Positions 1 through 64,000 of a DNA stretch of 64,000 bases are shown piece after piece. The stretch comes from Lachnospiraceae bacterium. Its GTDB lineage: Bacteria; Bacillota; Clostridia; Lachnospirales; Lachnospiraceae. The notes below the pieces were generated by a model. The model was given only the letters and a program-made list of their open reading frames with translations, was not told the DNA's origin and ran no database searches. Position numbers and translations under genes: made by a program. Location: positions 113,866-177,865 of the forward strand of contig JAFYMC010000018.1 of assembly GCA_017556805.1 (NCBI GenBank). The letters are read 5' to 3'. Positions within the stretch are counted from its first letter, which is position 1. Every line of letters starts with the position of its first letter.

Positions 1-29
1 AGATCAAATAAAACTGCTTTAATACTCAT
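1..29 (-). CDS. HAD-family hydrolase, N-terminal fragment cut by window edge
   Basis: Only nine full codons lie inside the window. They read MSIKAVLFD, followed by the first two bases (CT) of a probable Leu codon. This is the usual start of HAD-superfamily phosphatases, where a hydrophobic strand leads into the catalytic DxD motif. A purine-rich stretch (GAGGGGACGGAAGAA) sits directly before the ATG, and a good promoter lies 80 bp upstream. The family call rests on very few residues, so it stays tentative. Confidence 0.6.
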
Positions 30-108
30 TTCTTCCGTCCCCTCATTCTCATCCGTGCAATCCGGACAACCTATTCACACATAGCATGCCAAAAATACCA
101 CAGGGGAC

Positions 109-138
109 ATTATAGCATTACTTTCCATATATCGTCAA
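109..138 (-). promoter_or_regulatory. Sigma-A type promoter for the leftmost gene
   Basis: On the minus strand, TTGACG (133-138) and TATAAT (109-114) are separated by 18 bp. The box lies about 80 bp upstream of the HAD-like ATG and directly downstream of the terminator at 185-210, so it starts a new transcription unit running off the left edge. Confidence 0.7.
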
Positions 139-184
139 TGGTTCCTGTAACAAAATCTCTGTTATTAAATGCTACACCAAGAAA

Positions 185-210
185 AAGTCCCGGCCGTTTG
201 GTCGGGACTT
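185..210 (-). terminator. Rho-independent terminator of the 233-1096 gene
   Basis: Perfect 8-bp arms AAGTCCCG / CGGGACTT around a 10-nt interior. On the minus strand the hairpin is followed by TTTTTC. It lies 23 bp past the stop codon of the minus-strand gene at 233. Confidence 0.85.
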
Positions 211-232
211 CTATTCGATGTATTTTCATGTT

Positions 233-1096
233 CTACAAGGTAATATCAAAATGCGGTCTTTCCTGCTTCTCTTCCACCTTATCTTCTGCTTTATCGGTGG
301 CACGCTGCGCTAAAAGCTCCTTCAGTTTAGCCGTCAGTTCTTCAATGGTACTTGCGGTTACCTTATTCGGATTCACCGGCGTTTCCGCATCCTTCTCCGG
401 CTTTTTCTCTGCTTTATCCGCCTTTTCTTCCTTCTTTTTCTCTGCCTTTTCCGTGCGTTCTTTCTTCTCCGCACGAAGCTCCTTCTGCTGGTTGCGAAGG
501 TCTTCCTGCATCCGTACGGTCTGCTTGGTCAACTCTGCGAAGTAAGTCACCACTCCGTCTTTATCTACAGTAATGCCCATACGCTTAATCTCATCCGCAT
601 CCTCGCCCAGTTCTTCCTTTACCTGGTCAAACTTTTCATCTGCGGTATCGATGATTCCCACGTATTTTTCCTTCACCGCCTCATCTGCTGCCATCTCCTC
701 CAAAGTCTTCGGATCAATGACACAGCTGTACTTCTTGGTGGACTGGTTGTGATAGTACTGTGCTTCCTCATCGGTAGAAAACTCCGCCACAAAGAAATCG
801 ATATCTCCGTACTTCTCCTTTAACTCGGCCAGAAGATTCTTTGCCGCTTCGCTAAGCTCCACCTCATCTTCTACCTTCTTCTTTTCCTCCATGTGGATAC
901 CGCCCGCATTCTTCCGATATGCCTTTAAGGCATCCTTGTCCATCTGCTTAGCCTTATCGGACATCTCGTACATTGCCGCATCCTCATGGTCCGGATGCTT
1001 TGCCTTCCCCATAGCACGGCGCTCCTCGCGGTTATCGCCCTTTAAAATCTCGTTAACGTTTTTCGGAAACCCTCCGAATCTGTGAATTCCGTTCAT
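233..1096 (-). CDS. Conserved hypothetical protein, charged, DUF6033-like
   Basis: 287 residues, start supported by AAGGAGG 7 nt upstream of the ATG. No signal peptide or membrane segment. The N-terminal half is a mixed soluble domain containing phrases such as 'NAGGIHMEEKK' and 'FVAEFSTDEEAQYYHNQ'. Residues about 195-245 are extremely rich in Lys and Glu (runs of EKKERTEKAEKK type), probably a long charged helix or coiled coil, followed by a short C-terminal tail. It resembles the DUF6033 proteins common in Lachnospiraceae, which have no established function. It is transcribed alone, with a terminator on each side. The family link is from memory and the role is unknown. Confidence 0.6.
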   Translation of the reverse strand: MNGIHRFGGFPKNVNEILKGDNREERRAMGKAKHPDHEDAAMYEMSDKAKQMDKDALKAYRKNAGGIHMEEKKKVEDEVELSEAAKNLLAELKEKYGDIDFFVAEFSTDEEAQYYHNQSTKKYSCVIDPKTLEEMAADEAVKEKYVGIIDTADEKFDQVKEELGEDADEIKRMGITVDKDGVVTYFAELTKQTVRMQEDLRNQQKELRAEKKERTEKAEKKKEEKADKAEKKPEKDAETPVNPNKVTASTIEELTAKLKELLAQRATDKAEDKVEEKQERPHFDITL

Positions 1097-1199
1097 AAAA
1101 AGACCTCCTTATCTTCTTTGCCAAATCCGTTTGTTTGTGGTCTGTCATGCCTATTATTCCATGACATAAATATCCTTGCCTCTTATATCGGCACAAAAA

Positions 1200-1223
1200 A
1201 GCGGAACCATTAGGGGCTCCGCT
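1200..1223 (-). terminator. Rho-independent terminator after ybaK
   Basis: AGCGGA and TCCGCT arms with a 12-nt interior, followed on the minus strand by TTTTTT. It sits 21 bp past the ybaK stop codon. Confidence 0.85.
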
Positions 1224-1243
1224 AAAATTTTAGTTCTTTTTTC

Positions 1244-1729
1244 CTACTTTACAATAACATCCGCTACCTTCGCCTTACTGGCCTTTAAATAATCCTCTAC
1301 GGAAAGCTTTAATTGCAGCCCCGGCTTACCTCCGCTGACATGCAGATGCGGCAAACCTTCCACGGAAGCATCGATGACCGTCGGAAACGCCTTCTTCATA
1401 CCGATGGCGGTACAGCCACCCCGTATATAGCCGGTTACGGTCGTCAGCTCCTTCAGCGGCAACAGCTCCAATGCCTTTTCATTCACTGCTCTGGCCGCTG
1501 CCTTTAAGTCAAGCTCCGCCTCAATCGGAATGACAAACACATAATACGCCTTGCTCTTTGCCACCGTCACCAGCGTCTTATACACCAGCTTATGATCCAA
1601 CCCCAGCGTATCCGCCGTAGTCACACCGTCCACAAACTCATCGCACTCATAAGACTGCATTTCATAAGAAATCTTAAGCGAATCCAGGATTCGCATTGCA
1701 TTTGTTTTTACTGTTTTTTCCTTTGCCAT
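1244..1729 (-). CDS. ybaK: Cys-tRNA(Pro)/Cys-tRNA(Cys) deacylase, YbaK/EbsC family
   Basis: 161 residues, the normal family length. YbaK-type enzymes hydrolyse cysteine wrongly attached to tRNA(Pro), acting in trans on ProRS products in the cytoplasm. The family landmarks are present: 'TADTLGLDHKLVYKTLV' near residue 40, 'KAAARAVNEKALELLP' near 78, 'GYIRGGCTAIGMKK' near 100 with the conserved Gly-rich loop, and 'GLPHLHVSGGKPGLQLKLSVEDYL' near the end. The ATG lies one base after the stop codon of the small gene at 1731-1901, so the two are probably translationally coupled. A terminator follows directly. The family assignment is secure; substrate preference is inferred. Confidence 0.93.
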   Translation of the reverse strand: MAKEKTVKTNAMRILDSLKISYEMQSYECDEFVDGVTTADTLGLDHKLVYKTLVTVAKSKAYYVFVIPIEAELDLKAAARAVNEKALELLPLKELTTVTGYIRGGCTAIGMKKAFPTVIDASVEGLPHLHVSGGKPGLQLKLSVEDYLKASKAKVADVIVK

Positions 1730-1730
1730 A

Positions 1731-1901
1731 CTACATTACCTCATACTCAAACATCTCGTATTTCAACTTCGTTCCCACATCAATTCCGTCCGGAAGCAAC
1801 GCACGGGCTACTAATTTCTTATCAGACGACTCAATGTCCGTGCGTACCAAATGCGCATAATCGCCGTCGATGCTGTCCACCACATAATAATAGTTTTCCA
1901 T
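1731..1901 (-). CDS. Small protein resembling DUF3006
   Basis: 56 residues: begins MENYYYVVDSIDGDYAHL and ends FEYEVM. It is preceded by AAGGAG 12 nt before the ATG and its stop is one base from the ybaK start (TAG-T-ATG), so it is almost certainly translated. The pattern 'VDSIDGDYA-L', then a polar middle, then 'LLPDGIDVGTKLKYEMFEYEV' matches small DUF3006-type proteins of Firmicutes, which look like single compact beta domains. No function is established for the family. The coupling suggests a shared transcript with ybaK. Confidence 0.75.
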   Translation of the reverse strand: MENYYYVVDSIDGDYAHLVRTDIESSDKKLVARALLPDGIDVGTKLKYEMFEYEVM

Positions 1902-1946
1902 TATACTCCAACTTCTCCTTTTCGTTTTTCTAATTCATGTGTCACA

Positions 1947-2342
1947 TTAAAACCTATCCAAAAGTTCTTTTCTCTTCGCCTCAAACTCCGATGCCGTAAT
2001 CAATCCTTGCTCGTACAATGAATTCAGCTTCTTAAACTTCGCTTCAATGTCCTCTCCCGAAGATTCTCCGCGACCGCTGTCACCATCCGTATATCGGTTC
2101 CATTCCGAACCATTCTCCGATTCGTCGATAATAATCTCATGAGTCGAAACACCCTCCTCGGAAAAAGCATTCTTGTAATTGATTACGGTAATCGCTACCG
2201 CAATTCCGGTCCACAGAACACCAAAAAGTCCTGCCACCGGTATCACCACTACGCAGCCGATAATACAAAATGCAATTCCCACGAAAAAGCCTAACTTTGA
2301 CTGGGTCCTCCCCGGTCTTACCTTAATTCTTTTCTGTGACAT
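1947..2342 (-). CDS. Small membrane protein with C-terminal SHOCT domain
   Basis: 131 residues from MSQKRIKV; this ATG is chosen over an upstream one at 2408 because AGGGAGGAAGAAAGT lies in front of it and the upstream start would run into the 2356-2955 gene. Two hydrophobic segments (about residues 18-36 and 40-56) form a hairpin in the membrane. A polar linker follows, then a classic SHOCT motif 'KLNSLYEQGLITASEFEAKRKELLDRF' at the end. SHOCT domains are short helical modules found at the ends of many bacterial proteins and thought to mediate oligomerisation. The function of this protein is not known. Confidence 0.8.
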   Translation of the reverse strand: MSQKRIKVRPGRTQSKLGFFVGIAFCIIGCVVVIPVAGLFGVLWTGIAVAITVINYKNAFSEEGVSTHEIIIDESENGSEWNRYTDGDSGRGESSGEDIEAKFKKLNSLYEQGLITASEFEAKRKELLDRF

Positions 2343-2355
2343 ACTTTCTTCCTCC

Positions 2356-2955
2356 CTACTTTTTAAAGGACGCCATCCGCTCCGGAAAAGTCTTTTCCAC
2401 ATAGGCATGCTCTTTCATTCCCACACATTCCGTTTCTTCAAAATCCAGCTCGATAATATACGGCATCCAGTCCACAATCCGCAGAAAATCGTCGCAGTTA
2501 AACTTCGGATTAAAAAAAATCAGAATCGAACTCAGGGCGGTACCGTGAGTCCCAATCACAATATTCTTTCCTTCATTCGCTACTAAAATCTCCCTCAGAG
2601 CAGCCATATTCCGCTCCTGCACCATACCGATGGACTCGCCGCCCTCTTCATGGAAGGAAAAATCCGCCCAGCGCATTTTCAGCACGTTCCCGGAGGAATT
2701 TCCTTCGTTCCCTTTCTCCCTCTCCCGAAGCCGCTCATCCGTAAGGACCTCCTTTTCAAAAAAGGCCGCCGCTTCCTCGATTGTCGCCATACTTCTTACG
2801 TACGGACTGCAATAAAATACATCAATCTCTTTATCTCTCAATGTTTCAAGCACAATCTTTCTATCTACAAAGCCCTCCGCGGTCAGCGGTCTGGTGCGGT
2901 CGTCCTCGTGGGCATGTACCGGTTCCGCATGGCGGACAAAATATACTTTGGTCAT
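2356..2955 (-). CDS. Histidine phosphatase family protein (phosphoglycerate mutase-like)
   Basis: 199 residues. The catalytic phospho-acceptor motif is at the N-terminus ('VYFVRHAEPVHAHEDDRTRPLTAEG', residues 4-28), with the conserved RH plus the 'LT--G' element. The second conserved region 'VFYCSPYVRSMATIEEAA' (about 46-63) provides the Arg, and the second catalytic His is in 'VIGTHGTALSSIL' (about 134-146). This is the branch-1 histidine phosphatase fold; such stand-alone bacterial members dephosphorylate small metabolites, and the substrate cannot be read from sequence. AATAAG spacing after GGGAG supports the start. It precedes the SHOCT gene by 13 bp, so they likely share a transcript. 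Confidence 0.88.
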   Translation of the reverse strand: MTKVYFVRHAEPVHAHEDDRTRPLTAEGFVDRKIVLETLRDKEIDVFYCSPYVRSMATIEEAAAFFEKEVLTDERLREREKGNEGNSSGNVLKMRWADFSFHEEGGESIGMVQERNMAALREILVANEGKNIVIGTHGTALSSILIFFNPKFNCDDFLRIVDWMPYIIELDFEETECVGMKEHAYVEKTFPERMASFKK

Positions 2956-3063
2956 CTTATTCTCCCTTTCCTTATGAAAGTTTCCTATTCATACTCTTCC
3001 GTCATTCATTCTAACACTGCACTATTCGAAAGTCAATATTCCGCATGTCCCAACCCAAGCAAA

Positions 3064-3083
3064 GAGGGCACCTTCATGCCCTC
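3064..3083 (-). terminator. Probable terminator after the 3103 gene
   Basis: GAGGGC / GCCCTC arms with an 8-nt loop, followed on the minus strand by TTTGCTT. It lies 20 bp beyond the stop codon of the P-loop kinase gene. The short T tract makes it a moderate call. Confidence 0.55.
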
Positions 3084-3102
3084 CTCTCTAATCCGACTCT
3101 TC

Positions 3103-3708
3103 TTAACAATTTCCCTTTACCCAGTCAATCACATACTCTGCCACTTCCTCTACAGCCTTCCCGCTGATATCAAAAGTCTCAAATACCGTGTCTCCGTGCC
3201 GGTCGTGGGTTTTAAAATACTCGTTATAGTCCACCGAACCCTCAATCCAGTTCTCATCGGTAATCCCTCTGCCTTCTTTCATACGTTTTCTGAGGAGCTC
3301 CTCCTCGCAGGTAAGGGCAAGAACTTTTATATCCGGAAAGAACCGTCTGCAATACTGATGGTGTAGCTTGTCCAGATTTCCTGCCATGGTCCAAAGCACC
3401 GGTCGTCCGCTCTGCATGATATTCATGGAAAGCTGTTCAATCAAATTCAATCGACTCTCGAAATCTTCATTGGTCTCCGACTTCATATAACCGCAGAAAA
3501 CATCCGCATCCAGCACCACAAAATCAACCTTCTTCTGCTGAATCATCTGGGCTGTGGTGGTCTTTCCCACACCGCTACACCCGGATAAAACAAACAGGGG
3601 CAAGGACACCTGCTCCCAGGTATGTCCGCACTTCGGACACTTTACCGTGGTTCCGTCAACGATTTTATCCCACTCATAATTTCCACACTTAATACACTGT
3701 CCATTCAT
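3103..3708 (-). CDS. P-loop nucleotide kinase-like protein with N-terminal zinc ribbon
   Basis: 201 residues. The first 32 residues hold two Cys pairs (CIKCGNYEW ... VKCPKCGHTW), a zinc-ribbon pattern. A Walker A motif follows at about residues 42-50 ('SGCSGVGKTTTA'), then 'VVLDADVFCGYM' and a lid-like 'LRKRMKEGRGITDENW'. This organisation is typical of small nucleoside/nucleotide or shikimate-like kinases, and of AAA-type P-loop kinases of unknown substrate. The ATG overlaps the stop of the upstream ParB-like gene (ATGA), so the two are co-translated. No close family name is recognised. The zinc ribbon hints at regulation or nucleic acid contact, which is inference. Confidence 0.75.
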   Translation of the reverse strand: MNGQCIKCGNYEWDKIVDGTTVKCPKCGHTWEQVSLPLFVLSGCSGVGKTTTAQMIQQKKVDFVVLDADVFCGYMKSETNEDFESRLNLIEQLSMNIMQSGRPVLWTMAGNLDKLHHQYCRRFFPDIKVLALTCEEELLRKRMKEGRGITDENWIEGSVDYNEYFKTHDRHGDTVFETFDISGKAVEEVAEYVIDWVKGNC

Positions 3709-4154
3709 CTGTTTTCCTCCAAAATCTTCTCTACTGTTTTCTTATTCTCTTCTCCGGTGGTCCACACCGCTGCCCAAACGCGTTCTACCCCAAGCTGACG
3801 GTACGTTTCCAAACGATGTCTGCCGTCATTCACATGGAACTGTCCGTAGACATAGTCCACAATTAACGGCGGTGCATCCCAACCATCCGCCAGGCTTTCC
3901 TTCATCTGCTCAACCACATAGAAAAAGTACTGTATCGCATTCTCCTCATGAAGATACTCCGGTGCTCCTGACTTTACATCCGAAAGCAAAGAAATCGGTA
4001 TTTCCCGTAATCCGAAATAATGCCGTTCCTCCAGTAAAAGTCCGTCCGCAAGAGCAAGATTCTTTCCGTCCGCCCGCAAAAAATCCTGCATCCATACATC
4101 TATCTTTCCCTTTTTGTCATATTGCTTTGCCAAAGATAATGTTCCGTAAATCAT
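3705..4154 (-). CDS. ParB/sulfiredoxin-fold domain protein
   Basis: 149 residues from MIYGTLSLAKQYDKK; this start has AAGGGGAAAGT before it, whereas the longer reading to 4229 lacks one. The C-terminal half carries 'PPLIVDYVYGQFHVNDGRHRLETYRQLGVERVWAAVWTT', which matches the ParB superfamily signature (DGxHR box followed by an amphipathic helix). ParB-fold proteins include partition nucleotidases, nucleases and small-molecule kinases such as SerK. There is no helix-turn-helix partner domain here, so a partition role is unlikely. Its stop overlaps the kinase start by four bases. The gene at 4807-5547 contains a related domain in which the box has decayed. Confidence 0.75.
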   Translation of the reverse strand: MIYGTLSLAKQYDKKGKIDVWMQDFLRADGKNLALADGLLLEERHYFGLREIPISLLSDVKSGAPEYLHEENAIQYFFYVVEQMKESLADGWDAPPLIVDYVYGQFHVNDGRHRLETYRQLGVERVWAAVWTTGEENKKTVEKILEENR

Positions 4155-4197
4155 ACTTTCCCCTTCCGTTATACCTTTGTATAAATCGCTTCTTGTC

Positions 4198-4700
4198 CTA
4201 TCTGTTCTTCCGCTGCCGTACCACTTCATACATCATAATTGACGCGGCACAACTCACATTAAAAGAGGTTGCCGTACTCGCCTCCGCCATAGGTATGGTA
4301 CAAAGCTCGTCGCACAGTTCCTTGTAAGCATAACTTAGTCCCTTGGTTTCGTTTCCGATAAAAAGTAATAACGGTACCGTCAAATCCAACTCATAAATTG
4401 CCTTCTGCTGATGGGCGGTAGAACCGTACATCCGAAACGCCCCGTACCGCTCCTTTATATCACTTATCATTCTTTCCACTGTCTCTGTCTCCGCAATCCG
4501 AAGCACCGGCAAAGAGAAAAAAGTGCCCATGGACGCAGCTATTACCTCCGGTTCGTACAAATCCACCCCATGCCCGGTTATAATCAGCTATTCCGAACTC
4601 CTTCCGCCACGAACTCTCCATAGCGGTTTCTCTTGGTCCGATTCGTCTTTAATACCTGAATATGTTGAAATATATTATTTCTTACCGTAATCCTTGTCAT
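4198..4700 (-). pseudogene. TrmH/SpoU-family RNA methyltransferase, internal deletion and frameshift
   Basis: Two pieces of one gene lie end to end in different frames. The N-terminal piece (4700 to about 4585) reads MTRITVRNNIFQHIQ and ends 'YGEFVAEGVRNS' then stop, the substrate-binding start of SpoU-type enzymes. The C-terminal piece (about 4585-4198) reads 'LIITGHGVDLYEPEVIAASMG', 'LLLFIGNETKGLSYAYKELCDELCTIPMAEASTATSFNVSCAASIMMYE', the SAM-binding knot with its conserved N-E-G, IPM and SLNVS-like motifs. About 80-100 residues expected between them are missing, and the join shifts frame. A functional enzyme from this locus is unlikely. Confidence 0.82.
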
Positions 4701-4729
4701 TCTGTGAGCCCGCCTCTTGTCGTATAAAC

Positions 4730-4767
4730 TATGACACAGAAAGCCCGACAGAACCTTCTGTGTCATA
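4730..4767. repeat. Inverted repeat TATGACACAGAA / TTCTGTGTCATA
   Basis: Twelve-base perfect arms at 4730-4742 and 4756-4767, with about 13 nt between them. It lies after the minus-strand gene at 4807 and just before the methylase pseudogene. It may be the terminator of the 4807 gene, but the following minus-strand sequence (GTTTATA) has only a weak T tract, so an operator role is also possible. Confidence 0.7.
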
Positions 4768-4806
4768 AGATTGTATCACACAATGACATTCGGATTTATA
4801 CCGACT

Positions 4807-5547
4807 TTACTTTAAAACAAACTCGGTATACGGGGCATATTTCTTTATAAAGTCATCGTAATCACTTTTCTTGGTGGTCCACATAATGACAGGGAAGTAA
4901 GTAACCCCTTCCCGTACCAGTGCCTCAAACAGCGGGTTGTTACAGTTAATCTCAAACTCACCGTCCGCATACCCCACAATCACCGGTGGAAGTATCTGAT
5001 TTGTCCGAATCTTTTCCCTCCAAGCATTTACTTTGTCCTCAAACACTACCGGGTGTACCTGCCATTTGATCCCCTCTTCCGGTCCGCTGCTCCGTACAAA
5101 CATGGATAGCGGCATAGCAAGAGGTCCCAGATAGTATCGGTCCTCCAGATACAATCCCTCAGAAAAAGCCTTGTTCTTCCGTTCAAACAAAAGGTAGGTA
5201 TGTATCCACTCTTCCAAAAGTCCGTTGTCGTTATACTCTTTGGCAGATTGCACTCCCGGTGTAAACTTTAGCTCATCTCTACCCTGCTTCTCATACACGA
5301 TTTTTTTCACGGTTTCTCTTGACAAGGAATACTCTTTAGCCAGCTCCTCCACCGACACACCGTACAAATATTTATTCTGCAGCATTCGGTTCCGCTTTCT
5401 GTAATACTGCTTCTGCCCCGAACCTTCGCCCCACGTTTTCTCTTTTTCTTCTGCAAGAGGAACATAGAGCAGATTGCCTCCTGCATACTTTTGAATTTCT
5501 TTAAAAAGTTCCGGTGGAAGGACTTCTTTTGCATTTAGATAATTCAT
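4807..5547 (-). CDS. CD3324-type HTH protein fused to degenerate ParB-like domain
   Basis: 246 residues. The N-terminus 'MNYLNAKEVLPPELFKEIQKYAGGNLLYVPLAEEK' followed by 'KRNRMLQNKYLYGVSVEELAKEYSLSRETVKKIVYEKQ' (about residues 50-90) matches the CD3324 family, with a helix-turn-helix of Mor/sigma-like type. Residues about 110-235 align with the neighbouring 3705-4154 protein: 'LEDRYYLGPLAMPLSMF', 'LPPVIVGYADGEFEINCNNPLFEALVREGV' and 'VIMWTTK'. In place of the NDGRHR box it has NCNNPL, so the presumed catalytic or ligand residues are lost. A DNA-binding regulator with a sensory, non-catalytic domain fits, but that is inference. Confidence 0.72.
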   Translation of the reverse strand: MNYLNAKEVLPPELFKEIQKYAGGNLLYVPLAEEKEKTWGEGSGQKQYYRKRNRMLQNKYLYGVSVEELAKEYSLSRETVKKIVYEKQGRDELKFTPGVQSAKEYNDNGLLEEWIHTYLLFERKNKAFSEGLYLEDRYYLGPLAMPLSMFVRSSGPEEGIKWQVHPVVFEDKVNAWREKIRTNQILPPVIVGYADGEFEINCNNPLFEALVREGVTYFPVIMWTTKKSDYDDFIKKYAPYTEFVLK

Positions 5548-5561
5548 ACTTTCCCTTCCTT

Positions 5562-6302
5562 CTACAACATCCTCACCAAAGCCAACACCAACAAATGCAC
5601 CGGATAAAATCCGTAATACACATACTTTATCACCTTATTGTACGGTCCCTGTTTTCCGCGATACAGCCAAATCGGTATCAATGCCAGCAGTGCAAAGCCT
5701 TGTCGAACAATATTCACCGAATGCCCTAATACTTCCACCTCGTAATAGAAACCACTCAGCATTTCTACATTAAGGTAGTACAAGCAAAGTAATTGTCCCA
5801 CGAAGTGCCACCACTTCCGCCCACGGAAGAAGTAGAACACAAGCACCGTCAATACACCGGCATGATTATAATCTACAAAAGTGACCAGACCCAGTACAAA
5901 TGCCAAGCATAAGGTTCCGACACATGTTACCGTCCGGAGCCACAGCTTCCCTTTTTTCTTTGCTTTCTCATTCAGCCAAATCAAGAACACCGCAATCAAA
6001 AAGGTCCACAACACATTTTGGTGAATTGGGTAAAACAAACTGCTTCCCATGACCAGATTGAACGGAAGTTCCGAAAGCACCGCAAACAAGGCCAGTCGTC
6101 CCACGTACTTTTTCAAGGACCGGGTATGGAAGTATCCTTCCACAATCATGAACGCAAAAATAGGAAACGCAATTCGTCCCACACAGGTCATCCAATCATT
6201 TCCCGGTATTACCGTGGCCCAAAGATGATCACAAAGCATAAATACCATTGCCAAAACATGCAACGTCATAGAAGAAATCTCTAATTTTGACTTGTGCTCC
6301 AT
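5562..6302 (-). CDS. TraX family membrane protein
   Basis: 246 residues from MEHKSKLEISS; this ATG has AGGGAGGAACTAAAA in front and avoids overlap with the EamA gene, unlike the longer reading to 6338. The protein is strongly hydrophobic with about eight membrane segments. The family signature is clear near the N-terminus: 'LHVLAMVFMLCDHLWATV', 'GRIAFPIFAFMIVEGYFHT' and 'LALFAVLSELPFNLV'. TraX was named for F-pilin N-acetylation, but chromosomal relatives in Firmicutes are thought to be membrane acyltransferases with no tie to conjugation. The acceptor here is unknown. It follows the EamA exporter gene by 13 bp. Confidence 0.88.
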   Translation of the reverse strand: MEHKSKLEISSMTLHVLAMVFMLCDHLWATVIPGNDWMTCVGRIAFPIFAFMIVEGYFHTRSLKKYVGRLALFAVLSELPFNLVMGSSLFYPIHQNVLWTFLIAVFLIWLNEKAKKKGKLWLRTVTCVGTLCLAFVLGLVTFVDYNHAGVLTVLVFYFFRGRKWWHFVGQLLCLYYLNVEMLSGFYYEVEVLGHSVNIVRQGFALLALIPIWLYRGKQGPYNKVIKYVYYGFYPVHLLVLALVRML

Positions 6303-6315
6303 TTTTAGTTCCTCC

Positions 6316-7194
6316 CTACTTCTCCTTCTTCCGTTCACACAGGCTCTGCAGTAAAATTCCGCCGATAATCAGCACTAACGCCACCAATGCTTGAAGCTTT
6401 ATCTTCTCCTTCAGGACAAGTGCTGAACACACAACAGACAAAAACGGGGTCAAATAGGCCAGATTGGCTATCTTTGCCGTATCCTCTGCGCCCTTTAGCG
6501 CCAACGCCCACAACAGATATGCCACTGCATCCGTCATCACACCGAGCCAGATAATTCCAATCCACTGCATTCCCCGCACAGGCACCCAGTCCTCCAGAAA
6601 CGGTCCCACCGCAAAGGCGCACACCGCCACCGTAAGCCAAATTACCATCATGGTAATGTTCTGGTCGTAATCCTTCTTTTTATTTAACACCGAGAACAAT
6701 CCGTAGCACGCCGCAGCCACGATACAAGCCACCATACCTGCCGTATTGTTTCCGCCGGTCGTCTCGCTCTTACCTAATGACAAAATCACAATTCCGAGAA
6801 AGGAACAAACCATTGCAACACACTTTAACACAGTCACACGTTCCTTTAAAATCAGACAGGAAAACAGCACAATCATCATGGGCCATAAATAATTTAAAAT
6901 ACAAGCCTCCTGGGAGCTGAGTTCACCGATGCCGTAATAATACAGCCCGGAATACAGAAACAAGCCCAAAAATCCAAGCCCTGCCATCACACCGTACTGC
7001 TTTGGAGCGTGTTGTTTCATTTCCTTGATTTTTCCGGTTTTTATATTGATGATCAGTAAAAACAAAAATGCAAACACACTGCTGATTGCCAATGCTTCCA
7101 GATTCGGAATATCAGCAAGCAACAACTTCACCATGGTTGCCATGGATGCCCAAATCAGTATTGTGATAAAAGCAAAAATATAGTTTTTCTTCAT
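6316..7194 (-). CDS. EamA (DMT) family transporter
   Basis: 292 residues, ten predicted membrane helices in two EamA repeats (about residues 5-135 and 150-285), the normal size for the drug/metabolite transporter superfamily. Helix 1 has the typical 'FAFITILIWASMATMVKLL' and the end of repeat 1 'NYLWPMMIVLFSCLILKERVTVLKCVAMVCSFLGIVIL' is diagnostic. The second repeat shows 'LAYLTPFLSVVCSALVLKEKIKLQALVALVLIIGGILLQ'. Such proteins export amino acids or metabolites; the substrate cannot be read. AGGAGATACCA precedes the ATG. It lies 14 bp after the flavin reductase gene, so the MarR, flavin reductase, EamA and TraX genes probably form one operon. Confidence 0.92.
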   Translation of the reverse strand: MKKNYIFAFITILIWASMATMVKLLLADIPNLEALAISSVFAFLFLLIINIKTGKIKEMKQHAPKQYGVMAGLGFLGLFLYSGLYYYGIGELSSQEACILNYLWPMMIVLFSCLILKERVTVLKCVAMVCSFLGIVILSLGKSETTGGNNTAGMVACIVAAACYGLFSVLNKKKDYDQNITMMVIWLTVAVCAFAVGPFLEDWVPVRGMQWIGIIWLGVMTDAVAYLLWALALKGAEDTAKIANLAYLTPFLSVVCSALVLKEKIKLQALVALVLIIGGILLQSLCERKKEK

Positions 7195-7208
7195 TGGTAT
7201 CTCCTAAA

Positions 7209-7826
7209 TTATTCTCCTCGCGCCGCCGCTCCGATTTCTACATCAGCCTTGATTTCCTTCGCTCTCTCGTTCCACTTTCCGATATGTCGCCCGTCCCAGG
7301 ACCAGTAATCACAATTCACGCTGGTACAAACCGCCGCTACCTTTTTGTAAATATCCACCGAAGTTAAGGATGCATCCAACAAGGTCTCATCCTTCAGAGT
7401 ATTTCGCATCTGACATAAAAATACCGTCTGGTCCTGCTCCCCTGTTCGGATTTCTTTCTCTACTTCAAGCTCAAAGCTAAGTGGACTGCTACACAAAATC
7501 GGAACAGGAAGCACTGCTCCTTCCTCCCATTCTACGTCAATATCCATTTTATCACCGTCACGTCCGTCCGCTGTTCCGAAATAATCCGCCAGCGGAAGAT
7601 TGCTTTCCACCACCAGATTTGCGGAAAACACTTTGTTTCTCCGGATGTTTTCCAAGGTTCGTTTGCTTCCTCCGATAGCACAGATGACACCCATCTGGTC
7701 AAACCAACAATAGCTGAACCAGCAAAACAGTCCGAAATCCGGCGTTCCGTCCTCATTTCTCGTGCCGTAAACAAAAAGTGTCTGCGGACAAATATCATTC
7801 GTTACAGGTACTGATACTTTTCTCAT
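7209..7826 (-). CDS. Flavin reductase family protein (FMN-binding split barrel)
   Basis: 205 residues from MRKVSVPVTND. This ATG lies one base after the MarR stop (TAG-A-ATG) and has AAAGGGAGGAAGAA upstream. The segments 'CPQTLFVYGTRNEDGTPDFGLFCWFSYCWFDQMGVICAIGGSKRTLENIRRNKVFSANLVVE' and 'ADYFGTADG' are typical of the flavin-reductase-like split barrel that binds FMN through its backbone. Members reduce flavins with NAD(P)H or act as FMN oxidoreductases. Translational coupling to a MarR regulator suggests induction by a small aromatic or redox-active compound, which is inference. Confidence 0.88.
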   Translation of the reverse strand: MRKVSVPVTNDICPQTLFVYGTRNEDGTPDFGLFCWFSYCWFDQMGVICAIGGSKRTLENIRRNKVFSANLVVESNLPLADYFGTADGRDGDKMDIDVEWEEGAVLPVPILCSSPLSFELEVEKEIRTGEQDQTVFLCQMRNTLKDETLLDASLTSVDIYKKVAAVCTSVNCDYWSWDGRHIGKWNERAKEIKADVEIGAAARGE

Positions 7827-7827
7827 T

Positions 7828-8262
7828 CTATTCTTCCTCCCTTTCAAGATTCGTAAGTACGCGTTGTAAATAATCTTCAAATTGCTTAATTTCCTTTTCG
7901 GTAAAACCGGTATAATAGCACTCGTTCATACGCTCTGACACCTGTTCATACTCCTGTCGCAGTGCCTTTGCCTTTTCTGTCAACGCAATCAATCGACTGC
8001 GCCGGTCTGCCGGGTCCGGTTTCCTTATGATTAATCCAGCATTCTCCATGCGGTCAAGCATAGAAGTCAGCGTGGTATTGGCAAGACTGGTTTTTGCCGA
8101 CAGACTGCTGATACTGATGTCTTCCTCCTGCCAAAGCACATACAAAATCCGCCCCTGGGCACCGTTAAACTCATCAATTCCCGACGCCGCCAGCATACGG
8201 TCAAAAATCCGAGTTCCGGCCTGTTTAATGCGGGAAATCAAGTATCCTCCTTTCGTTTCCAT
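7828..8262 (-). CDS. MarR family transcriptional regulator
   Basis: 144 residues with a winged helix-turn-helix. The DNA-recognition region is 'ISISSLSAKTSLANTTLTSMLDRMENAGLIIRKPDPADRRSRLIALTEKAKAL' (about residues 50-100), including the DxRxxR wing motif. The first and last helices form the dimer interface. First gene of a unit running into flavin reductase, EamA and TraX. A near-consensus promoter and an inverted repeat spanning its -10 box (8275-8315) suggest autorepression that ligand binding would relieve. Confidence 0.93.
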   Translation of the reverse strand: METKGGYLISRIKQAGTRIFDRMLAASGIDEFNGAQGRILYVLWQEEDISISSLSAKTSLANTTLTSMLDRMENAGLIIRKPDPADRRSRLIALTEKAKALRQEYEQVSERMNECYYTGFTEKEIKQFEDYLQRVLTNLEREEE

Positions 8263-8274
8263 TTCCTCAGCTCC

Positions 8275-8315
8275 TTTCTATACAGGATATTACTATATAG
8301 AAATAAATTTGTCAA
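8275..8315 (-). promoter_or_regulatory. marR promoter with overlapping operator-like inverted repeat
   Basis: Minus strand TTGACA (8310-8315), 17-bp spacer, TAATAT (8287-8292), lying just upstream of the MarR gene's ribosome binding site. Perfect 8-bp arms TTTCTATA (8275-8282) and TATAGAAA (8296-8303) with a 13-bp gap flank the -10 box. This is the place and size expected of a MarR dimer site. Confidence 0.75.
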
Positions 8316-8370
8316 GCAATATTTCCTTTACGCAACAAGAAAATGCACTGTTTATCCTATCATTCAGTAA

Positions 8371-8409
8371 AAAAGCCCCGTCTCCATTCCGAATAAATGA
8401 AGACGGGGC
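8371..8409 (-). terminator. Terminator of the XRE-family gene
   Basis: GCCCCGTCT / AGACGGGGC, 9-bp perfect arms with a 17-nt loop; on the minus strand TTTTTT follows. It lies 20 bp past the stop at 8429. Confidence 0.92.
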
Positions 8410-8428
8410 AAAATACCATATACAGGTC

Positions 8429-9016
8429 TTAATTCGAAAACACATGCATCAACAGCCCAATTATTCCGCACACAACTACCGCAACCACCGCAGTACCTAT
8501 TACCAAAAGAATCTTTTGGTACGGGCGCTTGGCAATTTCCCGCTGTTTCTGAATCTCATCCAAACCTTTTCCTTCGGTGAAGGCTACGATTTCCTTGTAG
8601 GTCTGGATATCGTTGTCTTTTTTTACCTTTTCTACCTTTAAGGCAAAATACATGGTAATGGCAAAAATGACTCCCCACGGAATAAAGCCAAGATTTCCGA
8701 GCCAATGTACCAACGGAACTACCGATACCAGCATTACCGCAAACAGTACGGTATAAATCATACCGTAGCGATTTAACTTTGTTACTTCTTCTTTTTTGAT
8801 TTCTTCTCTCATTCTTTCAATATCTCCTTTGATTAGTTTGTCAAGTGAGATTTGAAAGATTTCACTCAGTAACACCAGGCTGTGCACGTCCGGATAGCTT
8901 TTATCGTTTTCCCAATTGGAAATGGTTTGTCTGGAAACATACACCCGTTCTGCCAATTCCTCCTGAGATAAGTTTGCCACCTGACGACAATTTTTAATTT
9001 GTTTTCCGAGTTCCAT
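8429..9016 (-). CDS. XRE-family helix-turn-helix regulator with C-terminal membrane anchor
   Basis: 195 residues from MELGKQIKNCR; the ATG has AAGGAGGTGACAAG in front. Residues 4-58 are a Cro/C1-type HTH ('LGKQIKNCRQVANLSQEELAERVYVSRQTISNWENDKSYPDVHSLVLLSEIFQISLDKLIKGD'). The C-terminal part holds three hydrophobic segments (about 85-105, 110-128 and 165-188), so the regulator is tethered to the membrane, a common Firmicutes design in which envelope or ligand state is sensed. A 22-bp palindrome at 9099-9120 upstream may be its operator. The signal it senses is unknown. Confidence 0.9.
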   Translation of the reverse strand: MELGKQIKNCRQVANLSQEELAERVYVSRQTISNWENDKSYPDVHSLVLLSEIFQISLDKLIKGDIERMREEIKKEEVTKLNRYGMIYTVLFAVMLVSVVPLVHWLGNLGFIPWGVIFAITMYFALKVEKVKKDNDIQTYKEIVAFTEGKGLDEIQKQREIAKRPYQKILLVIGTAVVAVVVCGIIGLLMHVFSN

Positions 9017-9078
9017 CTTGTCACCTCCTTGCACTCTCAATCCTAATCAAAGTTCCGAATTTCCGCTATCAAAAAACG

Positions 9079-9120
9079 TTGACATCGGCTGTTTTCGGCA
9101 TGTCAAAAGGTTTTGACATG
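9079..9120. promoter_or_regulatory. TTGACAT/ATGTCAA operator cluster with perfect 22-bp palindrome
   Basis: CATGTCAAAA-gg-TTTTGACATG (9099-9120) is a perfect palindrome. A further TTGACAT half-site at 9079-9085 pairs with ATGTCAA at 9100-9106, giving three regularly placed heptamers. They lie between the XRE regulator start and the end of the upstream membrane-protein gene. No T tract follows on either strand, so an operator fits better than a terminator. Confidence 0.6.
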
Positions 9121-9126
9121 GTAAAA

Positions 9127-9552
9127 TCACTTCTTTTTTGCCGCATTTCCGATGCGAAAATACGCTTTCATGACAACTGCTGTAACCGCAAGCGAAAACG
9201 CCATAATAACACCTTGGCTTCTCATAACATCAAACTGCCAAAACAGCACGCCTAACAGCAACAGGACCGACACTGTTATCACAATCACCAGCCAAACTCT
9301 TCCCTGCTTCATTCCCGCCTGCAGGCACAGGTGTATGACTTCAAAAAGAAACATTAAAGCAATACACAGAAGACTTACCCCCACAAAAAGTACCATGGGA
9401 CCCACAAACCACCAATTCAGCTTCGGGTCGGTCCCCGTCGTTGACTGCCGATATGCCATATCTCCCACAACAACAAACATCCCGACTACCATTAGGGCCA
9501 GGGAAATTTCCATGATTCGCTTCACAATCCGTTCTGTTTTTTGTAATTTCAT
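9127..9552 (-). CDS. Hypothetical four-helix membrane protein
   Basis: 141 residues, ATG preceded by GAGGAATATGAG. Four hydrophobic segments at about 14-32, 48-75, 84-104 and 112-130, with a Lys-rich C-terminus (NAAKKK). No family recognised. It lies upstream of and in the same direction as the membrane-tethered XRE regulator, with the palindrome cluster between them. Confidence 0.65.
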   Translation of the reverse strand: MKLQKTERIVKRIMEISLALMVVGMFVVVGDMAYRQSTTGTDPKLNWWFVGPMVLFVGVSLLCIALMFLFEVIHLCLQAGMKQGRVWLVIVITVSVLLLLGVLFWQFDVMRSQGVIMAFSLAVTAVVMKAYFRIGNAAKKK

Positions 9553-9581
9553 CTCATATTCCTCTTTTTAAGAAAATTTCA

Positions 9582-10046
9582 TCACAAACAATACAACGAA
9601 TACGCCCCATGCTTCGTACTGCCGTTATATTCTTCCTTATGAAGCCCCTCTTCCTTTTTCACTGCACTTTCAATGAGCTTCTTTGTAAGCTCCGGTACGT
9701 CCTCTCTTGTGAGGGCGTCCTCTACGTCCACCCACAGCACTTCACTGTTTTCCTCGTGGTCGGAGGTGGCCTCCCCGGACACATATTCCGCCCGGAATGC
9801 GATGTACCAATCGTGCATATTAAACCGGATGCCAATCACATCCAGAGGCTTTACCGTCACCTTCGTCTCTTCCATATATTCCCGCACCAACGCGTCCTGA
9901 GGCGTTTCATCCGCATTCACATAGCCCCCCGGTACAATCAGAAGGCCCTTTCCGCCGCCATAGGTGTGACGGGCAAGCAACACCTTGTTATCCTTAATCA
10001 CAACACCGGTGACACTTTGTCCCCAGTTTGTCGTTCCGTTTTCCAT
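9582..10046 (-). CDS. Nudix hydrolase
   Basis: 154 residues. The Nudix box is at about residues 40-62: 'GGYVNADETPQDALVREYMEETKV', matching GX5EX7REUXEEXGU except for Lys in place of the last Gly. Those Glu residues bind the Mg2+ that activates water for cleavage of nucleoside diphosphate-X bonds. The N-terminal strand 'SVTGVVIKDNKVLLARHTYGGGKGLLIVPGG' is typical. The substrate is not predictable. It has AGGAAAGCAGG before the ATG and sits in a run of minus-strand genes with 14 bp to the next. Confidence 0.92.
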   Translation of the reverse strand: MENGTTNWGQSVTGVVIKDNKVLLARHTYGGGKGLLIVPGGYVNADETPQDALVREYMEETKVTVKPLDVIGIRFNMHDWYIAFRAEYVSGEATSDHEENSEVLWVDVEDALTREDVPELTKKLIESAVKKEEGLHKEEYNGSTKHGAYSLYCL

Positions 10047-10060
10047 CCTGCTTTCCTCAC

Positions 10061-10945
10061 TTATTCCTCAAAACCCAAGCCTCTCACATCCACATGGTAA
10101 TCCTTGAAATCCTTGCCACGATAATACACCCTCACCGGCTGATCTACAAAATCAGATTTCGCTTCTCCGTAAATGATCTTTGACGCAAAAATATGCGGCG
10201 TTCCGTTCGGCGCGTCATATCGGCATAAAATCGTATAGCCGAAATACGCCCGGTTCTTCTCATCTACACCCAAATTCAGCTTTTCGGCAAGCTTACCCGA
10301 CAGTTTCACAAACTGCGTAAGACAAGCTCCGCTTATGATAATATGTCCCTGATGCTCCACACCGCAGGTCGTTGCATTCACATAGTTTCCTTCCGCAATC
10401 AACCGCTCGGCATTTCTCTTGGTATCATTTTTCCACTTATGTAACACCGCATTTTCCGGAAGAATCGCATCCGTGTCCACGTAGTATTTGCGTGGCTTTG
10501 CCAAATCCACATACACCTTTAACTGATTGCTCCGAAGCAATCCAGACGGATTGTAATAAAGGTTCTTACTTTTGAATATATACTCTTGTCCGCTTCCGTC
10601 TGTATAACTACACACAATAAAATACGGATACATCTCTCTGGCCCCCATCTGCACCGTCTGATACCGGTTCATGTCAATATCCACGATATCCGCCATTACA
10701 TAGCGTCCGGACTCCATAAGCTTCTTCTTTTTGCCCTCTCCTGCCTTATAAGACAAGAGCATCCCCAGTGCAAAAAGGCCGAACATTGCTCCCGTTGCAG
10801 CCCAGGCGCCACCGAATAACAGGCCAAATTCCCTGTCCGTCCGGCTTAACGCAATAATAATTACAACACCAAGCAAAATAAGCCCCAGTGCCACCCAGAA
10901 AAAAATCTTACTGAGCAAATGCCAGATATTGGTTTTGTTTTTCAT
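10061..10945 (-). CDS. Hypothetical membrane protein, DUF3592-like
   Basis: 294 residues. Two hydrophobic helices near the N-terminus (about 11-31 and 40-62) are followed by a large soluble region. The latter includes 'ESGRYVMADIVDIDMNRY', 'YPYFIVCSYTDGSGQEYIFKSKNLYYNP' and 'LKVYVDLAKPRKYYVD', a pattern recalling DUF3592-type beta domains, which seem to occur twice here (residues about 75-160 and 180-290). No function is known. It has GGGAGAATAACG before the ATG and lies between the Nudix and deacetylase genes on one strand. Confidence 0.6.
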   Translation of the reverse strand: MKNKTNIWHLLSKIFFWVALGLILLGVVIIIALSRTDREFGLLFGGAWAATGAMFGLFALGMLLSYKAGEGKKKKLMESGRYVMADIVDIDMNRYQTVQMGAREMYPYFIVCSYTDGSGQEYIFKSKNLYYNPSGLLRSNQLKVYVDLAKPRKYYVDTDAILPENAVLHKWKNDTKRNAERLIAEGNYVNATTCGVEHQGHIIISGACLTQFVKLSGKLAEKLNLGVDEKNRAYFGYTILCRYDAPNGTPHIFASKIIYGEAKSDFVDQPVRVYYRGKDFKDYHVDVRGLGFEE

Positions 10946-10963
10946 CGTTATTCTCCCTTTGGC

Positions 10964-11659
10964 CTACAAAAACTTCGGCTCATCAAATACCACGCCATTT
11001 TCCAACAGGTGGTCCAGGAACAGCTTATAATAGTCCGGTAACATCTCCTCCGTCTCATCATGGGCATGCAGAAGAATAATGTGTGCATTGCCCTCTCCGA
11101 ACAAAGCCGCACCGAATCTCGGATTCATATCGTGCATCCGAGCCCATACATTCTCCTTCGTAAAACCGGAATCCGGCCGGATGGCATACTCCGCAAAGTC
11201 AAAGGACCAAAGGGTATCAATATCCTCATGAAGGTTATTTGCCTTCCACCACGGATAGGTAAGCTTGGAATCATCCAGCTTATGAAAACGGTTCTCCCTT
11301 AAATACTGCTGTAATATTGCCCGGTTTGCGCCCCCCTTATCTCCGTAAGGAAAGCGGAACGGTCTCACGGTACGCTTCACACCGCATGCTTCATACAACT
11401 CGTCAAGAACATTTTCACACTTTACTATCTCCTCCAAACATTCCGGCACGGAAAGCTTGGAAAACTGCGCATGAGAGTAGCTGTGATTGCCCAAAATCAT
11501 CCCGTTTTTCACCGCATACACTGCCTCTTTATAATAGCGCTCTATATTTTGTCCCGTCGCGAAAAAGACTGCCTTTATCCCTTTCTCATTTAAGTAGTCC
11601 ACAATAGCCGGCGTGTTCTTTGACGGTGCATCATCAATGGTTAAAATAGCGTGATTCAT
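10964..11659 (-). CDS. Polysaccharide deacetylase (NodB homology) protein without signal peptide
   Basis: 231 residues, AAAGGAGAATACAT before the ATG. NodB-type carbohydrate esterase (CE4) elements are recognisable: motif 1 'AILTIDDAPSKNTPAIVDYLNEKGIKAVFFATG' (usual TFDDG becomes TIDDA), motif 2 'GNHSYSHAQFSKL' with the HxxxH metal site, 'RPFRFPYGDKGG' near 130, and 'IILLHAHDETEEML' for the last motif. The Asp pair and both His are kept, so catalysis is plausible. There is no export signal, which is unusual for peptidoglycan or chitin deacetylases. A cytoplasmic substrate or non-classical export must be assumed. Confidence 0.85.
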   Translation of the reverse strand: MNHAILTIDDAPSKNTPAIVDYLNEKGIKAVFFATGQNIERYYKEAVYAVKNGMILGNHSYSHAQFSKLSVPECLEEIVKCENVLDELYEACGVKRTVRPFRFPYGDKGGANRAILQQYLRENRFHKLDDSKLTYPWWKANNLHEDIDTLWSFDFAEYAIRPDSGFTKENVWARMHDMNPRFGAALFGEGNAHIILLHAHDETEEMLPDYYKLFLDHLLENGVVFDEPKFL

Positions 11660-11733
11660 ATGTATTCTCCTTTTCGTTATTATTATCTTTTCGGACGTCG
11701 TTTTCCCGTTGTCCGTAACTTTCGGTTTCTCTT

Positions 11734-12171
11734 TTATATACAGAGCCTCATCTCTTCCATCCCATCCTCTATCAGTCCTGTTTCCACAAAACCAAAAGAA
11801 CGATATAAATGCTTCGCCCTCTCGTTTCCCAACGATACTCCTGTAAAAATCTCCTTTGCATCAAAGCGTTCCTTCAAATATGCAATCCCTTGTTTTAGAG
11901 CCTCTTTTCCGTAACCTTTGCCCTGCTGCTCTTTATCTATTAAAAACTTCCACAAGGTATATTGCTTTCTGGACTCGTAATATCCCAGCATTATAAATCC
12001 TACCGGCTTATCACCTGCGTAAATACCAAAAGGAAAGGCGGTGTCTTTATAAACATAAGCCTGTGCCAGGGAAGCGGCAACGGTGGATACAAATGATTTC
12101 TGGTGCTCTGCTACACTTAGGGCCAACACCTCATCCAAATTATCTTTGGCTATTTCCTTTAATTGTATCAT
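11734..12171 (-). CDS. GNAT N-acetyltransferase, spermidine/spermine type
   Basis: 145 residues from MIQLKEIAKDN, with GGAGGGGAGGCATATCT before the ATG. The acetyl-CoA loop is 'LIDKEQQGKGYGKEALKQGIAYL' (about 80-102), with Q/RxxGxG/A. The end 'GVSLGNERAKHLYRSFGFVETGLIEDGMEEMRLCI' is typical of the BltD/PaiA-like group that acetylates polyamines. The group assignment rests on overall resemblance, so the substrate is probable only. It has a 75-bp gap to the deacetylase gene downstream. Confidence 0.85.
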   Translation of the reverse strand: MIQLKEIAKDNLDEVLALSVAEHQKSFVSTVAASLAQAYVYKDTAFPFGIYAGDKPVGFIMLGYYESRKQYTLWKFLIDKEQQGKGYGKEALKQGIAYLKERFDAKEIFTGVSLGNERAKHLYRSFGFVETGLIEDGMEEMRLCI

Positions 12172-12267
12172 AGATATGCCTCCCCTCCGCACATATTTAT
12201 TCTTTATTCTACCATTACACTTTTTCAAAGTCAATGTTTGCGCGGAATCCCAGCACAGCTCAACAAC

Positions 12268-12316
12268 AAAAAAAGTGCAACCACATATACTTCCCTATAG
12301 GCGATTGCAACTTTTC
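12268..12316 (-). terminator. Probable terminator of the ABC transporter unit
   Basis: On the minus strand AAAGTTGCAA and GGTTGCACTTT arms, with one bulged base and a loop of about 25 nt, are followed by a run of seven Ts. It starts 20 bp beyond the stop at 12337. Confidence 0.7.
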
Positions 12317-12336
12317 TATTATTCTTCTTATTTCCT

Positions 12337-13539
12337 CTACCTTCCCCTTACCTGATACTTCAAATACGCCCGTCTGCCAACAAGCACAAATACCCCGATG
12401 AACAACGTATACAAAATCGGTGCTACCTGCTGCATAGTCAAAAATCCTCCCGGAACCGGCACCAGACGGTAATCCAAAAATCCCCATATTGCCACTACAT
12501 TGATTGGATTCAAATCGAAAAGTTGACCCAATACCCGGTATTCATAAGGCACCATTATCATCATCGGTAGAAGCACCAATACACCGATGATTGCCACAAC
12601 AGCCACCGTACTGTTACGGAACAACTCCGAGCAGCACAAAATAAGGGAAGTGTACAACAATGCCGCAATTATCGTCACCACGTAACTATACAAAATTGCC
12701 TCACCGAAAGTCATCTGCACCATACTGGACGGCACATTTAACTGAATCGGTGCGAAAAGTCCCTCTGCTCCAAAAATAATCAACTGAGGAATCGCCGACA
12801 CCAGTAAAATAATTCCGGTACTCACCATGGTAAATACCATCCCGGCAGTGAGCTTTGCCCAGTACAGCATCTTTCTTCCGTTACGGCTGCACAATACCAG
12901 TTGATCCGTCTTTTTCTGGTGTTCATCCGCAAACAGATTTGCCAGACAAACCGCCAGCATGATTGCTATCATAACAATGGCGGTATAAGCCATGGCCCAG
13001 GCCGAATAAGGCCCCACATAATACTCATAGGTCCACGGCACAGAGTCCTCATTTTCAAGAACTTCCCGCCAATAGTCCTTTTCCTTCTCCGTCAGATATT
13101 GTTCCTCCATGGCGGATTCGATTCGCATTTTTCTGGCAGCATAAACCAGTTCTTCCTCCTCCGCAATTCCCAGTGCCGCTTTCACTCCTTCCACTGTTCC
13201 CGCACTTAAGACATCCCCACTACACACGCCTCTGACCACCACATTATACAAATCCGAGTATACTTTGAATGCGTTTTCATCGGTTGCCATGGCGGTAAAC
13301 ACTTCTTCCAACAATGCATCATCCACGATTCGTCCGATGATCGGCTTTTGATTTTCCTTATCCTGCTGCTCCGCCTCGTATTGGGTTGCTTGTACACCTT
13401 TTATATCACGCGTTACCGTCACTTCGATAACAGCGTTTGCCACCATAGTCAGAAAAACTATTCCAAATGCAATCCAAGTCATCTTTCGGTCTAATATTTT
13501 CTTAAGTTCATAACGGACTAAGGTTCGAAAATTTTTCAT
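12337..13539 (-). CDS. ABC-2 type transporter permease
   Basis: 400 residues. One membrane segment at about 20-40 is followed by a large extracytoplasmic loop (about 45-185) and a block of five membrane segments from about 188 to 395, the usual ABC-2 permease plan. The first segment follows 'MKNFRTLVRYELKKILDRKMTWIAFGIVFL', a typical ABC-2 start. The core includes 'ANLFADEHQKKTDQLVLCSRNGRKMLYWAKLTAGMVF', the cytoplasmic coupling region. It is the partner of the ATPase at 13542, whose stop lies two bases upstream. The cargo is unknown; control by an ECF sigma factor suggests cell-envelope stress or antibiotic export. Confidence 0.88.
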   Translation of the reverse strand: MKNFRTLVRYELKKILDRKMTWIAFGIVFLTMVANAVIEVTVTRDIKGVQATQYEAEQQDKENQKPIIGRIVDDALLEEVFTAMATDENAFKVYSDLYNVVVRGVCSGDVLSAGTVEGVKAALGIAEEEELVYAARKMRIESAMEEQYLTEKEKDYWREVLENEDSVPWTYEYYVGPYSAWAMAYTAIVMIAIMLAVCLANLFADEHQKKTDQLVLCSRNGRKMLYWAKLTAGMVFTMVSTGIILLVSAIPQLIIFGAEGLFAPIQLNVPSSMVQMTFGEAILYSYVVTIIAALLYTSLILCCSELFRNSTVAVVAIIGVLVLLPMMIMVPYEYRVLGQLFDLNPINVVAIWGFLDYRLVPVPGGFLTMQQVAPILYTLFIGVFVLVGRRAYLKYQVRGR

Positions 13540-13541
13540 AG

Positions 13542-14243
13542 TTACTCCCCCTCCTCCTCAAATTGCGATAAATAAAACTTTTCTAAATCACCGTTGCTCT
13601 CATCCCATACTCCCTGATAAATCAACTGTCCGTCCTTCATCATAAGTACTTCGTCCGCAATGTGCTCGATATCCGACACAATATGGGTGGACAAAAGTAC
13701 AATACTATCCTTTCCCAGCTCTGCAATCAGGTTGCGGAAACGAACCCGTTCCTTCGGGTCCAAACCAGCCGTCGGTTCATCCAGCACCAGCACTTCCGGA
13801 TCATTTAACAGCGCCTGTGCAATGCCGATACGCTGTTTCATACCGCCGGAATAGGTTTTCATCTTCTTTTTTGCCACATCTTCCAATGCCACCAGTTTTA
13901 TCAGTTCTGCCGCCTTCCGTTTTGCCTGCTCCTTGGAAAGCCCCTTTAATGCCGCCATATACATCAGAAAATCAAAGCCGCTAAACTCCGGATAATACCC
14001 GAAATCCTGTGGGAGATACCCAAGTAAAGCACGATAGTTTTCCTCACTCACATCCATCCCATCCAACGCAATGGTTCCTTCTGTGGGCTTTAAAATACCG
14101 CAAAGCATCCGCATGAGCGTGGTTTTTCCCGCACCGTTGGCACCCAACAGACCGTATACGCCTTTATGAAGCTTCAGGGAAATGCGGTCCACCGCTATTT
14201 TATTCTGATACCGTTTTGTTACCCTGTCTATGATCAGTTCCAT
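13542..14243 (-). CDS. ABC transporter ATP-binding protein
   Basis: 233 residues from MELIIDRVTKRYQNK. This ATG has GGAGGAATTAAC before it and lies inside the last codons of the preceding gene (10-bp overlap). All ATPase motifs are present: Walker A 'GANGAGKTTL', Q-loop 'LPQDFGYYP', signature 'TYSGGMKQRIGIAQAL', Walker B 'VLVLDEPTAGLDP', and 'STHIVSDIEHIADEV' with the switch His. It powers the adjacent ABC-2 permease. Order and overlaps show one transcript: sigma factor, membrane protein, ATPase, permease. Confidence 0.95.
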   Translation of the reverse strand: MELIIDRVTKRYQNKIAVDRISLKLHKGVYGLLGANGAGKTTLMRMLCGILKPTEGTIALDGMDVSEENYRALLGYLPQDFGYYPEFSGFDFLMYMAALKGLSKEQAKRKAAELIKLVALEDVAKKKMKTYSGGMKQRIGIAQALLNDPEVLVLDEPTAGLDPKERVRFRNLIAELGKDSIVLLSTHIVSDIEHIADEVLMMKDGQLIYQGVWDESNGDLEKFYLSQFEEEGE

Positions 14244-14938
14244 GTTAATTCCTCCAAATGTTTCATTGTCTTTCCGTATTCTTTCATCAGAACTATCGCT
14301 AGAAGCACTGCCGCAAGCTTCCACCATATACTCCCCTCTGCGCCGTACAGATTAGGCAAATACAACCGGGATATCGGACAAAGCGCGCACACAAAAGCAC
14401 TGATACCGCCGCAAACAAACATCCCCTCTCTTCCCGGCAAATGCCGCACTACCACAAGCCCCAGTACCGCTGTCAAAAGATACGGGACAAGAATATACAC
14501 ACAGCTTGTGAAAAGCTGCGTCCCTAATACAAAAGCCGCCGGAATAAGTCCCAAGAGTTGTACCGCTCCAAGCATACTCATTCTGGCAAGCAGTACCGTT
14601 CGTAGGGAAAACCGTGAGGTCATTTCCAGCTCCGCCATCCCGTAGGCAGTGGATCTGGCAAACTCTAAGATAAGCAGAAGTGCCCCGAACGGCACCACAG
14701 CCGACAGCACCCAAATACACTCCTGTTCCGTATACTGCGCAATCCATACCACCGAGCCGAACAGCAGAAAGGAAACTGCCCATACCCACTTTCTGATAAA
14801 AGCCGCTTGTGAAAACAGCAAAGTCCCAAGTCCCGCTTCTTTCCGCGGAAGAGCCCGCAAAAAGTCTTTCTTTCTCTTCGGTTCCGGTGCCGCAAACATC
14901 TGCTTTAGCAGCTCTTTTTCCTGTTTTTTGATACTCAT
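14234..14938 (-). CDS. Hypothetical membrane protein between ECF sigma factor and ABC genes
   Basis: 234 residues. A cytoplasmic N-terminus of about 45 charged residues (MSIKKQEKELLKQMF...) precedes about six membrane helices. The start overlaps the sigma factor stop (ATGA), and the end overlaps the ATPase start by 10 bp. Position and shape suggest a membrane-bound partner of the sigma factor (anti-sigma-like) or an accessory permease. No anti-sigma zinc motif is visible, so neither role is shown. Confidence 0.7.
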   Translation of the reverse strand: MSIKKQEKELLKQMFAAPEPKRKKDFLRALPRKEAGLGTLLFSQAAFIRKWVWAVSFLLFGSVVWIAQYTEQECIWVLSAVVPFGALLLILEFARSTAYGMAELEMTSRFSLRTVLLARMSMLGAVQLLGLIPAAFVLGTQLFTSCVYILVPYLLTAVLGLVVVRHLPGREGMFVCGGISAFVCALCPISRLYLPNLYGAEGSIWWKLAAVLLAIVLMKEYGKTMKHLEELTWN

Positions 14939-15390
14939 AGGCCCGCTCCTTTCTCCTGCAAAGTTTCTCTCAGTTTCTTTAACACTTGTTTCAACTGTCT
15001 GTTGACCGCAAACCTGGAACAGCCCCGCAGCTCACAGATTACCTTTACCGGCACCTCATTGACATACCGCAAAAGCACCAGCTCCCGTTCCTCAGTCGTA
15101 AGCGCCTCCATGGCCTGCTTCATAACCACTCGTTCCAGCACGCGCGCCTCCGGGCCATCCTCCGATACTTCCTCCGGAAGCTCTTCAAACACCCGCTTGC
15201 GGGATTCGTCAATGCACAGATTCCTTGCAATGGTGTACAGATAGTTCAGTTCCCTGCCCCGTTCTTTATAGGTACTGTTTTCCAAAAAGCGTAGGAAGGT
15301 CTCCTGAGTCACATCTTCCGCTACCGTTTGGTTCTGTAATTTAAAATAGCAATAACGGTAAATTTTGTCATATTGCGCCTCGTAATCCAT
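14935..15390 (-). CDS. RNA polymerase ECF-type sigma factor
   Basis: 151 residues from MDYEAQYDKIY, ATG preceded by AAAGGAGGGGCTCC. Region 2 is 'YDKIYRYCYFKLQNQTVAEDVTQETFLRFLENS' with the conserved D-x-x-Q-E-T-F, followed by 'ELNYLYTIARNLCIDESRKR'. Region 4 is 'EALTTEERELVLLRYVNEVPVKVICELRGCSRFAVNRQLKQVLKKLRETL', a helix-turn-helix. It is short because the region 2-4 linker is brief, normal for ECF factors. It heads the sigma, membrane protein, ATPase, permease operon and probably directs its own transcription. Confidence 0.92.
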   Translation of the reverse strand: MDYEAQYDKIYRYCYFKLQNQTVAEDVTQETFLRFLENSTYKERGRELNYLYTIARNLCIDESRKRVFEELPEEVSEDGPEARVLERVVMKQAMEALTTEERELVLLRYVNEVPVKVICELRGCSRFAVNRQLKQVLKKLRETLQEKGAGL

Positions 15391-15455
15391 GGAGCCCCTC
15401 CTTTCTTTTGTAATCGGAAAATTCGTCGACGATTTTCCTTTCATAGTGATTAACG

Positions 15456-15481
15456 AAAAACTCCCCCGCAATGTGCGGGGG
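15456..15481 (-). terminator. Terminator of the 15509 mini-protein gene
   Basis: CCCCCGCA / TGCGGGGG arms around a 3-nt loop, followed on the minus strand by AGTTTTT. It lies 28 bp past the stop at 15509 and upstream of the sigma factor. Confidence 0.9.
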
Positions 15482-15508
15482 AAGAGAAAATTTTAATTAT
15501 TTACACTT

Positions 15509-15763
15509 TTATTTCTTGCACCGAATCAGTCCCCATATGCCGACGGCAACTAAAAGAACGCCTATGACACTTTCAATAATCACACCGCCGGCTCCCAAAG
15601 TTCCCACAACAAAAACCGCAGTCGGCCCGTCTGCGCCTCCGATAAAACCTACGGAACCAGACGGTTGTGAGGATAAAACAGCTCCGATAATCATGGGTAC
15701 GATTACGCCTAACAAAACCAGTCCTCCTGCAACAATGGAAATGATTGATAATACTTTCTTCAT
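15509..15763 (-). CDS. Mini membrane protein with Na+-decarboxylase beta-subunit signature
   Basis: 84 residues, GATAGGAGGATACATA before the ATG, own terminator. Two hydrophobic segments (about 4-30 and 55-79) flank 'SVGFIGGADGPTAVFVV' (about 37-53). The GGADGPT(A/S)(I/V)F string is the conserved region of the beta subunits of sodium-pumping decarboxylases (OadB, GcdB, MmdB), whose Asp takes part in Na+ movement. Those subunits have about 370-430 residues and nine or more helices, so this is only the core motif with one helix on each side. Similar short proteins are often labelled as beta subunits. A function has not been established. Confidence 0.8.
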   Translation of the reverse strand: MKKVLSIISIVAGGLVLLGVIVPMIIGAVLSSQPSGSVGFIGGADGPTAVFVVGTLGAGGVIIESVIGVLLVAVGIWGLIRCKK

Positions 15764-15784
15764 TATGTATCCTCCTATCTTCTT

Positions 15785-16045
15785 CTACAAAATACAAACA
15801 TTCTCGTACAGTCCCTTATCAAAGATATCCCGAACTGTCCTATCGTCTACGATATAAACTTCCACTTTGTTCACAAGCATCTCAAAATCATTGAACTCAC
15901 ATACCTCTACCTGTTCCACACCATCATAAAACCACCAACGGCTTGTATGATTGGTAATGGCACATTCCCGGTCTTTGTATACAAACTCGATTTCTCTGCC
16001 GTGCATAAGAAAATCTGCTATATCGCTAAATACGTATTCTTTCAT
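15785..16045 (-). CDS. Hypothetical protein, 86 residues
   Basis: Starts MKEYVFSDIADFLMHGREIEF; the ATG follows GGGGGAGGGTATGAA. It is soluble and acidic, with 'YKDRECAITNHTSRWWFYDGVEQVEVCEF' in the middle and 'MLVNKVEVYIVDDRTVRDIFDKGLYENV' near the end. It looks like the small immunity-like or antitoxin-like proteins found in clostridial accessory operons, but no family is recognised. It lies 14 bp downstream of the next gene. Confidence 0.65.
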   Translation of the reverse strand: MKEYVFSDIADFLMHGREIEFVYKDRECAITNHTSRWWFYDGVEQVEVCEFNDFEMLVNKVEVYIVDDRTVRDIFDKGLYENVCIL

Positions 16046-16059
16046 TTCATACCCTCCCC

Positions 16060-16509
16060 CTACCGGGTTATCTTCAGGCAATAAAACGACGGTCTGCCTG
16101 GTAACTGCTTATCCGGTTTATTCCAAATATCAGCACAATCCATTTCTTTCATATCTTGAATCGTCATCTCTCCGATAGAAAGAGTCCGTTTCTTAATCAT
16201 CGGGCTTTCCTCGTATTCATAATAACTCATCAGCCAAACATGCCATAATTCTATGGACTCTGCCTTTTCAAGGGCATCCCTCATATAATTCAGTATCTGT
16301 TCTGCCCGACCGTCCGTATAATTCCATTCCAAAGATACTCCGTACTTTTTGTCCGTATAATCCCCCACATCCGGAAATAAGCGCAAATAGAAATTACCAT
16401 CTGCGCCGCCATCATCTATGATACCATTATCAATATGTATCGGATACTCTTTTAACGGTGCCACTTCCTGTAACGGTATATCTGCAGCTATAAACGTACA
16501 AACGCTCAT
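16060..16509 (-). CDS. Hypothetical protein, 149 residues
   Basis: Soluble, no signal peptide. The N-terminus 'MSVCTFIAADIPLQEVAP' and the middle 'DDGGADGNFYLRLFPDVGDYTDKKYGVSLEWNYTDGRAEQILNYMRDAL' recur in unnamed clostridial proteins. Its ATG shares one base with the stop of the upstream gene (TAATG), so the two are co-translated. Function is not known; an immunity-protein role is only a guess from size and context. Confidence 0.65.
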   Translation of the reverse strand: MSVCTFIAADIPLQEVAPLKEYPIHIDNGIIDDGGADGNFYLRLFPDVGDYTDKKYGVSLEWNYTDGRAEQILNYMRDALEKAESIELWHVWLMSYYEYEESPMIKKRTLSIGEMTIQDMKEMDCADIWNKPDKQLPGRPSFYCLKITR

Positions 16510-16937
16510 TATCTTTTCTCCTCTACATATATTTCTGTTCCATAATGACTGCTCTGAAATTCGGAATCCAAGAAGACATTGAAGAACGGTGTCATCTTGT
16601 TCTCCAGCTCGATATTCTGCGGCTTCGGCATAGAAAGAAGCATATCGGAAAATTCCGGTGTCACATTTCCCTCAATCATCTTCCCGTAGGTCCAGTCACT
16701 TTCCTTTAACTTCCCGTACCGCAAGGCCAGCTCAATCCATTCGTCCTCTCCGTTCCAGCAGTGTATTTCGAAAGTTTTCGCAGTCTTTAAGGCTTCCTTC
16801 AGCAACGCCAACCACTTTGAATTGTCCTTTTCGGTTCTGTCAAAATAGATTGGGTATATTTCGTTTTCACAAGCAGGTGCATCATTTGCCTTCAAGCCGA
16901 TTATTTTCTCTGTTAATGCCTTCTCTAAATCTTTCAT
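16509..16937 (-). CDS. Hypothetical protein, 142 residues
   Basis: Soluble and acidic, ATG after GGAGGGAACG. The core includes 'KWLALLKEALKTAKTFEIHCWNGEDEWIELALRYGKL', and 'SDMLLSMPKPQNIELENKMTPFFNVFLDSEFQSSHYGTEIYVEEKR' ends it. No family recognised. It is first in a tight three-gene run (16937 down to 15785) of unknown proteins with small gaps or overlaps, so the three probably work together. Confidence 0.65.
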   Translation of the reverse strand: MKDLEKALTEKIIGLKANDAPACENEIYPIYFDRTEKDNSKWLALLKEALKTAKTFEIHCWNGEDEWIELALRYGKLKESDWTYGKMIEGNVTPEFSDMLLSMPKPQNIELENKMTPFFNVFLDSEFQSSHYGTEIYVEEKR

Positions 16938-16963
16938 CGTTCCCTCCGATATTCAATCACCTA

Positions 16964-17340
16964 TTATTTTATCTCATTCCCCTCAGCATCCAAAAAAACA
17001 TAATCCTGCGGAAGTAACTCATAATAATAATGGAACGGATACTCTCCTTCCGCGATTTCCACCTCTGTTATCTCACCCAATCCACCGATATTTCCGGTAA
17101 TCTGTATCTTCTTGCACTTTGGATTGTTCACCAAAAAGGAATAGCCATCTCCCCAGTTGTAGACAGCGATATCCTGTCCTCGCTCCACCGATTTGTATCT
17201 GCCTCCGCCACGGTGATTTCTTCCCGTGCCTTCGCAATTAAATCTTCTTCACCTTTTAATTTTTCTCGACAACCGGCCAAAGCAAGCACCACAATGCAAC
17301 TTAACATTAACATTAATATTAATAGCTTATTCTTCTTCAT
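16964..17340 (-). pseudogene. Frameshifted small lipoprotein gene
   Basis: The first part (17340 to about 17185) reads MKKNKLLILMLML with lipobox 'LALAGC' (Cys about 24) and a charged helix 'LIAKAREEITVAEADTNR'. From about 17188 the sensible protein continues in another frame ('ERGQDIAVYNWGDGYSFLVNNPKCKKIQITGNIGG ... YYYELLPQDYVFLDAEGNEIK'), while the original frame runs to an early stop at 17128. The two frames overlap by about 60 bp, so one lost or gained base near 17185-17195 explains it. It could be a true mutation or a sequence error. The ATG overlaps the upstream phosphoesterase stop (ATGA). Confidence 0.75.
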
Positions 17341-18197
17341 TTACTTTCCTCCCTTTCCAACTCTACCAAAATCACTTCCGGCCGATTGTTAAAGCGAAAC
17401 GGAAAGGCACTGTTTCCGATTCCCCTGCTCACAAACATCGTTGTCATTCCTTCCGTAAACAGCCCCGCATCGTATTCCGGAAAAAAGCCCTGATTCGGCA
17501 CCATCAGTCCGCCCACAAAGGGTAGTCGGAACTGCCCGCCGTGTGCATGACCGCTGAGAACCAAATCTATGTTACTGTCCGCATAGCTTTCAAACAGTTC
17601 CGGTCTGTGAGACAGCAAAATCGTGAATTCTTCTATATTCCCCGAAAGTGCTTGTAGTTTTTTCTTCATAACGGATTCGGAATCCCCATACAAATCATCC
17701 GTCGGAAAAGCAGGGTCATTCACACCGATTACCACCATCTTTTCTCCGGACAACTCCAACTCGACACTCGCATCCTCCAAAACAATAACGCCCTGCTTCG
17801 TCAGTCTTTCTTTTAACTCGTCATACTCAGATATACGGGCTTCATGATTTCCCGTCACATAATAGCAGGGAGCAATCTCCATAGCAGCCGTCGTAAACTG
17901 CAAAGCGACCTCAATATCCGTCCTACGGCAATCGACAAGGTCTCCTGTAATCGCAATCATATCCGGTGCTGCCTCCCGTAACATAGTCAGTAGCTTTTCG
18001 TTCTCTTTCCCCATCTCCGTGTTATGCAAATCGGATACATGGGCAATCCGATATCCGTCAAATCCTTCCGGCAAACGATTGCTTGTAACCGTATATCGGT
18101 TTAACTCCAGCGCCGTGTTGCCCCAGACAGTCCACATAATAAGGGCTGACAAGAAGGCTGCCAAGACTCCAAGCAAGATTCTTCTTTTTTTCTTCAC
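17337..18197 (-). CDS. Membrane-anchored metallophosphoesterase, YkuE-like
   Basis: 286 residues with a GTG start (AGGGAGGACAG upstream). One N-terminal helix (about 7-27) anchors an extracytoplasmic calcineurin-like domain. Metal ligands are clear: 'RIAHVSDLHNTEMGKENEKLL' (D, H), 'AITGDLVDCRR' (D), 'YVTGNHEAR' (N, H), 'LLSHRPE' (H) and 'VLSGHAHGGQFRLPFVGGLMVPNQG' (H, H). This last string is typical of the YkuE group, reported to act at the cell envelope. Substrate uncertain. It is translationally coupled to the frameshifted lipoprotein gene. Confidence 0.92.
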   Translation of the reverse strand: MKKKRRILLGVLAAFLSALIMWTVWGNTALELNRYTVTSNRLPEGFDGYRIAHVSDLHNTEMGKENEKLLTMLREAAPDMIAITGDLVDCRRTDIEVALQFTTAAMEIAPCYYVTGNHEARISEYDELKERLTKQGVIVLEDASVELELSGEKMVVIGVNDPAFPTDDLYGDSESVMKKKLQALSGNIEEFTILLSHRPELFESYADSNIDLVLSGHAHGGQFRLPFVGGLMVPNQGFFPEYDAGLFTEGMTTMFVSRGIGNSAFPFRFNNRPEVILVELEREESK

Positions 18198-18214
18198 TCC
18201 TGTCCTCCCTACTC

Positions 18215-18260
18215 AAAAACGGTTTCATGGTAACTCGTATTCCAGTTTACCACGAAACCG
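18215..18260 (-). terminator. Terminator of the 18308-19812 sigma/partner unit
   Basis: CGGTTTCaTGGTAA / TTACCAcGAAACCG arms with one mismatch and a 13-nt loop; on the minus strand TTTTT follows. Located 48 bp past the stop at 18308. Confidence 0.88.
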
Positions 18261-18307
18261 CCTATTCTTCCACTGTTTTTAGTCAAAAATTCCACGCAAA
18301 AGTAAGC

Positions 18308-19255
18308 CTACTCGGAAGGTCCTCCGCTTTGCTTAAAAGCGTCGAGCAACCTCCCATAACTCTCCTCCGGTATTTTAACGCACAAATCCCACATCCCCTG
18401 GAATCTGACGTACCCATCCTCGTGAAGTCTAAGATGTATCTTCGTCCCGTCCTTCATGTTAAAATACAGATGATATATCTCAGAATCTACCATATGTTGC
18501 CAACCTTCCTTCGCCGCCACATCCTGACAAAGGAGAAACTCTTCCGCGTCAAGCTTCTCAATAAACTCCCTTATATATGCTTCCTCCTTATCTAACACAT
18601 ACAGCTCTTCCTTACTATAAAACCAGGACTCCCGGCTTTCGAATTGTACTCCGGCAATGTTTCCTGACAGATGCAACCGGTCCTCATACAGTTCTTTCCC
18701 GTATTTTACGGTAATACCGTTGTTGCAAATATACATGCTGATAACACCGTTTGCCTCCTTTGTACAAAGCATAAACTCCGGGGCATACCCCTTCACGGAG
18801 TAAATATCTCCGCCGATGCTGCCCGCAAAGTCCACATAGCCCTCCTCCGGGGTCCACTCGTCAATCATCCCGGTTACGGTGCCCAGATACTCTCCTACAA
18901 TGCCTTCTACTTCGGTGAAATTCTCATAATACACATAGCAACGTCCTTCATAAATAAAGAAGCCTATCATATCAGCCATGGCCGTCGCTTCCTTCGACAG
19001 GGATACCTCCATGGCCGGAATCGTAATCCCTTCTTCCGATACCGTATATTCGGACGGTAGTTCTCCTTTTGTCGGAAGCGTCGATAACTTCCAAATCCCG
19101 CCTGCTACAATCATGCAGAGACAGGCGGCCAAAGCGCCCCACTTTACCCAAGCCGCGGTTTTCGCCTTCTTCGGCGGTTTCCTTCCCGGTGCCGCTTCCG
19201 CAATCAGGTCCTCGTCCATCTTTCCGAGCGCATCCAATAATCTTTCATTCTTCAT
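18308..19255 (-). CDS. Membrane-anchored partner of ECF sigma factor (anti-sigma-like)
   Basis: 315 residues. A cytoplasmic N-terminus of about 33 residues (MKNERLLDALGKMDEDLIAEAA) precedes one membrane helix (about 36-54) and a large outside domain with repeated Tyr-rich strands. The ATG overlaps the sigma factor stop (ATGA). This is the layout of single-pass anti-sigma proteins of clostridial ECF pairs, whose short N-terminal 'LDALGKMDE' segment precedes the helix. The outside domain is not recognised. The anti-sigma role rests on context. Confidence 0.75.
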   Translation of the reverse strand: MKNERLLDALGKMDEDLIAEAAPGRKPPKKAKTAAWVKWGALAACLCMIVAGGIWKLSTLPTKGELPSEYTVSEEGITIPAMEVSLSKEATAMADMIGFFIYEGRCYVYYENFTEVEGIVGEYLGTVTGMIDEWTPEEGYVDFAGSIGGDIYSVKGYAPEFMLCTKEANGVISMYICNNGITVKYGKELYEDRLHLSGNIAGVQFESRESWFYSKEELYVLDKEEAYIREFIEKLDAEEFLLCQDVAAKEGWQHMVDSEIYHLYFNMKDGTKIHLRLHEDGYVRFQGMWDLCVKIPEESYGRLLDAFKQSGGPSE

Positions 19256-19812
19256 AATACGATACCTTCCTTCTCAAGAGTCTTCTTCAATTTATTTCGG
19301 ATACGAAGTAACGTCATTTTCACCTTACCCTCGCTGATTTCAAAATCTTCCGCAATCTCTCCGATTGAACTCAAATACCAGTACCGTCTTACAAACATCA
19401 TTCTTTTTTCCACCGGTAATTCATGGGTAAAGCGGTTTAATACCTCCACCAAGTGTTTTTCTTCTACTGCCTGTTCCGTACTGTTTACCGCCGGAACACA
19501 CTCCTGCAGTTCGTCCAGCACAAGGGGGACCTGACCACAACCACGCTTTTCCCTGACATAATACCTATAGCGGTTCAAGGCGAGGTTGCGCGTGATTTTT
19601 CCAAGAAACGCCGGCAAGTTGACCGGACACTGCGGTGGGATAGCCTCCCAAGTCTTCAAATATGTATCGTTTACGCATTCCTCGCTGTCCTGCTCGTTAT
19701 ATAAAATGTGATACGCAACGGAATAGCAATACTTCCCATATTTGTCCGCAGTTTCCGATATGGCAGTTTCTGAGCGCTCATTGTACAATTGAATTATCTG
19801 CCTATCGTCCAT
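19252..19812 (-). CDS. RNA polymerase ECF-type sigma factor
   Basis: 186 residues. Region 2: 'DKYGKYCYSVAYHILYNEQDSEECVNDTYLKTWEAIPPQCPVNLPAFLGKITRNLALNRYR'. Region 4: 'RMMFVRRYWYLSSIGEIAEDFEISEGKVKMTLLRIRNKLKKTLE' with a clear helix-turn-helix. It is closely related to the factor at 22099-22662 ('SKYGSYCFSVAENILHNTEDSEECVSDTWLAAWNAMPPQRPT'), so the two pairs look like an old local duplication. AGAGAGGAGAAAAAG precedes the ATG. Confidence 0.93.
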   Translation of the reverse strand: MDDRQIIQLYNERSETAISETADKYGKYCYSVAYHILYNEQDSEECVNDTYLKTWEAIPPQCPVNLPAFLGKITRNLALNRYRYYVREKRGCGQVPLVLDELQECVPAVNSTEQAVEEKHLVEVLNRFTHELPVEKRMMFVRRYWYLSSIGEIAEDFEISEGKVKMTLLRIRNKLKKTLEKEGIVL

Positions 19813-19950
19813 CTTTTTCTCCTCTCTGTGTAATAAGGCCTTTCATCCCAATAGACACCAAAAGTACCATTGCGTAACACTCTTTTTCAAAAAAATCAAT
19901 ACCATTATATCATGCAATACAAGATATCACATTAGGTATTTATTAACACA

Positions 19951-19989
19951 AAAAGGCAGCCAACCTACGATTCTAAGCTTAGCTGCCTT
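19951..19989 (-). terminator. Terminator of the 20010-20885 unit
   Basis: AAGGCAGC / GCTGCCTT perfect arms with a loop of about 21 nt; on the minus strand TTTTTGTG follows. Starts 20 bp after the stop at 20010. Confidence 0.88.
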
Positions 19990-20009
19990 ATTTTGCTTAT
20001 TCCTTTTTC

Positions 20010-20408
20010 TTATTCTGTAACATTATATTCCTCTGTAACCCAAGGTTCTTCTGTTAAATCAATTACAGTACCGTCCGGTTCCTGAGTTTCTTCCTCAATT
20101 ACCGTATAAGTTATCACATCTTCTCTACCGTCATCGCCTATTTGAGCAACCCAACCGGAACCATTAAATAGAATTTTAACATTTTCTACCAATGAGTTTC
20201 CGGTTGCCGCATACGCAACCCCATTACCTCCTACAATCAAAACTCCTGCGATTGCTGCTGCGATTGCCACTTTCTTCATCAACGAACCTCTAACTTTCTT
20301 ATTCTCTAATCTTGACATATTTCTCACCTTTCTGCTTAACGCTTCTGGAGCATGTATTCCTGTGAATGTTTCCTTGTATTCAATTTTCAGTTTCATATCC
20401 TCATTCAT
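20010..20408 (-). CDS. Small membrane-anchored partner of ECF sigma factor
   Basis: 132 residues from the ATG at 20408 (MNEDMKLKIEYKETF); a TTG at 20414 in the same frame is closer to the AAAGGAGG and is the alternative start. A cytoplasmic N-terminus of about 45 residues precedes one helix (about 46-66, 'KVAIAAAIAGVLIVGGNGVAYAATG') and a short acidic outside tail ending 'VTEEYNVTE'. The gene follows the sigma factor stop by 6 bp. Its size and topology suggest an anti-sigma, although the outside part is much smaller than in the flanking pairs. Confidence 0.7.
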   Translation of the reverse strand: MNEDMKLKIEYKETFTGIHAPEALSRKVRNMSRLENKKVRGSLMKKVAIAAAIAGVLIVGGNGVAYAATGNSLVENVKILFNGSGWVAQIGDDGREDVITYTVIEEETQEPDGTVIDLTEEPWVTEEYNVTE

Positions 20409-20414
20409 AATCAA

Positions 20415-20885
20415 TCATGCCTCCTTTAATCTTTCTTTCAGCTTCTGTCTTGCCCGGAGCAATCGGTTTTGGACTGCCGTTTCAGAAATTTTCAAAATAT
20501 CTGCGATTTCTCTGACGTTATAATCTTCAAAATAGTACAGATGAACAACCTTCCTATATTTCATCGGAAGTTCTCTCACTGCATAATATAGATTACTTCT
20601 TTCAGGCATCTCAAATGCCGGTTCATGCGACAAATCTTCCATGGAAGCAACCTTACGCTTCCATGTGGTTCTCCACAAGCTCTTACACTCATTCATCGCT
20701 ACTCTAATCAGCCAAAATCTTGCCTGGTCATCATCCGCAAAACATTCTTCTCTTTCCAAAAGTTTCATAAAGGTATTCTGCACAACATCTTCTGCATCCA
20801 TATAATTTTTACAGCCATTTAGCGCTATCCTATATATACAATCCAGATAGAGTGTTACCATTCGCCCATATTCATTTGCGTCCAA
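20415..20885 (-). CDS. RNA polymerase ECF-type sigma factor
   Basis: 156 residues, TTG start with GATAGGAGAATTAG upstream. Region 2 is 'YLDCIYRIALNGCKNYMDAEDVVQNTFMKLLEREECFADDDQARFWLIRVAMNECKSL'. Region 4 is 'LPMKYRKVVHLYYFEDYNVREIADILKISETAVQNRLLRARQKLKERLK', a standard ECF helix-turn-helix. It belongs to a different subgroup from the neighbouring pair at 19252 and 22099. It is followed at once by its presumed membrane partner. Confidence 0.93.
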   Translation of the reverse strand: MDANEYGRMVTLYLDCIYRIALNGCKNYMDAEDVVQNTFMKLLEREECFADDDQARFWLIRVAMNECKSLWRTTWKRKVASMEDLSHEPAFEMPERSNLYYAVRELPMKYRKVVHLYYFEDYNVREIADILKISETAVQNRLLRARQKLKERLKEA

Positions 20886-21023
20886 ACTAATTCTCCTATC
20901 TTTTTCCTATCTCGAAAGGCCCTTCTAATAATAAAACGTTTTAAAAGGACAAAATATCCCAAACAAATTATTTTTTTCATACCACTTTTTTTCTTTATAC
21001 ACTACTCTTAATTGAAAACAAAC

Positions 21024-21045
21024 AGGGAGGTCTATCAACCTCCCT
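21024..21045 (-). terminator. Terminator-like hairpin after the DUF4179-type gene
   Basis: AGGGAGGT / ACCTCCCT perfect arms, 6-nt loop; on the minus strand GTTTGTTTTC follows. It lies 57 bp after the stop at 21102. Confidence 0.8.
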
Positions 21046-21101
21046 AACTCTTACTTCATACCGAACACACGCCTTCCAGACGAAATCAACCGGAACTTTC
21101 C

Positions 21102-22106
21102 TTATCTCACCGTAATCTCTGTTTTTCCGATTCGTACCGCTTTCACCTCATCCAAATTAATCGGAACACGCCACTGATAGGAACAGTTCAGTGTTGTTCC
21201 GTCACCCATCGGGACACAAGTTCCTCCACTGTCTCCGATGGTTGCCCCATTCTCGAGAACAACCTTTAATTGGCTCACAATTGCCAACGTCCCTTTCTCA
21301 TAATCGTACCGAAAACGAAGCCCGGTATTGGTTAATTCGATATCGGTAAACAACACAGACATTTCTTCCCGCGTATGCAAATTCATAAGCATTACCTCTG
21401 TATCCGGTAACGCTACAGACTCCGGCGGCTGGCTCCGGTCAATCGTAAACGAAAACTCCCAGACACCTTCTGTAACCGTTTTCTGTCTTTCAGACTGTAC
21501 GCCACGCATCAAATCTTCCAATACAAGATGTACCTCTAAAGGTTTCGTATCCAATGCAAACCCTTCTCCCGTTGCGTAGGAAAAGTCCATAAGAAATAAC
21601 GCCGCACCGTCTCCGTCCAAACCGTGAAACTGCACTCCGTAGCTTCCCAAACCACCGACTCCATCCATCGGATCAGGAGAAACCTCAAACTTAACCTCGT
21701 CAAAATTATAATGCTGACGCTTGGAAAACGCCACTCCTTCTACACGCAACAATAAATAGAAGTTATCATCGCCCATCGTTACAGAATCTACCGTAACGGT
21801 AGTCTCATCAACAGTTTTACTCTGACTTATGTCCTGACTCAGATGGTTAAGCAGTGCCTTCTGCCCCTCACTCATCTCCCGCCCGGTCACGAGTCCGAAA
21901 TAATGACCGAACCAGTTTTGTATACTGTCACCATATATAACCGCAACGGCACAGGCTCCCGTCAAAAGCAATGCCAACAAAGCCGCCACCAGCGAAATCG
22001 GAACCCTCCGACGTAGGGAGATATGTTTCGAAGTGGCAATTTCACTACGTTCCAAAACCTCTTCATCCAATCCACTTATACTTTTAAATAAATCTTCTCT
22101 ATTCAC
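21102..22106 (-). CDS. DUF4179-like membrane-anchored partner of ECF sigma factor
   Basis: 334 residues, GTG start with GGAGGGATATTTCA upstream, overlapping the sigma factor end by 8 bp. The N-terminal 35 residues are cytoplasmic ('MNREDLFKSISGLDEEVLERSE'), then a helix at about 36-58, then an outside domain. 'SQSKTVDETTVTVDSVTMGDDNFYLLLRVEG' (about 94-124) matches the DUF4179 pattern of anti-sigma-like proteins, and the rest is beta-rich. It probably holds the sigma factor at the membrane until an envelope signal arrives; the signal is unknown. Confidence 0.78.
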   Translation of the reverse strand: MNREDLFKSISGLDEEVLERSEIATSKHISLRRRVPISLVAALLALLLTGACAVAVIYGDSIQNWFGHYFGLVTGREMSEGQKALLNHLSQDISQSKTVDETTVTVDSVTMGDDNFYLLLRVEGVAFSKRQHYNFDEVKFEVSPDPMDGVGGLGSYGVQFHGLDGDGAALFLMDFSYATGEGFALDTKPLEVHLVLEDLMRGVQSERQKTVTEGVWEFSFTIDRSQPPESVALPDTEVMLMNLHTREEMSVLFTDIELTNTGLRFRYDYEKGTLAIVSQLKVVLENGATIGDSGGTCVPMGDGTTLNCSYQWRVPINLDEVKAVRIGKTEITVR

Positions 22107-22662
22107 TGAAATATCCCTCCTTACAAAGATGTACTTTCAGCATCTTGCGGGTTCTGCTTAAAATAACCATTACGTTATTCTCGGTCATGCTATACCTCTT
22201 TGCAATCACAGATACCGGTTCCGTAAAGAAATAACGGCGTACAAATACATTTCCTTCCCGTTCCGGTAATTCCCGTACAAAGCTCCGGATGCTCTGTTCC
22301 AGTTCTTTAGCCATGTATTCGCTTTCCGTGTCCGACTCGTTTGCTATACATTCCGCCAACTCTTCCAGTACAAGATGTACCTCACCCCCACCACGCTTCT
22401 CTGCGTTCCGGGCATGGAAGCGGTTAAAGGAAAGATTCCGGGTAATTTTCGCAAGAAACATACGAAGTACCGTTGGTCTCTGCGGCGGCATTGCATTCCA
22501 TGCAGCAAGCCAGGTGTCGCTCACACACTCCTCCGAATCCTCTGTATTATGTAAAATATTCTCCGCTACCGAAAAGCAATAGGAACCGTACTTGCTGTCA
22601 GTTTCGTGAATCGCTTCTTCCTTCCGTTTAAAATAAAGCTCAATAATCTGAGAATCCTCCAT
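22099..22662 (-). CDS. RNA polymerase ECF-type sigma factor
   Basis: 187 residues, AAAGGAGGCAGTGC before the ATG. Region 2 'DSKYGSYCFSVAENILHNTEDSEECVSDTWLAAWNAMPP' and region 4 'GNVFVRRYFFTEPVSVIAKRYSMTENNVMVILSRTRKMLKVHL' are intact. It is paralogous to the factor at 19252-19812. Its upstream region carries the periodic array at 22772-23018, which starts about 110 bp before the ATG, so the array could be in its leader or its control region. Confidence 0.93.
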   Translation of the reverse strand: MEDSQIIELYFKRKEEAIHETDSKYGSYCFSVAENILHNTEDSEECVSDTWLAAWNAMPPQRPTVLRMFLAKITRNLSFNRFHARNAEKRGGGEVHLVLEELAECIANESDTESEYMAKELEQSIRSFVRELPEREGNVFVRRYFFTEPVSVIAKRYSMTENNVMVILSRTRKMLKVHLCKEGYFSE

Positions 22663-22771
22663 GCACTGCCTCCTTTCGTTGTTCTAAAGGTCCCTTCACT
22701 CTATAAGACAGGAAATCACAGTGAAACCTTACAAAATTATGTATATTTTACTTCCTTATGTTTCATATTCC

Positions 22772-23018
22772 TCCGACTATTCTTTCATCTTCCTCCCATA
22801 GTCGGGTCCGTTTTCCTCTTCCTTCCCGACTATTTCTCTATTTTTTCAATTTAGTCGGGACTCCTCCTCTCTTTTATCCCGACTCCTCATCCCTTTTTCT
22901 CTTTTAGTCGGGGCGTCCTCTCAAATTTCACCCGACTGCTTCTTCCTTTTCAACATCTAGTCGGGTTATTCTCCTACAAATCACCCGACCATATTTCAAT
23001 GTCTCCATTTTAGTCGGG
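22772..23018. repeat. 53-bp-period array of alternately inverted TAGTCGGG / CCCGACT sites
   Basis: TAGTCGGG occurs at 22799, 22852, 22905, 22958 and 23011, exactly 53 bp apart. The inverted site (C)CCGACT occurs at 22772 (TCCGACT), 22825, 22878, 22931 and 22984 (CCCGACC), again exactly 53 bp apart. Spacers alternate strictly between 20 and 18 nt. The nine spacers share no sequence but are about 80% pyrimidine on the plus strand, with only five G in 174 nt. On the minus strand each unit reads CCCGACTA-N20-AGTCGGG-N18, so a transcript could form five 7- to 8-bp hairpins with purine-rich loops. It lies between the metG terminator and the sigma factor at 22662. Confidence 0.95.
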
Positions 23019-23111
23019 ATTCCATACCGCAAAAGCCATAAAAAAGTCATATTCTTCTCTCACTTAACTTAACAGTCCTACAAAACAGGCAATATCCACC
23101 ATTTCTACGCC

Positions 23112-23140
23112 AAAAACCGCCTCCGGTTTCCCGGAAGCGG
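23112..23140 (-). terminator. Terminator of metG
   Basis: CCGCCTCCGG / CCGGAAGCGG arms with one mismatch and a 4-nt loop; on the minus strand TTTTTGG follows. It lies 23 bp beyond the metG stop and separates it from the periodic array. Confidence 0.92.
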
Positions 23141-23162
23141 CCTAAATTCATTCCTATTTCTC

Positions 23163-25244
23163 TTACTTCTCCGCAAGCTCTGCCAACTGGCTCTCATGAC
23201 GAAGGAAGAAGTCGAACCGCGGCGGTAAGAACTTGGTCTCACCGGTCGGATTTGCCAGTACATCCTTCATGTCTGCAAATGCGTAGTTCCAGTCGTATAC
23301 CTTTTCGGACAAACCTACATACTCACGTACCGTCTCGCAACCGGTCGGTGCAATCGGGTGAAGGAGTAACAATGCAGTCTTGATACCGTAGAAGCAGTCT
23401 GTAAGAAGCTGGTCGCGAAGTGCTTCGCCGCCTTCTTCCTCTGCCTTCTTAATGTTGTTTGCATAATGCTTGTTCAGCAAACGGATATAATCATCCAACA
23501 CATAGGTAATGCGGTGGAAATCATGGTTGTACATATGACGCTCGTACTCAAGGATAGCTTCTTCGGAAGCCGCCTTAATCTTCTCATCCACAACGCCCAT
23601 CGGAATCACGGAATTGTTGTACTTCTGTACCGTATACAGACAGGAACGTACGATACGGTTGAATACGTTGGTCAGAAGATTACCTTCCTTTAATACCGGG
23701 TCCACACCCTCACGCTCATTCTCCGGCAGATAAATCTGCGGCTTGAAGCTGGAGCTCTTGGTGGAAAGACCAAGGCTTAAGAAGTGCATACGAAGCTGCT
23801 CCGGCGTATAGAACGCCAACAAATCCTTTGCCATCGGCGGCTTGATTTCGGAGCTGGAGCTTGCCTTCTTTTCCATGAACAGAATATGGCGGTTTGCAAT
23901 AATCTGCGGAAGCTTCTTATAGTCAATTTTCACCGGCTTGCCTGCCTCTGCGTCTGCTGCCGCAAACATAGCCATTTCGGCAATACCGTAGAAATAAATA
24001 TTGTCTTCACCGATAAACTGGTACACCTGGGAATCTTCACCCATCCACCATTCCTTCCATTCGGACGGGTTCTTGCCGCGCTCCTCAAGGCATGTCTTCG
24101 TAAAGGAAATCGGTGCCCATAAAGACTCCGGCCATACCCAGAAGGTCAAATCCTTATTACCCTCGCACTCCGGCACCGGCACACCCCATTCGATGTTACC
24201 GGACAAACGGAACGGAACCAAGGTCTTACCGGTACGGCAATTGATATTACGCTCCGCCAATGCCGCTCTCGCCTTGTCACGATCATCCAATGATGCGAAT
24301 ACAAAAGTGACCGACGGCTTCTTTTCCTCGGCAATCACTTCATGTGCCGGGAAAGCCGCAGTCAGCTCCGCAAGACCCGCTTCGTAAGCTGCATCGAACA
24401 CATCCTTATCCGGTGCTCCCTCGCCCGTGTAGGTCTTCGGGTTTACCGCAATGAGCTTCTTCTGCACGTAGATAACCGGCTTCTTTAAAAACTCTTCGAT
24501 GGTATTTAAAATATACTTACGAGTATTGGTATTCGCACGTACCTCGTTGATATACTCCTGCATTTCGTCGGTAAAGTTCTCCAAGGAGAAGTACCAGTTC
24601 TTTACCTCGATAATCTCCGGGGTCTTACCGGACAGCATGCTCTTCGGCTCGATTAACTCCGACGGCATATACTGATGTCCCAGGTCACACTCGTCCGCAT
24701 AACCCTTTTCGGAACAACAGCCCTCAATCGGACACTTACCTACCACCTGTCTGCCGTTTAAGAGTACCTTAAACTCCGGGTCGTAGAACTGCGGGGTGGA
24801 CATCATCTTTAACTGTCCTCTTTCGTACAGAGCCTCGAACAGCTCCTTAGAAGACTCTACATGATGCTCGGCACCGCGATATAATGCGGATGCACCGTAG
24901 TAATCCGGATAAATCTCATAGGCATGTAAGGTGTCCTTCTGAATCTTGTGATTCTTTTCCACGTAATCATGAATGGTCATGTCTGCCGGAATCACACCGC
25001 TCTCCTGCTGCTTACGGAAGCCCTCCAAAATCGGAGAACCGTAGCAGTCGGTACCGGATACGAAAATAACATTTTCTGCGCCGATACGGTCACGCATAAA
25101 ACGCGCGAAAGTATCTGCGTGTACAAATAAGCCACCCACATGACCGAAATGCAGCTCCTTGTTGCCGTACGGCATACCGGAGGTAATCACTGCTTTCTTC
25201 GGAAACACCGGACGTCCTTCCGGCTTTCTGAACTCTTTTCCCAT
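23163..25244 (-). CDS. metG: Methionyl-tRNA synthetase, divergent form lacking KMSKS
   Basis: 693 residues from MGKEFRKPEGRP, ATG preceded by AAAGGCGGAACT. Class I signature 'SGMPYGNKELHFGHVGG' (HIGH as HFGH) is near residue 25. A Cys-rich insert ('CPIEGCCSEKGYADECDLGH') marks the zinc region, followed by an additional segment of about 100 residues (about 240-345). 'IEWGVPVPECEGNKDLTFWVWPESLWAP' and 'EDNIYFYGIAEMAMF' are MetRS-like. Where KMSKS is expected, the sequence reads 'FMEKKASSSSEIKPPMAKDLL', so the catalytic second Lys is Ser. The anticodon-binding helical domain follows, and there is no C-terminal dimerisation domain. It is probably a functional lineage variant or a MetRS-like paralogue. 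Confidence 0.82.
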   Translation of the reverse strand: MGKEFRKPEGRPVFPKKAVITSGMPYGNKELHFGHVGGLFVHADTFARFMRDRIGAENVIFVSGTDCYGSPILEGFRKQQESGVIPADMTIHDYVEKNHKIQKDTLHAYEIYPDYYGASALYRGAEHHVESSKELFEALYERGQLKMMSTPQFYDPEFKVLLNGRQVVGKCPIEGCCSEKGYADECDLGHQYMPSELIEPKSMLSGKTPEIIEVKNWYFSLENFTDEMQEYINEVRANTNTRKYILNTIEEFLKKPVIYVQKKLIAVNPKTYTGEGAPDKDVFDAAYEAGLAELTAAFPAHEVIAEEKKPSVTFVFASLDDRDKARAALAERNINCRTGKTLVPFRLSGNIEWGVPVPECEGNKDLTFWVWPESLWAPISFTKTCLEERGKNPSEWKEWWMGEDSQVYQFIGEDNIYFYGIAEMAMFAAADAEAGKPVKIDYKKLPQIIANRHILFMEKKASSSSEIKPPMAKDLLAFYTPEQLRMHFLSLGLSTKSSSFKPQIYLPENEREGVDPVLKEGNLLTNVFNRIVRSCLYTVQKYNNSVIPMGVVDEKIKAASEEAILEYERHMYNHDFHRITYVLDDYIRLLNKHYANNIKKAEEEGGEALRDQLLTDCFYGIKTALLLLHPIAPTGCETVREYVGLSEKVYDWNYAFADMKDVLANPTGETKFLPPRFDFFLRHESQLAELAEK

Positions 25245-25265
25245 AGTTCCGCCTTTCTTCCTACC

Positions 25266-25454
25266 GCACTTCCTTGTGAAGTTTTCTAATTGCGTTGCGT
25301 TAATGAAAAATTCTACGGAAACCCGCTCTCGCTCATGCACCGACGTAGCAGGCACTAAGCTCGAAAGGACCTCGCTAAGTGCTGACGTCGGCTTATGGTT
25401 TCCTTAAGATTTTTTCATTTCCGCACCGCAAAGATTGCTTCCGAAAGGAAGTGC
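25266..25454. repeat. 189-bp imperfect palindrome between leuS and metG
   Basis: The two halves are related as inverted arms over about 85-95 bp. Matching blocks, from outside in: GCACTTCCTT, then TTGCG-TGCG, AATGAAAAA-TCT, GGAAACC, CCGACGT, GCA, CACT-AGC. The centre is near 25365. The element fills most of the 322-bp gap upstream of metG. It could fold into one very long hairpin in the leader, or be a miniature inverted-repeat transposable element. No T-box core sequence is present. Confidence 0.8.
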
Positions 25455-25566
25455 TGGTTTAAGTCAATTTGAAAAAGTCTATTTTCCGGCAACTGTCTGT
25501 GAATCCAAAAAGATTTCAGATTAGCCGGTTGTTATTTGACGTCTATCGTCTAAATATAACTTAGAT

Positions 25567-27990
25567 TTATTTTACTACGATGTTGTAGAGTCTACCCTTG
25601 ACATACAACTCTTTTACAATGTTCTTTCCGTCAAGGAGTGCAGCGATTGCTTCATCGGCGTGTACCTGTGCCTTTACAGCAGCTTCGTCTGCTTCTGCCG
25701 CTACCATGAGTTTTGCTTTTACCTTACCGTTCATTTGTACGGCGATTTCGATTTCGTCTTCCTTGATTGCTGCTTCGTCGTAGGTCGGCCATGTCTCGTA
25801 AGCGATGGTGTTGTCATGACCTAAGATGCTCCAAAGTTCCTCGCCTGCGTGCGGGCAGATACAGGAGAACATCTTAATGAAGCCTTCTGCGTATTCCTTC
25901 GGACACTTGCCTGCCTTGTATGCCGCATTCATAAAAATCATCATCTGGCTGATTGCGGTGTTGAAGCCCAGCACCTCAAAGTCGGAGGTTACCTTCTTTA
26001 CGGTCTGGTGATATACCTTAGTCAAGGTGCCGTCGTTGTCCTCGGTCAGGTTCGCTGCATCGGTGAAGAAGTTCCATACGCGAACGATGAATCTTCTTGC
26101 GCCCTCTACGCCCTGCTGGCTCCACGGCTTGGAAACCTCCAGCGGTCCCATGAACATCTCGTATAAACGAAGGGTATCCGCACCGTAATCTCTTACGATA
26201 TCACTCGGATTTACTACGAATTCCGGGAATCTCTTACCCATCTTAATACCGTTGGAACCTAAAATCATACCCTGGTGAACCAGCTTCTTGAACGGCTCCT
26301 TTACCGGGGATAAGCCCTTATCGTACAGGTAACGGTTCCAGATACGGGAGTACATCAGGTGTCCTACCGTATGCTCCGGTCCGCCGATGTATAAGTCAAC
26401 CGGCATCCAGTGCTTTAATAATTCATAATTTGCAAATTCCTTGTCATTATCCGGATCGATGTAACGAAGGAAATACCAACTGGAACCTGCACTACCCGGC
26501 ATGGTAGAGGTCTCACGGGTACCCTTTACACCGTTTGCATCGTACTGTTTCCACTCGGTTGCGTTCTCAAGCGGTGCCTTACCGTTCTTTCCCTTGTAAT
26601 CGGAAAGCTCCGGAAGGATTAACGGAAGCTCTGCATCGTCCAATACGTGGATATTTCCGTCTTCCATATAAACAACCGGAACCGGCTCGCCCCAGTAACG
26701 CTGTCTTGCGAAAATCCACTCACGGAAGTGGTAATTTACCTTTCTTCTGGCAACGCCCATTGCCTCTAACTTCTTTGTAATGGCTTCCTTTGCGTCCTCA
26801 ACCACATAGCCTGTGAACTCCTCGGAATTCATAAGCTTGCAGCCCTTACCAAGGTAATCGTACTTTTCAAACGCCTTCTCGGAAACATCGCCGCCGTCAA
26901 TAACCTGAATCATCGGGATATTATGAACAATAGCATACTCGAAGTCACGCTGGTCGTGGGACGGAACCGCCATAACCGCACCGGTACCGTAGTTCGCAAG
27001 TACGAAATCACCGATAAAAAGCGGTACTTCCTTACCGTTTACCGGATTGATGGCAGAAATGCCCTTTAACGGACAGCCGGACTTGGTCTTGTTCAGCTCC
27101 GTTCTGTCCATATCATTCTTCTTTAAGGTCTCTGCGATATACGCCTCTACCTCTTCCTTATTCTCGATACGCGGCATCAAATCCTTTACAATCTGTCCGT
27201 CCGGAGCAAGTACCATAAAGGTAATACCGTAAATCGTCTCGATACAGGTGGTATAAATAGAGAAGCTTCCGCCGCCTACAATCTGAAAATCCACCTCAAC
27301 ACCTTCGGAACGTCCGATCCAGTGGCGCTGCATTTCCTTCGTAGACTCCGGCCAGTCAATCTCGTTTAATCCCTCCAATAACTTATCCGCAAAAGCAACC
27401 TGGTCGATAACCCACTGCTTCATGTTCTTACGAACCACCGGATAACCGCCACGCTCGGACTTACCGTCAATAACCTCATCGTTGGAAAGAACGGTACCAA
27501 GCTCCTCACACCAGTTTACCGGCATGTCGATGTACTTTGCGTAGCCGTCCAAATATAACTGCTTAAAAATCCACTGGGTCCACTTATAGAACTTCGGGTC
27601 ACTGGTCGCTAACATCTTCGTCCAGTCATAGTCAAAACCAAGCTCCTTTAACTGCTTGGAGAAGGTCTCGATATTCTGCTCCGTAAAGCCGTTCGGATGG
27701 TTACCGGTGCTTACCGCATACTGCTCTGCCGGAAGACCGAAGGAATCGTATCCCATCGGATGCAAAACATTGTAGCCCTGCATACGCTTCATACGGGACA
27801 TAATGTCCGTAGCGGTATAGCCCTCCGGATGACCTGCATGAAGGCCTACACCGGACGGATACGGGAACATATCCAAAGCATAATACTTCGGCTTGCTAAA
27901 ATCCCAAACATCGGTTTTAAAGGTCTGATTCTCTTCCCAGTACGCCTGCCATTTCTTCTCAATGACACTAGGATTGTACGTTTTTTCCAT
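25567..27990 (-). CDS. leuS: Leucyl-tRNA synthetase
   Basis: 807 residues, full length, ATG after AAAGGAGTTTTTTATT. It charges tRNA(Leu) in the cytoplasm and edits mischarged products. HIGH region is 'MFPYPSGVGLHAGHPEGYTATDIMSRMKRM' near residue 40. The CP1 editing domain includes 'GTGAVMAVPSHDQRDFEYA' with the conserved Asp. The KMSKS loop reads 'GSNGIKMGKRFPEFVVNPSDIV', so KMSKS has become KMGKR, keeping both Lys. 'YIGGPEHTVGHLMYSRIWNRYL' and the anticodon-binding domain follow. It is controlled by a leucine T-box (28010-28277). Confidence 0.97.
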   Translation of the reverse strand: MEKTYNPSVIEKKWQAYWEENQTFKTDVWDFSKPKYYALDMFPYPSGVGLHAGHPEGYTATDIMSRMKRMQGYNVLHPMGYDSFGLPAEQYAVSTGNHPNGFTEQNIETFSKQLKELGFDYDWTKMLATSDPKFYKWTQWIFKQLYLDGYAKYIDMPVNWCEELGTVLSNDEVIDGKSERGGYPVVRKNMKQWVIDQVAFADKLLEGLNEIDWPESTKEMQRHWIGRSEGVEVDFQIVGGGSFSIYTTCIETIYGITFMVLAPDGQIVKDLMPRIENKEEVEAYIAETLKKNDMDRTELNKTKSGCPLKGISAINPVNGKEVPLFIGDFVLANYGTGAVMAVPSHDQRDFEYAIVHNIPMIQVIDGGDVSEKAFEKYDYLGKGCKLMNSEEFTGYVVEDAKEAITKKLEAMGVARRKVNYHFREWIFARQRYWGEPVPVVYMEDGNIHVLDDAELPLILPELSDYKGKNGKAPLENATEWKQYDANGVKGTRETSTMPGSAGSSWYFLRYIDPDNDKEFANYELLKHWMPVDLYIGGPEHTVGHLMYSRIWNRYLYDKGLSPVKEPFKKLVHQGMILGSNGIKMGKRFPEFVVNPSDIVRDYGADTLRLYEMFMGPLEVSKPWSQQGVEGARRFIVRVWNFFTDAANLTEDNDGTLTKVYHQTVKKVTSDFEVLGFNTAISQMMIFMNAAYKAGKCPKEYAEGFIKMFSCICPHAGEELWSILGHDNTIAYETWPTYDEAAIKEDEIEIAVQMNGKVKAKLMVAAEADEAAVKAQVHADEAIAALLDGKNIVKELYVKGRLYNIVVK

Positions 27991-28009
27991 AATAAAAAAC
28001 TCCTTTCAG

Positions 28010-28277
28010 ATAAATAAACGAAAGGCTCTCGCCTCTCAAAAGAGACGAAAGCCTGATCTTCCGCGGTACCACTCTCATTCAAAGGCTTAAGCCTCTGCAC
28101 TTTTCATCCGTTAACGGTGATGAACCGCTGTCCCCTACACAAAACCACAACGTATGTGCCCCTTCAGCGACAAAGCTCCAAGGTCTGTTCCATACATTCC
28201 GTTACCGTCTCGCACCACCCGGCGGCTCTCTGAAAACAAAACTGCATGTACTATTCCTTTTCCCAGCATTTCACATA
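28010..28277 (-). promoter_or_regulatory. T-box leader of leuS
   Basis: The T-box core GTGGTACCGCGG lies on the minus strand at 28061-28072. Downstream is an attenuator hairpin at 28022-28054 (AGGCTTTCGTCTC / GAGGCGAGAGCCT) followed by TTTCGTTTATTT, 20 bp before the leuS ribosome binding site. Uncharged tRNA(Leu) binding would stabilise the antiterminator. Stem I occupies the sequence up to about 28270; the specifier codon was not resolved by eye. Confidence 0.93.
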
Positions 28278-28283
28278 TTTCTT

Positions 28284-28311
28284 ACTATATCAGAAAATCG
28301 GGATTTGTCAA
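28284..28311 (-). promoter_or_regulatory. Promoter of leuS
   Basis: TTGACA (28306-28311), 16-bp spacer, TATAGT (28284-28289) on the minus strand, just upstream of the T-box leader. Confidence 0.8.
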
Positions 28312-28342
28312 GGGTTTTAACAACGAAACTCTCTTACAATCC

Positions 28343-29194
28343 TCACATTCCGCCTTCACAGCTCCACTTCTTCCCTATCTTACAAATCACTACAACCGCT
28401 CCTACCGCAACTGCCGTCAAAATACCGTAAATCAGAACATACGCCGTTCCCTGGGAAATCAAATTGCCGAGATACGGTGTTGCCAGTCCGTTTATCACCG
28501 GAGATACGAAGTCCACAAAGAAATGTGCCACAAAGGCAATTCCTACACCTACGAGTGCTTTCTTCTTATAGACCATATAGCACACCAGTAAACTCATGGC
28601 CGTATGGAACAACACACATAGAATCCGCTCATAGCCCGCCAGATAAAATGCATATGCCGGAGTATCTACCAACGCCGCCTTTATCTGATACAGCTGTTCA
28701 TTCAATGCCCCCTCGGCACCCAACGATATCATCGTCGGATCATACAGCGCATCAAAGGCCCCACTATTTATCATAACCGCATACAGCAGATTATTGACAT
28801 AGGTCATTCCGATTAAAATCATTGCCTCGATTCCGCCGTGTCCCAGGCCCGCTGCCACACCCTGTTGGTAGTTCATGTTCTTCTGCAGAAGCTTCGCCAC
28901 CGCAAACCGTGCCACCACCTCAAACAACGCCGCCGTCAACGCCAGAAGCAGGCAATACACAAGGTAGTGATTCTCCGCAAAACTTTGGAACCACGGAAAC
29001 GCTCCCAGCACACTTAACACCGGAATCCGAATCAAAACCTGCAGGACAAAGAAACCGGCTGCTCCCAGTAACCAAGCCTTCCACACGCCCTTGCCCTTAT
29101 TCTTAACACTATACACAATCGCCGCGACAATCGGGCCTATCAGTGTAACGATAAGTGTTTCAATAATACCAATCATAGCACCTGTACTTACCAT
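28343..29194 (-). CDS. YhfC-family intramembrane metalloprotease-like protein
   Basis: 283 residues from MVSTGAMIGII; this ATG has ATAGGAGGATAACT before it, while the longer reading to 29251 enters the upstream gene. About eight membrane helices. Conserved polar positions in helices match the YhfC family, a branch of CPBP-like glutamic intramembrane proteases: 'ALFEVVARFAVAKLL' (E, R), 'GVAAGLGHGGIEAMILIG' (H, E) and 'VAHFFVDFVSP' (H, D). The substrate is unknown. It is last in the GntR-led operon. Confidence 0.85.
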   Translation of the reverse strand: MVSTGAMIGIIETLIVTLIGPIVAAIVYSVKNKGKGVWKAWLLGAAGFFVLQVLIRIPVLSVLGAFPWFQSFAENHYLVYCLLLALTAALFEVVARFAVAKLLQKNMNYQQGVAAGLGHGGIEAMILIGMTYVNNLLYAVMINSGAFDALYDPTMISLGAEGALNEQLYQIKAALVDTPAYAFYLAGYERILCVLFHTAMSLLVCYMVYKKKALVGVGIAFVAHFFVDFVSPVINGLATPYLGNLISQGTAYVLIYGILTAVAVGAVVVICKIGKKWSCEGGM

Positions 29195-29247
29195 AGTTAT
29201 CCTCCTATCTGCCATTAAAACTTGTATATTACAAATCGGTTCAACCA

Positions 29248-30693
29248 TCACTGCTCTTTCTCTGTCTGTGCCTTCAACCGATCATATACCGAAAGCATCG
29301 TCTCACTATCCGTCACGGAAAACCCGAACCATTTTCCGTTCTGCCGTTTCGCCAAAATAAAATACTCCGCATCCCTGTCCATCATAGCCTTCCCGTTTCC
29401 GTATCCCTTAAAATAAAAATCTCCCATAGCAAAACGGTCCGTACCGGTTCCCCACACTCTGGAACTCTCCGGTCGCTCCGGTAACAGATATACCTCTGTC
29501 ACCTCATCAAAGGGAAGTGTTTCTTTGTAATACAAACATCCCTGCAGTTCCAGACTATCCACTCCCACCTGCATCTTCATCGTTCCGAAGTCAATAGGAA
29601 GCATTGCAATTCCGAGTCCGATACACAGAATAAATGTCCCGATTAATATCCATTTTGTAGCCGGTCCCCATTTAGTTGCCATATTAGTGGAGATTCCCAA
29701 ACTCCGGTTTTCCACAAAGGTATTGGTGTCCCCCGGATTATAATAATAACCGTTTTTCCAGTATACATCCTCGTCCTCCGCATAGGAAAAATCAGCGGCT
29801 GCCGCCAATTCCTTCTTTGCCTGTTTCACCTTGCCGGCAGCCACAAAAAATACAATTAAAAACAGAATAATCGACAACGCAGAACAAACAATAAGTCCTG
29901 TCATAAGTCCTGTCACATTTTCCTTTCCTGCCGCCACACTTGTCATATACAAGTGTAGCAACAACGTAGTAATAAACTGAAATCCACAAAGCAACGAAGC
30001 TTCCCATATCACACAGCCGGTCCATGCTCTTTTTGATACACGGTTTAACGCATAGTTCAAGTCGGAATCCTCGCTATATACCTTTAACTTCCCGTGCGCC
30101 ATCCGATGATACATATAACAGAAAAACAGAAAGGCAAGCACATTAAATAGCAATGAGATTAACAATACCTTGTATTCCGCAGCGCAATAAAACCACCAGA
30201 CAAAGGAGCCGATACAAATCCATACCGGAACCGCCAGCCAGATTTCCGACACCGGCATGGTCTTTTTCATACGGCTTACTACCGTATCCACCTCCAAGAC
30301 TGTTTTTTTCACGGGTGTTTGCCAGCCTTTATTCAGCTTTAAATCATACATACGATTTGCGTATTTCTTTATTATCTTAAAGTCACACCAGATAAGTGCG
30401 GTACACCATAATGTCATATAAATTATGGATAGGGAAAGCTCCCCTTTTCGAAGAAGCGGTAACAAAAAGAATACACCGGTAGCAACAAACATCACAGCCA
30501 TCATAACCCAAACTTCTTTTTTTAACCCTTTTACCACCTGTACTACATCTACATCTTCCCTTTGCTCTCCCCGAATCGTCATGAAAATCAAATACTCCGA
30601 TTTCTTTCTTGTAATAAAATAGAGATCAAACAACAGACAAAGCTGAACAAACCACAGGGTAGACGCATAACTGAACGCAAGTAAAAAATCCAT
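29248..30693 (-). CDS. Large membrane protein with DUF5808 segment and C-terminal PH-like domain
   Basis: 481 residues from MDFLLAFSYASTL, with AATAGGAGGTGACGGGT before the ATG. About eight membrane helices between residues 1 and 290. Then a short soluble motif 'DEDVYWKNGYYYNPGDTNTFVENRSLGISTNMATKWG' (about 305-340) matches DUF5808, followed by another helix and a C-terminal domain that looks PH-like ('LPFDEVTEVYLLPERP'). Together with a GntR/YtrA regulator this recalls operons for cell-envelope functions. No enzymatic motif is seen. Confidence 0.75.
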   Translation of the reverse strand: MDFLLAFSYASTLWFVQLCLLFDLYFITRKKSEYLIFMTIRGEQREDVDVVQVVKGLKKEVWVMMAVMFVATGVFFLLPLLRKGELSLSIIYMTLWCTALIWCDFKIIKKYANRMYDLKLNKGWQTPVKKTVLEVDTVVSRMKKTMPVSEIWLAVPVWICIGSFVWWFYCAAEYKVLLISLLFNVLAFLFFCYMYHRMAHGKLKVYSEDSDLNYALNRVSKRAWTGCVIWEASLLCGFQFITTLLLHLYMTSVAAGKENVTGLMTGLIVCSALSIILFLIVFFVAAGKVKQAKKELAAAADFSYAEDEDVYWKNGYYYNPGDTNTFVENRSLGISTNMATKWGPATKWILIGTFILCIGLGIAMLPIDFGTMKMQVGVDSLELQGCLYYKETLPFDEVTEVYLLPERPESSRVWGTGTDRFAMGDFYFKGYGNGKAMMDRDAEYFILAKRQNGKWFGFSVTDSETMLSVYDRLKAQTEKEQ

Positions 30694-30721
30694 ACCCGTC
30701 ACCTCCTATTGTACATTATCG

Positions 30722-31114
30722 TTACACAAGCTCCGCTTTCGGCGCACCCATTCCGGCATACACCTTCTCGCAAAGCTCCATAAACTCACTCTTTTCCAAG
30801 CCCCGGACCGTAGCCTCCGCAATCAAAAGCAAAAGCTCCTCCTCCGCCTTTTCCCGGAACACACCGAACTTATCCTTCTGGGGATTGATTCTGGCGCCGT
30901 GTCTGCGGTCAATCTCGATAAAGCCCTCGCTCTTTAATATCCCATAAGCCTTATTCACCGTCATGGTATTGACGCCCAAATCCTCCGCCATCTGACGTAC
31001 CGTCGGAAGTCCTTCTCCCGGCGCAAGTTCTCCTTTGCCTATACCGACTACCACCGCATTCCGCAGTTGTACATAAATCGGTACTTCACTTGCCATATCT
31101 AACCTAATAATCAT
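30722..31114 (-). CDS. GntR family transcriptional regulator, YtrA subfamily
   Basis: 130 residues. The winged HTH of the GntR family is 'PIYVQLRNAVVVGIGKGELAPGEGLPTVRQMAEDLGVNTMTVNKAYGILKSEGFIEIDRRHGARIN' (about residues 10-76). A short helical tail follows instead of a ligand-binding domain, which is the YtrA type. It is the first gene of the operon with the DUF5808 protein and YhfC. A palindromic operator overlaps its -10 box, suggesting autoregulation. Confidence 0.93.
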   Translation of the reverse strand: MIIRLDMASEVPIYVQLRNAVVVGIGKGELAPGEGLPTVRQMAEDLGVNTMTVNKAYGILKSEGFIEIDRRHGARINPQKDKFGVFREKAEEELLLLIAEATVRGLEKSEFMELCEKVYAGMGAPKAELV

Positions 31115-31212
31115 CGGTCCGCGCTCCTTTCCGTTCTTTCACGATTCCGGCAAACCATCCCAACGTTTTTTACCGATTCCTAATGATTCTATATCAATTA
31201 TTTTTTGTCTTG

Positions 31213-31253
31213 TTTGTATTAGTTATTATAATACAAATTCCAATTATTGTCAA
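31213..31253 (-). promoter_or_regulatory. gntR promoter with overlapping palindromic operator
   Basis: TTGACA (31248-31253), 17-bp spacer, TATAAT (31225-31230) on the minus strand, a full consensus. Perfect 9-bp arms TTTGTATTA (31213-31221) and TAATACAAA (31229-31237) with a 7-bp gap cover the -10 box. The position and symmetry fit autoregulation by the GntR protein. Confidence 0.8.
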
Positions 31254-31347
31254 CACACCGTCATTAGGACTATTGTCCTATATGATTCTTTCTGCATAAT
31301 ACTGTAAACTATAAGGCGTATAATCTTTATAAAGGGGACATTTTACT

Positions 31348-32274
31348 ATGGATAAAAATGTAAAGAACTTTGCGGAAGCAAACGGACTGAGGATTGCAAA
31401 AAACATCGCCTACGGTAATCTTCGGGGATATGCTGCGACAGTATCGGTAGGTCAGGGCTTTGTACAGATTATTCTGTCTACGTCCTTCCCGGATGCCAAC
31501 GACCAGCGTGCCGTAGAAGAAACCTTACGTCAGATGAATCTCTCCAAGGAATACGGCGTAATGACCCTTGACTTCTTCCCGAAAAACATCCTCATAAAAT
31601 TTGCTTACACCATGAGAAAGCATATCGCACGTATGGAATCTTTCCTCAATGTCTTCCTTCCGTTGCTTGATGAACACCACGCCTCCGGCGTTCACATTTG
31701 TCCGGAGTGCAACGGCGACATTACCGCAGGCTGCTGGAAGCTGATTAACGGTATCGCCTATCATTTGCATACCGAATGCGGTTCCAGAGTAAACCGTGAC
31801 ATTAATGCAGCCGACCAGGCAAAAAAAGACAGCGATACCGGCAATTATGTGTCCGGCTTTATCGGCGCCATGCTGGGTGCGGCCTTGGGCGGAATTGCAT
31901 GGGGACTCATTCTGTTAATCGGTTATGTAGCCTCCGTTGTAGGACTTCTTATCGGTTTTCTGGCAGAAAGAGGTTATACCTTGTTCAAGGGTAAGCGAGG
32001 CATCGGAAAGGTTATTATATTAATCCTTGCCGTTATCTTCGGTGTTGTATTCGGCATTTTCTTCTCCGATGCAGTCACACTGTTGATGAAACCAAGCGTT
32101 CGCTTCGGCGACCTTTCGGAACTATTCGCTCTCTTGTTCCAAAATGACGATTATATACGTTCCACCATCGGTAACATCGTACTGGGACTCATCTTTGCGG
32201 GCCTCGGCGTATTCGGTCTGTTAAGAGCCACCGGCAAAGAAGTATCCGATACCAAGGTTATTGATTTAGAATAA
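31348..32274 (+). CDS. Hypothetical membrane protein with zinc-ribbon-like segment
   Basis: 308 residues, AAAGGGGACATTTTACT before the ATG. Residues 1-125 are soluble. 'HICPECNGDITAGCWKLINGIAYHLHTECGSRV' (about 112-145) carries four Cys and two His in a zinc-binding arrangement. Four membrane helices follow (about 172-200, 228-255 and 275-300, with Gly-rich stretches). No family is recognised. It is divergent from gntR and ends at a bidirectional terminator, so it stands alone. Its own promoter was not located with confidence. Confidence 0.65.
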   Translation: MDKNVKNFAEANGLRIAKNIAYGNLRGYAATVSVGQGFVQIILSTSFPDANDQRAVEETLRQMNLSKEYGVMTLDFFPKNILIKFAYTMRKHIARMESFLNVFLPLLDEHHASGVHICPECNGDITAGCWKLINGIAYHLHTECGSRVNRDINAADQAKKDSDTGNYVSGFIGAMLGAALGGIAWGLILLIGYVASVVGLLIGFLAERGYTLFKGKRGIGKVIILILAVIFGVVFGIFFSDAVTLLMKPSVRFGDLSELFALLFQNDDYIRSTIGNIVLGLIFAGLGVFGLLRATGKEVSDTKVIDLE

Positions 32275-32287
32275 AAGTGACATGAAA

Positions 32288-32324
32288 AAGGCTGTTCTGC
32301 TCCTTCGAGTAAAACAGCCTTTTC
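32288..32324. terminator. Bidirectional terminator between 32274 (+) and 32378 (-)
   Basis: AAGGCTGTT / AACAGCCTT perfect 9-bp arms with a 16-nt loop, flanked by AAA before and TTTTC after, so it works on both strands for the converging genes. Confidence 0.9.
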
Positions 32325-32377
32325 TTATAGGATAAAATATCCTACGATTTCCTATCAAACAGTTTCTTTCTCAAGCC

Positions 32378-34693
32378 TTACAAAAACAGCTTTCTTAAAA
32401 ACTCATTTGCGCTATGACGCCAGAAGGTCCAGTCATGATAACCGTAATCGATATATAATTCAATCGGAACCCCAGCATTTTTTATCTGCTCCGCACTCAT
32501 CCTTACCGCATCAACCATTCCTTCCTTGGTTCCGCAGGATACAAAGAACAACTTAAACCGCTTTGCAAACTCCTCCGGATTCAGGAGAATGTCGCTGTAA
32601 TCGTCCTCCTCGTTCCGAATTACCAAACCGCCGGAGAAAATACCTGCATTCGCAAACAACTCCGGATTTGCAAATACGATCTTCTGGGTCTGCATGCCAC
32701 CCATAGAAAGGCCGGCCATTGCTCTGTTTTCTCTGTCGGAAAGAGTACGATAGTTGGCATCGATAAACGGTACCGCATCCTTCGGAAGCTCCGTAAGGAA
32801 GCCGCTCATGGACGGATGACAGTTCATATCTGCCGGGAATCCGTAGCCTGTATTCATGACGATAATCATTTCCTTCATCTTACCGGCCGCAATCAGATTA
32901 TCTGCCAGATTGGCAATCTTTCCCTGCCAGATCCAGCCTACCTCATTCTCTCCGCCACCGTGCTGGAGGTACAATACCGGATACCGCTTCTCCGGATTCT
33001 GCTCATAGGAGGCCGGGGTATACACATAGCAAAGCTTCTTGCGTCCGGTCACGGAGGAAACGAAATAATTCATGTGAATGGTTCCGTGGGGCACCTGACG
33101 AATACGGTATTCCTCAAAATCCTCCTCCGGCATTTCCAGATAATTGATGGTACGGAAGCCGCCGTAACCTACCTGGGCATTGGTATCAACTACCTCCGCA
33201 CCGTTTACAATCAGTCCGTAATAATGGAAGCCCTTTTCGATACCGGATACCTCACAGGTCCACCATCCTTCCGGGTCTAGCTCCATCGGGAAACGACCCA
33301 TGCCCCAGATATCTACCACCACCGTCTTCGCCCCGGAGGTACGATACCAGAATCTTGCGGTGCCGGACTTCACATCCACAATCTCATTACCGCTGTGCTC
33401 ATCCTTGTAGCGGCCTGCCGGTCTGCCCTTTTCGTCAAAATCAAAAATCAGGCCCTTATAAATCGGGTCAAACATTAACATATGCTCCGCAAAGGTCTGG
33501 GCGTCAAGCTGCTCTGTGGAAAGCTTCATCTCCGTGTAAGTAAAAGTCTCCTCCTCTTCGGAACCCTCGCTCTTAAAAATCAACTGAACGAAATCTCTGA
33601 CACTGTCTCTCCATACATGCCAGTCATGGAAGCCAGGATAGGTGCGCTGTCCGCCCTTTGCACCAAGTGCAAGGAACTTATCCGTATACTCCTTTTGTGC
33701 CTCATGCAGTCTTTCTTCACCGGTACCTGCCGTCATCAGCACCGTATCCATCGGATACTTATCCTGTACCGCTAAGAGTGCATCCGCCTCTATGTCACGC
33801 ATGCCGGAAAATACACCGAGATGTGCAAAGAGATCCGGGAAACGGGATACAATCTGAATCGCTTGCGCGGAACCGAGAGAAAGACCTGCCATGGCACGAT
33901 TCTTTCTGCCCTTCTTAACCGCAAATTTACTTTCAACATACGGAATACAATCCTTGGTCAGCTCACTGCCGAAATCTCCCGGGAAGAACACCTCTTCCTT
34001 ACCCTTATTAAAGGCATATCCGCAGCAAACCACCGCAATCATTTCCTCGCACTTGCCTTCCGCAATGAGGTTATCTAAAATCAGATTTAACTTTCCGTTC
34101 CAAATCCAGCCGGTCTCGTCCTCGCCTACACCATGCTGGATGTACATCACCGGATACTTCTTTCCCGGCACCTTGCCGTAGGAGGCCGGTGTATAAATAT
34201 AACACTTCTTCATGTGACCGTTGATATGGGAGGTATAGCTGTGAATCTGCACATCTCCGTGCGGTACATCCTTTAAATACCAGAAATCGTCCTGTTCATT
34301 CGGAATCTCAAAGAAATTCGTCGCTCCGAAACACCCGTAAGCCAGCGGTGCGTTCGGATGCACTACCTTGGCTCCGTCCACAAACCACTCATGGTAATGG
34401 AAGCACGGATCCAGCCCGGAAACCGTAATAGAAAATAATCCGTTCTCATCCTTGGTAAGGGCAATCTTATCCCGGCTGAAGCACCCACCGAAGCCTGCTA
34501 CCTCCACCTTCTCTGCCTCCGGCGCAAACATTTTAAACGTCACATCGCCGTTCTCGTGGACCTGTACGCCCCACTCGTCATCTTTGTAGGTCAGTTTAGG
34601 CATACCTTCTGTTTTTTCAAAGTGTACCTTCTTGTAAATCGGATCGAAGAACAACGGGTACATGGTAAGTGCCTGATTTTGATTTGTCTGCAT
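32378..34693 (-). CDS. Tandem CE1-type esterase (two E-set/CBM48-like plus esterase units)
   Basis: 771 residues from MQTNQNQALTMYPLF; the ATG has GGGGGATAACACT before it. The protein is two copies of one unit. Each has an N-terminal beta domain ('VTFKMFAPEAEKVEVAGFGG' and 'ARFWYRTSGAKTVVVDIWGMG') and an alpha/beta-hydrolase esterase. Unit 1 has 'CYIYTPASYGKVPGKKYPVMYIQHG', nucleophile 'AMAGLSLGSAQ' and His in 'GFHDWHVWR'. Unit 2 has 'CYVYTPASYEQNPEKRYPVLYLQHG', nucleophile 'AMAGLSMGGMQ' and His in 'GYHDWTFWR'. This is the carbohydrate esterase family 1 (feruloyl/acetyl xylan esterase) pattern. There is no signal peptide, so it acts inside on imported oligosaccharides. Confidence 0.87.
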   Translation of the reverse strand: MQTNQNQALTMYPLFFDPIYKKVHFEKTEGMPKLTYKDDEWGVQVHENGDVTFKMFAPEAEKVEVAGFGGCFSRDKIALTKDENGLFSITVSGLDPCFHYHEWFVDGAKVVHPNAPLAYGCFGATNFFEIPNEQDDFWYLKDVPHGDVQIHSYTSHINGHMKKCYIYTPASYGKVPGKKYPVMYIQHGVGEDETGWIWNGKLNLILDNLIAEGKCEEMIAVVCCGYAFNKGKEEVFFPGDFGSELTKDCIPYVESKFAVKKGRKNRAMAGLSLGSAQAIQIVSRFPDLFAHLGVFSGMRDIEADALLAVQDKYPMDTVLMTAGTGEERLHEAQKEYTDKFLALGAKGGQRTYPGFHDWHVWRDSVRDFVQLIFKSEGSEEEETFTYTEMKLSTEQLDAQTFAEHMLMFDPIYKGLIFDFDEKGRPAGRYKDEHSGNEIVDVKSGTARFWYRTSGAKTVVVDIWGMGRFPMELDPEGWWTCEVSGIEKGFHYYGLIVNGAEVVDTNAQVGYGGFRTINYLEMPEEDFEEYRIRQVPHGTIHMNYFVSSVTGRKKLCYVYTPASYEQNPEKRYPVLYLQHGGGENEVGWIWQGKIANLADNLIAAGKMKEMIIVMNTGYGFPADMNCHPSMSGFLTELPKDAVPFIDANYRTLSDRENRAMAGLSMGGMQTQKIVFANPELFANAGIFSGGLVIRNEEDDYSDILLNPEEFAKRFKLFFVSCGTKEGMVDAVRMSAEQIKNAGVPIELYIDYGYHDWTFWRHSANEFLRKLFL

Positions 34694-34721
34694 AGTGTTA
34701 TCCCCCAATATATTTTTCTAA

Positions 34722-34756
34722 AAAAACACGATGCCGACCGCAGAAACGGCCGGCAT
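34722..34756 (-). terminator. Terminator of the phosphoglucomutase gene
   Basis: GATGCCG(A)CCG / CGG(C)CGGCATC arms with one mismatch, loop of about 7 nt; on the minus strand GTGTTTTTTT follows. It starts 20 bp beyond the stop at 34777. Confidence 0.9.
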
Positions 34757-34776
34757 CTATTATTTGCTTTTATTTC

Positions 34777-36498
34777 TTATGCCAAAGCCATCAATGCATC
34801 CGTCAATGCTTTCAGCTTTGCGTTTGCATCCTCATTATCCGTACCCTTTACGCCGATATAGAACTTAATCTTCGGCTCGGTACCGGACGGACGAACACAT
34901 ACCCATGCATCGTCGGTCAGGTCGAAGTACAGTACGTTGGAATTCGGAAGACCGGTCGGGGTTACCTTACCGGTAGCAAGGTCAAGCACCGTATCCTTCT
35001 TGTAGTCACGGAAGGATACCACATCGTACGCACCAAGCTTCTTCGGCGGATTTGCACGGAAACCGTCCATAATTGCCTGAATCTGTGCCACACCGTCTGC
35101 GCCCTTTAAGGTCATGGTCTGAATACCTTCCTTGAAGTAACCGTACTTCTTATAGATGTTCTGCATCTGATCCCAAAGCGTCAGTCCCTTGGTTCTGTAG
35201 TATGCAGCAGCCTCACAGAGCATCATAACCGCTACGATTGCGTCCTTATCTCTTGCGTGGGTACCGACAAGACATCCGTAGCTCTCTTCAAAACCAAACT
35301 CGTAGTGACCTACGCCCTTTTCCTCAAACCACTTAATCTGCTCACCGATATATTTAAAACCGGTTAATACTTCGATTAACTTAACGTTGTATTCCTCTGC
35401 TACCTTGTCCGTCATATTGGTGGAAACGATGGTCTTAATAATCGCACCGTCCTCATGGATTCTGCCAAGTACCTTACGCTGACTCATGAGGTACTCACAA
35501 ATGAGAAGACCGGACATGTTACCGGTAAAGGACATATACTCACCGGTGACGGAATCCTTTGCATACACACCGAGACGGTCTGCATCCGGGTCCGTTGCCA
35601 TAATCACATCCGCATCTACCTTCTTAGCCAAAGCAAGTGCCAAAGCAAATGCCTTCTCATCCTCCGGATTCGGGTAAGCTACGGTAGAGAAATTGCCATC
35701 CGGCTGCTCCTGCTCCGGAACCACATATACATTCTCAAAGCCCAATTCCTTCAGTACACGCTGTACCGGAAGATTACCGGTACCGTGAAGCGGAGTGTAC
35801 ACAATCTTAAGCTCCTTACCCTGCTCGCGAATCATATCCGGGTAAATAATCTGGGTCTTTAATGCAGCCACGTACTTATCATCGATATCCTTTCCGATGA
35901 TGGTTAATAAGCCCTTTGCTTCCGCATCGGCGCGGGACATGGTCTTTACAGTCTCATAGCCCTCTACTGCATTAACTTCCGCAATAATCTGCACATCCTT
36001 CGGAGCGGTAATCTGTGCGCCGTCCTCCCAGTATACCTTATAACCGTTGTACTCTGCCGGATTGTGGCTGGCAGTAATTACAATACCGGAAATACAACCG
36101 AGTTCACGAACCGCGAAGGAAAGCTCCGGGGTCGGACGCAAGGAATCGAACAAGTAGCTCTTAATGCCGTTTGCACAAAGGCAAAGTGCAGCCGCCTCCG
36201 CAAACTCCGGAGACATATTTCTGGAATCGTAGGCAATGGCAACACCCTTGTCCTGGCCGCCTTCTTTAAGAATAAAATTTGCGAGGCCCTGGGTTGCCTT
36301 ACTTACGGTGTAGAAATTCATACGATTGGTGCCGGCACCGATCACACCGCGGAGACCTGCGGTACCGAACTCCAGCTCACGATAGAAACGATCCTTGATT
36401 TCGGCCTCATCCGCAGCAATTGCCTTCAGCTCTGCTCTGGTTGCCTCATCAAAGTACTCATTGTTACACCACTCTTCATAAACCTTCTTGTAATCCAT
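34777..36498 (-). CDS. Phospho-sugar mutase (alpha-phosphoglucomutase type)
   Basis: 573 residues, ATG after GCAGGAGGTTTTT. It interconverts glucose 1-phosphate and glucose 6-phosphate (or the mannose forms). The catalytic phosphoserine motif is 'GIVITASHNPAEYNGYKVYWEDGAQI' (about 137-162). The Mg2+ loop is 'VIMATDPDADRLGVYAKD' (about 295-312), the sugar-binding loop 'YEFGFEESYGCLVG', and the phosphate-binding loop 'CVRPSGTEPKIKFYIGV' near the C-terminus. Length and start ('YEEWCNNEYFDEATRAELKAI') fit the PgcA type of Firmicutes. It is monocistronic with a terminator and links sugar breakdown to glycogen or cell-wall precursors. Confidence 0.95.
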   Translation of the reverse strand: MDYKKVYEEWCNNEYFDEATRAELKAIAADEAEIKDRFYRELEFGTAGLRGVIGAGTNRMNFYTVSKATQGLANFILKEGGQDKGVAIAYDSRNMSPEFAEAAALCLCANGIKSYLFDSLRPTPELSFAVRELGCISGIVITASHNPAEYNGYKVYWEDGAQITAPKDVQIIAEVNAVEGYETVKTMSRADAEAKGLLTIIGKDIDDKYVAALKTQIIYPDMIREQGKELKIVYTPLHGTGNLPVQRVLKELGFENVYVVPEQEQPDGNFSTVAYPNPEDEKAFALALALAKKVDADVIMATDPDADRLGVYAKDSVTGEYMSFTGNMSGLLICEYLMSQRKVLGRIHEDGAIIKTIVSTNMTDKVAEEYNVKLIEVLTGFKYIGEQIKWFEEKGVGHYEFGFEESYGCLVGTHARDKDAIVAVMMLCEAAAYYRTKGLTLWDQMQNIYKKYGYFKEGIQTMTLKGADGVAQIQAIMDGFRANPPKKLGAYDVVSFRDYKKDTVLDLATGKVTPTGLPNSNVLYFDLTDDAWVCVRPSGTEPKIKFYIGVKGTDNEDANAKLKALTDALMALA

Positions 36499-36603
36499 AA
36501 AAACCTCCTGCTATTTTTTACTGACAAAACGTCAGATTTGATTCGTTTGTCTTACCAATTATTATATAATAAAACCGCCTCAAAGGCAAGGCTTTTCGTG
36601 TGT

Positions 36604-36646
36604 AAAAAAGAGTGGGGCTGCGCATTCAGCCATGCGACAGCCCCAC
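36604..36646 (-). terminator. Terminator of the pduL-like gene
   Basis: GTGGGGCTG / CAGCCCCAC perfect 9-bp arms with a 17-nt loop; on the minus strand TTTTTT follows. It lies 12 bp after the stop at 36658. Confidence 0.92.
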
Positions 36647-36657
36647 TTGTATTTATC

Positions 36658-37236
36658 TTACAGAGTCTTTAAAATTTCACCCATCATATTCGGGGTAGCA
36701 CCGATTGCGTTGGACTCATCGGTATCGATGTGCATTGCATCTGCGAAGGTCTCGCTGACACGAACCACAACATCACCAAGCACAGCCTGTCTGCCGTCGG
36801 TATCCATCTTTACCCAAACCACATCCTTATTCTTTAAACCAAGCTTCTCAGAGGTCTCCGGAATCATATGAATGTGACGCTTAGCCACGATAACGCCCTC
36901 GGAAATCTCAACTTCACCGCACGGTCCTACAATCTTACAACCCGGAGTACCTGCGATGTCGCCGCTCTCTCTTACAACAACCGGAACACCGATAGAACGA
37001 GCGTCGGTAGCGGAAAGCTCTACCTGGGTAGCCGGTCTTTCCGGTCCGAGAATGGAAACGTTTGCAAGGGACTTCTTCGGTCCTACAATGGTAACTCTTT
37101 CTTCACAAGCATACTGTCCCGGCTGGGAAAGGTCCTTCTTCTTTGTAAGGGTTGCGCCCGCACCGAATAAAATCTCCAAATGCTCCTTCGTCACATGGAT
37201 ATGACGAGCGGATGTCTCTACTAAAATCTGAGCCAT
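36658..37236 (-). CDS. pduL: Phosphate propanoyltransferase, PduL family
   Basis: 192 residues, full family length, ATG after GGAGGATAGTACT. It transfers an acyl group between CoA and phosphate (acetyl- or propionyl-CoA to acyl-phosphate), unrelated in sequence to Pta. Both PduL domains are present with their metal-binding His: 'SARHIHVTKEHLEILFG' near residue 9 and 'VIVAKRHIHMIPETSEKLGL' near 118. No microcompartment-targeting N-terminal extension and no shell genes nearby, so it probably works as the general cytosolic phosphotransacylase. Monocistronic. Confidence 0.95.
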   Translation of the reverse strand: MAQILVETSARHIHVTKEHLEILFGAGATLTKKKDLSQPGQYACEERVTIVGPKKSLANVSILGPERPATQVELSATDARSIGVPVVVRESGDIAGTPGCKIVGPCGEVEISEGVIVAKRHIHMIPETSEKLGLKNKDVVWVKMDTDGRQAVLGDVVVRVSETFADAMHIDTDESNAIGATPNMMGEILKTL

Positions 37237-37323
37237 AGTACTATCCTCCGTAATCTAAATAAGTATTTGCCCCCATTATACACCCGTCCCGCCAAAAAAT
37301 CCAGCTTTTTTGACAAAAAATAA

Positions 37324-37355
37324 ACAGGGCCTCGCAGATTCACTACGTGCCCTGT
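37324..37355 (-). terminator. Terminator of the HtrA gene
   Basis: ACAGGGC / GCCCTGT arms with an 18-nt loop; on the minus strand TTATTTTTT follows. It lies 20 bp past the stop at 37375. Confidence 0.85.
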
Positions 37356-37374
37356 AAAATCTCTGTCTCACTGT

Positions 37375-38586
37375 TTACCGATTGCCTCGTACATCAAAAG
37401 TAATGCCGTATTCCTTCGGAACATAAACACCTTCCACACGCTCCTGTACCGTAACGGTACCCGCAGAACCTCCGCGGATAAAGCTGAGCACTTCCTTTAA
37501 CTGTTCCATGGACTTTACTTCCATACCGTTTACTTTCGTAATGACACCGTATAGCGGAAGTCCGGCCGTCTCTGCCGCGGAGCCCTCCTCTATACTTACA
37601 ATATACACGCCTCGCGGAATATTTAACGCCGTAGATAAGTTCTCCGTTACATCCTGACCTTCGATTCCCAGCAATGCAGAATCCCTGTATTTGATTTCCA
37701 CCCGGTTCACCATCCGTTGAATCAAAGAAACTACCTTTGATACCGGAATGGAATAGCCTACACCTTCTACATCATCCGCTACCAGCTTCGCATTATTGAT
37801 TCCGATCAGTTCTCCCGCAGCATTTAACAATGCACCTCCGCTATTGCCCGGATTAATGGCCGCATCGGTTTGAATCAGCTTCATGGTCACGCCCTCAATG
37901 GTGACCTCCCGATCAACGGCACTCACATGACCGACGGTTAAAGACTGGCCGTGCCCCGCCGCATTTCCGATGGCAATCACAAGTTCTCCGCCCCGTAATG
38001 CATCCGAATCTCCGACAGTAGCCACACGAATCTTCGTGAGTGTCTCCTCGGTTAAATCGGAAAACTTAACAGAAAGTACCGCAATATCCTCCGCTCCATC
38101 GGAGCCCTTTACCTGTGCCGGCGCTGTAGTGCCGTCTACAAAGGTAATCTGAACCGCTGTTGCCCCGTCTACCACATGATGATTGGTCACAATAAACAGC
38201 TCATCTCCCTGGGCAATAATAATACCTGTCCCACTGCCTTCGCTTTCCTGCTCGTAGTCCCGTCCGAAAAAGCGGTAAGACGAAATATACTTTGTCTGTA
38301 TCTCTACCATAGACGGACTCACATTGTCCCATACCACGGAAACATCATACACCGAAGAAATCCTGTTCTCATTAAGCTCTGTCTGTTGCCCGGAAAGTTC
38401 TTCCTTCCCGGTTTGGGCAAGCTGCTCGGCCTCTTGCTTTTTCGCTTCCTCACGTGCCTGTTCCTTTTGCTCCTTATAATAGGAATACCCTACCGGCACC
38501 GCCGCCAGAGCTCCCCCGAATATCACACCGCAAAACAGTGTGATTACAAGTTTTTTTCCGAATTTTCGTTTCTTCTCCTTCGCCAT
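37375..38586 (-). CDS. HtrA/DegP-type membrane-anchored serine protease
   Basis: 403 residues, GGCAGGAGGTTTGTC before the ATG. A single N-terminal helix (about 12-32) anchors it outside, followed by a Gln/Glu-rich coiled region (about 33-65). The trypsin-like triad is visible: His in 'LFIVTNHHVVDGA', Asp in 'GAEDIAVLSVKF', and Ser in 'AAINPGNSGGALLNAAGELIGINN'. A C-terminal PDZ domain (about 310-395, 'IPRGVYIVSIEEGSAAETAGLPLYGVITKVNGMEVKSMEQLKEVL') completes the family plan. It does quality control of exported proteins. Confidence 0.94.
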   Translation of the reverse strand: MAKEKKRKFGKKLVITLFCGVIFGGALAAVPVGYSYYKEQKEQAREEAKKQEAEQLAQTGKEELSGQQTELNENRISSVYDVSVVWDNVSPSMVEIQTKYISSYRFFGRDYEQESEGSGTGIIIAQGDELFIVTNHHVVDGATAVQITFVDGTTAPAQVKGSDGAEDIAVLSVKFSDLTEETLTKIRVATVGDSDALRGGELVIAIGNAAGHGQSLTVGHVSAVDREVTIEGVTMKLIQTDAAINPGNSGGALLNAAGELIGINNAKLVADDVEGVGYSIPVSKVVSLIQRMVNRVEIKYRDSALLGIEGQDVTENLSTALNIPRGVYIVSIEEGSAAETAGLPLYGVITKVNGMEVKSMEQLKEVLSFIRGGSAGTVTVQERVEGVYVPKEYGITFDVRGNR

Positions 38587-38684
38587 GACAAACCTCCTGC
38601 CGATTCCTTCCCTTTCTACGTTATACCCCTATTGTATCCGTAAAGTTTGTCTAATTTGTGATGAGACCTTAAAAAAAACGTGTT

Positions 38685-39821
38685 TTATACAAAAGACTTA
38701 TAGCATCCCAATACCTTAAGGCGGGACGCCTCTTCCCTGATACCGGTCAAGGCATTCTGTACCGCCGGCTCCGATAATCTTCCGTCAAAATCCACAAAGA
38801 AGCGATATTCAAACTGCTTGCCCGGAATCGGTCTGGACTCTATTTTGGTCATATTTAAGTTATTGTAAATCAAATGGCTCAGAATGCGATACAAAGAACC
38901 GGATTCATGGGCAATCTCAAAGCAAATACTTACTTTATCCGCCTCCACGGTGAATACCGGCTCCTTAGACAATACAAGGAAGCGGGTGGAATTCACATTT
39001 TCATTATTTAGCCCTCTGCGGAGTATTGTAAGTCCATAGCGTTCTGACGCAATCTCGGAGGCAATGGCCGCCTTGGTCACATCCTTACTCTGTGCCACCT
39101 CAAGCGCACAACCGGAAGTACTGGAGCATGCTCTCTGCAAAAGTTCCGGACGCTTTGCAAAGTACCCGCTGCACTGCAGCAACGCCTGCGGATGGGAAAA
39201 CACTTCCTTGATTCCCTCTTCCGTAGCCCCGGCCGGTGCCGCCAGCACATGCTCGATTTTAATGACCTGCTCCGCCACCGGATACACCGCATGCTCTGCC
39301 ATCAAATCATATAAATCGGAAATATCTCCCGTCGTTGTATTTTCAATCGGTACTACACCATACTTTGCCGTACCTGCCTCTACCGCCTCTACCACCGCAG
39401 TAAATGTCGGGCAGGAGGTTCTGCCGCATACCTCGCCTAAGGCACGCATCAGTGCCTGCTCGGTATAGGACCCCGGCTCTCCGAAAAAGGCCACTGTATC
39501 CTCCGCGCCACAGGCAAGTTCATTCAACTCCGTAAAACCGTTCTGTCCCTTATCCGCCAACATGGTATACTGATACTTCCTGCTTAAAGACATAATCTGG
39601 GAGAACATTTCCCGTAGGCCACGGCCGAAATAAGGATTCGTCGCCATCTGCTCCACCGCGTCCAGTTTTTCATCCTCTCTCTGCTTATCAAAGACCTTTT
39701 TACCGGATACTCGTTTATATTCTGCCACATCTGCCGCTATCTGCATTCTTTCCTGAAACAGTGCGGTCATCTGAGCGTCAATTTCGTCAATCTCTTTTCT
39801 GCATTGTGCTAAATCTTTCAT
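38685..39821 (-). CDS. pheA: Bifunctional chorismate mutase / prephenate dehydratase
   Basis: 378 residues, AAGGAGAACTAAG before the ATG. It converts chorismate to prephenate and then phenylpyruvate for phenylalanine synthesis. The AroQ chorismate mutase domain is at residues 1-85 ('CRKEIDEIDAQMTALFQERMQIAADVAEYKR'). The dehydratase domain (about 110-285) has 'VAFFGEPGSYTEQAL', 'YGVVPIENTTTGDISDLYDL' and the catalytic 'NVNSTRFLVLS'. A regulatory ACT domain (about 295-375) has the ESRP Phe-binding motif ('TKIESRPIPGKQFEYRFFVDFDG'), so it is probably inhibited by phenylalanine. Monocistronic. Confidence 0.96.
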   Translation of the reverse strand: MKDLAQCRKEIDEIDAQMTALFQERMQIAADVAEYKRVSGKKVFDKQREDEKLDAVEQMATNPYFGRGLREMFSQIMSLSRKYQYTMLADKGQNGFTELNELACGAEDTVAFFGEPGSYTEQALMRALGEVCGRTSCPTFTAVVEAVEAGTAKYGVVPIENTTTGDISDLYDLMAEHAVYPVAEQVIKIEHVLAAPAGATEEGIKEVFSHPQALLQCSGYFAKRPELLQRACSSTSGCALEVAQSKDVTKAAIASEIASERYGLTILRRGLNNENVNSTRFLVLSKEPVFTVEADKVSICFEIAHESGSLYRILSHLIYNNLNMTKIESRPIPGKQFEYRFFVDFDGRLSEPAVQNALTGIREEASRLKVLGCYKSFV

Positions 39822-39906
39822 CTTAGTTCTCCTTTATCCCGAATCCCCTTACATTTTATACCATCAATGATTATACTTTGATACGTTCAAAAAAGCAATG
39901 GATTTC

Positions 39907-39934
39907 TTGACATTCCGCCATAGAATGATAAAAT
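39907..39934 (+). promoter_or_regulatory. Promoter of the DUF5050 gene
   Basis: TTGACA (39907-39912), 16-bp spacer, TAAAAT (39929-39934), about 50 bp upstream of the ATG at 39984. Confidence 0.75.
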
Positions 39935-39983
39935 AAATATAGAACTGTTTTGCATGTTACATCTCTAAGCGGAGGTTTTACCA

Positions 39984-41015
39984 ATGAATAAAAAACTGAA
40001 ACATTTCCTTATCACTCTCATCGTATTATCCGTACTTGTCATTGCGGTGTTACTCATAAAAATCACTTCCCGTGTCCCGGAAAATCCGATGAACTACGCC
40101 GGCAATACCGCAGGCAATCTTTACAACCGGGGACTTTTCGCGGAGGATGAAACCTACATCTACTTTGCGAATGTCGCAGACAATTTTCGCCTCTACCGTA
40201 CGACCCATGATTTGACAGATACGGTACGCTTAAACAAAGATTCGGTGGAATACCTGAATCCGGATGCATCCTCCACCTATCTTTATTACTCCCGTATCAA
40301 CTATCGCCAAAACACCAACGGCAATACCGTATTTGACCTTCTGGACTCCGGTATCTATCGGTATAACCTAAAGAATGAAGGCCTCTCTCGCCTGTACACG
40401 GAAACTTGCGGAATGGTCTTATTGGGCGGTAACAATCTCTATTACCAGACCCACGGCAGTGACGGCAACTACGATTTCTATTCCCTTGCAACAAACAAAA
40501 CCGATGCAAAGGCACACTTAATTACCAATGACTATATTTTGCCCGCAAACTATCAAAACGGGCTGCTTTATTATTCCGGTGTTACAGAAGACCTTGGCCT
40601 ATATTCCCTGAATCCGGAATCCGGTGCTTCCTCCCGCTTCGCGGATGTGGATTGCTACCGGCCGATTGTCACCGAAAGCGGCACTTATTTCCTTTCCTTA
40701 ACGTATGAATATGCTTTGTTTTACCTACCGCATAACAGTAACACCGCTACTTCCATAACCAATGAACGGGTATCCTCCTACAATATCTCATCGGACGGCC
40801 GTACCCTGTTCTATCAGATTGACGGCGGTGACAACAACCGCCTTTGCCGGTATGACATTGCCACAGGTCAGGAAGGTGAACTGCTACAGGGTAACTTCAG
40901 CAATCTGAATACGGTGTCCGACTATTTATTCTTTACCGATTTCGAAGAATCCGCCTGCTACTGCTACGACATTTCTAACGGTAGTCTGTCCCAATTTATG
41001 CCTACGGCGGAATAA
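39984..41015 (+). CDS. DUF5050-type membrane-anchored beta-propeller protein
   Basis: 343 residues, AGCGGAGGTTTTACCA before the ATG. One N-terminal helix (about 8-27) anchors an outside domain made of repeated blades of the form 'YIYFANVADNFRLYRTTHDLTDTVRLNKDSVEYLNPDAS' and 'YLYYSRIN-', the DUF5050 pattern of Tyr-rich repeats. Such proteins are common in Lachnospiraceae and their function is unknown. It has its own promoter and faces folC, with a shared terminator between them. Confidence 0.82.
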   Translation: MNKKLKHFLITLIVLSVLVIAVLLIKITSRVPENPMNYAGNTAGNLYNRGLFAEDETYIYFANVADNFRLYRTTHDLTDTVRLNKDSVEYLNPDASSTYLYYSRINYRQNTNGNTVFDLLDSGIYRYNLKNEGLSRLYTETCGMVLLGGNNLYYQTHGSDGNYDFYSLATNKTDAKAHLITNDYILPANYQNGLLYYSGVTEDLGLYSLNPESGASSRFADVDCYRPIVTESGTYFLSLTYEYALFYLPHNSNTATSITNERVSSYNISSDGRTLFYQIDGGDNNRLCRYDIATGQEGELLQGNFSNLNTVSDYLFFTDFEESACYCYDISNGSLSQFMPTAE

Positions 41016-41056
41016 ATCTTTTCAAACAGCAGCACAATTTCCTATAAAATAAAACG

Positions 41057-41084
41057 ACAGGTGCCGGTTTATGCCGACACCTGT
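41057..41084. terminator. Bidirectional terminator, overlaps the folC stop region
   Basis: ACAGGTG(C)CGG / CCG(A)CACCTGT arms, 6-nt loop, AAAA before and TTTTA after. It ends the plus-strand DUF5050 gene and the minus-strand folC. Bases 41069-41084 lie inside the last folC codons. Confidence 0.88.
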
Positions 41085-42349
41085 TTTATTTCACCCACTA
41101 AATAAAGGGAACCGATTGCTACAATAATTTCATCCTTTTCTTCTTGTCCCGCAAGAGAAATTGCTTCCGCCACCTGCGAACAGACCACAAACTCCGGAGC
41201 CTCACTCTCACTGCAATACTCTTTACAGACCGCAAGCAACTCTTCCGGCTTCATTGCTCTCGGCATAGACGGCGCCGTAATATATACCTTCTTTGCCAGA
41301 GGCAAAAACATCGGTATCATCACATCCAATTCCTTATCCGCCATTGCACCGAAAATAAAATTCAGCTTTCTGTCCGGGAAGTAATGCTTCAGGCTTTCCA
41401 CCGTTGCCTGCATCCCCTGAGGATTATGAGATCCGTCCGCCAACAAAAGCGGTTCCTCATGTAAAACCTCCAAACGAGCCTGCCAATACACGGTGCGAAG
41501 TCCTTTCCGTACCGCCTCATCCGATATTACGATACCTTGCATCCGCAACTGTTCCACCGCTTCCAGTACCACTGCCGCGTTTTTCTGCTGATACAGACCC
41601 GGGAGAGAAAGTTCTGTATGCTCCCAACCTTTATAAGAAAAGGTCTGACATTCAAACACCGTTCCCACACGCTCAGAAACAAGCTTCGTAAAATCAGGCA
41701 TGGCAAGTGATGCGTTACATTCCTTGCACCGTTCCTGCACAACCGCCTCACCGTCTCTGTTTTCTCCGTAGAACACCACCGACACTCCCGTTTTTATAAT
41801 ACCGGCCTTTGCCTCCGCAATCGCCTTCATGGTGTTGCCGAGCTGCGCCGTATGATCCAGTCCCAGAGCGGTAATGATACACATAAGAGGTTGCTCTACC
41901 ACATTGGTAGAATCAAAGGTTCCGCCGAGACCCGTTTCCAAAATCACAAGGTCACACTTCTGCTCTTTAAAATACAAAAATGCCAATACCGTACCGAATT
42001 CAAATTCGCTGGGCGGCACTTCCATCAGTTCTACCAACCCTGCCAGATACTCCGTAAGTCTTGCCAATGTGTCGTCCGGAATCTGTTGTCCGTCTGCCTG
42101 TATACGCTCGTTATATCGTACAATATACGGAGACGTATATAAGCCCGTCTTCATACCGGTACATCGGCAGATGGAGTCCAACATTGCTGCCGTACTTCCT
42201 TTTCCGTTGGTACCGGCAATATGAATACACCGAAGTTCCCGCTCCGGATGTCCGCACAAGTCCAATAATTCTTTTGTCTTTTCCAACCCACTCTTTTTTC
42301 CGCGCCAGTATAGGCTGTGGATATAGTCCAATGCTTCGTTGTAGGTCAT
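41069..42349 (-). CDS. folC: Bifunctional dihydrofolate synthase / folylpolyglutamate synthase
   Basis: 426 residues, GAAAGGTAATCATC before the ATG. It adds glutamate to dihydropteroate and extends the polyglutamate tail of folates. The Mur-ligase ATP loop is 'CIHIAGTNGKGSTAAMLDSIC' (about 42-62), followed by 'TGLYTSPYIVRYNERIQADG'. 'CDLVILETGLGGTFDSTNVVEQPLMCIITALGLDHTAQLG' (about 135-175) is typical, as is the C-terminal 'LADGSHNPQGM' and 'LNFIFGAMADKELD'. It lies 14 bp behind folT, under the THF riboswitch. Confidence 0.96.
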   Translation of the reverse strand: MTYNEALDYIHSLYWRGKKSGLEKTKELLDLCGHPERELRCIHIAGTNGKGSTAAMLDSICRCTGMKTGLYTSPYIVRYNERIQADGQQIPDDTLARLTEYLAGLVELMEVPPSEFEFGTVLAFLYFKEQKCDLVILETGLGGTFDSTNVVEQPLMCIITALGLDHTAQLGNTMKAIAEAKAGIIKTGVSVVFYGENRDGEAVVQERCKECNASLAMPDFTKLVSERVGTVFECQTFSYKGWEHTELSLPGLYQQKNAAVVLEAVEQLRMQGIVISDEAVRKGLRTVYWQARLEVLHEEPLLLADGSHNPQGMQATVESLKHYFPDRKLNFIFGAMADKELDVMIPMFLPLAKKVYITAPSMPRAMKPEELLAVCKEYCSESEAPEFVVCSQVAEAISLAGQEEKDEIIVAIGSLYLVGEIKQVSA

Positions 42350-42363
42350 GATGATTACCTTTC

Positions 42364-43047
42364 TTACTGTACTTCCTCTGCCCGGCTTTCGTCTGCTTTT
42401 TCTTTACTTGTAACCCTCCGGCTACCTGCGGCAACAGACTTCTTCTCCCCATAGATATAAGGACGCATCAGCGGAATACTTCGCACAGCAAACAAAATCA
42501 GACTCACACCCAACACATTAATCGGGTACATAATTGCATTTTTTATAAAACGCCCGCTAAAGATAGCTGCAAATTTTAACCGGAAGCTTTCCCATGCCGC
42601 TCCCGTATCACGGAAGAACAGCCCGAAATCCTTTACTCCGTACTGAATGGAAATCCAACTGGTGGTCATACAAAGATTTACCACTACCGTTACGGTAGCC
42701 AATGCTGCCATCACTCTCCAAAGCGTAAGCTTTTCTCTCCGGTAAAAGAAACATCCGTAAATAAATCCGGCTACCATACTATCTAACGTATATCCAGGAA
42801 AAAACGGCCCCGTCGGCTTTAAGAAAAAGCCGATCAAATCCGCGGCACCTCCCATTACAAGTCCCGGTACCGATCCGAACATCATACAAGCAATGGTGGT
42901 CGGGAAAATGGTAAAACCGATTTTAATACTCTCCGTAAGCTGGATGTTGGTCACATATCCAAGGGCCAGTCTGAGAGCCAGTAACATTGCCATGGCAACC
43001 AATGATTTGGTTTTGCCGAATTCTTTTGCCGATTCTTTTATACGCAT
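42364..43047 (-). CDS. folT: Folate-specific ECF transporter S component
   Basis: 227 residues from MRIKESAKEFGKTKS, with GAAAGGGGATTTTTTT before the ATG; the longer reading to 43125 would run into the riboswitch expression platform. Six hydrophobic helices; the start 'LVAMAMLLALRLALGYVTNIQLTESIKIGFTIFPTTIACMMFGSVPGLVMGGAADLIGFF' is the classic S-component/FolT pattern. It binds folate and works with the shared ECF energising module, which is not in this window. The last 25 residues are a charged tail. A THF riboswitch upstream and folC downstream confirm the substrate. Confidence 0.94.
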   Translation of the reverse strand: MRIKESAKEFGKTKSLVAMAMLLALRLALGYVTNIQLTESIKIGFTIFPTTIACMMFGSVPGLVMGGAADLIGFFLKPTGPFFPGYTLDSMVAGFIYGCFFYRREKLTLWRVMAALATVTVVVNLCMTTSWISIQYGVKDFGLFFRDTGAAWESFRLKFAAIFSGRFIKNAIMYPINVLGVSLILFAVRSIPLMRPYIYGEKKSVAAGSRRVTSKEKADESRAEEVQ

Positions 43048-43121
43048 AAAAAAATCCCCTTTCGTTGTATTCGTCGCAATCACAGAAAAGAACACCGCAA
43101 TCGTTCCGACACGGTCGTCCT

Positions 43122-43253
43122 GCAACAGCTACAACAATAGGGGATTCCTATTTGTAGCAGCGGGATGCGGAATCTGCACCGCAAGATTACTCTTTTCGTT
43201 CCATCGGCAACTCCCCGTCCGACAGACACTTAACGCGCAAATTCCTACTCTGC
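43122..43253 (-). promoter_or_regulatory. Tetrahydrofolate riboswitch controlling folT-folC
   Basis: On the minus strand the aptamer runs from about 43253 to 43157: AGTAGGAATTTGCGCGTTAA, then GTG, later AACGAA, then GCGGTGCAGATTCCGCATCC, the conserved core of the folE/THF motif. P1 is GCAG / CTGC. Just downstream, CTACAAATAGG / CCTATTGTTGTAG (43122-43156) can form an alternative hairpin that likely acts as the expression platform. THF binding should reduce folT-folC expression. Confidence 0.93.
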
Positions 43254-43278
43254 TTCTCTTTTGATTTTTGACGTACCA

Positions 43279-43307
43279 ATTCTAGCACACCCTACGTACT
43301 TTGTAAA
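43279..43307 (-). promoter_or_regulatory. Promoter of the folT-folC operon
   Basis: TTTACA (43302-43307), 17-bp spacer, TAGAAT (43279-43284) on the minus strand, about 25 bp upstream of the riboswitch. Confidence 0.85.
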
Positions 43308-43357
43308 GTACCAATTTAACTTTTTACCACATTACAGTGCGATTCTTTCAACACCGA

Positions 43358-44635
43358 TTACTCTCCCATGTAAAGTCCGACGTCCACATAAGCCTCCATG
43401 ACTCTGTAGTAGGAAAGCTTCGGTGTCTTTAAAGTCTTAAACATTAACGCTTTTTCTCCCGGTCTCCAGGAATTTGTGTCTGCTAAGCCCCACCAGGTAA
43501 TACCGTTGATGGCAGCGCCCTCCGTCTTCAATTCCAGAATCTTTTTCATTAAATCATAGCAATACTTTGCCTGATAAATATCGTTACTGTTACCTACATC
43601 AAGCTCGGTAATATGTACCTCATGACCGGCGTCCAAGAATTTCTTCATAGCCGTCGTAAACTTAATTACATGCGGATTATCCACCGTAAGATGGGACTGC
43701 ATACCAACACCGTCACATACCTTACCGTCCGCATTTACAAACTCTAATAAATTCAAAATCTGTAAGGTCTCCGAATATGTATTGAAGTCGTTATACAGCA
43801 AGGATACCTCTTCTCTGATTCCGTACTGACGGAGCACATCATCCGCAATCACAAATGCCTTCTTTACAAATCCGGCCTCTAAGCCTTCTTCGCCGTACAC
43901 TTCCTTCCATCCGGCATCGGTCGCGTGTACATACTCGTTTACTACATCCCAGGAATACAATACAAGACCGTTTTCCTGGTCATACACATGTCCCATTACG
44001 GAACGGATAAAGAACTCCAGACGGGCATCCATTACTTCCGGAGAAACAAAAGCACCGTCTCTCTTATAGTCCTCTTTAAAAAACCAGGACGGAGTCTGGC
44101 TATGCCATACCAGAGTATGGCCGCGCAGTCCCAGGTTATTATCTACGCAAAACTGTATCGCACGGTCCGTATAATAGAAATTAAGCTGCGGTACCGTACT
44201 CTCCTTATAATTTACCGGAATCACATAGCCCAGTGCCTTTGCTTCATCCACAGAAATCAAAGTAGAGGAACTGCCCAGAATCGCATCCGGCTTCATCTCA
44301 TTTTCCATGGTGATACTGTTGTAATTCTCCTTCAGTACGGCAAGGGCCGCCGGATCGGAAAACTGACGTCCGTTGATACAGGTACCGATATGACCGAAAG
44401 TTTCACCGTAGGTGTTTTTCAAATTAATCCCTGCCGGCAAATTGGCCCCCATCGGGGTCGGGGTCGGCTTCGGTGTAGCCGTCGGCTTTGCGGTCGGTTC
44501 CGGAGTTTCTTCCGGAGCCTCTGTTACCTGCGGTGCCTCAGTCGGCAACGGATTGTCATCCGGCTTATTGCCACAGGCTGCGAACATCATCATTCCCAAT
44601 GCTAAAACGCCCAACAAATATCGTAATTTTCTCAT
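43358..44635 (-). CDS. GH10 endo-1,4-beta-xylanase lipoprotein
   Basis: 425 residues, GAAAGGATGGTTGC before the ATG. Lipoprotein signal 'MRKLRYLLGVLALGMMMFAAC' with Cys21, then a Thr/Pro linker (about 27-62), then a GH10 barrel. Family motifs: 'YNSITMENEMKPD' (about 106-118), 'LGLRGHTLVWHSQTPSWFF', acid/base Glu in 'LVLYSWDVVNEYVHATDAGWKEV', and nucleophile Glu in 'GHEVHITELDVGNS'. The end 'GITWWGLADTNSWRPGEKALMF' is typical. It cuts xylan chains at the cell surface. It is the last gene of the xylan cluster and has no carbohydrate-binding module of its own. Confidence 0.95.
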   Translation of the reverse strand: MRKLRYLLGVLALGMMMFAACGNKPDDNPLPTEAPQVTEAPEETPEPTAKPTATPKPTPTPMGANLPAGINLKNTYGETFGHIGTCINGRQFSDPAALAVLKENYNSITMENEMKPDAILGSSSTLISVDEAKALGYVIPVNYKESTVPQLNFYYTDRAIQFCVDNNLGLRGHTLVWHSQTPSWFFKEDYKRDGAFVSPEVMDARLEFFIRSVMGHVYDQENGLVLYSWDVVNEYVHATDAGWKEVYGEEGLEAGFVKKAFVIADDVLRQYGIREEVSLLYNDFNTYSETLQILNLLEFVNADGKVCDGVGMQSHLTVDNPHVIKFTTAMKKFLDAGHEVHITELDVGNSNDIYQAKYCYDLMKKILELKTEGAAINGITWWGLADTNSWRPGEKALMFKTLKTPKLSYYRVMEAYVDVGLYMGE

Positions 44636-44650
44636 GCAACCATCCTTTCT

Positions 44651-46315
44651 TTACTGGAACTGCCAGTAATCCACTGTGTAATCCTCTCCTACAAACACCA
44701 ATACCAAATCATGTACACCGGTTACGGTCTTTGTAAGCTCTGCGGTAAACTCCCGGTAATTCTTACCGTCGCCTTCCTTAAATTCAAGACAGCCTACCAC
44801 TTCGCCGTCTAACGAATCCAGGCGAATCTGAATACCGCCAACCGATTCCGTATCGGCATTTACCGCAGCGGTAAACTTTGTCGCTCCGGTCTCCCCGAAG
44901 TCCACATCGTATAATGCCACCCAGTCACCGGTCTCTATGTCGGTCAACACCATGTTACCGGAACCGTAGGTCTTACTGATCATGCCCTCCTGGGTGGTGT
45001 TCAGTCCTCCCATGGTCGCCATGGTCTCCGCTTCCACTTTCTCGTACGGATTAAAGTTCTTGACCTGCTGCATGGACGTATAATTGGTACTCGGAAGCTT
45101 CTCAAAAGATCCGTCCTCCAACAAATTGATTTTCGTTACGTGGGTGGAACGATAATTCAATCCCTTTAATCCCAGCTGATTACTTACCACGCGGGTATGA
45201 TAGGTAATATAATACTCCCCGTTAAACTCAAAAATACTGTGGTGATTGTTTCCGCCGTTCCCCGGGAAATAATTATCCTGATTTTTAAATACGACTCCCT
45301 GATATTCAAACGGTCCCATCGGGTCCTTAGATGTCATATAAGCAATCTGCGCATTGGTAAAACCGTATGTCTTCGTCCCCTCCGCATCTACATTCCAGTT
45401 AGTACAGTAGGAATAATAGTAGGTGTCCCCGATTTTATTGATGCCGGAATCCTCAAACAAGTACGGAATATCAAAGGCCACCGGGTCACCGTCCAGACTG
45501 ATCATGTCATCTCCAAGCTTTGCCACACGGCCCGTTCCCGGATTGGCTGCCTTTCCGGCCGGCACACCGCCGCCGAAATAAATATATGCTTCTCCGTCAT
45601 CATCCACCAAAACCGCCGGGTCAAAAAGCCAGTCCACATTGGCACAATTCGGTGTACCGCGACTGATTAACGCCTTGCCGATCGGGTCGGTAAACGGTCC
45701 CACCGGACTGTCCGCGGTCAGAACACCGATACCATTGCCGTTATTTGCAAAATACAGGAAAAACTTCATCTGTCCGTCGATTTCCTTATAGGCCGCCGTC
45801 GGTGCCCAGGAATTACCGCCCCATCTGGCCGCACCGTCTCTGCCTGCTGCATAAATAGTGCCGTGGTCGGTCCAGTTTACCAAATCGTCGGAAGAAATCA
45901 CGTTGATGGTGTTAATCTTGCTGTAGGTGTTCTCAATGGCCTTGCCGCCTCTGTATTCTACCACATCACCGGTCATATAAATATATACTCGGCCGTCATA
46001 CACCATGGCGCACGGGTCCGCACCGTAGCGCTGGGTCATAGTCGGAGTATCGTATCCGAATTTCTTTAAGGTAGAAGACAACTCCATGGTTGCTAACATC
46101 TCCTCCACCGTCTGAGGCGCCGGCGTCGGGGTCGGTTCCGGCGTAGCGGTCGGCTCCGGAGTGGCTGTCGGTGCCACGGTTGCCGTTGCTTCCGGTTCTT
46201 CCGTCATTGACGGAGCCTCGGTCGGAATCACTTCTTCCTGCTTGTTTCCGCATGCCGCAAACAATACGGAAACCAAGGTCAGGATTGCTACTAATAATTT
46301 ACTTTTTCTTTTCAT
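44651..46315 (-). CDS. GH43 arabinofuranosidase/xylosidase lipoprotein with C-terminal CBM6-like domain
   Basis: 554 residues from MKRKSKLLVAI, ATG after TATGGAGAAAGAAA. Signal peptide with lipobox Cys22, Thr/Pro/Glu linker (about 30-70), then a five-bladed GH43 domain. The three acidic residues are in 'TMTQRYGADPCAMVYDGRVYIYMTGD' (base Asp), 'WLFDPAVLVDDDGEAYIYFGGG' (Asp) and 'PYLFEDSGINKIGDTYYYSYC' (acid Glu). From about residue 425 ('NPYEKVEAETMATMGGLNT') to the end is a CBM6-type beta-sandwich. Resembles arabinoxylan arabinofuranohydrolases. Surface-anchored partner of the intracellular paralogue next door. Confidence 0.92.
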   Translation of the reverse strand: MKRKSKLLVAILTLVSVLFAACGNKQEEVIPTEAPSMTEEPEATATVAPTATPEPTATPEPTPTPAPQTVEEMLATMELSSTLKKFGYDTPTMTQRYGADPCAMVYDGRVYIYMTGDVVEYRGGKAIENTYSKINTINVISSDDLVNWTDHGTIYAAGRDGAARWGGNSWAPTAAYKEIDGQMKFFLYFANNGNGIGVLTADSPVGPFTDPIGKALISRGTPNCANVDWLFDPAVLVDDDGEAYIYFGGGVPAGKAANPGTGRVAKLGDDMISLDGDPVAFDIPYLFEDSGINKIGDTYYYSYCTNWNVDAEGTKTYGFTNAQIAYMTSKDPMGPFEYQGVVFKNQDNYFPGNGGNNHHSIFEFNGEYYITYHTRVVSNQLGLKGLNYRSTHVTKINLLEDGSFEKLPSTNYTSMQQVKNFNPYEKVEAETMATMGGLNTTQEGMISKTYGSGNMVLTDIETGDWVALYDVDFGETGATKFTAAVNADTESVGGIQIRLDSLDGEVVGCLEFKEGDGKNYREFTAELTKTVTGVHDLVLVFVGEDYTVDYWQFQ

Positions 46316-46378
46316 TTTCTTTCTCCATATACACTTACCGCAAGCCCCGGAAAACACCGGGCCTCTGCTTACTAACCT

Positions 46379-47857
46379 TTACTGAAACTTCCAGTAATCC
46401 ACGGTGTAGTCTTCCCCGCAGAAGATAAATACCAGACGATGCACACCGGTTACCTTCTTTAGCAACTCTACGGTAATCTCTTTGTAGTCCGTTCCCTTTG
46501 CTTCTTCACCGATTTCCAGATATCCCACAACCTCGCCGTAAGGACTGTCCAGACGAATCTGAATCGCACCCTCTCCGCCGGCTGCCTTTACCGCTGCCGT
46601 AAACTTCGTTGCACCTTCGGTACCGAAATCCACACCGTACAACGCCAGCCAGGAACCGTCATGAATGTCGCAAAGCTCCATATTACCGGAACCGCACGCC
46701 TTACTTACTTCATCCGCCTGGGCAGTGTTCAGTCCTCCCATGGTCGCCATGGTCTCTGCTTCCACTCTCGCATACGGATTTAAGTACTTCTGCTGTACCA
46801 GGGAATGACGGTCCACACACGGAATCGTCGGAAGGCTTCCATCCTCTGCTACCGTAACCTTGGAAATCGCAGTACTGCGGTAGCCGCCGGAAATCCCCAT
46901 CATTCTTTCTAAAATCTGCGTATGATATGCGATATACCACTCTCCGTTAAACTGAAACATGCAGTGATGATTGTTACCGTAACAGCCGTAATAATAGCCC
47001 GGATTACGAAGTACCACGCCCTGATACTCAAACGGTCCCAACGGATTCTTAGAGGTCATGTATGCGATGTCCGCGTTATTGAAACCGAACTTCTTTGTAC
47101 CCGCCTCGTCTACGTTCCAGTTGACACAATAGGAATAATAGTAAGTATCGCCAATTTTATTGATACCGGAATCCTCGAACAAATACGGAATGTCCATGGT
47201 TACTGCCTCGCCCTCGATACTGATCATATCCGCACCGAGCTTTGCACAACGTCCGGTACCCGGCTCTGCAAAGGACTTACCCGGACCGCCGCCGAAGTAA
47301 ATATAACCGCATCCGTCGTCATCCACCAGCACTGCCGGGTCAAACAACCAGGATACGGTAGCGCAGTTCGGAGTCTGACGGGAAATAAGCGGTGCATCAA
47401 GCGGGTCAACAAACGGTCCCACCGGGCTGTCGGAGGTTACCACGCCGATACCGTTTCCGCTGTTTGCGAAATACACGAAAAACTTCATCTTTCCGTCGAT
47501 TTCCTTGTATGCAACTGCCGGAGCCCAGGAGTTGTTGCCCCACTTTGCCGCACCGGTGGCGGAAGCCGCAAAAATGGTACCGTGGTCAGTCCAGTTTACA
47601 AGGTCATCGGAAGAGATTACATTTAACTTGTTAATGAGCTGATAGCTGTTCGGCTTAAGCTTTCCCTCTTCATCGTACTCATACAAATCACCGGTCATAT
47701 ACAGATATACTCTGCCCTCATACACAATGGCATACGGGTCTGCGCCCAGACGCTGGGTCATAACCGGCGTATCAAGGCCCACTTCCTTTAGCGTACTCGC
47801 AAGCTTCAACCCTTTAAATTTCTCTTCCCACTTTGCCTTCAATTCTAAATTTGTCAT
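46379..47857 (-). CDS. GH43 enzyme with CBM6-like domain, cytoplasmic paralogue
   Basis: 492 residues, GGAGGAAAGAA before the ATG; no signal peptide. It aligns with the 44651 protein from 'LKLASTLKEVGLDTPVMTQRLGADPYAIVYEGRVYLYMTGD' to the last residues ('GEDYTVDYWKFQ'). Catalytic acidic positions are kept ('SWLFDPAVLVDDDGCGYIYFGGG', 'PYLFEDSGINKIGDTYYYSYC'), and the CBM6-like domain begins at 'NPYARVEAETMATMGGLNT'. It probably removes arabinose or xylose from imported arabinoxylan fragments. A carbohydrate-binding module inside the cell is uncommon. Confidence 0.92.
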   Translation of the reverse strand: MTNLELKAKWEEKFKGLKLASTLKEVGLDTPVMTQRLGADPYAIVYEGRVYLYMTGDLYEYDEEGKLKPNSYQLINKLNVISSDDLVNWTDHGTIFAASATGAAKWGNNSWAPAVAYKEIDGKMKFFVYFANSGNGIGVVTSDSPVGPFVDPLDAPLISRQTPNCATVSWLFDPAVLVDDDGCGYIYFGGGPGKSFAEPGTGRCAKLGADMISIEGEAVTMDIPYLFEDSGINKIGDTYYYSYCVNWNVDEAGTKKFGFNNADIAYMTSKNPLGPFEYQGVVLRNPGYYYGCYGNNHHCMFQFNGEWYIAYHTQILERMMGISGGYRSTAISKVTVAEDGSLPTIPCVDRHSLVQQKYLNPYARVEAETMATMGGLNTAQADEVSKACGSGNMELCDIHDGSWLALYGVDFGTEGATKFTAAVKAAGGEGAIQIRLDSPYGEVVGYLEIGEEAKGTDYKEITVELLKKVTGVHRLVFIFCGEDYTVDYWKFQ

Positions 47858-47916
47858 TTCTTTCCTCCGTTATTAAATCATCTATGTTTGCCGTCTCACG
47901 GCGTATTTTAATCTTC

Positions 47917-49482
47917 TTACAATTCGGTCCGATACCGGAACTTCGTAAACTCCGCCACACCGCCGGTCTCCTTTGTAGAAAACAGGAACAGACCGAAACG
48001 GCACCCCACAAAATGGTCCAGCTTAAAGAACAACTTATGGGTATCACCGAGCTTTACAAACTCAGAAGCATTCCCCTCACTATCCTCTTTAAAGAAAAAC
48101 TCCGCCGTATCCGCTCCGAGCGAAAAATCACATACTGCCCGAAGAGTTACCGTATCCTTCCGCACCGGAACCTTCGCCACAAGCTTCGCCGGCTCTGTAT
48201 CTACACTTCCCATACCGGCGTAGCCCTCGGCAGGCATCTTTTCCGCCATTACAAGAAACATCTGCCCCGCTTCCCTGGTCAGTGCAATAAAACCATAGTC
48301 TCCCTGCAAGGTGCAAAGCCCGGCAAAATCTCCGTCCTTAAGCTCCCTGCCACACAGAGTTACCTCCGCCCCACATTGCGGTCCGATGGTCCGCTGGGTC
48401 AAGGTATTGGTAGCATGTACCAGATTCTTACTAAGCTTTCCGGAACGAATCCGAAGCGTCCCCGGCTGCTCCGTCACGGACCATAAATCGTTCTCCGGCA
48501 TATGATTCCACTGCCACGGTGTCTTTAAGGTTACTTTACCGCTTGCATCCGGCGTATAGGTAAAATCATCGTCACACCAAAGCGGCTCATATACATACTC
48601 CGGACGCGTCGAAAAAACGGACACTTCCTTCGGTGCAACGCCGTCTTCTCCGAACACCGGAAACTCCTTTTCCCAGGTCACCGGTACAAGAATCGGAATC
48701 CGTCCCACTGCGCCGTGGTCCTGAAACAGAATGGAGTACCAGTCTCCCTCCGGTGTATCCACAATACCACCCTGGGCCACACCACTCCTTCGTCCGTCCA
48801 AATCCGAGGACAATACATCTCCTCCGGTAAACTCGCCGGTCAGGGAGTCGGCCCGGAAGCATGCCTCCGTACGTAAACCGCCTCTTGCCCAATGAATAAA
48901 GAACAAATAATATTTTCCGTTGATCTTATAAAAGTGTGCCCCTTCATAGCCCAGCATCATCTCGTCCGTATCCTTCACCGCCAACCGGTGCAGGCCGCCT
49001 TCCTTCGGTGCCGTTAACTCTTCGTTTAATTCCGTAATGTAAATCGACCGGTTCCCATAGGCAATATACACTTTGCCGTCATCATCAAACAGCAGGGAAT
49101 TGTCATGATAAAAGCCTTCGATATAACTCTTTTTCCACGGTCCCGCAATATCTTTTGCCGTGTATAAATAGGTCTTTCCCGTATCGTTTGCCACAAAGCA
49201 CACGTAAAAGGTTCCTTTGTGATACCGGATGGTAGCTGCCCACATGCCCTTGCCGTACACGCCCTTCTCATCCGCCAGACGCTGGCCCGGAGTGTCCTCC
49301 AACACATCGTACACATAGGAAGCGATTTCCCAATGAATCAAATCATAGGAACGTAAAATCACGCCACCCGGCATAAAATGCATGGTGGTACTGACCATAT
49401 AATAGGTATCCTCCACCCGGATTACATCCGGGTCCGGATAGTCCGTATAAAGAAGCGGATTGATTCCCGTAACCTGTCCCAT
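47917..49482 (-). CDS. GH43 beta-xylosidase / alpha-arabinofuranosidase with C-terminal beta-sandwich
   Basis: 521 residues from MGQVTGINPLLYTDYPDPD; the ATG has GAAGGAGAAGGTGCATCG upstream, and the longer reading to 49545 overlaps the upstream GH8 stop. Catalytic residues: base Asp in 'LLYTDYPDPDVIRVEDTYYM', Asp in 'FYHDNSLLFDDDGKVYIAYGN', and acid Glu in 'GYEGAHFYKINGKYYLFFI'. A second beta domain (about 325-520, 'FGLFLFSTKETGGVAEFTKFRYRTEL') covers the active site, as in the XynB type. There is no signal peptide, so it cleaves short xylo-oligosaccharides in the cytoplasm. Confidence 0.93.
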   Translation of the reverse strand: MGQVTGINPLLYTDYPDPDVIRVEDTYYMVSTTMHFMPGGVILRSYDLIHWEIASYVYDVLEDTPGQRLADEKGVYGKGMWAATIRYHKGTFYVCFVANDTGKTYLYTAKDIAGPWKKSYIEGFYHDNSLLFDDDGKVYIAYGNRSIYITELNEELTAPKEGGLHRLAVKDTDEMMLGYEGAHFYKINGKYYLFFIHWARGGLRTEACFRADSLTGEFTGGDVLSSDLDGRRSGVAQGGIVDTPEGDWYSILFQDHGAVGRIPILVPVTWEKEFPVFGEDGVAPKEVSVFSTRPEYVYEPLWCDDDFTYTPDASGKVTLKTPWQWNHMPENDLWSVTEQPGTLRIRSGKLSKNLVHATNTLTQRTIGPQCGAEVTLCGRELKDGDFAGLCTLQGDYGFIALTREAGQMFLVMAEKMPAEGYAGMGSVDTEPAKLVAKVPVRKDTVTLRAVCDFSLGADTAEFFFKEDSEGNASEFVKLGDTHKLFFKLDHFVGCRFGLFLFSTKETGGVAEFTKFRYRTEL

Positions 49483-49548
49483 CGATGCACCTTCTCCTTC
49501 TTTTAGCCTTCGCTGATTCAAAGCCCTGCCGGGACTCTCATCCACAGC

Positions 49549-50703
49549 TTACCACGCTCTGTAATTTCCGGATAATGCAAGCATTGCGAACAAGTATAAG
49601 CAATTGTCGTAATATCTTCTGTCACCGGTGCGAAGCGGTGTATTCCAGAGCTTCATGACGAAATCCTTGGCATACGGTCCCTTTGCTGCCAAAGATGCCT
49701 GGGCATTGGTTGCCAAAAGGCCTACCGGATGCAGTGCCGGACGGTCAAGTACCGTACCGTCGATTTCGTAGGTCATATCCGGCTGGTCCTTTACGGTCTC
49801 CGCAAAGAACTTCTGCTGCTTGTCCGCTACCGCACGCAAGTCTTCGTCTGCGCCGTACCACTCGTAGTCCAGTGCAATGTTGGCAATGGTGCGGTAAGCA
49901 TCACTGTAGAACCAGTCGTGTCTGTGTCCGAATCTGCTCCACTGCTCCTCGGTCATTCGCTTCGGAGAACCGTCGTACTCTGCATACTCCGCGTTAAGGC
50001 CGGTCACCGGATGACATGCCTTCTTCAAATATTCTCTGGAAGCCTTTGCTGCTTCCTTCCAAAACGTTCTGTCCTCTTCATTTGCATATTCCGCAAACAA
50101 CTCATAGAAATGCGGCAAATGATAAGACGGATCGGAATAACCGCACTTTACCACAAACTGAATCAGCTTATTGGCCGGGTCCCACATCGGGCCGCCCTCT
50201 TCACCGTTTTCTCCCTTATGTACGCAGGTATGAAGAAGCTCTCTTGCTTCCTTGGAGTAGTTAAAGATACCCTCACCGTCGCCCCAGCGCTTAGACGCAA
50301 AGAACAACGCCATGGCATAAAATTCCTCTCCGTCCGGAGCCGGGCCGTAAGCATTCTTCGTACCGTCCGTCTTACAGGACCACGCAAAATAGCCGGAATT
50401 CCAGCCCTCGTCCATGTACATATAGGTCTTGGACCACTTCCAAAGGCGGTCAAATTCATCCTTCTTATCCAGCTGCACGCACATCATCATACCGTAGGAC
50501 ATACCCTCAGTACGTGCATCGTGATTGCCCGTATCCTCCATGTAACCCATGTCATCGCCTACTTCATGGAAAATACGCTCCTCTTCACTACCGTGAAACA
50601 TGGTCTGAAAGGTCTCTTCGACTCTCTTGTCAATCTCTTCCTGCGGAATTCCGCACTCCGCAAACACATTGCGGTACTTTCCCGTTGCTACTGCTCCTGC
50701 CAT
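49549..50703 (-). CDS. GH8 reducing-end xylose-releasing exo-oligoxylanase
   Basis: 384 residues from MAGAVATGKYRNVFAE, with GAGAAGGAGTGTAGTT before the ATG. The GH8 signature is 'GNHDARTEGMSYGMMMCVQLDKKDEFDRLWKWSKTYM', with the general acid Glu in RTEGMSYG. 'YFAWSCKTDGTKNAYGPAPDGEEFYAMALFFASKRWGDG' contains the second acidic residue. 'FYSDAYRTIANIALDYEWYG' and 'LLATNAQASLA' match Rex-type enzymes that release xylose from the reducing end of xylo-oligosaccharides. No signal peptide. First gene of the cluster, behind an extended -10 promoter. Confidence 0.93.
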   Translation of the reverse strand: MAGAVATGKYRNVFAECGIPQEEIDKRVEETFQTMFHGSEEERIFHEVGDDMGYMEDTGNHDARTEGMSYGMMMCVQLDKKDEFDRLWKWSKTYMYMDEGWNSGYFAWSCKTDGTKNAYGPAPDGEEFYAMALFFASKRWGDGEGIFNYSKEARELLHTCVHKGENGEEGGPMWDPANKLIQFVVKCGYSDPSYHLPHFYELFAEYANEEDRTFWKEAAKASREYLKKACHPVTGLNAEYAEYDGSPKRMTEEQWSRFGHRHDWFYSDAYRTIANIALDYEWYGADEDLRAVADKQQKFFAETVKDQPDMTYEIDGTVLDRPALHPVGLLATNAQASLAAKGPYAKDFVMKLWNTPLRTGDRRYYDNCLYLFAMLALSGNYRAW

Positions 50704-50790
50704 AACTACACTCCTTCTCATTCTTTATTCTCATTTGTTAAACCGAAATCAGACTCTCCCTCTTCCGGTCACTTTCCTTTTAACCGCTTT

Positions 50791-50819
50791 ATTATACCAT
50801 AATTTTGCTGTTATTTCCA
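50791..50819 (-). promoter_or_regulatory. Promoter of the xylan cluster
   Basis: On the minus strand TATAAT at 50791-50796 is preceded by TGG, an extended -10 (TGnTATAAT). A poor -35 (TGGAAA) lies 17 bp upstream. It sits about 88 bp before the GH8 ATG. A weak -35 with extended -10 suits a regulated operon, though no regulator is encoded nearby. Confidence 0.65.
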
Positions 50820-50944
50820 GCAAATTACATATAATAGTTCTGATTTTCTATGCAAATATGAACCTACGAATCCCATTGTCCTTCTACCGTCACTACACAC
50901 TTCGATCTGCGGCTAATCCGTGCTTCGGTTACTTCGGTCCAATC

Positions 50945-51484
50945 TTACTCCAGACTCCGGAATTCCACTCCATTCTCCGTCAGAATCACATACCCGTGGC
51001 CGGTATTTTCCTTCGGAATGGACACAGACCCCGGATTGATATAGCGATAGGTGTACTCTCCCTTCGGACCGCTCGCCCTGCAAAGCTCATCCGCCACCAC
51101 ATGGGTGTGTCCGTGCAAAAGTACATCTCCCTCTTTCAGGCACGGCGGATTGTCCTTATTGAACTTATGCCCGTGGGTGGCAAAATACATAGTGTCTCCC
51201 ATATAGAACACCGCATACTCCGCCATCACCGAAAACTCCAGAACCATCTGGTCCACTTCTGCCTCGCAGTTGCCCCGTACGCACAACAGCTCATCCGCCA
51301 CCTCGTTTAACATGGCAATGACCTTCTTCGGCGCATAGTCCTTCGGCAAATCATTCCGTGGCCCATGATACAAAATATCACCTAAAATCACCAACTTCTC
51401 CGCCCCGGACTCCCGGTATGCGGCAAGCATCTTCTCACAATAATACGCGGACCCGTGAATGTCCGACGCCACCATCCATTTCAT
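50945..51484 (-). CDS. yfcE: YfcE-type phosphodiesterase
   Basis: 179 residues, GGAGGAACAACAA before the ATG. Calcineurin-like metallophosphoesterase with all metal ligands: 'MVASDIHGSAYYCEKML' (D, H), 'LVILGDILYHGPRNDLP' (D), 'CVRGNCEAEVD' (N; the usual NHD becomes NCE, as in this subfamily), 'YFATHGHKFN' (H) and 'LLHGHTHV' (H, H). YfcE/MJ0936 enzymes hydrolyse phosphodiesters in vitro; the natural substrate is unclear. It lies 12 bp before a small gene in the same direction. Confidence 0.92.
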   Translation of the reverse strand: MKWMVASDIHGSAYYCEKMLAAYRESGAEKLVILGDILYHGPRNDLPKDYAPKKVIAMLNEVADELLCVRGNCEAEVDQMVLEFSVMAEYAVFYMGDTMYFATHGHKFNKDNPPCLKEGDVLLHGHTHVVADELCRASGPKGEYTYRYINPGSVSIPKENTGHGYVILTENGVEFRSLE

Positions 51485-51496
51485 TTGTTGTTCCTC

Positions 51497-51763
51497 CTAC
51501 TTCACAATCGCCTTCTTTACTCTCTGCATCACTGCAAAGAACTCCTTCGGACGTTCCTCCGTCAGCTCATACAATTCGGAAAGAAGCTCCTCAAACACCG
51601 CTTCCTTGTCCTCATCTGCCGGCTTGTCCCCGAACACCGCCTCGTAAAAGCCGAAAATATCACTGTCCGGCATATCGTCGTACACGGTTTCCAGATAATC
51701 CGTAACTACAGACGGCTCCTCCTTCATGTACTCTGTCATTTCTGTCCATTGATCTTTGGTCAT
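51497..51763 (-). CDS. Hypothetical acidic protein, 88 residues
   Basis: From MTKDQWTEMTEYMKEE, with ATCAGGAGGAATAACC before the ATG; the longer frame to 51910 overlaps the acetyltransferase gene and has no ribosome binding site. It is very acidic in the middle ('YDDMPDSDIFGFYEAVFGDKPADEDKEAVFEELLSELYEL') and basic at the C-terminus ('MQRVKKAIVK'), all helical. No family recognised. It is co-directional with yfcE. Confidence 0.7.
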   Translation of the reverse strand: MTKDQWTEMTEYMKEEPSVVTDYLETVYDDMPDSDIFGFYEAVFGDKPADEDKEAVFEELLSELYELTEERPKEFFAVMQRVKKAIVK

Positions 51764-51851
51764 GGTTATTCCTCCTGATTTTTTCTTTTTATATGTTATT
51801 ACTTCGGAATCTGAAAATACCAAGTCTTCGATAAACTGAAAGTTTGCGGAC

Positions 51852-52346
51852 TTATTTTGTAATAACCATATTACATCTTCCCCATAATTCATCCTTAAAA
51901 CGAAACGCATTCTCTGTTAATGTTCGTTCTTTAAATCCCACTTTTTCATAACATTTCTTTGCTCCAGGATTCTCTGGAAAAACATTCAATTGCACAGCAT
52001 CTGCTTTCGCTATTTCAAAGGCATATTTAACAGCCAGTTTTATCATTTCACATCCATACCCTTTATTCCTTATAGCATTGTCAACCACTACAAATTTGAG
52101 TATCCCTTCATTTGTATTCAAATTCACTGAAAAGCAGAAAAAACCAACCAACTGTCCATCATCCGTAGTTGCAACAAAGGGACTATCACCAAATCGTTCT
52201 TCCGCTTCTTGCAATAAATCATCAAAACATTTTTTCTCCAGTGGATAAGGTATTAAATTCGCACACCATAGAGCATGTGAACGTTCCTCTGTTATCCATT
52301 GGGATATAGTATTAAAATCTTTATTTTGGTATGGTCTTATTCTCAT
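51852..52346 (-). CDS. GNAT family N-acetyltransferase
   Basis: 164 residues from MRIRPYQNKDFNTISQW, ATG after ACGGAGGAAACT. The acetyl-CoA loop is 'FVVVDNAIRNKGYGCEMIKLAVKYAF' (about 83-108), with the (Q/R)xxGxG/A form as RNKGYG. The end 'LNVFPENPGAKKCYEKVGFKERTLTENAFRFKDELW' is typical. The gene is more AT-rich than its neighbours. Substrate unknown. Confidence 0.88.
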   Translation of the reverse strand: MRIRPYQNKDFNTISQWITEERSHALWCANLIPYPLEKKCFDDLLQEAEERFGDSPFVATTDDGQLVGFFCFSVNLNTNEGILKFVVVDNAIRNKGYGCEMIKLAVKYAFEIAKADAVQLNVFPENPGAKKCYEKVGFKERTLTENAFRFKDELWGRCNMVITK

Positions 52347-52376
52347 AGTTTCCTCCGTAAAATTCAAAGTTTCTTG

Positions 52377-52796
52377 TCATTCATAAAACTCAAACATCGA
52401 TTCATATAACTCCCGACATTGTTTTTCGTCTCCGTATGATAAACAATCATCTGCATAAGACAGGACATGAAACGGTTTCTCCATTATATCAATCGTCTTA
52501 GGAAGTCTATTCCATAACTCATACATTTTTTTGCCAAACTCCGTAATTTCAACAGACAAATAAATAGTTCTAAGTTCTTTCATTAAACATTTTCCGAACC
52601 GTTCGCAATCCAAAGTATATTCGTTCATTATGGAATGAAGATGCAGCATCGCATCTTTATCGCTTCTACCGTATAAATCTAAAACTATTTCATCTGTCGG
52701 ATTCAACTGCAAAAGCCGGTCCAGCGTTTCTTTATATGTGTTATATTTGTCAAACCCTAATCCACATAAAATAGCACATACAAATAGTTCCTCCAT
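52377..52796 (-). CDS. Hypothetical protein, 139 residues
   Basis: From MEELFVCAILCGLGFDKYN, ATG after AGTGGAGGCTTTT. Soluble and mostly helical, with seven Cys. 'DRLLQLNPTDEIVLDLYGRSDKDAMLHLHSIM' and 'FHVLSYADDCLSYGDEKQCRELYESMFEFYE' are recognisable only as the kind of small helical proteins often found as immunity or accessory proteins. AT-rich like the acetyltransferase next to it, so the two may have arrived together. Confidence 0.65.
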   Translation of the reverse strand: MEELFVCAILCGLGFDKYNTYKETLDRLLQLNPTDEIVLDLYGRSDKDAMLHLHSIMNEYTLDCERFGKCLMKELRTIYLSVEITEFGKKMYELWNRLPKTIDIMEKPFHVLSYADDCLSYGDEKQCRELYESMFEFYE

Positions 52797-52895
52797 AAAA
52801 GCCTCCACTATAATAATAACTCACTGATAACTTCAATTTTCATATTTTCCGCCACCCTTTAAACCGGCGTCTCCCGTCTGCTTCAAACCCAAATA

Positions 52896-53195
52896 CTATA
52901 GCACCTCGTCATCCTCATCAATCAGGCCGTACTCATACATCTCATTAATCTTCGCCTGCGCTGCTTCCGTTTCCTTTTTCTTTATAATCGCATTCCGGTC
53001 ACTTAAAATGGAAAGCATTTCGTCCACCACTTCTTCCTCCGGAAGATGGGAATACTGGCAGAGATACCCAATCATACGCGCCGCCGTAAAATCCGTATTC
53101 AAATTCTTTGTTATGACGTCACATAGCTCTTCGTGATACCCTCGTGCAACGAGCATTTGATAGAGTTGCATACTCAGTTCTGTTCTTGGTTTCAT
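52896..53195 (-). CDS. Hypothetical helical protein, 99 residues
   Basis: Starts MKPRTELSMQLYQMLVARGYHEELCDVI, with AAGGGGAGAACGGT before the ATG. All-helical and soluble: 'AARMIGYLCQYSHLPEEEVVDEMLSILSDRNAIIKKKETEAAQAKINEMY'. It lies 12 bp behind queA and shares its transcript. Similar small proteins exist in Lachnospiraceae, but no function is known. Confidence 0.7.
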   Translation of the reverse strand: MKPRTELSMQLYQMLVARGYHEELCDVITKNLNTDFTAARMIGYLCQYSHLPEEEVVDEMLSILSDRNAIIKKKETEAAQAKINEMYEYGLIDEDDEVL

Positions 53196-53207
53196 ACCGT
53201 TCTCCCC

Positions 53208-54290
53208 TTACTCCAACTCCCCAAAGAAGCACGCATCGCCAAAGGAGAAGAACCGATACCGCTCCTTCACCGCTTCCTCATACACCTTCAGTACGTTTTC
53301 TCTTCCAGCCAGTGCGGACACCAGCATCAAAAGGGTAGACTCCGGCAGGTGGAAATTGGTAATGAGGCAATCCAACATCTTAAACTTGTACCCCGGATAA
53401 ATAAAGATACTGGTATCGCCGCTGCCTGCCTGCAAAATACCGTTTTCGTCCGTCGCGGACTCCACGGTACGGCAACTGGTGGTACCGACGCAGATAACTC
53501 TGCCGCCCTCACGCTTCGTTTTGTTTATTTTCTCTGCCTCTTCCGTGAGCACCTGATAGGCCTCCGTGTGCATGTGATGCTCCAATATATTCTCTTCCTT
53601 TACCGGACGGAAGGTACCGAGACCTACGTGCAGGGTCACGTTTGCAATGGTAACACCCATGGCTTCGATTTCAGAAAGAAGCTCCGGCGTAAAGTGAAGC
53701 CCTGCCGTCGGTGCCGCCGCAGAACCGTCGTACTTTGCATACACCGTCTGGTAACGGTTCTTATCCTGCAATTTGTGAGTAATGTACGGCGGAAGAGGCA
53801 TCTGTCCCAAAACATCCAGTATTTCCTCAAAGATACCCTCATAGGAGAACTGCACCAGGCGATTGCCATCCGGAAGTACATCCACTACCGTACCGATTAA
53901 CTTTCCGTCTCCGAAGGAAATCTTCGTACCGGTCTTTGCCTTCTTTCCCGGCTTTACGAGAGTTTCCCATGTATCGTTTTCCTTGCGTTTTAAAAGGAGC
54001 ACCTCTATCTGTGCGCCCTCCGCTCCCGGTGCAAAACCCGGCTTAATGTTGGAATAATCGATGATGCGCTCGCCGATTAAGCGGGCCGGGATCACTCTCG
54101 TGTTGTTTAGCACCAGGCAGTCTCCCGGACGCAAATAGTCCTTAATATCTCTGAAAATCCGATGTTCAAAGGCACCGGTACGCTTGTCCACCGCGAGAAG
54201 TCTCGAGGAAGAACGGTCCTCTAAAGGGTCCTGAGCAATCAGCTCCTCCGGCAAATCAAAATAATAGTCACTCTTTAATAATGCTTCCAT
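53208..54290 (-). CDS. queA: S-adenosylmethionine:tRNA ribosyltransferase-isomerase
   Basis: 360 residues, GGAAGGATACAGAG before the ATG. It transfers the ribosyl part of SAM to preQ1 in tRNA to make epoxyqueuosine. Typical strings: '[24 protein letters not shown]' at the N-terminus, '[25 protein letters not shown]', 'LPPYI' with '[23 protein letters not shown]', '[11 protein letters not shown]', '[17 protein letters not shown]' and '[18 protein letters not shown]'. Full length. It lies 14 bp after the SpoIID-like gene and 13 bp before the 99-residue protein. Confidence 0.97.
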
Positions 54291-54303
54291 CTCTGTATCC
54301 TTC

Positions 54304-55956
54304 CTACCGCACGGAAATCCCGGTAAAATAATGCTCTAAAATCTCTTTATAATCAAATCCTGCTTCCGCCATTCCGTTAGCTCCCGACTGGCTCATCCCC
54401 ACGCCGTGACCGTGGCCCATACCGGCAAACAGGTACTCCCCCTCCTCCGGCGCATACCGCGGAAAGCTCGTCATATTGTCCGCAGAAAGCACCACATACT
54501 GCTTCGTCAGACCGTCGGCACTTTGCACCGTCCCATCGCCGTTTATAACGTAACAGTCATGGATGGCCGCCTCTCGCGTTCCGGAGGCTCCTTGTATGGT
54601 CACCTGATCCGGTATGCTGTCCGCATCAAACACCCGAAACTTCGTACTTGCCAACTCCAGTACATTCCGCAGAGTATCCGTGGCAAGCCCCACACTGCCG
54701 AGACTACCGACGATGCGCAGACTGGTCACACGGCCCGAGGAGGTCACCACCTCCTGCATCACTTTTTTTACAGCCCCTACATCCTTTCCCCCGGAACGAA
54801 GCAGTCTTTTCAGCTCGTCCTTCGAAAGCGTCACGCTCCACGGTTTCTTGGAAGGATTGGTCTCATAAATATCCGGCACACCCTGCAAATAGGGCACAGC
54901 AAAGCCCCATACATCCTCTACATTTTCCGTATGCCCACCGCTTCCGGAACAATAATATCCGGTTACGGTGCGATTTTCATAGCATAAGGTCTCTCCCTTG
55001 GTGGCATCTACCGCTGCGTTGCTTCTTGCATGCTCATAGGTAGTTCCGCCGTATACCTGACTCTGCACCGTATCCACCATCCGGAATCCCCTCTTCACGT
55101 CCGTTTCCGCATGATATCCGGCTTTAATGAGAGCATAGCTTCTGGCACACACCGCCTGAGCCTTTAACGCCTCCGCATTCCAGGAAGCCGGCATTTCACA
55201 AGGCACCACGCCGTACAAATACTCCTCTATCGGCACCACATTCACCGCCGTGAGGCTGGATTTCCCGCCGTACCGACCGATTTCAATACGTCCGCGATAG
55301 CTGCAATCCCCTAAGTCCACCGCATAGATTCCATCCTCGTCTCTTTGTGTTGCACCAAACTGCGGATAATACCCTTCCGCTCCGTCCGCAAACAGCACCC
55401 GATCACCGGCAGTCAACCGAATCAGATACGCACTTGTTTGTACGGTCCGGATCGGTGTTACATTACACTTTTTTGCCGCGGTCTCAAACGTCCGTATCGC
55501 TTCCGTCTCGGTATCTCCGTTTTCCGCTACAGTTACATAAATCCCGGCCTTTCCCGGAGCTGACATCACCGCATAGGCCCTAGCGCCCGCTTCCGTCAGT
55601 TCCTCCGCCAAAGCCTCCGCCTTCGCTAACGTATACACACCGTCTATCGCATAAAAAGAACCCTTTTCCGGCGTAACGGTAACGCCGTTTTCGGAAGAAA
55701 GTACCGTTTCCCGGCTGTACTCCCGACCGTCGCAATAGCCTGCTTCCAGACTTGTATTGTAAATCGTAATGCTTTGCTTTCCCGCAAACTTATTTTTCAG
55801 ACCTACCCGGATATCCAAAACGGTACTGACACCCGCTGTCGTGGCTGTCGCCTGTCGGAATACGCCTGCAAAAAGAAGCACCGCAAACACAAACAGAAGA
55901 AGTTTACATACCCTCTGTCTCGCTCTACGGCTTCTTTTTTCCGCCTTCTTCCGCAT
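54304..55956 (-). CDS. SpoIID/LytB domain protein, membrane anchored
   Basis: 550 residues from the ATG at 55956 ([11 protein letters not shown]); a GTG at 55965 in frame is too close to the AAGGGA to be preferred. One helix (about 20-36) follows a basic N-terminus. An SPOR-like stretch (about 75-150, '[34 protein letters not shown]') precedes the SpoIID domain, with '[55 protein letters not shown]', '[19 protein letters not shown]' and the end '[22 protein letters not shown]'. SpoIID proteins are lytic transglycosylases acting on denuded glycan strands. Likely role in sporulation or wall remodelling. Confidence 0.92.
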
Positions 55957-56071
55957 TTGCCTCACGTCCCTTTTCCTTCCGGTATCTGTCTTTCTTTAGT
56001 GTACCATATTCCGTCACTTGCTTCAATCCCACATTTCATTTTTCTGTTCCGGCCCCCGCCGGTTTTCCGAT

Positions 56072-56111
56072 GCGGATGTGCCGGTAACCGTTACCCTCCC
56101 CGCACATCCGC
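56072..56111 (-). terminator. Hairpin after the LysM protein gene
   Basis: GCGGATGTGC / GCACATCCGC perfect 10-bp arms with a 20-nt interior, 23 bp past the stop at 56135. No T run follows (ATCGGAAAA), so it may end transcription poorly or protect the 3' end. Confidence 0.6.
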
Positions 56112-56134
56112 ACCATGCGCCCTATGATTACCGA

Positions 56135-56503
56135 CTAATCCTCATCCTCTTCGATTTCCCCTTCCCGTTTCACCGGAATTTGTAATCGGGAGCCTGCCTG
56201 TAGCATCATTCCGTTCAGGTTGTTGTACTTAAGCAAATCCTCCAATTCAATGCCAAACCTGTTTAAAATATCCAGTAAAGTTTCGTCTGCTTTGATGATA
56301 TAAGACATAAGATAGAACGGATTACATGTCGGACATTTCGGAATACAAATCTGCTCCCCGATTTGCAGATTATAGATATCAATATACGGATTTGCCCGCA
56401 AAATCCGCGCAAGCGGCACCTTAAACCGTCCGCTGATGGAATACAGGGTATCTCCTTTTTTGATTGTATAAATAATGCCGTTACAAGTATCAAACGTTGC
56501 CAT
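56135..56503 (-). CDS. Double LysM domain protein
   Basis: 122 residues from MATFDTCNGIIYTIKKGDTLYS, with GCGGGAGAACATC before the ATG. LysM 1 is residues about 9-55 ('IIYTIKKGDTLYSISGRFKVPLARILRANPYIDIYNLQIGEQICIP'). LysM 2 is about 65-112 ('MSYIIKADETLLDILNRFGIELEDLLKYNNLNGMMLQAGSRLQIPV'). 'KCPTCNPF' links them and an acidic tail follows. LysM binds N-acetylglucosamine in wall polymers. It has no signal peptide, as in spore-coat or spore-cortex-associated LysM proteins such as SafA relatives. Confidence 0.9.
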   Translation of the reverse strand: MATFDTCNGIIYTIKKGDTLYSISGRFKVPLARILRANPYIDIYNLQIGEQICIPKCPTCNPFYLMSYIIKADETLLDILNRFGIELEDLLKYNNLNGMMLQAGSRLQIPVKREGEIEEDED

Positions 56504-56604
56504 GATGTTCTCCCGCATCTCTTTTCACCTATAAATTATGCAAATGATATATGAATGGTTCTGTTTCGTCATGAATTTTTAACACTTTCATTTTACTTTT
56601 TTTC

Positions 56605-56633
56605 TTGCATCATGCCGAAAGGTGTCGTATAAT
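56605..56633 (+). promoter_or_regulatory. Promoter of the activase-like gene
   Basis: TTGCAT (56605-56610), 17-bp spacer, TATAAT (56628-56633), 30 bp upstream of the ATG at 56664. Confidence 0.85.
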
Positions 56634-56663
56634 AAATAGGTATGTTTAGAAAGGATTTTTACT

Positions 56664-59600
56664 ATGGCTGAAAAAAAGAATTTTTATTCTCTTGGTATTG
56701 ATATCGGTTCTACAACCGTAAAGATTGCAATTTTAGACCCGTCCGGGCTTGTGGTGTTCTCGGACTATACAAGACACTTTGCCGACATTCAGGGGACTCT
56801 TGCGGGGCTTCTCGAAAAGGCAAAGGAACAGTTAGGCGAACTGACCCTGCATCCGGTGATTACCGGTTCCGGCGGTCTCACCATCGCAAAGCACTTAGAT
56901 GTGCCGTTCGTGCAGGAAGTAGTTGCAGTTGCTACCTCCTTGGGTGACTATGCCCCGCAGACGGATGTTGCCATTGAGCTTGGCGGTGAGGACGCAAAGA
57001 TTATTTATTTCACCGGCGGTGTGGAGCAGCGTATGAACGGTATCTGCGCAGGCGGTACCGGTTCCTTTATCGACCAGATGGCGTCTCTGTTAAAAACGGA
57101 TGCCTCCGGTCTTAACGAGTATGCAAAGGATTATCAGGCCCTATATCCGATTGCGGCCCGTTGCGGCGTATTCGCAAAGTCAGACATCCAGCCGCTTATT
57201 AACGAAGGTGCCACCAAACAGGATTTGGCAGCCTCCATTTTCCAGGCAGTGGTAAACCAGACCATCAGCGGTCTTGCCTGCGGTAAGCCGATTCGCGGCA
57301 ATGTTGCCTTCTTAGGCGGCCCGCTCCATTTCCTTACGGAATTAAAGGCGGCCTTTATCCGCACCTTAAATCTGACTCCGGCACAGGTGATTGCTCCGGA
57401 GCACTCCCACTTATTTGCAGCCATCGGCTCCGCTATGAATGCAAAGGAGGACGCTTCCGTGTCCCTTTCTTCCATGACCGACCGTCTGCGCACCGGTATT
57501 AAGATGGAGTTTGAGGTTACCCGTATGGAGCCTCTCTTTGACAACGAAGAAAGCTATCAAAAGTTCCTGACCCGTCACGATGCCCATACCGTAAAAAAGG
57601 CAGACCTTGCCACCTACCGCGGAAAGTGCTTCCTCGGTATCGATGCAGGCTCTACCACCACGAAGGCAGCTGTGGTAGGCGAGGACGGAACACTTTTATA
57701 TTCCTTCTACAGCAACAACAACGGCAGTCCGTTAAAAACCACCATTAAGGCCGTTAAGGAGATTTATTCCCTTCTTCCGGAAGGCGCAAAGATTGTCCGC
57801 TCCTGCTCCACCGGTTACGGCGAAGCTCTGATTAAAGCGGCGCTTATGTTAGACGAAGGTGAGGTTGAAACCGTTGCCCATTATCATGCGGCAGCCTTCT
57901 TCGCCCCGGATGTGGACTGCATTCTTGACATCGGCGGTCAGGACATGAAGTGCATCAAGATTAAGAATTCCTCCGTAGACAGCGTACAGCTTAACGAAGC
58001 TTGCTCCTCCGGTTGCGGTTCCTTTATCGAGACCTTTGCGAAGTCTTTAAATTATGAAGTTGCCGACTTTGCTAAGATTGCGTTGTTTGCGGAAAACCCG
58101 ATTGACCTTGGTACCCGTTGTACCGTATTTATGAATTCCAAGGTTAAGCAGGCCCAGAAGGAAGGCGCTACCGTTGCGGACATTTCCGCGGGTCTTGCCT
58201 ACTCTGTAATCAAGAACGCCCTTTACAAGGTAATTAAGATTTCCGATCCGAAAGATCTTGGTAAGAAGGTCGTTGTTCAGGGCGGTACCTTCTATAACAA
58301 CGCCGTACTCCGAAGCTTTGAAAAAATCTCCGGCTGTGAGGCTGTACGCCCGGACATCGCAGGTATCATGGGTGCTTTCGGTGCGGCACTCTTAGCCCGC
58401 GAGCATTATACCGGTCAGGAGACCACGCTCCTTACACCGGCAGCGTTAAACGAGCTGAAATTCGAAACCACCATGACCCGTTGTAAGGGTTGTACCAACA
58501 GCTGTCTCCTTACCATCAACCGCTTTTCCGGCGATCGTCGTTTTATTTCCGGTAACCGCTGTGAAAAGGGGCTCGGCAAGGAAAAGAGCAACGCAGACAT
58601 TCCGAACTTATTTGCCTATAAATTAAAGCGTTATTTCGACTACTCCCCGCTGTCCGAAACCCAGGCAAAGCGCGGCACTGTCGGCATTCCGCGTGTACTG
58701 AACCTATACGAAAACTACCCGTTCTGGCACACCTTCTTTACGGAGCTTGGCTACCGCGTGGTACTTTCTCCGTTATCCAGCCGCAAGATTTACGAGATGG
58801 GTATCGAGTCCATTCCGAGCGAATCCGAATGTTACCCGGCAAAGCTTGCCCACGGCCACATTTCCTGGCTCATTAAGGAAGGCTGTAAGTTTATCTTCTA
58901 TCCGTGTATTCCGTACGAGCGTAAGGAGTTCCCGGAGGCGGGCAACCACTACAACTGTCCGATTGTTACTTCCTACGGCGAGAACATAAAGAACAACGTG
59001 GAGGAACTTCGTTCCGATGACATTACCTTTGCCAATCCGTTCCTGTCCTTAGAGACGAAGGAAATTGCCGGAAAGCGCCTGGTGCAGATTATGGCGGAAT
59101 ACGGTATTCCGGCAAACGAAGTTTTACTTGCCGCAGATAAGGCATGGGAAGAGCTGTCCGCCGCAAGACGCGATATGCAAAAGGCCGGTGAAGCTGCTCT
59201 TGACTATATTAAGAAAAACGGAAAGCTGGGTATTGTACTCGCCGGCAGACCGTATCATATCGACCCGGAAATCAATCACGGTATTCCGGAGCTTATCACC
59301 TCCTACGACGTAGCGGTATTAACCGAGGACTCCGTTTCCCATTTGGGCAAGGTAGATCGTCCGACCCTCGTTGTAGACCAGTGGATGTACCATTCCAGAC
59401 TGTACGCAGCGGCATCTTACGTCCGTACCCGTACGGATTTGGAGATTATTCAGCTTAACTCCTTCGGTTGCGGTCTGGATGCCGTAACCACCGATCAGGT
59501 CAGCGACATTTTGACAGCGTCCGGTAAGATTTACACCGTCCTTAAGATTGATGAAGTAAATAACCTGGGCGCAGCACGTATCCGTATCCGTTCCTTACTC

Positions 59601-60893
59601 TCCGCCGTAGCGGACCGTAAGCGTAAGGGCATTGTTCCACACGAGGCGGATGCGGCACATCATCGCGTGATTTTCACGGAAAAGATGAAGGAGGAATATA
59701 CCTTACTTGCACCGCAGATGTCTCCGATTCACTTCCGTATGCTGGAACCGGCGCTTCGTGCCCACGGCTATAAGGTAGATGTCCTTGACAATGACGGAAG
59801 AACTGCGGTGGATGTAGGCCTGAAGTATGTAAACAATGATGCCTGCTACCCGTCCTTAATGGTGGTTGGTCAGATTATGGAAGCACTGCTTTCCGGTAAA
59901 TACGACTTAAACAAGGTTGCGGTTATGATTACCCAGACCGGCGGCGGCTGCCGTGCTACCAACTACATCGGATTTATCCGCCGTGCCCTCCAGAAGGCCG
60001 GCATGGGCCATATTCCGGTGGTTTCCATCAGCACCTCCGGTATTGAGAAAAACCCGGGCCTTACCTACACCCCGAAGATGCTTCTGGGTATTTTGCAGGC
60101 GGTCATCTACGGTGACGTATTTATGCGTGTGCTGTACCGCATGCGTCCGTACGAGCTGGAAAAAGGCTCCGCAAACGCATTGTACGAAAAGTGGAATGCC
60201 GTTTGCTGCGAAGCGGTAAAGAATCCGAAGATGTCCGAGTTTAAGAAAAACATCCGCGGCATTATCAGAGACTTTGATGCTCTTCCGATTGATGAGACCT
60301 TAAAGAAGCCGCGTGTCGGTGTTGTGGGCGAAATTTTGGTTAAATTCCTCCCGGCTGCAAATAATTACTTAGTAGAGCTGTTGGAAGCGGAAGGCGCCGA
60401 AGCGGTGGTTCCGGATTTATTAGACTTCCTGCACTACACCATGTATAACAACAACTTTAAGGCCGATTACCTGGGTAAGTCCAAGAAGAGTAAAAAGGTC
60501 AACAACCTGATCTACTCCTTCCTTGAGAAGTTCCGCGGCACTGCCAGAAAGGAACTGGAAGCAAGTAAGCACTTTGTAGCTCCGCCTCGTATCGATACTT
60601 TGGCTAAGTATGCGGAGGATATCGTATCCACCGGTAACCAGACCGGTGAGGGTTGGTTCCTTACCGCCGAGATGATCGAGCTCATCCATACCGGTGTCCC
60701 GAACATCGTCTGCACCCAGCCGTTTGCCTGCCTGCCGAACCACGTGGTAGGTAAGGGCGTAATCAAGGAGCTTCGTCGTCGCCATCCGGAAAGTAACATC
60801 GTAGCCGTAGACTACGACCCGGGTGCTTCCGAGGTAAACCAGCTGAACCGTATCAAGCTCATGCTTGCGACTGCGGCAAAGCAGATGAAATAA
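56664..60893 (+). CDS. Giant 2-hydroxyacyl-CoA dehydratase activase-like protein with two ATPase domains
   Basis: 1409 residues, AGAAAGGATTTTTACT before the ATG. Two BadF/BcrA-type ATPase domains stand in tandem. The first (about 8-265) has '[15 protein letters not shown]', '[13 protein letters not shown]' and '[15 protein letters not shown]'. The second (about 325-590) has '[16 protein letters not shown]', '[15 protein letters not shown]' and '[18 protein letters not shown]'. The Cys in each CxxGxG loop and in '[10 protein letters not shown]' / '[10 protein letters not shown]' match iron-sulfur ligands of HgdC-type activators. A DUF2229-like part (about 680-920) and an HgdB-like part (about 1040-1400) follow. 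Such proteins are widespread in Clostridia; the substrate is unknown. Confidence 0.9.
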
Positions 60894-60913
60894 CAAATAA
60901 TACGCAACATAAG

Positions 60914-60980
60914 AAAAGCCTCCTGATATTGCAGAGAAACTCCAATCGAATTTCCCGTACAATTTCGGGAGGCATTTTCT
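60914..60980 (+). terminator. Terminator-like structure after the activase-like gene
   Basis: GCCTCC (60918-60923) and GGAGGC (60968-60973), followed by ATTTTCTT. The long interior holds a second hairpin, CCCG / CGGG, just before the 3' arm. Located 25 bp after the stop at 60893. Confidence 0.65.
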
Positions 60981-61052
60981 TACCACAGTTTGCATGCAAG
61001 TCTATTCTTCATGGCAAACTAACGCTACACCCGATTCAACAAGGAGGACAAA

Positions 61053-61706
61053 ATGCAATACATTATTTCCTTTTTGGAAGGCATCATTACCTTCATCTCC
61101 CCTTGCCTTCTGCCTATGATACCGATTTATCTGACGTACTTTGCGGGCAGCGGAGAACGTACCACAAAAAAGACCGTTACCGGGGCTCTCGGCTTTGTCT
61201 CCGGCTTTACCCTGGTCTTTGTGGCCATGGGAGCTCTGGCCGGCAGCATCGGCAGCCTATTTACAAAACATCAAACCGTTGTAAACATCGTCTGCGGACT
61301 GATTGTCATTTTCTTCGGACTGAATTTTATGGGTGTGTTTAAGATTACTCTGTTCAAAGGCATGAAGCAGTCCGTTAACACCGACAACATGAACTTCTTT
61401 TCCGCCATGCTGTTCGGTATTGTATTCTCTCTGGGCTGGACGCCGTGTGTGGGTGCATTCTTAGGCTCTGCACTGATGATGGCCTCACAGGAAGGACAGG
61501 CATTACAGGGCATCCTGATGCTCCTGTGCTACTCTCTCGGCCTTGGGATTCCTTTTATCTTAAGCGCAGTGCTGATTGACAGCCTGAAAGGTGCCTTCGC
61601 CTTTATCAAAAAGCATTACAAAATTATCAACTTCGTCAGCGGATGCCTGCTGATTCTCGTGGGTATTCTGATGGCAACCGGCTTACTGGGACGCATTCTT
61701 TTTTAA
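61053..61706 (+). CDS. CcdA-type thiol-disulfide transmembrane protein
   Basis: 217 residues, AACAAGGAGGACAAA before the ATG. Six hydrophobic helices. The two redox Cys stand in 'FISPCLLPMIPIYLTYFAG' (helix 1, about residue 15) and 'LGWTPCVGAFLGSALM' (helix 4, about 132). CcdA/DsbD-type proteins carry electrons from cytoplasmic thioredoxin to the outside. It lies 9 bp before a TlpA-like gene, so the two form a reducing relay for exported proteins. Confidence 0.94.
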   Translation: MQYIISFLEGIITFISPCLLPMIPIYLTYFAGSGERTTKKTVTGALGFVSGFTLVFVAMGALAGSIGSLFTKHQTVVNIVCGLIVIFFGLNFMGVFKITLFKGMKQSVNTDNMNFFSAMLFGIVFSLGWTPCVGAFLGSALMMASQEGQALQGILMLLCYSLGLGIPFILSAVLIDSLKGAFAFIKKHYKIINFVSGCLLILVGILMATGLLGRILF

Positions 61707-61715
61707 GGAGGCACT

Positions 61716-62447
61716 ATGGAAAACAAAAAGACTTTGATTATTGTATCGATTTTATTGGTAGCCTTTATCGGTGGTGCATCGCTTTTGTACGCCAAGCTTG
61801 GAACTGACATGAAACCGGATAATTTGTTGATACAGAATAATGGTGGCAGCACCACAACCGATACCACTACCGTCACACCGGAGGTTTCTGCAAATGATAC
61901 CGCAGACAATTCCGACAAGACACCTGTCACTCCGGGCAATTCCTCCGAAACCGACGACTCGTCTTCCGAAAGTAACGGCACCGCTTCCGGGAACAGCACT
62001 GAAGGCAACGCAACCGCCGGGACCTCCCCGTTCATGGCACCGGACTTTACCGTCTACGACCGCGAAGGAAACACCGTCCGCTTGTCAGATTTTCTAGGGA
62101 AGCCTGTGGTATTAAACTTCTGGGCCAGTTGGTGCGGACCGTGCAAAAGCGAAATGCCGGACTTTGAAGAAATCTACAAAGAATACGGAGAAGACATTCA
62201 CTTTGTCATGGTCAACCTGACCGACGGTGACCGGGAAACCATGGACACCGCTACCACTTTCCTCGACAGCAGCGGTTATACCTTCCCTGTCTATTATGAC
62301 AAGGATATCGACGCCGCCTACACCTATCAGGTGTACGGGATTCCTGTGACCTACTTTATCAATGCCGAAGGGCATTTGATTGCTCAAGGAAGCAGTGCCC
62401 TGGATGCGGAGACCATAAAAAGGGGAATTGAGATGATTTTAAAGTAA
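61716..62447 (+). CDS. TlpA/ResA-like membrane-anchored thioredoxin-fold protein
   Basis: 243 residues, TTAAGGAGGCACT before the ATG. An N-terminal helix (about 6-26) is followed by a long low-complexity Thr/Ser/Asn/Glu linker (about 35-105). The redoxin domain starts '[46 protein letters not shown]'. The active site is WCGPC (about 137-141), and the cis-Pro is in '[14 protein letters not shown]'. It reduces disulfides outside the membrane, fed by CcdA. The linker probably lets the domain reach into the wall. Confidence 0.94.
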
Positions 62448-62479
62448 AACTACTTTTCTTGTCTCCTCTACGAAACAAA

Positions 62480-62515
62480 GAACTCCCAAGACAACACTCT
62501 TTGGGAGTTCTTTAT
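62480..62515 (+). terminator. Terminator of the ccdA-tlpA unit
   Basis: GAACTCCCAA / TTGGGAGTTC perfect 10-bp arms with an 11-nt loop, followed by TTTATT. It lies 33 bp after the stop at 62447. Confidence 0.9.
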
Positions 62516-62549
62516 TACATCATTCACTTATAAGCACCGCTCATTACAT

Positions 62550-62738
62550 CTAAGAATTCCTGATCGCCTCGATTCTCTGAAGCGGATACACACTCTCTAA
62601 CTCCATATTGTAACCATGCTCTTCCAGCCATACAAGGATTTCTTCAAATTGTTTGATTGCCTTTTCTTTCTCACCCATAGAGGCATACATCTCCGCTTTG
62701 GAGAATAAGTGAGAAATGCTGGTGGAATCCTTTGAATT
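62550..62738 (-). pseudogene. C-terminal remnant of a TPR-type protein
   Basis: Open frame with no start codon of its own. It reads DSTSISHLFSKAEMYASMG, then EKEKAIKQFEEILVWLEEHG, then YNMELESVYPLQRIEAIRNS and a stop at 62550. The A-x-x-Y-x-x-x-G-x-x-x-x-A-I pattern is a tetratricopeptide repeat of the kind found at the end of larger regulators. The frame opens directly after the TAG of the lipoprotein gene at 62739 and stays in phase with it, so a deletion probably joined the two. It is unlikely to be translated alone. Confidence 0.7.
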
Positions 62739-63353
62739 CTATTTTGATAAATCCGCATAAGTCAAACTTATGCTACTAATAGTTCCATCATCGTTGTATT
62801 TAAAAGAAATACTTTGATTGTTAATTCTTCCACCCAGTGTTTTCGAATCATTCACAATCCCATAATAATCTCCGCCGAGTCTTGTATATGGTTCCCCGTA
62901 TTTTCCCACAACCTCATCTTTCGTCGATACTTGTGGCATAAATCCATCTATACTACAATCCGCTGTATGAATTGTAAAATTATATATGATTGCTTTTTTT
63001 GGTTTCTCCGGATCATATTCTTCTAGAGCAACATCAACCATTTCAACTCCATCAAAAAACAGGGTGACAATACCATGTCCCGGATCAAGATTTTTACTGT
63101 ATTTATGTTCCTGATATGTCCACCCGCTCGGCAAATCTCCCAACTTTATAGGAATTTCAAACGGCTGCCCTTTAATGATGATGTTCTTTCGAGCTTCCTC
63201 TATATCAAACGGCCCATCATACTCCATATTCTCATACTGCACACTTGGCTTCTCTTTCTCCTCTTTGTTTCCACACCCCGCCACTCCTACCGCCAGCACT
63301 GCCAGTATAAGTAGCAACTTCATTCGCTTTTTCATTCGCTTTTTCATTCTCAT
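62739..63353 (-). CDS. Lipoprotein of unknown function behind a c-di-GMP riboswitch
   Basis: 204 residues from the ATG at 63353 (AAGGAG with 7-nt spacing); an ATG at 63359 is too close to it. The first ten residues are repeats of MKKR coded by a tandem 12-bp repeat, giving a very basic n-region. A hydrophobic core and lipobox 'GVAGC' (Cys27) follow. The outside part has 'NIIIKGQPFEIPIKLGDLPSGWTY', 'TLFFDGVEMVDVAL' and 'STKDEVVGKYGEPYTRLGGDYYGIVND', a pattern seen in small clostridial lipoproteins of unknown role. The riboswitch suggests it belongs to the c-di-GMP regulon. Confidence 0.8.
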   Translation of the reverse strand: MRMKKRMKKRMKLLLILAVLAVGVAGCGNKEEKEKPSVQYENMEYDGPFDIEEARKNIIIKGQPFEIPIKLGDLPSGWTYQEHKYSKNLDPGHGIVTLFFDGVEMVDVALEEYDPEKPKKAIIYNFTIHTADCSIDGFMPQVSTKDEVVGKYGEPYTRLGGDYYGIVNDSKTLGGRINNQSISFKYNDDGTISSISLTYADLSK

Positions 63354-63406
63354 TTTCATTCTCCTTCGCTTTTTTCACTCCCATGAACAAAACTATAGCC
63401 AAAAAC

Positions 63407-63439
63407 GAAAAAGACCGCAAAGATTCCTTCTCTTTGCGG
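63407..63439 (-). terminator. Riboswitch-controlled terminator before the lipoprotein gene
   Basis: CCGCAAAGA / TCTTTGCGG perfect 9-bp arms with a 7-nt loop; on the minus strand TCTTTTTC follows. It lies directly after the c-di-GMP aptamer and about 55 bp before the lipoprotein ATG, so it is the likely expression platform. Confidence 0.9.
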
Positions 63440-63525
63440 CCGAACTATCATAAAGTTTCCCTCTTAGACTTCTAGCTTTGCGTCCCCATGTTTCCACTGG
63501 ATTTGCCCCTATTATTACTCAATCA
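63436..63525 (-). promoter_or_regulatory. c-di-GMP-I (GEMM) riboswitch
   Basis: On the minus strand: GGGGCAAA near 63509-63502, then a stem capped by GGAA (GNRA type), then GGGGACGCAAAGCTA near 63488-63474, then TCTAAG and TATGA, which form the tetraloop receptor, then AGTTCGGCC. This order is the GEMM-I consensus. A terminator follows at once, so ligand binding should switch read-through of the lipoprotein gene. Confidence 0.82.
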
Positions 63526-63746
63526 ATAATACTACACTTTATTTCTCTTGTCAACTTTATCTTCGTAAAACTATATCATCTATAAATCATTTTGTCACAC
63601 CGCTCTGTTTTAACGTATTCCGGAGTATCTATCCAACATTTGCAATCTTTTTTATCATAAAATCTTCAAAAGACACTTTTTCTTCTTTCAGTAGCACAAC
63701 AGAAAACTAATCCCCAAAAAGGATAGAACTTCCTCCTCTACCCACA

Positions 63747-63771
63747 CGTTTCTAACGAAACGATGTTTTTT
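63747..63771 (+). terminator. Orphan terminator-like hairpin on the plus strand
   Basis: CGTTTC-taac-GAAACG followed by ATGTTTTTTT. No plus-strand gene ends within 1.2 kb upstream apart from the unit already terminated at 62515. It could end a small unannotated RNA starting in 63540-63740. Confidence 0.5.
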
Positions 63772-63810
63772 TCAGTTCTTTTGCAAAATCATCCCCTCTA
63801 CCTACTAATC

Positions 63811-63861
63811 AAAGAGCTTTACTTCTGTGACTGACATGGGCACAGAAACAAAGCTCTTTTT
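63811..63861 (+). terminator. Long hairpin followed by T tract, no gene attached
   Basis: AAAGAGCTTT-ac-TTCTGTG / CACAGAA-ac-AAAGCTCTTT, two perfect stem blocks with a symmetric internal loop and an 11-nt terminal loop, then TTG. On the plus strand it looks like a strong terminator. No coding sequence is visible before it. Confidence 0.65.
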
Positions 63862-63931
63862 GTCTGCTTCAAAACCGGAGTCCCGAATCCCGAGCCCCGA
63901 CTTTTCGCAGACCTGCAGATAGAGGGTATAC

Positions 63932-63982
63932 CACACTAGACTTTGCAAGCAAAGTCCGTGTGCCAAAGAGGGGCGTTGCCCC
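63932..63982. repeat. Palindrome pair at the right edge
   Basis: CACAC-ta-GACTTTGC-aa-GCAAAGTC-c-GTGTG (63932-63962), then GGGGC-gtt-GCCCC (63970-63982). Neighbouring hairpins without a T tract, in otherwise gene-free DNA. They could belong to a structured RNA or mobile element beyond the window edge. Confidence 0.6.
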
Positions 63983-64000
63983 CATTGGATTCCCCCATCA

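Follow-up and report, generated by a model that had tools for sequence, protein, structure and literature searches.

The RAYT (TnpA-REP) systems pair a single-copy enzyme gene and adjacent short repeats of alternating orientation with dispersed extragenic copies of these repeats, and they are described as showing co-evolution of enzyme and repeat and a copy number that follows the presence of the enzyme (PMC2817692, PMC3116915). A REP is presented as an imperfect palindrome of 20-40 bp, and many REPs are tagged by GTAG or CGTC (PMC3733652). In the BIMEs of Stenotrophomonas, the length of the inter-REP segment is reported to vary substantially (PMC2817692). The TIGR-Tas systems, as outlined in PMC12045711, have arrays of two distinct 8-12-nt repeats with 9-nt spacers (up to 12), a Nop domain, RuvC or HNH nucleases, and processed guides.

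The array described here lies in a 64,000-nucleotide stretch of DNA from a Lachnospiraceae bacterium (the window; genome G000). The reading that we favor, with a probability of about 0.6, is that the window holds a dispersed copy of an array of helically phased half-sites for a family of proteins with a PD-(D/E)XK fold. On the best reading of the comparison, the logic of this system would be like that of RAYT and REP/BIME, with no shared component. As in those systems, the arrays are alternating, clustered and extragenic, and their number follows the cognate enzyme, with exceptions in the form of array genomes without a close nuclease. However, the enzyme is a PD-(D/E)XK-fold protein, whereas RAYT is a Y1 HUH transposase. 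The array half-site, unlike a REP, is 6-9 bp long and not self-complementary, and only a pair of half-sites makes an inverted repeat. The spacing, unlike that of BIMEs, is fixed to helical turns. A short-repeat array with variable spacers and an adjoining nuclease gene also recalls TIGR-Tas, but there is one motif that is alternately inverted, the fold is PD-(D/E)XK, and spacers are 18-20 bp in the clade of the window motif and longer in other clades. CRISPR systems combine direct repeats of 25-36 nt and acquired spacers with cas genes; here the sites are inverted and 8 bp long, and the spacers diverge by descent. The earlier note on this DNA knew of no described class that fits, and our search of open-licence PMC literature found no description of such arrays, which is weak evidence of absence. 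On present evidence, the array-nuclease system, which forms a large family in gut bacteria, appears categorically new, and RAYT/BIME is a functional analogue.

The window array and its locus

The features of the locus are as follows.

22099..22662, minus strand: gene for a sigma factor of ECF type, lying downstream of the array (Sigma70_r2, PF04542; Sigma70_r4_2, PF08281)
22741..23110, no strand: extra array-bearing segment, approximate (borders by eye, +/- ~10 bp)
22772..22806, minus strand: unit of inverted half-sites TCCGACTA / TAGTCGGG, 19-bp centre (from site positions)
22825..22859, minus strand: unit CCCGACTA / TAGTCGGG, 19-bp centre, T-tract (A-tract on the minus strand)
22878..22912, minus strand: unit CCCGACTC / TAGTCGGG, T-tract at the centre
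22931..22965, minus strand: unit CCCGACTG / TAGTCGGG, T-tract at the centre
22984..23018, minus strand: unit CCCGACCA / TAGTCGGG, 19-bp centre
23163..25355, minus strand: metG (methionyl-tRNA synthetase), reading towards the array (PF09334)

The ten sites that had been placed by direct counting were all verified, as ten 8-bp sites within 247 bp (22772..23018). A recount of all site starts gives exactly 53 bp between sites of the same orientation, as the earlier note claimed, with alternate steps of 26 bp from > (a site reading as TAGTCGGG) to < (its inverse) and 27 bp from < to >. The spacers do alternate in length, 19 and 18 nt with 8-bp sites or 20 and 18 nt with the 7-bp sites first used. 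They are rich in pyrimidine (82.6%), with 4 G in 167 nt (five in 174 with the earlier borders), and eight of the nine contain GGA on the minus strand, again as first counted. The spacers had been called unlike each other, but the < to > spacers have a common central A/T-tract. This tract is found in three of five such spacers of the window array and recurs across many other arrays. The half-site TAGTCGGG with at most one mismatch has no overall enrichment in the window (30 matches vs 37.9 expected from shuffles); ten of the 30 lie within the 247 bp, where 0.12 are expected (binomial tail 2e-17).

Pfam confirms that the array is flanked by metG and an ECF-type sigma gene, both on the minus strand. 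The orthologous metG-sigma interval in three genus mates (G003, G004 and G007) has no array, and relative to them the window genome has ~370 extra bp at 22741-23110. In G006 and G002 different genes follow metG, and the array is absent there. The comparison at the metG end is made without G009, G001 and G008, in which this end was not located, and without G005, which has no metG match. The simplest reading of these sequences is that an array was gained at metG in the window genome, and its loss in the others is the alternative. Absence from all relatives had been named as a result that would count against a selected array. It applies to the metG locus in the three genus mates, but arrays are common to relatives at other loci.

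Three sigma-like genes lie on the minus strand of the window, at 19252-19812, 20415-20885 and 22099-22662. The gene next after each encodes a protein that by eye looks membrane-anchored, and one of these proteins has DUF4179; the last pair is the one covered by the Pfam test.

Related arrays and a family of nuclease-fold proteins

The window genome has three arrays with the window motif (GTNGG) at three intergenic places, namely in the window and on contigs C29 and C37. A scan of public bacterial genomes (110 stretches) recovered additional arrays with regular spacing, from records of Lachnospiraceae, Eubacterium and Clostridiales, and stretches outside Lachnospiraceae and Clostridia records were mostly without a chain of at least four sites. 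Chains of this length do occur in L052, L056 and L080, but with irregular steps, and are left out of the array count. Carriage by viruses was rejected, as the two-site pattern has 18 matches on viral contigs, all of them single pairs among the matches listed. In a motif scan of 397 genomes, five had matches: G000, G117, G252, G177 (a short array) and G235 (an isolated match).

Thirty arrays of 4 to 27 sites each were parsed, three in the window genome and the others from 16 genomes. Their half-sites conserve G3 (349/361), T4 (358/361), G6 (349/361) and G7 (359/361), and positions 1, 2, 5 and 8 are looser. Gaps are mostly 18 bp from > to < and 19 or 20 bp from < to >. In the frame of the purine-rich strand (124 < to > spacers from 23 arrays with strong strand bias), positions 8-11 of 19 are A in 72, 91, 94 and 85% of cases; the same comparison shows no central A-tract in > to < spacers. 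Among 26 arrays with both ends within the contig, 15 have the form <...>, one has the form >...<, and ten are mixed. Given the central A-tract and these array ends, the unit is most simply CCCGACTA-N8-AAA-N8-TAGTCGGG.

Two further observations concern these arrays. Of 19 GTNGG arrays with co-directional neighbours, 17 have their purine-rich spacer strand in the sense direction of these genes, and between convergent genes four of six arrays are near 50% purine. G252 (SIG328) carries four copies of one array (L013, L021, L152 and L166) at different loci and 78-82% identical. In three of the four, the copy takes in a terminator-like hairpin and its T-run upstream of the array, so that what is copied can be larger than the array.

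The C29 array of the window genome lies between comEC and a gene for a 280-aa protein, directly upstream of the latter (comEC was identified by Pfam in G000, from its metallo-beta-lactamase part only, and in G452). This comEC-side protein, with an array of the same motif directly upstream of its gene, is most probably the one that recognises the window array. Structure comparison and PADLOC domain matches indicate a PD-(D/E)XK nuclease fold in its C-terminal half. The fold matches are TnsA of Tn7, DrdV, Bax1 and Vsr, with a sequence identity to TnsA of ~10%, and Foldseek gave no PDB match at E < 0.001 (best 1e-3 to 1e-2). TnsA acts within a transposon alongside TnsB and TnsC. No convincing name for the nuclease came from NCBIfam or Pfam. 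Residues E175, D206, E221 and K238 are invariant in 25 family members and form a putative active site; the fold and these conserved acidic and lysine residues place the protein in the PD-(D/E)XK superfamily. A C-terminal nuclease domain is shared with the PADLOC candidates PDC-S68, PDC-S69 and HEAT_CxxC_PD-DEXK. All 25 members of the family profile A1 match PDC-S68, whose models have ~1200 residues, are matched only over the last ~130, and come without a description in the PADLOC library.

Orthologues of the comEC-side protein in other genera are 57-70% identical. An array is kept in the comEC-nuclease gap of nine genomes, namely G000, G006, G117, G450, G451, G452, G453 (short), G455 and G252, with half-sites such as AAGTTGGT / ACCAATGA in G006 and CAGTCGGG / CCCGCCTG in G455. 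In G459 the array (TAGTTGGG / CCCAACTA) is instead downstream of the nuclease gene, and the G007 orthologue (L231) has no array within 1.5 kb on either side. A close orthologue (E <= 1e-60) is present in four of 387 Lachnospiraceae genomes (G000, G117, G252 and G273), and all four have an array; that of G273 is absent from the motif-scan matches and was recovered via its nuclease. Ten of the 17 genomes with parsed GTNGG arrays have a comEC-side orthologue (at least 57% identity), that of G449 being a fragment of 93 residues at the end of a contig. In the other seven, all of them draft genomes (G003, G454, G456, G457, G458, G460 and G461), nuclease matches are none, distant or partial. G177, with its short GTNGG array, has only a distant family member. 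The nuclease is rejected as the sole cause of the arrays, since array genomes without a detected close nuclease exist.

Paralogues with ~35-42% identity to the comEC-side nuclease have adjacent alternating arrays with different half-sites. Among them are TACCATGA / TCATGGTA with a period of 62-63 bp in G006, G007 and G000 (where the adjacent gene is interrupted by an in-frame stop), TACCAT / ATGGTA in G004 and G009, GATGC / GCATC in G013, GATGTA in G461, and ACGTAA at 73 bp in G459. The second family nuclease of the window genome (L255, C19:84723-85501) is broken by a stop and adjoins a 14-site, 63-bp TACCATGA array. In G008, a family gene is accompanied by a 72-bp tandem array of the 11-bp inverted repeat CCGTGGGCCTG (L247, 673-1032), with a period identity of up to 98% that points to recent expansion. 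The nuclease family may also be present on phage-like contigs: the phage record MT839528.1 (4.2 kb, human faeces) has a tblastn match to the nuclease of 37% over 206 aa (2e-29).

The family profile (A1, 25 members) finds members in 113 of 387 genomes and 103 of 334 genera of Lachnospiraceae. Arrays were scored with a motif-free chain finder, which replaced a strict unit counter that missed visible arrays. A score of at least 5 is reached at 37 of 56 nuclease loci vs 3 of 83 mixed-phylum control loci, the latter chosen by one TAGTCGGG pair. Of 25 nuclease loci known from the profile only, which are the best-scoring places of that search and not a random draw, 16 score at least 5 and 20 at least 4. 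At this lower threshold, the mixed-phylum controls give 5/83 and same-family controls, chosen by Y1 or metG, give 2/37. Nineteen of the 20 high-scoring arrays are upstream of the nuclease. The periodicity statistic alone is unspecific, with values of at least 0.56 in 4/83 controls and 19/31 nuclease loci. One control, L195 of G461, has a 53-bp CCACGC / GCGTGG array with near-identical units at 119-489; there is no family gene in the 3.3 kb around it, and G461 has at least seven family matches.

In the nuclease tree (51 rows), four clades with bootstrap values of 97-100 each correspond to one motif (GTNGG, TACCAT, GCATCA and TACGGT), and that of TACGGT has members in four genera. Arrays are lacking in a sister clade (L248, L256-L258). 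The more alike two proteins are, the more alike their motifs tend to be (n=34; Mantel r 0.62, 0 of 5000 permutations). A host that carries two genes of the family also carries two motifs, which ties the motif to the enzyme instead of the host; L250 of G455 has an ambiguous half-site. The arrays are very probably binding sites of the nuclease family.

Helical phasing, dispersal and selection

The periods of the 37 loci scoring at least 5 fall at 53-54 (21), 62-64 (11), 72-75 (4) and 86 (1) bp. Their resultant at 10.5 bp is 0.92 (0.91-0.92 for helix values from 10 to 10.7), in a list that includes related arrays. With one value per clade (22, hand-picked) the resultant is 0.89, which none of 20000 uniform draws reaches, and the 11 values above 56 bp alone give 0.81 (p 3e-4). 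Within the GCATCA clade, L286 and L293 share an arm distance of 29 bp and differ by about one turn in the gap between units (33 vs 44 bp). Periods on whole helical turns support a DNA-level reading. They are what proteins stacked along one side of a DNA helix should produce, and RNA offers no easy explanation for them. Of the two levels at which the earlier note had interpreted the array, an ordered protein array on DNA is therefore the better; units whole turns apart would place the bound proteins on one DNA face. The partition site or iteron that it had named as examples, a class with a single array per replicon next to a replication or ParB gene, is disfavored by the presence of several dispersed arrays per chromosome, one of them beside a nuclease gene. 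In addition, a replication or ParB gene is absent from the 15 proteins scanned, mostly array neighbours.

For two motifs, the number of dispersed half-site pairs tracks the presence of the nuclease. In the genus of the window genome, TACCATGA pairs number 42 in G007 and 40 in G006, in both of which the cognate gene is intact, and eight in G000, where it contains a stop. There are two in G004, which has a related nuclease with ATGGTA sites, one in G003, and none in five other genomes of the genus, including G009 with its ATGGTA-type nuclease. Only five of 387 genomes have three or more TACGGTT pairs, namely G399 (31), G037 (19), G030 (11), G402 (11) and G360 (3). Forty other genomes have one or two, and reversed-pattern controls never give more than two. 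All five rich genomes have a family nuclease, which belongs to the TACGGT clade in four and falls outside the tree placement in G402. The TACGGT-clade nuclease of G399 has no array in the 3.4 kb around its gene. An A4/T4 tract occupies 10 of 12 unit centres in the TACGGT clade vs none of eight single chance pairs; in TACCATGA arrays the central tract is not marked (28/83).

Selection on the arrays can be judged at orthologous loci. Five of the eight dispersed G007 arrays examined have an orthologous array in G006, where one of the pairs (L320/L327) retains only two sites. In the other four pairs, 362 of 380 half-site bases are identical (95%), compared with 636 of 1101 spacer bases (58%) and 324 of 608 neighbouring intergenic bases. 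Gapped cells number 44 in sites and 125 in spacers, mainly from two pairs that differ in unit number; L315/L321 and L317/L322 have one gapped spacer base each. Steps in the four pairs mostly differ by no more than 1 bp. The GTNGG pair L036/L040 has 79 of 103 half-site and 127 of 250 spacer bases identical, and its flanking genes are 80-85% identical. The proposal that position is selected and spacer sequence lost thus holds at orthologous loci. The result that had been named as decisive against it, the same spacers with free spacing in relatives, is the reverse of what is seen: spacers differ and spacing is kept. As judged from this sequence conservation, individual dispersed copies are maintained beyond what purely selfish spread predicts.

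A proposed mechanism and its alternatives

In the proposed mechanism, the unit would be an inverted pair of half-sites, CCCGACTA ... TAGTCGGG, with the A-tract at the dyad. A dimer would hold both half-sites of the unit with its nuclease domains near the A-tract, and whole-turn spacing would let such dimers pack in register; dimerisation and cutting by the nuclease are features that we infer. Each nuclease clade would have its own half-site and period. Arrays would become longer by tandem duplication. If the nuclease makes or provokes breaks, their repair could plausibly seed copies at intergenic sites of genomes with the cognate nuclease, a route that has been proposed for RAYT and REP/BIME. 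We regard the odds that the nuclease drives array dispersal as even. A tentative extension, held at slightly less than that, is that the PD-(D/E)XK family represents a second, independently evolved REP/BIME-like economy in which phased arrays are built, dispersed and occupied throughout Lachnospiraceae chromosomes and are kept for a benefit to the host. Candidate benefits would be a nucleoid or transcription boundary, a poised store of nuclease for defence, or a DNA sponge. If this is right, it amounts to a widespread system of nuclease plus site array for which no homologous described counterpart was found, and nature then supplies many protein-site pairs that differ in specificity but share one scaffold. 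It would also be a clean case for the selfish-versus-useful question on dispersed extragenic repeats, since species can be compared separately in their half-sites, their spacing and their enzyme.

An alternative that we consider improbable is that another host DNA-binding or nucleoid protein binds the arrays, and the nuclease gene hitchhikes or inserts beside them. The seven of 17 array genomes without a detected close nuclease, two nucleases without an adjacent array, and the constraint on fixed-locus arrays would all agree with this. However, motif and period track the nuclease tree, and different motifs stand beside different nucleases within one host.

The arrays might instead titrate a harmful nuclease that is freed when an array is lost, as a DNA sponge with an addiction or antitoxin role. 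Redundant sites should then decay singly, whereas the orthologous arrays compared are well kept, and the array genomes without a detected close nuclease are also difficult to accommodate. A sponge is therefore unlikely, although the array does adjoin the nuclease gene, its half-sites are constrained, and for two motif systems many dispersed pairs are found only in genomes with a family nuclease.

The earlier note had also suggested CsrA- or ribosome-titrating hairpins. More generally, a minus-strand transcript could fold into hairpins whose purine-rich loops would bind an RNA-binding protein or titrate it, or the hairpins could make an mRNA more stable. The window RNA does fold far better than shuffles (z -5.7 and -7.7 for the two strands), as any inverted sites would. 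The 17/19 sense bias of the purine-rich strand would also suit a transcript, but in TACCATGA arrays with co-directional neighbours the bias is only 5/10. Within arrays, > covaries weakly with the following < (p 0.05 and 0.03), but the other pairing shows no covariation (p 0.52 and 0.66), and one-sided changes outnumber matched ones by 185 to 38. In the arrays of G117, G450, G252 and G455, one and the same stem mismatch recurs in most units, and Rfam gave no match for window positions 22000-23700 at E up to 1. With no clear covariation, recurring stem mismatches, and periods that track helical turns for no obvious RNA reason, RNA hairpins are quite unlikely.

Short repeats, constant spacer length and a nearby nuclease could suggest that the fixed-length spacers guide the neighbouring nuclease, as in TIGR-Tas or CRISPR. 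The spacers, however, diverge through point changes between orthologous loci (58% identity, steps kept), are near copies of each other within many arrays, have a purine bias, and have a central A-tract in two clades. Many array loci have no nuclease, and TIGR is described with 9-12 nt spacers between two distinct repeats (PMC12045711). A guide-RNA array is thus very improbable. A neutral satellite, grown by tandem duplication of a chance inverted repeat with no bound protein, is hardly credible: near-identical tandem units do occur in L025, L232 and L259, among several arrays, but half-sites and steps kept while spacers diverged already contradict it, as do helical-turn periods and motif-nuclease co-variation.

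Other repeats and repeat-associated proteins were also seen in these genomes. The window genome encodes a single-copy Y1 (IS200-like) protein of 155 aa (C29:212223-212570; L171 1471-1938), ~11 kb from the comEC-side array. It has no match at E <= 0.001 in the genus mates searched. RAYT/REP proper was rejected: 14 of 18 array genomes lack a match to this protein and the rest have weak ones except for G000's own, in a search with a single-protein query (a Y1 profile was applied to G000 only). A 34-bp conserved inverted repeat like TACGGTTACTGTAATAAATATATCACTAACCGTA is present in single copies in seven other genomes (L306, L312, G036, G171, G184, G302 and G374). It looks like a different small element.
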